Made by a program: the position numbers and the translations under genes. A stretch of 10,653 bases of DNA from Desulfovibrio sp. (GTDB taxonomy: Bacteria; Desulfobacterota; Desulfovibrionia; Desulfovibrionales; Desulfovibrionaceae): positions 1 to 10,653 of the forward strand of contig JAISXC010000061.1 in NCBI GenBank assembly GCA_031270875.1, in the 5' to 3' direction. The notes under the pieces are model-generated. The model saw only the letters and a list, made by a program, of their open reading frames with translations. It had not been told where the DNA came from and did no database searches. Positions within the stretch are counted from its first letter, which is position 1. Each line of letters opens with the position of its first letter. Positions 1 to 10,653 of the stretch are shown here, one piece after another.

Positions 1-480
1 ATTCTGCGCTATCTGCGCATGGGGCGGCTCTGGGAAACCGTGCGCGTGCGCGGCGGGGCATACGGCGCGTCCTGCTCGCTTGACAGGCTGAGCGGCGTTC
101 TGGTGTTTTCTTCCTACCGTGATCCCAATGTGCGGGAAACCCTTGCCGCGTATGATTCAATGGCTGGCTATCTGCGCGGCCTCGCGCCGGACTCCGGGGA
201 GCTTTCCCGCGCCGTGGTGGGTGCCATAGGCGATATGGACGCTTACATGCTGCCGGACGCCAGGGGCGCGCGCTCTCTGGCCCGTTACCTGACGGGGCTG
301 ACGGAGGAGGAAAGGCAGAAGACGCGCGACGAGATTTTTGCGGTCATGCCGAAGCACTTCAGGGAATTTGCCGATGTGCTCGCCGAAGTGGCCCGCAAGG
401 GGGCGGTGTGCGTGCTGGGCGGATCCAGGACCGAGGAATGCGCAAAGGCCGAAGGCTGGCCTGTAAGGAGTTTGTTGTGA
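1..480 (+). CDS. M16 family metalloprotease, PreP-like, C-terminal fragment
   Basis: This is the last 159 residues of a reading frame that is already open at base 1, so the gene starts upstream of the window. It resembles the C-terminal lobe of presequence-protease-type M16C peptidases, large two-chambered zinc proteases that degrade peptides. Visible landmarks are the segment VRVRGGAYGASC, then the block FSSYRDPN, then an IGDMDAYMLPDARG stretch and a TGLTEEERQ helix, all in the order seen in PreP proteins. The HXXEH zinc motif belongs to the N-terminal half and lies outside the window. The gene ends at TGA 478-480, 88 bp before the next start. Family assignment is confident; substrate and cellular location cannot be judged from this part. 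Confidence 0.88.
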   Translation: MLRYLRMGRLWETVRVRGGAYGASCSLDRLSGVLVFSSYRDPNVRETLAAYDSMAGYLRGLAPDSGELSRAVVGAIGDMDAYMLPDARGARSLARYLTGLTEEERQKTRDEIFAVMPKHFREFADVLAEVARKGAVCVLGGSRTEECAKAEGWPVRSLL

Positions 481-568
481 TTTTTGTTTCCGTCCGCCGG
501 CTGTCGCAGCGGAACCGGAACAGCGCCCGGAAAACCCGGGGCGCGGCCGCCCCTGTCAGCGGGGACTG

Positions 569-1366
569 ATGAATTTCAGGCCAAAATCGGATACCGGCCC
601 GTCCCGCGTCGTTGCAGCGCCCTCCTGTGTTCTCCCCGGAACCGTGGCGGAAAACGCGCGCTTTTTGAGCGGCCGCGTGGACGAGATCGCCCTTTGTTTT
701 TTTGAATGCCGCGCCTGTCTGGCCTATACTGAAGCCGACATGCCGCCGGAATTGGCGGAATTGTCCTTTTCCTGGCATGTGCATCTGCCGTGCGATCTGC
801 CGTGGCCGGCGCGGCCCGGCCAGGACGGCGCGGCCCGCGAGACGGCGGAGCGGGCTTTGGCGGTTTTTGCCAGAGCGGCCTTTCTCGCCCCGAGATGCGC
901 CGTGCTTCATCCCCCGCAGGGGACGCCGGCCTTCAAGCGGCGGCTTTTACGGGATTTCGCGCGGGTCTGGCGGAGAAGGAGCGACGTTCCCCTGTTGCTC
1001 GAAAACCTTTCCGATTGCGACATTGTGGAACTGGGGGATGGTTTCCTGCATGAGCACGGTTTCGGTTTGTGTCTGGACGTGGGGCATCTTCTGGGGTACG
1101 GGCAGAAACGCCTGCTGTCTTCCGTTTTGCCGGAAACGGCCGATCTCGTCCATTGGAGCGCGCCCGGCGGAAGGGACGCGCATTTGCCCCTCACGGCCCT
1201 GACGCCAAGGCAGTTCGCGACGGCGGCGGATCTGGCGACCCGTTTCGCCGGCAACCCGGTCCATCTGGCGGAAATTTTTCACTGGCGGGGCGTGGAAGCT
1301 TCTCTCCCGGTTCTGGGGAAACTGACAGGCGGCAGGCGGTCGGCATGGGCATCAGCGATTATGTAG
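569..1366 (+). CDS. cbiR: Cobamide-remodelling phosphodiesterase CbiR-like TIM-barrel protein
   Basis: This 265-residue protein has the pattern of the xylose-isomerase-like / AP-endonuclease-2 TIM-barrel superfamily and best fits the CbiR branch. CbiR enzymes open the nucleotide loop of salvaged cobamides so that a preferred lower ligand can be installed. Seen: a first strand with APSCVLPGTVAEN, VDEIALCFFE, a HVHLP strand, VLHPPQ, LLENL (likely metal Glu), LCLDVGHLLGYG (likely metal Asp and His) and HLAEIFHW near the C-terminus (likely metal Glu). These are the usual barrel-mouth metal positions. The ATG at 569 follows GGGGA at 561-565. The stop lies 22 bp inside the next gene, which suggests coupling. 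The alternative is a generic sugar phosphate isomerase/epimerase. The family is secure; the CbiR subtype is from memory of the family and is somewhat less sure. Confidence 0.72.
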   Translation: MNFRPKSDTGPSRVVAAPSCVLPGTVAENARFLSGRVDEIALCFFECRACLAYTEADMPPELAELSFSWHVHLPCDLPWPARPGQDGAARETAERALAVFARAAFLAPRCAVLHPPQGTPAFKRRLLRDFARVWRRRSDVPLLLENLSDCDIVELGDGFLHEHGFGLCLDVGHLLGYGQKRLLSSVLPETADLVHWSAPGGRDAHLPLTALTPRQFATAADLATRFAGNPVHLAEIFHWRGVEASLPVLGKLTGGRRSAWASAIM

Positions 1367-2361
1367 CCCGCTTCAAACAGTGGCGCGGCGGCCTGTGCAA
1401 GGCAGACCGCTGGTGCGTACTGATAAACGCCGATCCGGACGCGCTGGCCAGCGCTCTGGCTCTGAAGCGCATTTTGCACAGCTACGCGCACAGTATGGAA
1501 ATTTCGCGCATCAACGAGGTGACGCGGCCGGACAATCTGGCCATGATCCGCGATCTGCGCATTCCGGTGAAGGCCTGGACTCCGGAAAAATCGGCGTCTT
1601 TCAGTCATTTTGCCATTGTGGATTCCCAGCCGCGCCACAACAGACTTTTTGAGGGTATCCCCTTTTCGCTGGTCATTGACCATCATCCTTTGCCTCCGGA
1701 GGACGCCCGACCCAGCCCTCCGGAGGCTTTTTGCCTTATCCGCCCGGATTTCGGCGCCACCAGCACCATCATGACGCATTTTCTCAACAATTTGCGCATA
1801 CGCCCCACCGCGCGCCTGGCCACCGCGCTGCTGTACGGCATACGCACGGACACGGCCACCTTCGAACGGGGCGGCAGCGACAAGGATTTGCGTGCCTGGC
1901 AATGGCTTTTTCGTTTCGCGGATCTCAATCTGCTGCGCCGCATCATCCGCAGCGAATATCTGCGCGGATGGCTGCCGGCTTTTTCCCAGGCATTCCGCTC
2001 CCTCAAAGACTGTCGGGGCGGCGGGGTCTACGCTTCCCTGCACCATGTCAAAGGCGCGGATCTGCTGGTGGGAATAGCGGATTTTTTCACCAAGGTGCAG
2101 GATTTGCGCTGGGTGGCCGTGAGCGGCGTTGTGGACAAAACCGTGGTGGTGATCTTCCGCGGCGACGGCGGGCGGGATATGGGCCGACTGGCGGACGCCT
2201 GTTTTCACGATGTGGGCACGGCCGGGGGACACAAAATGATGGGCCGGGCGGAATTTCCCCTGACGGCTGTGCCCGGGGACATCAAGCCGGCGGATTTTAT
2301 TCTTCTGCGTCTGCAAAATCGCAAACTGCGCCATGTCCGGCCCCGCGATCAATCTGCTTGA
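1345..2361 (+). CDS. DHH family phosphoesterase (NrnA/RecJ-like superfamily)
   Basis: The frame is open further upstream, but the preferred start is the ATG at 1345. It follows a purine-rich stretch (GGCAGGCGG, 1331-1339), and the protein begins to look family-like only from there, giving 338 residues. Motifs in order: INADPDALASALAL (D30, D32; the usual leading His is Asn here), FAIVDSQ (D93), the signature D112-H113-H114, GATSTIMTHFL, YGIRTDTATF, and a C-terminal DHHA1-like glycine motif GGHKMMG at 294-300. These are the Mn-binding and substrate-binding elements of DHH phosphoesterases, which act on nanoRNA, pAp or cyclic dinucleotides. Which substrate applies cannot be read from the sequence. 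It overlaps cbiR by 22 bp and rlmN by 29 bp, consistent with one transcript. Confidence 0.85.
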   Translation: MGISDYVARFKQWRGGLCKADRWCVLINADPDALASALALKRILHSYAHSMEISRINEVTRPDNLAMIRDLRIPVKAWTPEKSASFSHFAIVDSQPRHNRLFEGIPFSLVIDHHPLPPEDARPSPPEAFCLIRPDFGATSTIMTHFLNNLRIRPTARLATALLYGIRTDTATFERGGSDKDLRAWQWLFRFADLNLLRRIIRSEYLRGWLPAFSQAFRSLKDCRGGGVYASLHHVKGADLLVGIADFFTKVQDLRWVAVSGVVDKTVVVIFRGDGGRDMGRLADACFHDVGTAGGHKMMGRAEFPLTAVPGDIKPADFILLRLQNRKLRHVRPRDQSA

Positions 2362-3463
2362 CCTCACCCTGCCGGAGCTTACCGCCTGGATGCGGACGGA
2401 ACTGGGCGAGCCGGCCTTCCGGGCGACGCAGGTCTGGCAATGGCTTTGGCAGAAACTGGCGCGCGATTTCGGGGACATGAGCAATGTTTCCATGGCCTGC
2501 CGCGCAAGGCTGGCCGAACGCGCCTTCATCGGCTGGCCCGAAGTGCGGTTTGTGCAAAAAAGCCGCGACGGCACGACAAAATTGCTGCTGCGTCTGCGCG
2601 ACGGCGCGCTGGTCGAAACAGTGCTCATTCCCTCGGATTCCCGCGAGGGCGCGCGGCGCTGGACGCAGTGCCTCTCCTGCCAGGTGGGCTGCGCCATGGG
2701 CTGCACTTTTTGCGCTACGGGGCAGGCTGGTTTTGAGCGCAATATGCGCATGGGGGAAATTTTGGGGCAGGTGCTGGTGGCCCGCGCCCACCTGGGCGAC
2801 GGGCGTCCGGATCATCCCGTGCTGCGCAATCTGGTTTTTATGGGCATGGGCGAGCCTTTGCTCAATCTGGAAGAAGTCCTGCGCGCCCTGCAATGCCTTA
2901 ACAGCGACAAGGGGCTCAATTTTTCCCCACGTCGCGTCACTGTCTCCACCTGCGGCCTGGAAAGAGGCCTTCCGGAACTCGGTCAAAGCGGCCTGTGCTA
3001 CCTTGCCGTGTCCCTGCACGCGCCCAGCCAGGACCTGCGCGAAAAAATCATGCCCGGCGCGGCGCGCTGGCCGCTCCCCGCCCTGATTGAGGCGCTCAGA
3101 GCCTATCCGCTCAAGACGCGGGAGCGCATTACCCTGGAATATCTGCTTATCAACGGCGTCAACGACAGCCCGCTGCATGCCCGGCAACTGGCCCGCCTTG
3201 TGGGCGAACTCAGGGGCAAGCTCAACCTCATCGTCTATAATCCTGTTGAAGGGCTTCCCTATACGGCCCCCGAACCGGAAAGGGTTCTCGCCTTTGAGCG
3301 GTGTCTGTGGAAGCGCCGCGTCACGGCCGTGGTGCGCAAAAGCAGGGGCCAGGATATCAACGCCGCCTGCGGCCAGCTCAAGGCGGGGCTTGCGCATGGC
3401 GGGTATGCGGAAGAGGGACCTTCCATCCCGAATTCGCCCGGCGCAGGCCATTCTCGCGAATGA
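2333..3463 (+). CDS. rlmN: 23S rRNA (adenine2503-C2)-methyltransferase RlmN
   Basis: Radical-SAM methyltransferase that methylates C2 of A2503 in 23S rRNA and, in studied relatives, A37 of some tRNAs; cytoplasmic. The 376-residue frame has the family length. Landmarks: N-terminal INLLDL; the helical RNA-binding region; VETVLIP at 94-100; the 4Fe-4S cysteines C120, C124 and C127 in the CX3CX2C motif; C113, which matches the catalytic cysteine just ahead of the cluster in E. coli; MGMGEP at 170-175 for SAM binding; and C346 in the VRKSRGQDINAACGQL block, matching the cysteine that becomes methylated. The ATG at 2333 sits inside the preceding gene and has no clear ribosome-binding site, so reinitiation is likely. 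About 16 extra residues follow the conserved end. Function is very secure. Confidence 0.97.
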   Translation: MSGPAINLLDLTLPELTAWMRTELGEPAFRATQVWQWLWQKLARDFGDMSNVSMACRARLAERAFIGWPEVRFVQKSRDGTTKLLLRLRDGALVETVLIPSDSREGARRWTQCLSCQVGCAMGCTFCATGQAGFERNMRMGEILGQVLVARAHLGDGRPDHPVLRNLVFMGMGEPLLNLEEVLRALQCLNSDKGLNFSPRRVTVSTCGLERGLPELGQSGLCYLAVSLHAPSQDLREKIMPGAARWPLPALIEALRAYPLKTRERITLEYLLINGVNDSPLHARQLARLVGELRGKLNLIVYNPVEGLPYTAPEPERVLAFERCLWKRRVTAVVRKSRGQDINAACGQLKAGLAHGGYAEEGPSIPNSPGAGHSRE

Positions 3464-3565
3464 AGGGTTTGCGGACGGCGGCAAGGCCCGTGCCCATTTT
3501 CCGCTGATCATCTTCCGGGCCGCACGCTGTTCAGGGCATGGGCTTCCGCCGATGTTGTTCACAGC

Positions 3566-3600
3566 TTGACAAAAATGCAACAATATATCATTGCATTTTT
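3566..3600 (+). promoter_or_regulatory. Candidate Zur operator overlapping the zinc operon promoter
   Basis: A perfect TTGACA (3566-3571) runs directly into a 30-bp near-palindrome at 3571-3600: AAAAATGCAA, then CA, ATATAT, CA, then TTGCATTTTT. Thirteen of the fifteen mirror pairs match. It lies 39 bp before the zrgA-like start codon in otherwise GC-rich DNA. Fur-family repressors bind AT-rich dyads over promoters, and a Zur-type gene closes this operon, so Zur is the natural candidate ligand. The -10 box is unclear: TATCAT at 3586-3591 would be only 14 bp from the -35 box. The half-site TGCAA is not the enterobacterial Zur box. The role is inferred; the dyad itself is seen directly. Confidence 0.65.
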
Positions 3601-3639
3601 CAGAGGGACTCCCCAAACTGAATGAAAAAGGAAATCGCC

Positions 3640-4236
3640 ATGAAAAAAAGTATGTTATTCGCTGCCGCCATTGCCTGCCTGGTTATGGCCGCAGCGCCGG
3701 CATTTGCCCATGAAGCCCATGAACACGGCACAGCCCGCATCAACCTGAGTCTGGAAGGGCAAAAGGTGGAAATTGAATTTGAAACACCGCTTGCCAGTCT
3801 CATTTCTTTTGAGCATGCTCCTGAAACCGACGCGCAGAAAAAAGAACTGCGCGATATGGCGACAACCATGCGAAAAGCCGATACATTGTTCGTCTTTCCG
3901 GCCGAAGCCCAATGCCGCCTGGAAAAAGTATCCCTGGAATCGGAAGCGATAACCGACGATCTGTTCTCACCGGCCGAAAAGCCCGCCGCGGCCGGCGCGA
4001 AGGGCGGGGAAAGGAAAACGGATTCCCCTGGCGACAAAAAGAAAGATGAAGAAAGTCATGCCGATCTTGACGCGGAAATATCCTTCGTCTGCCGACATCC
4101 TGAAAAATTGAACCGCATTGAGGTCGATATGTTCAGGGTTTTCCCCGGGCTGCAGAAAATCGAAATGCAGATGACCACTCCCAAAGGCCAGAGAGCGGCG
4201 AAACTTGCTCCCCGATCAAATGTTGCCAAATGGTAG
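3640..4236 (+). CDS. ZrgA-like periplasmic zinc-uptake protein (DUF2796)
   Basis: Start chosen at ATG 3640 (198 residues) because AAGGA at 3628-3632 lies 7 nt upstream; an in-frame ATG at 3622 is possible. Residues 1-23 form a classic signal peptide ending in AFA, so the mature periplasmic protein begins HEAHEHG, with three histidines suited to metal binding. The mature part shows the DUF2796 layout: a short strand (RINLSLEGQKVEIEFE), the FEHAP motif, a helix of ADTLF type, one cysteine in AQCRLEKV, a variable charged loop, HADLDAEISFVC with a second cysteine, then FPGLQKIEMQMTTPKGQ. The family includes ZrgA of Vibrio cholerae, a Zur-repressed zinc-uptake component. The variable loop is rich in Lys, Asp and Glu, with only one His at its edge. 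First gene of the operon; the next start is 4 nt past its stop. Confidence 0.82.
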   Translation: MKKSMLFAAAIACLVMAAAPAFAHEAHEHGTARINLSLEGQKVEIEFETPLASLISFEHAPETDAQKKELRDMATTMRKADTLFVFPAEAQCRLEKVSLESEAITDDLFSPAEKPAAAGAKGGERKTDSPGDKKKDEESHADLDAEISFVCRHPEKLNRIEVDMFRVFPGLQKIEMQMTTPKGQRAAKLAPRSNVAKW

Positions 4237-4240
4237 CGCC

Positions 4241-5002
4241 ATGATTGGGCATGAACCTTCGTCGGATGCCGGCAGGCCGGCGAAAGAAAAAGATTTGCCC
4301 GTTCCCGCCGTTTTTTTGGATAATGTGGTGTTTTTATGGCCCAACAGGCGGCAACCCGTGTTGAATATCCCTTTTTTCAGGGTGCGGCCGGGGGAACATA
4401 TCTTTATAGCCGGGCCGAGCGGAAGCGGGAAAAGCACTTTGCTCGGCCTGATTGCGGGCATACTTACGCCGCAATCGGGTCGGGTTTCCGTCAACGGAGT
4501 ATGCCTCAGTGACCTCAGCGGGGCGCAACGGGATGCCTTCCGCGGCGACCACATAGGATTTATTTTCCAACAATTCAATCTGATTCCCTATTTGTCCATT
4601 CTTGAGAATGTGCTGATTCCCTGCAACTTTTCCTCTCTGCGCCACGCCCGGGCCAGCGGGCAGGCCGGCAGCCCGGCGCTGGCCGCGCGGACTCTGCTGG
4701 AACGCCTGGATATGTCTTCAAGGCTTTGGAACAGAAAGGTCAATCAATTGTCCGTGGGGCAGCAGCAACGGGTTGCGGCGGCGCGGGCGCTGATTGGCGG
4801 CCCGTCCATCCTGATTGCCGACGAGCCGACATCTTCCCTTGACGCGGACAGGCGAAGAGCCTTTTTGCGATTGTTGCTCAGAGAATGCGCGGAAACGCGC
4901 TCCACGCTGCTTTTTGTCAGCCATGATCAAAGCCTCGCAGAGGATTTTTCCGCCGCGGTGTTCTTGCCGGAACTGAATACGGCGGCAGGGGAGGACGAAT
5001 AG
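4241..5002 (+). CDS. ABC transporter ATP-binding protein, LolD/MacB type
   Basis: A 253-residue nucleotide-binding subunit, peripheral on the inner membrane. Walker A GPSGSGKST is at about 58-66, the Q-loop QQFNLIPYLSILENV at 110-124, the signature SVGQQQRVAAARA at 171-183 (Leu precedes), Walker B ILIADEP at 190-196, D-loop SSLD, and the switch His in FVSHD near 228. All ATPase residues are intact. Sequence style (QQFNLIPYLSILENV, DEPTSSLD) places it with ATPases that pair with FtsX/MacB-type permeases, and exactly such a permease follows. Start: ATG 4241, 4 nt after the previous stop, is preferred. ATG 4220 and TTG 4205 are in frame and would overlap the upstream gene; no option has a strong ribosome-binding site. 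The stop overlaps the next GTG start by one base. Confidence 0.92.
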   Translation: MIGHEPSSDAGRPAKEKDLPVPAVFLDNVVFLWPNRRQPVLNIPFFRVRPGEHIFIAGPSGSGKSTLLGLIAGILTPQSGRVSVNGVCLSDLSGAQRDAFRGDHIGFIFQQFNLIPYLSILENVLIPCNFSSLRHARASGQAGSPALAARTLLERLDMSSRLWNRKVNQLSVGQQQRVAAARALIGGPSILIADEPTSSLDADRRRAFLRLLLRECAETRSTLLFVSHDQSLAEDFSAAVFLPELNTAAGEDE

Positions 5003-6273
5003 TGGCGCGCTTTTGCTATTTGCTGTTTCTTGCCGGAAAAAGCGCCTGGAATCGTCGGGGCACGCTGTTGTTGGTGGTATTTTCCATAGCTCTTTCAACA
5101 ACCCTGTTGCTTGGCATTGAAAAGCTCAGAACACAGATTCGGGAAAGTTTCGTTCAGGCCGTTTCAGGCACGGATCTGGTTGTGGGCGCGCGCGGCGGCA
5201 ACATTCAACTTATGCTGTATGCTGTCTTTCATCTTGGCGGGGCCACCAACAACATGGGGTGGCAAAGCGCGCGGGAGATAGCGAAAAGGCCGGAGGTCGC
5301 CTGGACCATCCCCGTTTCTCTGGGCGATTCCCACAAAGGCTATCCCGTGGTGGCCACCACGGCGGATTTTTTTATCCACTACCGTTTTCGGGGCGGCAGA
5401 GAACTTGTCCTGGCGCGGGGGAAAGTCTTTGAATCCGTTTTTGACGTGGTTATGGGGGCGGAAGCGGCAAAGAACCTTGGCTATGCCGTCGGTCAAAAGC
5501 TGGTGTTGAATCATGGAAGCGGCGGAACGCATTTGGCGGAACATGCGGACAAGCCGTTCGCCGTGAGCGGCATCCTCGCGCCGACGGGCACTCCGGTTGA
5601 CCGTTCTCTCTATATAGGACTTGACGCAATGGAGGCCATACATCTCAACTGGCAGGGGGGCGCGCCCATGCCCGGGCTGCGGATCACGCCGGAACAAGTT
5701 GCGAAGTTCGACCTGGAGCCCAAAAGCATAACCGCTCTTCTCGTGGGTCTGAAAAAACGTGGCCAGGTATTCGCGCTGCAACGCGTAATAAACGACTGGA
5801 AAACCGAACCGCTTACCGGGGTTATGCCCGGCGTGGCCATGGATCAAATATGGAGTATGGTCGGCGCCGGCGAACAGGCGCTCCTGTTTGTTTCCGCTTT
5901 GGTCACCGTGGCCGGTTTGGCGGGCCTTGTGGCGGCGATACTCGCGGGCCTCGGCGAGCGCAGGCGGGAACTGGCCATCCTGCGTTCCGCGGGGGCAAAA
6001 CCGGTGAATATTTTGATTCTGCTGGCCTGCGAGGGATTTCTGCTTGTGACGGCCGGAGCAGTCGGCGGAGTCGCGGCGTTATTCCTGCTCATAGCGGCCC
6101 TTGGTCCCACACTTGCCGATATGTACGGAATATTCATATATCTGTCGCCGCCTGCCGCGGGAGAATGGCTGCTGTTGGGCTGCGTCTGCCTCGCCGGGCT
6201 TCTGGCCAGCCTTATTCCCGCCTTGCGCGCATATCGCATGAGTTTGTCGGATGGCCTCACTGTCGCCATATGA
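5002..6273 (+). CDS. FtsX/MacB-type ABC permease, zinc-operon partner
   Basis: Starts at GTG 5002, inside the TAG of the ATPase gene, with a strong GGGGAGGA at 4988-4995. The 423 residues show a transmembrane helix near the N-terminus (about 20-40, RGTLLLVVFSIALS), a large periplasmic MacB_PCD-like domain (about 45-285), and a C-terminal FtsX unit with three helices (about 290-315, 335-365, 385-410). The cytoplasmic coupling segment ERRRELAILRSAGAKP lies between helices two and three and is the hallmark of this class. Type VII (mechanotransmission) permeases drive conformational work in the periplasm rather than moving substrate through a channel. With the adjacent ATPase it should form a complex that works with the periplasmic ZrgA-like and DUF3299 proteins; this pairing is inferred from operon order. 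Confidence 0.9.
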   Translation: MARFCYLLFLAGKSAWNRRGTLLLVVFSIALSTTLLLGIEKLRTQIRESFVQAVSGTDLVVGARGGNIQLMLYAVFHLGGATNNMGWQSAREIAKRPEVAWTIPVSLGDSHKGYPVVATTADFFIHYRFRGGRELVLARGKVFESVFDVVMGAEAAKNLGYAVGQKLVLNHGSGGTHLAEHADKPFAVSGILAPTGTPVDRSLYIGLDAMEAIHLNWQGGAPMPGLRITPEQVAKFDLEPKSITALLVGLKKRGQVFALQRVINDWKTEPLTGVMPGVAMDQIWSMVGAGEQALLFVSALVTVAGLAGLVAAILAGLGERRRELAILRSAGAKPVNILILLACEGFLLVTAGAVGGVAALFLLIAALGPTLADMYGIFIYLSPPAAGEWLLLGCVCLAGLLASLIPALRAYRMSLSDGLTVAI

Positions 6274-7570
6274 CGTGGTGAGGCGCACTTCCATCGCGCT
6301 GGTGGCGGCGTTTATCGCCATGTTTGCGCGGGTGCCCTCTTCCGAAGCCCAAAACTCCGCTTCCGCGACATATACCGAGATAACATGGGAGCAGCTCATC
6401 CCTGAATCCTGGCACAGGGAAAACTCTTTCAACGGCCTGAATCTGGACAGTCTTTCCGACAATGATCCGCTTGCCGCCCAGGCAATGGAGGCATATCTCG
6501 CAAAATGGAGAGATGCGCCGCCAAACGGAACGCTTCAGGAAAAACAAGTAAAAATTTCCGGATTTGTCGTTCCGCTGGAGCGGGAGAACAAGTTTTCCCT
6601 GAAAGAGTTTTTGCTGGTTCCTTATTTTGGCGCGTGCATTCACGTCCCTCCTCCTCCTCAAAATCAAGTCATCCATGTCACCCCGCGTTATCCTCTGAAA
6701 GGAATTCAGGCGATGGATACTGTTGTTGTCTATGGAAAAATAATTATAGCCGGAAGCTCAAACACTATTACAGATTCTGTTTATCGTATGGAAGCCGATA
6801 ATGTTGAAGTGTATGACGAAAATACAATATCAAATATTGTTCATGCTATGTTTATTACTTTATTATGTGGAATATCATTATGTTTTTGTTTAATATTTAT
6901 TTATAAAATACAAAAAATCAGTTCATATATTATTTGCTCCAGCATCTGTTTTTCCGCAGGAATTATGTCATGCATTGGAATTTCATCAATAGTTATGAAT
7001 TCATCTTTTACCAATGTAAGTTTGTTTCTCATAAATTTTATATTCACATCTGTTATTATTCGTCTATTGCACAATAAAAACCCAAAAGACGATTTCTGCG
7101 GCAGGATGCAACAGTCGGGGAAATTCACGGCACTGGCTGTCGCCGTGCACAGCCTGCCGGAATATTTTGCCGTGTTCAGCGCGGCCATGGCTGAGCCGGC
7201 GCTTGGTCTCGCCTTGAGCGGGGCGGTGGTCGCCCATAATATTCCCCTGGGGGCCTCCATTGCCTTCCTCTCTCATCAGGGTTCGCGCAATCATACGCTG
7301 CCACGGTTATGCCTGTTGCTTTCCGGCCTTATTCCGGCCGTTGCGGCAATTTTGCTCTATTTGTTCATGCGCTCCCTTTTGCCTGCAAGTCTGGAAACAC
7401 TTTTTTCCTGCGCAGGGGGAATCATGACCTCCATCGCCATAACGGATCTCCTGCCCTCGGCCAAACGGCACGGAAAATATTCCCATGCGCTCTGCGGCTA
7501 CTGCGCGGGAATCCTTTTTATGTTTCTTCTTTTGGCGTTTTTTTATCACGGGAGCGGGAATGGCATATAA
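6251..7570 (+). CDS. Fusion protein: periplasmic DUF3299 domain plus ZIP-type metal permease
   Basis: One uninterrupted 439-residue frame. Residues 1-35 hold a signal or anchor helix (RTSIALVAAFIAMFA). Residues about 40-190 are a DUF3299 domain with the core LLVPYFGACIHVPPPP (C129, H131). Residues about 195-435 are a ZIP permease with eight predicted helices: FSAGIM in helix 2 (M239), HSLPEY in helix 4 (H300, E304), HNIPLG in helix 5 (H329, N330), GGIMTSIAITDLLP in helix 7. ZIP proteins carry metals into the cytoplasm, and a periplasmic N-terminus fits ZIP topology. The helix 5 Glu of the usual HNIPEG motif is Leu333. DNA from about 6770 to 7090 is strikingly AT-rich and covers the domain joint and helices 1-3. 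The ATG 6251 overlaps the permease gene by 23 bp; GTG 6275 or 6278 are alternative starts. Zinc as substrate is inferred from context. Confidence 0.85.
   Translation: MASLSPYDVVRRTSIALVAAFIAMFARVPSSEAQNSASATYTEITWEQLIPESWHRENSFNGLNLDSLSDNDPLAAQAMEAYLAKWRDAPPNGTLQEKQVKISGFVVPLERENKFSLKEFLLVPYFGACIHVPPPPQNQVIHVTPRYPLKGIQAMDTVVVYGKIIIAGSSNTITDSVYRMEADNVEVYDENTISNIVHAMFITLLCGISLCFCLIFIYKIQKISSYIICSSICFSAGIMSCIGISSIVMNSSFTNVSLFLINFIFTSVIIRLLHNKNPKDDFCGRMQQSGKFTALAVAVHSLPEYFAVFSAAMAEPALGLALSGAVVAHNIPLGASIAFLSHQGSRNHTLPRLCLLLSGLIPAVAAILLYLFMRSLLPASLETLFSCAGGIMTSIAITDLLPSAKRHGKYSHALCGYCAGILFMFLLLAFFYHGSGNGI
6781..7080. other. AT-rich island inside the DUF3299-ZIP gene
   Basis: Hand count gives about 76 G/C in 300 bases (25%), against about 68% in the line at 7141-7200 and a generally GC-rich window. 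The tract uses ATA, ATT, TTA and TTT codons heavily and stays in frame. It encodes the end of DUF3299, the joint, and ZIP helices 1-3. Hydrophobicity alone does not explain it, because helices 4-8 of the same protein are GC-rich. Possible causes are a recent segmental import, a recombination joint that has not been ameliorated, or selection on local mRNA structure. Confidence 0.85.
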
Positions 7571-8108
7571 TTTCAGATGGATGATGTTTTTTGCCATTGG
7601 CTGCGTTTTTTGGCATACTTGGGTTGCGGCTGAAGAACCCGCAGGGCAAAACCCGTATCGTGAGGCGAAATGGGAAGAATTGATACCGACGTCGTGGCAT
7701 CCGGAAAAAATTTTTGACGAATTCAATTTTGATGCATTTTCAGATAATGATCCGCGCGCCGGCAAGGTGCTTGAAGCGTTTAACGAAGCCTGGAGAAACG
7801 CTCCCGCCAACCACATCCTGCAGGGTCAGCGTGTAAAAATTCCCGGCTTTGTGGCGCCCCTGGATTGGGAAAATGATGCCCAGTTGAAGGAATTTCTGCT
7901 TGTCCCCTATTTCGGCGCATGCATACATGTCCCGCCACCGCCCGCGAACCAAATCATCCACATCAGGATGGACGCGCCGCTCAGGGGAATCAGGCTGATG
8001 GACGCCGTATGGGTGTACGGAACGATTGCCGTTGAAAGAAATGATTCCGGGGAGATGGGAGCGTCAGGTTACAGCATGAAGCCGGACAAAGTGGAGCCGT
8101 ACGAATGA
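7560..8108 (+). CDS. Stand-alone periplasmic DUF3299 protein
   Basis: The frame runs further upstream, but ATG 7560 (182 residues) is the best start: GGAGCGG lies just before it at 7551-7557, and residues 1-24 then form a signal peptide ending VAA before EEPAG. The mature protein is a single DUF3299 domain with KWEELIPTSWHPEK, a DNDPRAGKVLEAF helix, KIPGFVAPL and the core LLVPYFGACIHVPPPP (C121, H123). It is a close paralogue of the N-terminal half of the preceding fusion protein; the two share a 20-residue identical block around the core Cys and His. DUF3299 proteins are found next to ZrgA-like genes; their biochemistry is not established, and a metal-binding role is inferred. The start overlaps the preceding gene by 11 bp and the stop overlaps the next gene in an ATGA. 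Confidence 0.87.
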   Translation: MAYNFRWMMFFAIGCVFWHTWVAAEEPAGQNPYREAKWEELIPTSWHPEKIFDEFNFDAFSDNDPRAGKVLEAFNEAWRNAPANHILQGQRVKIPGFVAPLDWENDAQLKEFLLVPYFGACIHVPPPPANQIIHIRMDAPLRGIRLMDAVWVYGTIAVERNDSGEMGASGYSMKPDKVEPYE

Positions 8109-8569
8109 TGCCGGCGAAGGATTCCGCCGGCATCAGCCCGGATTTCCTGACAGAGGCGGAGAATCTGTGCAGGCAACAGGGTGTGCGGCTTACCGGCCTG
8201 CGCCGCGCAATACTCGAAATACTCACATCGGCGGATTTTCCCATAAAAGCATATGATATCATTGAACATATGCGGGATAAGGGAAAACGCGTCACGCCGG
8301 CCACAATCTATCGGACATTGGCTTTTTTGCTTCAGAACGGCCTTGTGCATCGTGTGAATTCCCTGAACGCCTATGTACCATGTACCGCCAAACACAGCAA
8401 TCATGTTTTGCTGATGTTTATATGTTCAGAATGTCAAAAGACAACGGAAATAGACGATCAGACTTTGTACAACTCCATGCAGGCAAGGCTTAAGGAATTA
8501 GGCATGTCTCTTCAAGACAGCTGTATTGAGATACAGGGAATCTGCAAGGAATGTACGCAGTATGGATGA
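8105..8569 (+). CDS. zur: Zur-type zinc uptake repressor (Fur family)
   Basis: A 154-residue Fur-family DNA-binding repressor that fits Zur rather than Fur or PerR. The winged-helix region carries VRLTGLRRAILEIL and TPATIYRTLAFLLQNGLVHRV, followed by SLNAYVPC. In E. coli Zur the same spacing carries the regulatory-zinc ligands: here H82 and C93, with H97 or H100 and E115 as likely partners. Structural zinc is provided by two CXXC pairs, C107/C110 and C147/C150. It lacks the His-rich tail of the E. coli protein. The ATG overlaps the previous TGA (ATGA), so it is the last gene of the zinc operon and probably regulates its own synthesis through the dyad at 3571-3600. Repressor class is confident; autoregulation is inferred. 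Confidence 0.9.
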   Translation: MMPAKDSAGISPDFLTEAENLCRQQGVRLTGLRRAILEILTSADFPIKAYDIIEHMRDKGKRVTPATIYRTLAFLLQNGLVHRVNSLNAYVPCTAKHSNHVLLMFICSECQKTTEIDDQTLYNSMQARLKELGMSLQDSCIEIQGICKECTQYG

Positions 8570-8614
8570 TGCGAATGAAGCATTGACTGTGGTGGAAAAG
8601 TCATGCATTCCTGC

Positions 8615-8652
8615 CAGAGCAAATTAACATTGAAAATGTATAATTTGCTCTG
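8615..8652. repeat. 12-bp perfect inverted repeat between convergent genes
   Basis: CAGAGCAAATTA (8615-8626) is mirrored perfectly by TAATTTGCTCTG (8641-8652). Inside, ACAT (8627-8630) can pair with ATGT (8636-8639), leaving one bulged A and a loop of about five bases. It sits between the end of zur on the + strand and the end of the WcbI-like gene on the - strand, ending 12 bp from the latter. The position suits a bidirectional transcription terminator, but neither side is followed by a T-run, so it is not a canonical one. A protein-binding dyad or mRNA 3'-end stabiliser are alternatives. Confidence 0.6.
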
Positions 8653-8664
8653 CAAGGGCGCGCG

Positions 8665-9513
8665 TCAGGCGGCCGGGCGAAAGCCGCGCGGCAGGTTGCG
8701 CAGAAAAACCACCAGATTTTTCACGCCCCGGCTGCGGCAGGCCAGGTAGCAGCTTGTGTATTCCTGGTGGGTCAGGGACGCGGCAAAAACCGGATAACGC
8801 CTCTCGCGCCGAGCGAAGGGCAAGCCCAGAAGCCCGCCCAGCGCCGGATGGATGGGCAGCCAGAACTCGCCGTGGGGGTGGCGGTACGCCCGCCGCGCCG
8901 TTTCGGGCAGGCCCCCGAGCCCCAGCAGACGCAAAAGGCCGTCCGCCAGATGAAAGAGCAGGCCCTCTCCCGGATGGTTTATGGTCAGAAACATCTGTTC
9001 TTCCCGCCAGCGCTCGCGCAGGAGGGGGCCGTAACGGACAGGGCAGGCAGCTTCCCTTTTTTCCGCCTCCCTGAGAGATTCCTCCGCCACGGCCGCCGCA
9101 TCGCCCAGCAACCGGGGCCCCGCGCGCAGATAGAGCCGCAACGCCTCGTGCGGCGCGAGCCCGCGCGCAAGAAGCTCATCCAGCAGGCTGTCCGCGAAGT
9201 CAATGCTTTTTTGGGCATGCGTCCAGAACGGCCAGTAGCCCTTGAAAAAAAAGTTGGGTATTTCAATGCGCCGGCAATCCGGCGAAAGACGGGAGAGCAG
9301 ACGCTCCGTGGAGAGATCCCCCCAGTGCGCCCCCAGCCGCTGGTACAGAAAAAGCCCGCAGCCGCGCAAATCTTTCCGCCCTATGGCTTCGCGCGTATAG
9401 TTGGTATACCCGCGCAGGCGGAAAAGCCGCGCGAAAGCCGGGGTATTTTCCAGCAGGGGGCGCAGGGCCTCACCCTGGCAGTTGGCATGGAGAAGGCAGA
9501 GCGTGCGCGGCAT
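8665..9513 (-). CDS. WcbI-like putative acyltransferase
   Basis: Start chosen at the ATG read from 9513 (282 residues), because a TGAGG lies about 7 nt upstream of it. A GTG at 9561 would add 16 poorly supported residues. The N-terminus LCLLHANCQGEALRPLL carries the NCQ motif (N11, C12, Q13) typical of the WcbI family of putative acetyltransferases linked to capsule and glycan biosynthesis. Further blocks are IEIPNFFFKGYWPFWTHA, a helical middle section, and FLTINHPGEGLLFHLAD, all usual for this family. The C-terminal region ends in VVFLRNLPRGFRP. No glycan genes accompany it in the window, so its acceptor is unknown. It lies 68 bp downstream of queD on the same strand and may share its transcript. 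Confidence 0.7.
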   Translation of the reverse strand: MPRTLCLLHANCQGEALRPLLENTPAFARLFRLRGYTNYTREAIGRKDLRGCGLFLYQRLGAHWGDLSTERLLSRLSPDCRRIEIPNFFFKGYWPFWTHAQKSIDFADSLLDELLARGLAPHEALRLYLRAGPRLLGDAAAVAEESLREAEKREAACPVRYGPLLRERWREEQMFLTINHPGEGLLFHLADGLLRLLGLGGLPETARRAYRHPHGEFWLPIHPALGGLLGLPFARRERRYPVFAASLTHQEYTSCYLACRSRGVKNLVVFLRNLPRGFRPAA

Positions 9514-9581
9514 AATTTGCCTCAAAGGAAACTTGGGGAAACTTTCGGGTAAAGTATGCACGAAACGTGCCGGTAGAGACG

Positions 9582-10007
9582 CTACGGCCGCGACCCCGCG
9601 TTTTCCGGAAGTTCCATGTAGGTCGCGCTCTGCGCGCCCTTCTCCGATACGGTAACGCCGCGAAGGCGCACGGCCGCCGCGCGGGGGTCGGGATGGGTTG
9701 CAAGACGCTCCGCCACGGCCCGCCAGATATGGCGGGCCAGATTTTCCGAGGAGGGATTGAGCGCGTCAAAGGGCGGCGTCTCATTAAGCACGCGGTGGTC
9801 AAGCCCTGTCAGAACCTCTTTCAGCAGGCTTTTGAGAACATTGAAATCCAGCAGCAGGGCCGTGTCCGCGCTGAGCGAGATCCCTTCGACCGTCAGTTCC
9901 ACGGCGAAATTGTGCCCGTGCAGCCGCTCGCACTTGCCCTCATGGCCGCGCAGGGCGTGGGCGGCGGAAAATTCATCCCGGACGGCAAGGCGCCAGAGAG
10001 CCGTCAT
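9582..10007 (-). CDS. queD: 6-carboxy-5,6,7,8-tetrahydropterin synthase QueD
   Basis: A 141-residue member of the PTPS/QueD family. QueD converts dihydroneopterin triphosphate to 6-carboxytetrahydropterin, the second step of queuosine and 7-deazaguanine synthesis in the cytoplasm. Visible: FSAAHAL (H17) and LHGHN (H30, H32) as the zinc histidines, C26 in GKCERLHGH as the catalytic cysteine, LDHRVLNE (H71), the PSSENLARHIW substrate-binding block with E89, and VSEKGAQSATY with E122. All key residues are present. The length is slightly above the roughly 120 residues of E. coli QueD. The start codon overlaps the stop of the small upstream gene (ATGA), so the two are probably translationally coupled. 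No queC, queE or queF is seen nearby. Function is secure. Confidence 0.94.
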   Translation of the reverse strand: MTALWRLAVRDEFSAAHALRGHEGKCERLHGHNFAVELTVEGISLSADTALLLDFNVLKSLLKEVLTGLDHRVLNETPPFDALNPSSENLARHIWRAVAERLATHPDPRAAAVRLRGVTVSEKGAQSATYMELPENAGSRP

Positions 10008-10162
10008 GACATTATCCAGTGGACGACAAAGGCTGAAACAACAACCACAACAATGGCAAGCACCGTGCGGACGCCCTGATTCCAGGCGAAACCCAGCCCC
10101 TCTCCGCCGGCGTCGGCGGGCATGGTGAACGCGTTTTTGATCCTGTCAAAAAAATTCGGCAT
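10004..10162 (-). CDS. Small single-helix membrane protein upstream of queD
   Basis: A 52-residue frame. It begins MPNFFDRIKNAFTMPADAG, continues with a Gly/Glu-rich stretch and GFAWNQGVRT, and ends in one clear transmembrane helix, VLAIVVVVVSAFVVHWI, two residues from the C-terminus (tail-anchored layout). The amphipathic N-terminal part probably lies in the cytoplasm. Its TGA overlaps the queD ATG, and GAGGTG at 10181-10176 could serve as a slightly distant ribosome-binding site (13 nt). The ordered layout (charged amphipathic start, linker, single helix) and the ATGA coupling argue that it is a real gene. I do not recognise a family. It could be a membrane-associated partner of neighbouring enzymes or unrelated. 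Confidence 0.68.
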   Translation of the reverse strand: MPNFFDRIKNAFTMPADAGGEGLGFAWNQGVRTVLAIVVVVVSAFVVHWIMS

Positions 10163-10199
10163 ACAACAACCGTTTCACCTCGGCGGCTCATTCTAATCT

Positions 10200-10653
10200 T
10201 TAGGACGCCCAGAGCGCCAGGGCCTTCTCCAGTTCCGGCCCGGGCCGCACCTTGAGGGAACTGTCCAGCGAAAGCCGGCATTCATAGCCGTCCAGGTCCA
10301 CGCTGGCCAAAGTTTCCACCTGACCGGGGTGATTCCGCAAAATATTCCTCAGAGCCAGCATGTCATCGCGGCCCAGGCGGTGCCGCGGTATGCGCACGCA
10401 AACAGGCTCCAGGCTCGCGGCGCAGTATGCGTCCAGGGCGCAGGCCCCCTGTCCCTCAAACTTGAGTTCCCGGGCCGCGGCCTGCTCCTCCTCATCACCC
10501 TCCTGCGCGTTTTCCCCCCCGCTCTGCAGCCGGGCCGCGATGCGCAGCAGCAGCCCCTCTTTCAGAAAATCCTTCACCTTGTCGTACACAGCGGGAAAGA
10601 ACACCACCTCGGCATGCCCCGTCATGTCCTCCACGCTGACAAAAGCCATGGGA
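10200..10653 (-). CDS. dnaE: DNA polymerase III alpha subunit, C-terminal fragment
   Basis: The last 150 or so residues of a frame that enters from beyond the window's right edge; the Met at 10649 is internal. The stretch MAFVSVEDMTGHAEVVFFPAVYDKV is the OB-fold signature near the end of bacterial DnaE, the replicative polymerase subunit. It is followed by GLLLRIAARLQ, a Glu-rich insertion (about residues 45-60 of the visible part), and a C-terminal domain with LEPVCVRIPRH and LRNILRNHPGQVETL, which matches the clamp and tau interaction end of the family. The gene ends at TAA (10202-10200), 37 bp before the small membrane protein gene. The polymerase active site is outside the window, so only the family is certain. 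Confidence 0.9.
   Translation of the reverse strand, partial: PMAFVSVEDMTGHAEVVFFPAVYDKVKDFLKEGLLLRIAARLQSGGENAQEGDEEEQAAARELKFEGQGACALDAYCAASLEPVCVRIPRHRLGRDDMLALRNILRNHPGQVETLASVDLDGYECRLSLDSSLKVRPGPELEKALALWAS

Follow-up and report, generated by a model that had tools for sequence, protein, structure and literature searches.

Fusion gene in a zrg-type operon

The stretch of DNA analysed here (the window; 10,653 nt of Desulfovibrio sp.) carries a gene that joins a DUF3299 domain to a ZIP permease. The gene lies in an operon with the order zrgA, ATPase, MacB/FtsX-like permease, fusion, free DUF3299 and Zur-like regulator, and overlaps the upstream permease gene by 23 bases and the downstream free DUF3299 gene by 11 bases.

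3574..3597, + strand: Zur-box-like palindrome, AATGCAAC-N8-ATTGCATT, 24 bases upstream of zrgA, found by reading
3622..4236, + strand: zrgA, periplasmic zinc-binding protein (PF10986, 164 bits)
4205..5002, + strand: ABC ATPase, zrgC-like
5002..6273, + strand: MacB/FtsX-type permease, zrgB-like
6251..7570, + strand: DUF3299-ZIP fusion gene, 439 aa, one open frame
6386..6808, + strand: DUF3299 (ZrgE-like) domain, residues 46-186, predicted periplasmic OB-type fold
6830..7543, + strand: ZIP permease domain, residues 194-431, eight helices
7560..8108, + strand: free DUF3299 gene, zrgE-like (142.8 bits)
8105..8569, + strand: Fur-family regulator, top NCBIfam match Zur (116.7 bits, cut-off 167)

ZrgA, an ATPase, a MacB-like permease and DUF3299, the adjoining components by which we recognize a Zrg system, are all present; ZrgA scores above its Pfam cut-off and below the NCBIfam equivalog cut-off (120 vs 185). 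The scanned frame of the free DUF3299 gene begins at 7485, and the start at 7560, which gives a signal-type N terminus, was placed by reading. A Zur-like gene ends the operon and a single palindrome precedes zrgA, a layout suggestive of putative Zur control. A scan with a gammaproteobacterial Zur-box pattern stayed close to chance, as its 10 matches at up to three mismatches compare with 6.1 expected and 26 of 200 shuffles scored equally high. The zinc setting proposed in the initial annotation is borne out by the operon context, which is one of zinc starvation.

In the fusion, the DUF3299 profile (PF11736, DUF3299/ZrgE) scores 130 bits against a Pfam cut-off of 22. The ZIP profile (PF02535) barely passes at 36.2 bits against 35.1, several relatives falling below, and the ZupT equivalog of NCBIfam (NF003243) reaches 101 bits, below its cut-off of 252. 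In the predicted structure, the DUF3299 half matches the OB-type fold of PA4066 (4hsp) and the ZIP half forms a complete eight-helix ZIP fold that matches BbZIP. The single frame joining DUF3299 to an eight-helix ZIP, as first annotated, is upheld by the profiles, the predicted structure and the conserved architecture. Its topology also fits, the termini of ZIP proteins being predicted to face outside in the available part of PMC6527156. Of the outcomes that the initial annotation had named as refuting its reading, ZIP helices lacking profile support are excluded; as for a stop at the joint, none interrupts the frame in the window sequence or in relatives. Because the 49 fusion proteins among those listed, the window's own included, come from many contigs, an assembly or frameshift artefact is ruled out, and DUF3299 and ZIP in one protein are confirmed as a real fusion.

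The GC content at the joint falls as low as 0.245 (6800-6999). As a fusion scar this dip was rejected: in a comparison covering 7 of 14 genes, the window and G001 show it clearly, G002 and G186 less so, and G185, G188 and G342 lack it.

DUF3299 and its fusion to a second permease family

The initial annotation took DUF3299 for an unknown domain newly linked to zinc; the domain is, however, already known as ZrgE, encoded in the zinc-repressed, Zur-regulated zrgABCDE operon of Vibrio, of which some Vibrionaceae lack ZrgD (DUF2607) (accessible part of PMC9817125). The accompanying idea that DUF3299 binds zinc or hands it on is unproven, and published results lend it no direct support. As far as the available portions of the sources go, the Pseudomonas homologue PA4066 has "no evident ability to bind Zn" (PMC11481552), and in Vibrio cholerae single zrgE knock-outs left growth unaffected and deletion of the whole operon was very slightly worse than that of zrgABC (PMC9820375).

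In all 120 proteins listed for a second architecture, DUF3299, again the N-terminal part, is joined to NicO, a nickel/cobalt permease family; we did not meet this DUF3299-NicO fusion in the literature searched. At one NicO locus (L073), no zrg gene was matched by the window proteins within 19 kb. The role of DUF3299 is not peculiar to zinc import, since the domain is also joined to a family named for nickel transport. The NicO fusions argue against a role limited to import or to zinc.

Of the 48 aligned ZIP fusions, all keep Cys129 of the CIHVPPPP loop of DUF3299 and 47 keep His131, and both residues are present in every one of the 120 listed NicO fusions. Despite this conservation, and although the domain is attached to two different kinds of metal permease, it seems unlikely that DUF3299 is itself a zinc binder that supplies ZIP through the loop's Cys-x-His: PA4066, with its reported lack of evident zinc binding, carries the same loop, and the operon already encodes a zinc-binding periplasmic protein, ZrgA.

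About equally doubtful is a fused permease that handles another metal (cobalt, nickel, manganese or iron) useful under zinc starvation, comparable to the use proposed for cobalt in P. aeruginosa. Such a substrate would suit the NicO fusions, the altered metal site of the fused ZIP (below) and the tie of the PA4063-PA4066 operon to cobalt, as stated in the part of PMC11481552 available. However, ZrgA, the Zur-like gene and the palindrome point to zinc, and the closest relatives of the ZIP half are ZupT-like. ZupT is a broad-range family, which tempers this objection.

Metal site of the fused ZIP

Residues were counted in 48 aligned fusions, with BbZIP positions assigned by alignment.

7148..7162, + strand: TM4 metal motif H300-S-L-P-E304, corresponding to BbZIP H177/E181
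7235..7249, + strand: TM5 motif H329-N-I-P-L333
7334..7336, + strand: P362 in TM6, at the BbZIP E240 position
7445..7447, + strand: D399 in TM7, at the BbZIP E276 position

H300, E304 and H329 are each invariant (48/48), and position 399 is Glu or Asp in 44. We looked for a binuclear BbZIP-type centre through its M1 and M2 ligands (H177, E181, E211, N178, D208 and E240), and the fused ZIPs lack this set: the E211 position (L333) is Leu or Met/Val/Ile/Ser and acidic in 0/48, the D208 position is likewise acidic in none, the E240 position is Pro in 46 and Gln in 2, and the N178 position keeps Asn in 36. Neither glutamate of the classical binuclear site thus survives in any of the 48, whereas the 11 nearest free ZupT-type relatives (P0122-P0132) have Glu at both the E211 and E240 positions.

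The zinc ligands of human ZIP2 are His-175, Glu-179, His-202 and Glu-276, and this protein is reported as single-site, yet transports (PMC6527156, in the part available). Through their BbZIP correspondence, the matching positions of the fusions hold the same residue types in 48, 48, 48 and 44 (Glu/Asp) of 48. The position of ZIP2 Lys203 (330) has no lysine, being Asn in 41, Ser in 3, Thr in 3 and His in 1. As judged from these alignments, the fused ZIPs have dropped the two binuclear-site glutamates but appear to keep the single-site His/Glu/His/acid set of ZIP2, a combination not met in the literature searched.

A degenerate ZIP is disfavoured by the invariant H300, E304 and H329 and by a dN/dS of 0.21-0.30 in the ZIP half. 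Because the metal-site glutamates are lost in the fusions and kept in the free relatives, the ZIP half might be read as having given up transport to anchor ZrgE in the membrane or to sense zinc for it; this is rather improbable given the same invariant residues and dN/dS, the transport reported for the single-site ZIP2 and the absence of strong ZnuA from the fusion genomes (below).

Recurrence and gene neighbourhoods

Within one order, 15 of the 348 genomes carry the fusion. Immediately upstream of it, 14 of the 15 have the MacB/FtsX-like permease, and a Zur gene follows, directly or after the free DUF3299 gene, also in 14; in one genome (G133), neither the zrg permease nor zrgA adjoins the fusion. 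Six of the 15 have no DUF3299 apart from the fused copy, with Zur downstream of it. Fused DUF3299s form one clade (96/87) adjoining the free partner copies, and fused ZIPs form one clade among the sampled ZIPs, with ZupT-like nearest relatives. The architecture is kept across identities down to about 27%, and no free ZIP adjoins DUF3299 in the 28 stretches examined. A neutral joining of two adjacent zinc genes, devoid of mechanical meaning, would leave both halves regulated alike regardless, but is very improbable in view of this retention, the sole copies, the lack of adjoining free ZIPs and the fusion of DUF3299 to a second permease family with the domains arranged alike.

In an even sample of the phylum, DUF3299 occurs in 18 of 395 genomes; none of 12 new loci from it gave a ZIP or NicO match, the ORF filter having retained the DUF3299 frame in 9 of them. 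No plasmid record spans 80% of the ZIP fusion or of a NicO fusion. Longer DUF3299 proteins (P0093, P0049, P0052, P0057, P0079, P0117 and P0067) show no second Pfam domain at E 0.1, and P0108 and P0112 have weak second-domain matches under cut-offs, that of P0112 being MacB_PCD. Fusion proteins are already deposited in databases, named for one half or the other; the portions of the literature searched contain no description of a DUF3299 fusion.

ZnuA contrast across genomes

Strong ZnuA (E below 1e-25) is found in 0 of 15 fusion genomes versus 295 of the 333 genomes of the order that lack the fusion, and in all 10 genomes whose operon is complete and unfused. Pfam matches no ZIP other than the fused one in 12 of the 15 and none at all in the remaining three. 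Three fusion genomes (G001, G002 and G139) hold a weak ZnuA relative (54-63 bits, Pfam cut-off 29) together with a strong ABC-3 permease, and five further ones have weak ABC-3 matches (23-31 bits).

Missing contigs are disfavoured as the source of the absence: ribosomal protein S2 was recovered from 14 of the 15 fusion genomes and from 11 of the 12 others with DUF3299 (G313 left out), and a strong FeoB_N match (E below 1e-50) from 14 and 10 of them, respectively. Kinship may contribute to the contrast, since the permease tree shows no more than two independent changes behind it, one of them on well-supported branches, and an independent-pairs test of fusion against ZnuA had too few pairs for significance. 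We did not meet this contrast in the literature searched.

Proposed role of the fusion

On balance we favour, with some reserve, a zinc-starvation permease, in which a second ZrgE is joined to a ZupT-like ZIP in a Zur-controlled zrg operon and the ZIP crossing replaces that of ZnuABC. Both domains, the operon, the recurrence, the single fused-ZIP clade, the altered metal-site residues and the strong-ZnuA absence were computed. The OB-fold DUF3299 would act as a periplasmic docking module that holds ZIP against the Zrg apparatus (ZrgA and the MacB-like ZrgBC); zinc collected by ZrgA might then be released at the ZIP mouth and carried into the cytoplasm via a candidate single-ion site of H300, E304, H329 and D/E399. 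The fused ZIP would thereby perform the membrane crossing done by ZnuABC in related genomes.

Operon order, neighbour conservation, the clade of fused halves, the ZIP2-like residues, the ZnuA absence and the NicO parallel speak for such a permease. Against it stand the zrgE knock-out without effect (PMC9820375) and, from the part of PMC11481552 available, the PA4066 binding result and the MacB-exporter argument; the loss of both the E211 Glu, part of the BbZIP M1 transport site, and ZIP2 Lys203; and the weak ZnuA relatives, the five genomes with weak ABC-3 and the G133 locus without zrg neighbours.

More tentatively, the Zrg ABC unit could be, instead of the zinc channel, an energised periplasmic delivery machine, with DUF3299 a universal plug for inner-membrane metal permeases. 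This plug would have been welded to a single-site ZIP in Desulfovibrio-type bacteria, where the ZIP forms the crossing and replaced ZnuABC, and to NicO in Verrucomicrobia, Planctomycetes and others. The Zrg permease resembles MacB, a mechanotransmission protein; as far as the available parts of PMC9820375 and PMC11481552 show, Vibrio genetics indicates that Zrg imports, whereas Pseudomonas work argues for export, the ZrgBC-homologous pair being regarded as a MacB-type exporter linked to pyochelin-cobalt (PMC11481552). A delivery machine, if real, would resolve this dispute. The passage of zinc through the inner membrane is unsettled in the Zrg system, and the fusion, read as a zinc-starvation permease, offers a concrete candidate for that step and for what DUF3299 does. 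This domain has a solved structure without a known function, and the parallel NicO fusions make it testable as a general metal-permease partner.

Comparison with known systems

ZrgABCDE of V. cholerae and V. parahaemolyticus and PA4063-PA4066 of Pseudomonas aeruginosa share with the window ZrgA, the ATPase, the MacB-like permease, DUF3299 (ZrgE) and a Zur-linked operon. In those systems, as far as the sources available describe them, DUF3299 is separate and periplasmic and no ZIP is present, whereas the window adds a second DUF3299 copy fused to ZIP. From ZupT- and BbZIP-type ZIPs the fusion differs by its N-terminal DUF3299, the loss of the E211 and E240 positions in 48/48 and low profile scores (36 and 101 bits). 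With human ZIP2 (SLC39A2, subfamily II) it appears, by way of BbZIP, to share the His/Glu/His/acid set of the single-ion site, though not Lys203 (Asn in 41/48), and we claim no close sequence kinship. The DUF3299-NicO proteins (PF11736+PF03824) of Verrucomicrobia, Planctomycetes, Rhodobacteraceae and Desulfobacterota have the same plan, an N-terminal DUF3299 followed by a membrane metal permease, with a permease of another family.

A zinc operon carrying a DUF3299–ZIP fusion

In the window, a protein joining an N-terminal DUF3299 domain to a C-terminal ZIP permease domain is encoded within a zinc operon of the following order:

Palindrome AATGCAACAATATATCATTGCATT, 3574–3597, 24 bases 5′ of zrgA
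zrgA, first gene of the operon (PF10986, 164 bits)
ABC ATPase
MacB/FtsX-like permease
DUF3299–ZIP fusion
Free (unfused) DUF3299 gene, 3′ of the fusion (142.8 bits)
Fur-family regulator, operon end (best match Zur)

The palindrome pattern, derived from that site itself, matches only at 3574–3597 with up to three mismatches (shuffling expects 0.08; 16 of 200 shuffles held one). A similar pattern has a site at or just 5′ of zrgA in 6 of 22 zrgA-bearing stretches (the window, L001, L002, L052, L062 and L068) and none at zrgA in the remaining 16; matches away from zrgA in L058, L061, L070 and L071 look like chance.

By reading, the operon is flanked by an RlmN-like radical SAM protein (2333–3463, +) and a QueD-like protein of the 6-pyruvoyl-tetrahydropterin synthase type (9582–10007, −). 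GC content falls to 0.245–0.295 within 6700–7099, from the last part of DUF3299 into the first ZIP helices, and is near 0.45–0.6 in the rest of the gene; the dip recurs in genome G001, and five further relatives examined show it more weakly or not at all.

Distribution and history of the fusion

A search of 5.8 billion proteins returned 199 matches to the fusion; among the best 120 listed, 49 (the window's own counted) are DUF3299-bearing relatives with 72–100% query coverage and a lowest identity of about 27–28%, and a precomputed list annotates both Pfam domains in 34 of the 49. Organism names on eight listed fusions are Desulfovibrio sp. or Desulfovibrionaceae MAGs, one Deltaproteobacteria and one Candidatus Accumulibacter MAG, and database labels read 'zinc transporter ZupT', 'ZIP family zinc transporter' or 'DUF3299 domain-containing protein'. 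A strict peptide search of genomes gave two fusion carriers; a scan of 348 genomes from the order to which G001 belongs found DUF3299 in 28.

Three layouts recur in these 28 genomes. Ten lack the fusion and hold zrgA, ATPase, permease, free DUF3299 and Zur; eight have permease, fusion, free DUF3299 and Zur (the G345 contig stops past the permease); and in six the fusion is followed by Zur, the fused copy being the sole DUF3299. The G186 contig stops past the fusion, the G111 and G347 loci are fragmentary, and G313 bears another fusion type, DUF3299–NicO. The MacB/FtsX-like permease lies directly 5′ of the fusion in 14 of 15 fusion genomes, the exception, G133, having other genes there. Intervening sequence splits zrgA from the ATPase in G137, G143 and G139, and zrgA was not found in the fetched stretches of G133, G136 and G141. 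An opposite-strand gene of GGDEF/EAL appearance, recognized by reading, lies between zrgA and the ATPase in the G137 and G139 stretches, and the G143 stretch has a similar gap.

In the DUF3299-domain tree, in which several fused copies sit on long branches, the 16 fused copies (15 genomes and the window) form one clade (96/87) adjoining the free partner copies. The simplest history would be that zrgE duplicated, one copy fused to a ZIP and the free copy was lost in some lineages. In a ZIP-half tree built by a quick method, with free ZIPs limited to those one search returned, all 48 fused sequences fall on one side of a single starred branch together with P0121, a fragment that by reading seems to open with the end of a DUF3299 domain; ZupT-like free ZIPs are nearest.

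Tandem DUF3299 genes also occur outside Desulfovibrionales: on Pseudooceanicola algae plasmid p111 (L088, 3475–7019), two follow a zrg operon made up of DUF2796, ATPase and permease genes, with two genes for GTP-binding proteins and DUF1826 close by. A gene list for a Vibrio vulnificus lineage, in the portion available, places two beside an ABC permease and ATPase (PMC12777771). Four loci (L082–L085) have weak DUF3299 matches (35–40 bits), three of them with weak MacB-like permease matches and L082–L084 with a short His-rich protein; these form a remote DUF3299 branch, perhaps with the same partner.

Absence of strong ZnuA from fusion genomes

Strong ZnuA (PF01297, E below 1e-25; counted by eye from the list) occurs in 295 of the 348 genomes and in all ten with a complete unfused operon, whereas none of the 15 fusion genomes has it (Fisher P = 8e-14 against the others of the order and 3e-7 against the complete unfused operons, kinship ignored). 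At Pfam's own cut-off the counts are 3/15 versus 298/333. Each of those three (G001, G002, G139) has a weak ZnuA relative (54–63 bits), of a type found as a second copy in 8 of 10 unfused genomes (52–71 bits), and its contig holds a strong ABC-3 permease nearby; among the other 12, seven give no ABC-3 match and five a weak one (23–31 bits; cut-off 20.1). In unfused G187, ZnuA and ABC-3 genes lie 3′ of Zur on the same strand.

Genome completeness looks comparable, ribosomal protein S2 being found in 14/15 fusion versus 11/12 unfused DUF3299 genomes and strong FeoB in 14/15 versus 10/12. Fusion and ZnuA loss do shift together on the tree of permeases, which covers 23 genomes and the window, but only twice, once on well-supported branches; two shifts are too few for a statistical test. 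Pfam gives no ZIP match in the 12 unfused DUF3299 genomes (G313 left out); among fusion genomes, 12 have only the fused ZIP and three (G133, G137, G188) give no match. ZIP matches occur in 209 of 348 genomes, so absence of a free ZIP is common in the order.

A second permease fusion

G313, of the same order, encodes the other fusion:

L073, 8642–10168, −, DUF3299–NicO fusion (NicO being a permease of nickel/cobalt type), 508 amino acids (DUF3299 95.5 bits, NicO 45.2 bits)

Its search returned 494 relatives, and all of the best 120 listed (the query's own counted) have both domains; named members among them are Pseudodesulfovibrio, Desulfobacterales, Verrucomicrobiota, the planctomycete Stieleria, Rhodobacteraceae and Roseibium. 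Neighbourhood and regulation were covered at one locus. NicO and ZIP are separate Pfam families, whose folds are not known to be related; DUF3299 therefore stands N-terminal to two different metal permeases. Its loop Cys-x-His is kept in both fusions (Cys 48/48 and His 47/48 with ZIP; 120/120 each among the NicO fusions listed).

Metal site of the fused ZIP

Fusion residues H300, E304, H329, N330, L333, P362 and D399 align with BbZIP 177, 181, 207, 208, 211, 240 and 276. Across 48 fusion proteins, H300, E304 and H329 are invariant, and 44 have Glu or Asp at 399. None of the 48 has an acidic residue where BbZIP has residue 211 (Leu 41, Met 3, Val 2, Ser 1, Ile 1), and at 240 there is Pro in 46 of them and Gln in two; the 11 nearest free relatives (P0122–P0132) have Glu at both. 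The BbZIP transport site holds two ions, according to the part of its description available. Human ZIP2, in the excerpted account, has one site with ligands His-175, Glu-179, His-202 and Glu-276, Lys-203 replacing the second ion (PMC6527156). By correspondence through BbZIP, the fused ZIPs retain putative counterparts of these four ligands but lack that of Lys-203. A single-site transporter is therefore more likely than a dead one, and dN/dS of 0.21–0.30 in the ZIP half agrees. The ZIP half may, as another reading, act as a sensor.

Proposed mechanism and comparison with known systems

We consider it highly probable that the fusion protein serves as a permease during zinc starvation. DUF3299 would dock this permease onto the Zrg unit, the ZIP half would carry out membrane crossing through its single-ion site, and the fusion may have taken the place of ZnuABC; we lean slightly towards this chain as a whole. 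DUF3299 itself may instead hand metal directly to the permease, as the initial annotation proposed; PA4066, the P. aeruginosa DUF3299 protein, may form a tetramer and, in the excerpt available, is without evident zinc binding (PMC11481552), and its fold gives no clue to its role in the part seen of a second source (PMC8561739). The cargo may also be a metal other than zinc; pyochelin–cobalt export has been proposed for the P. aeruginosa counterpart operon (PMC11481552, same excerpt).

We met no DUF3299–permease fusion in the literature searched. As partially available, work on V. cholerae reports that operon function requires ZrgA, that ZrgB resembles MacB, and that single zrgE knock-outs are without effect, whole-operon deletion being very slightly worse than that of zrgABC (PMC9820375). 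The zinc link of DUF3299 is old rather than new, since zrgE is already known, from the passages available, as the DUF3299 gene of the zinc-repressed operon of V. parahaemolyticus (PMC9817125).
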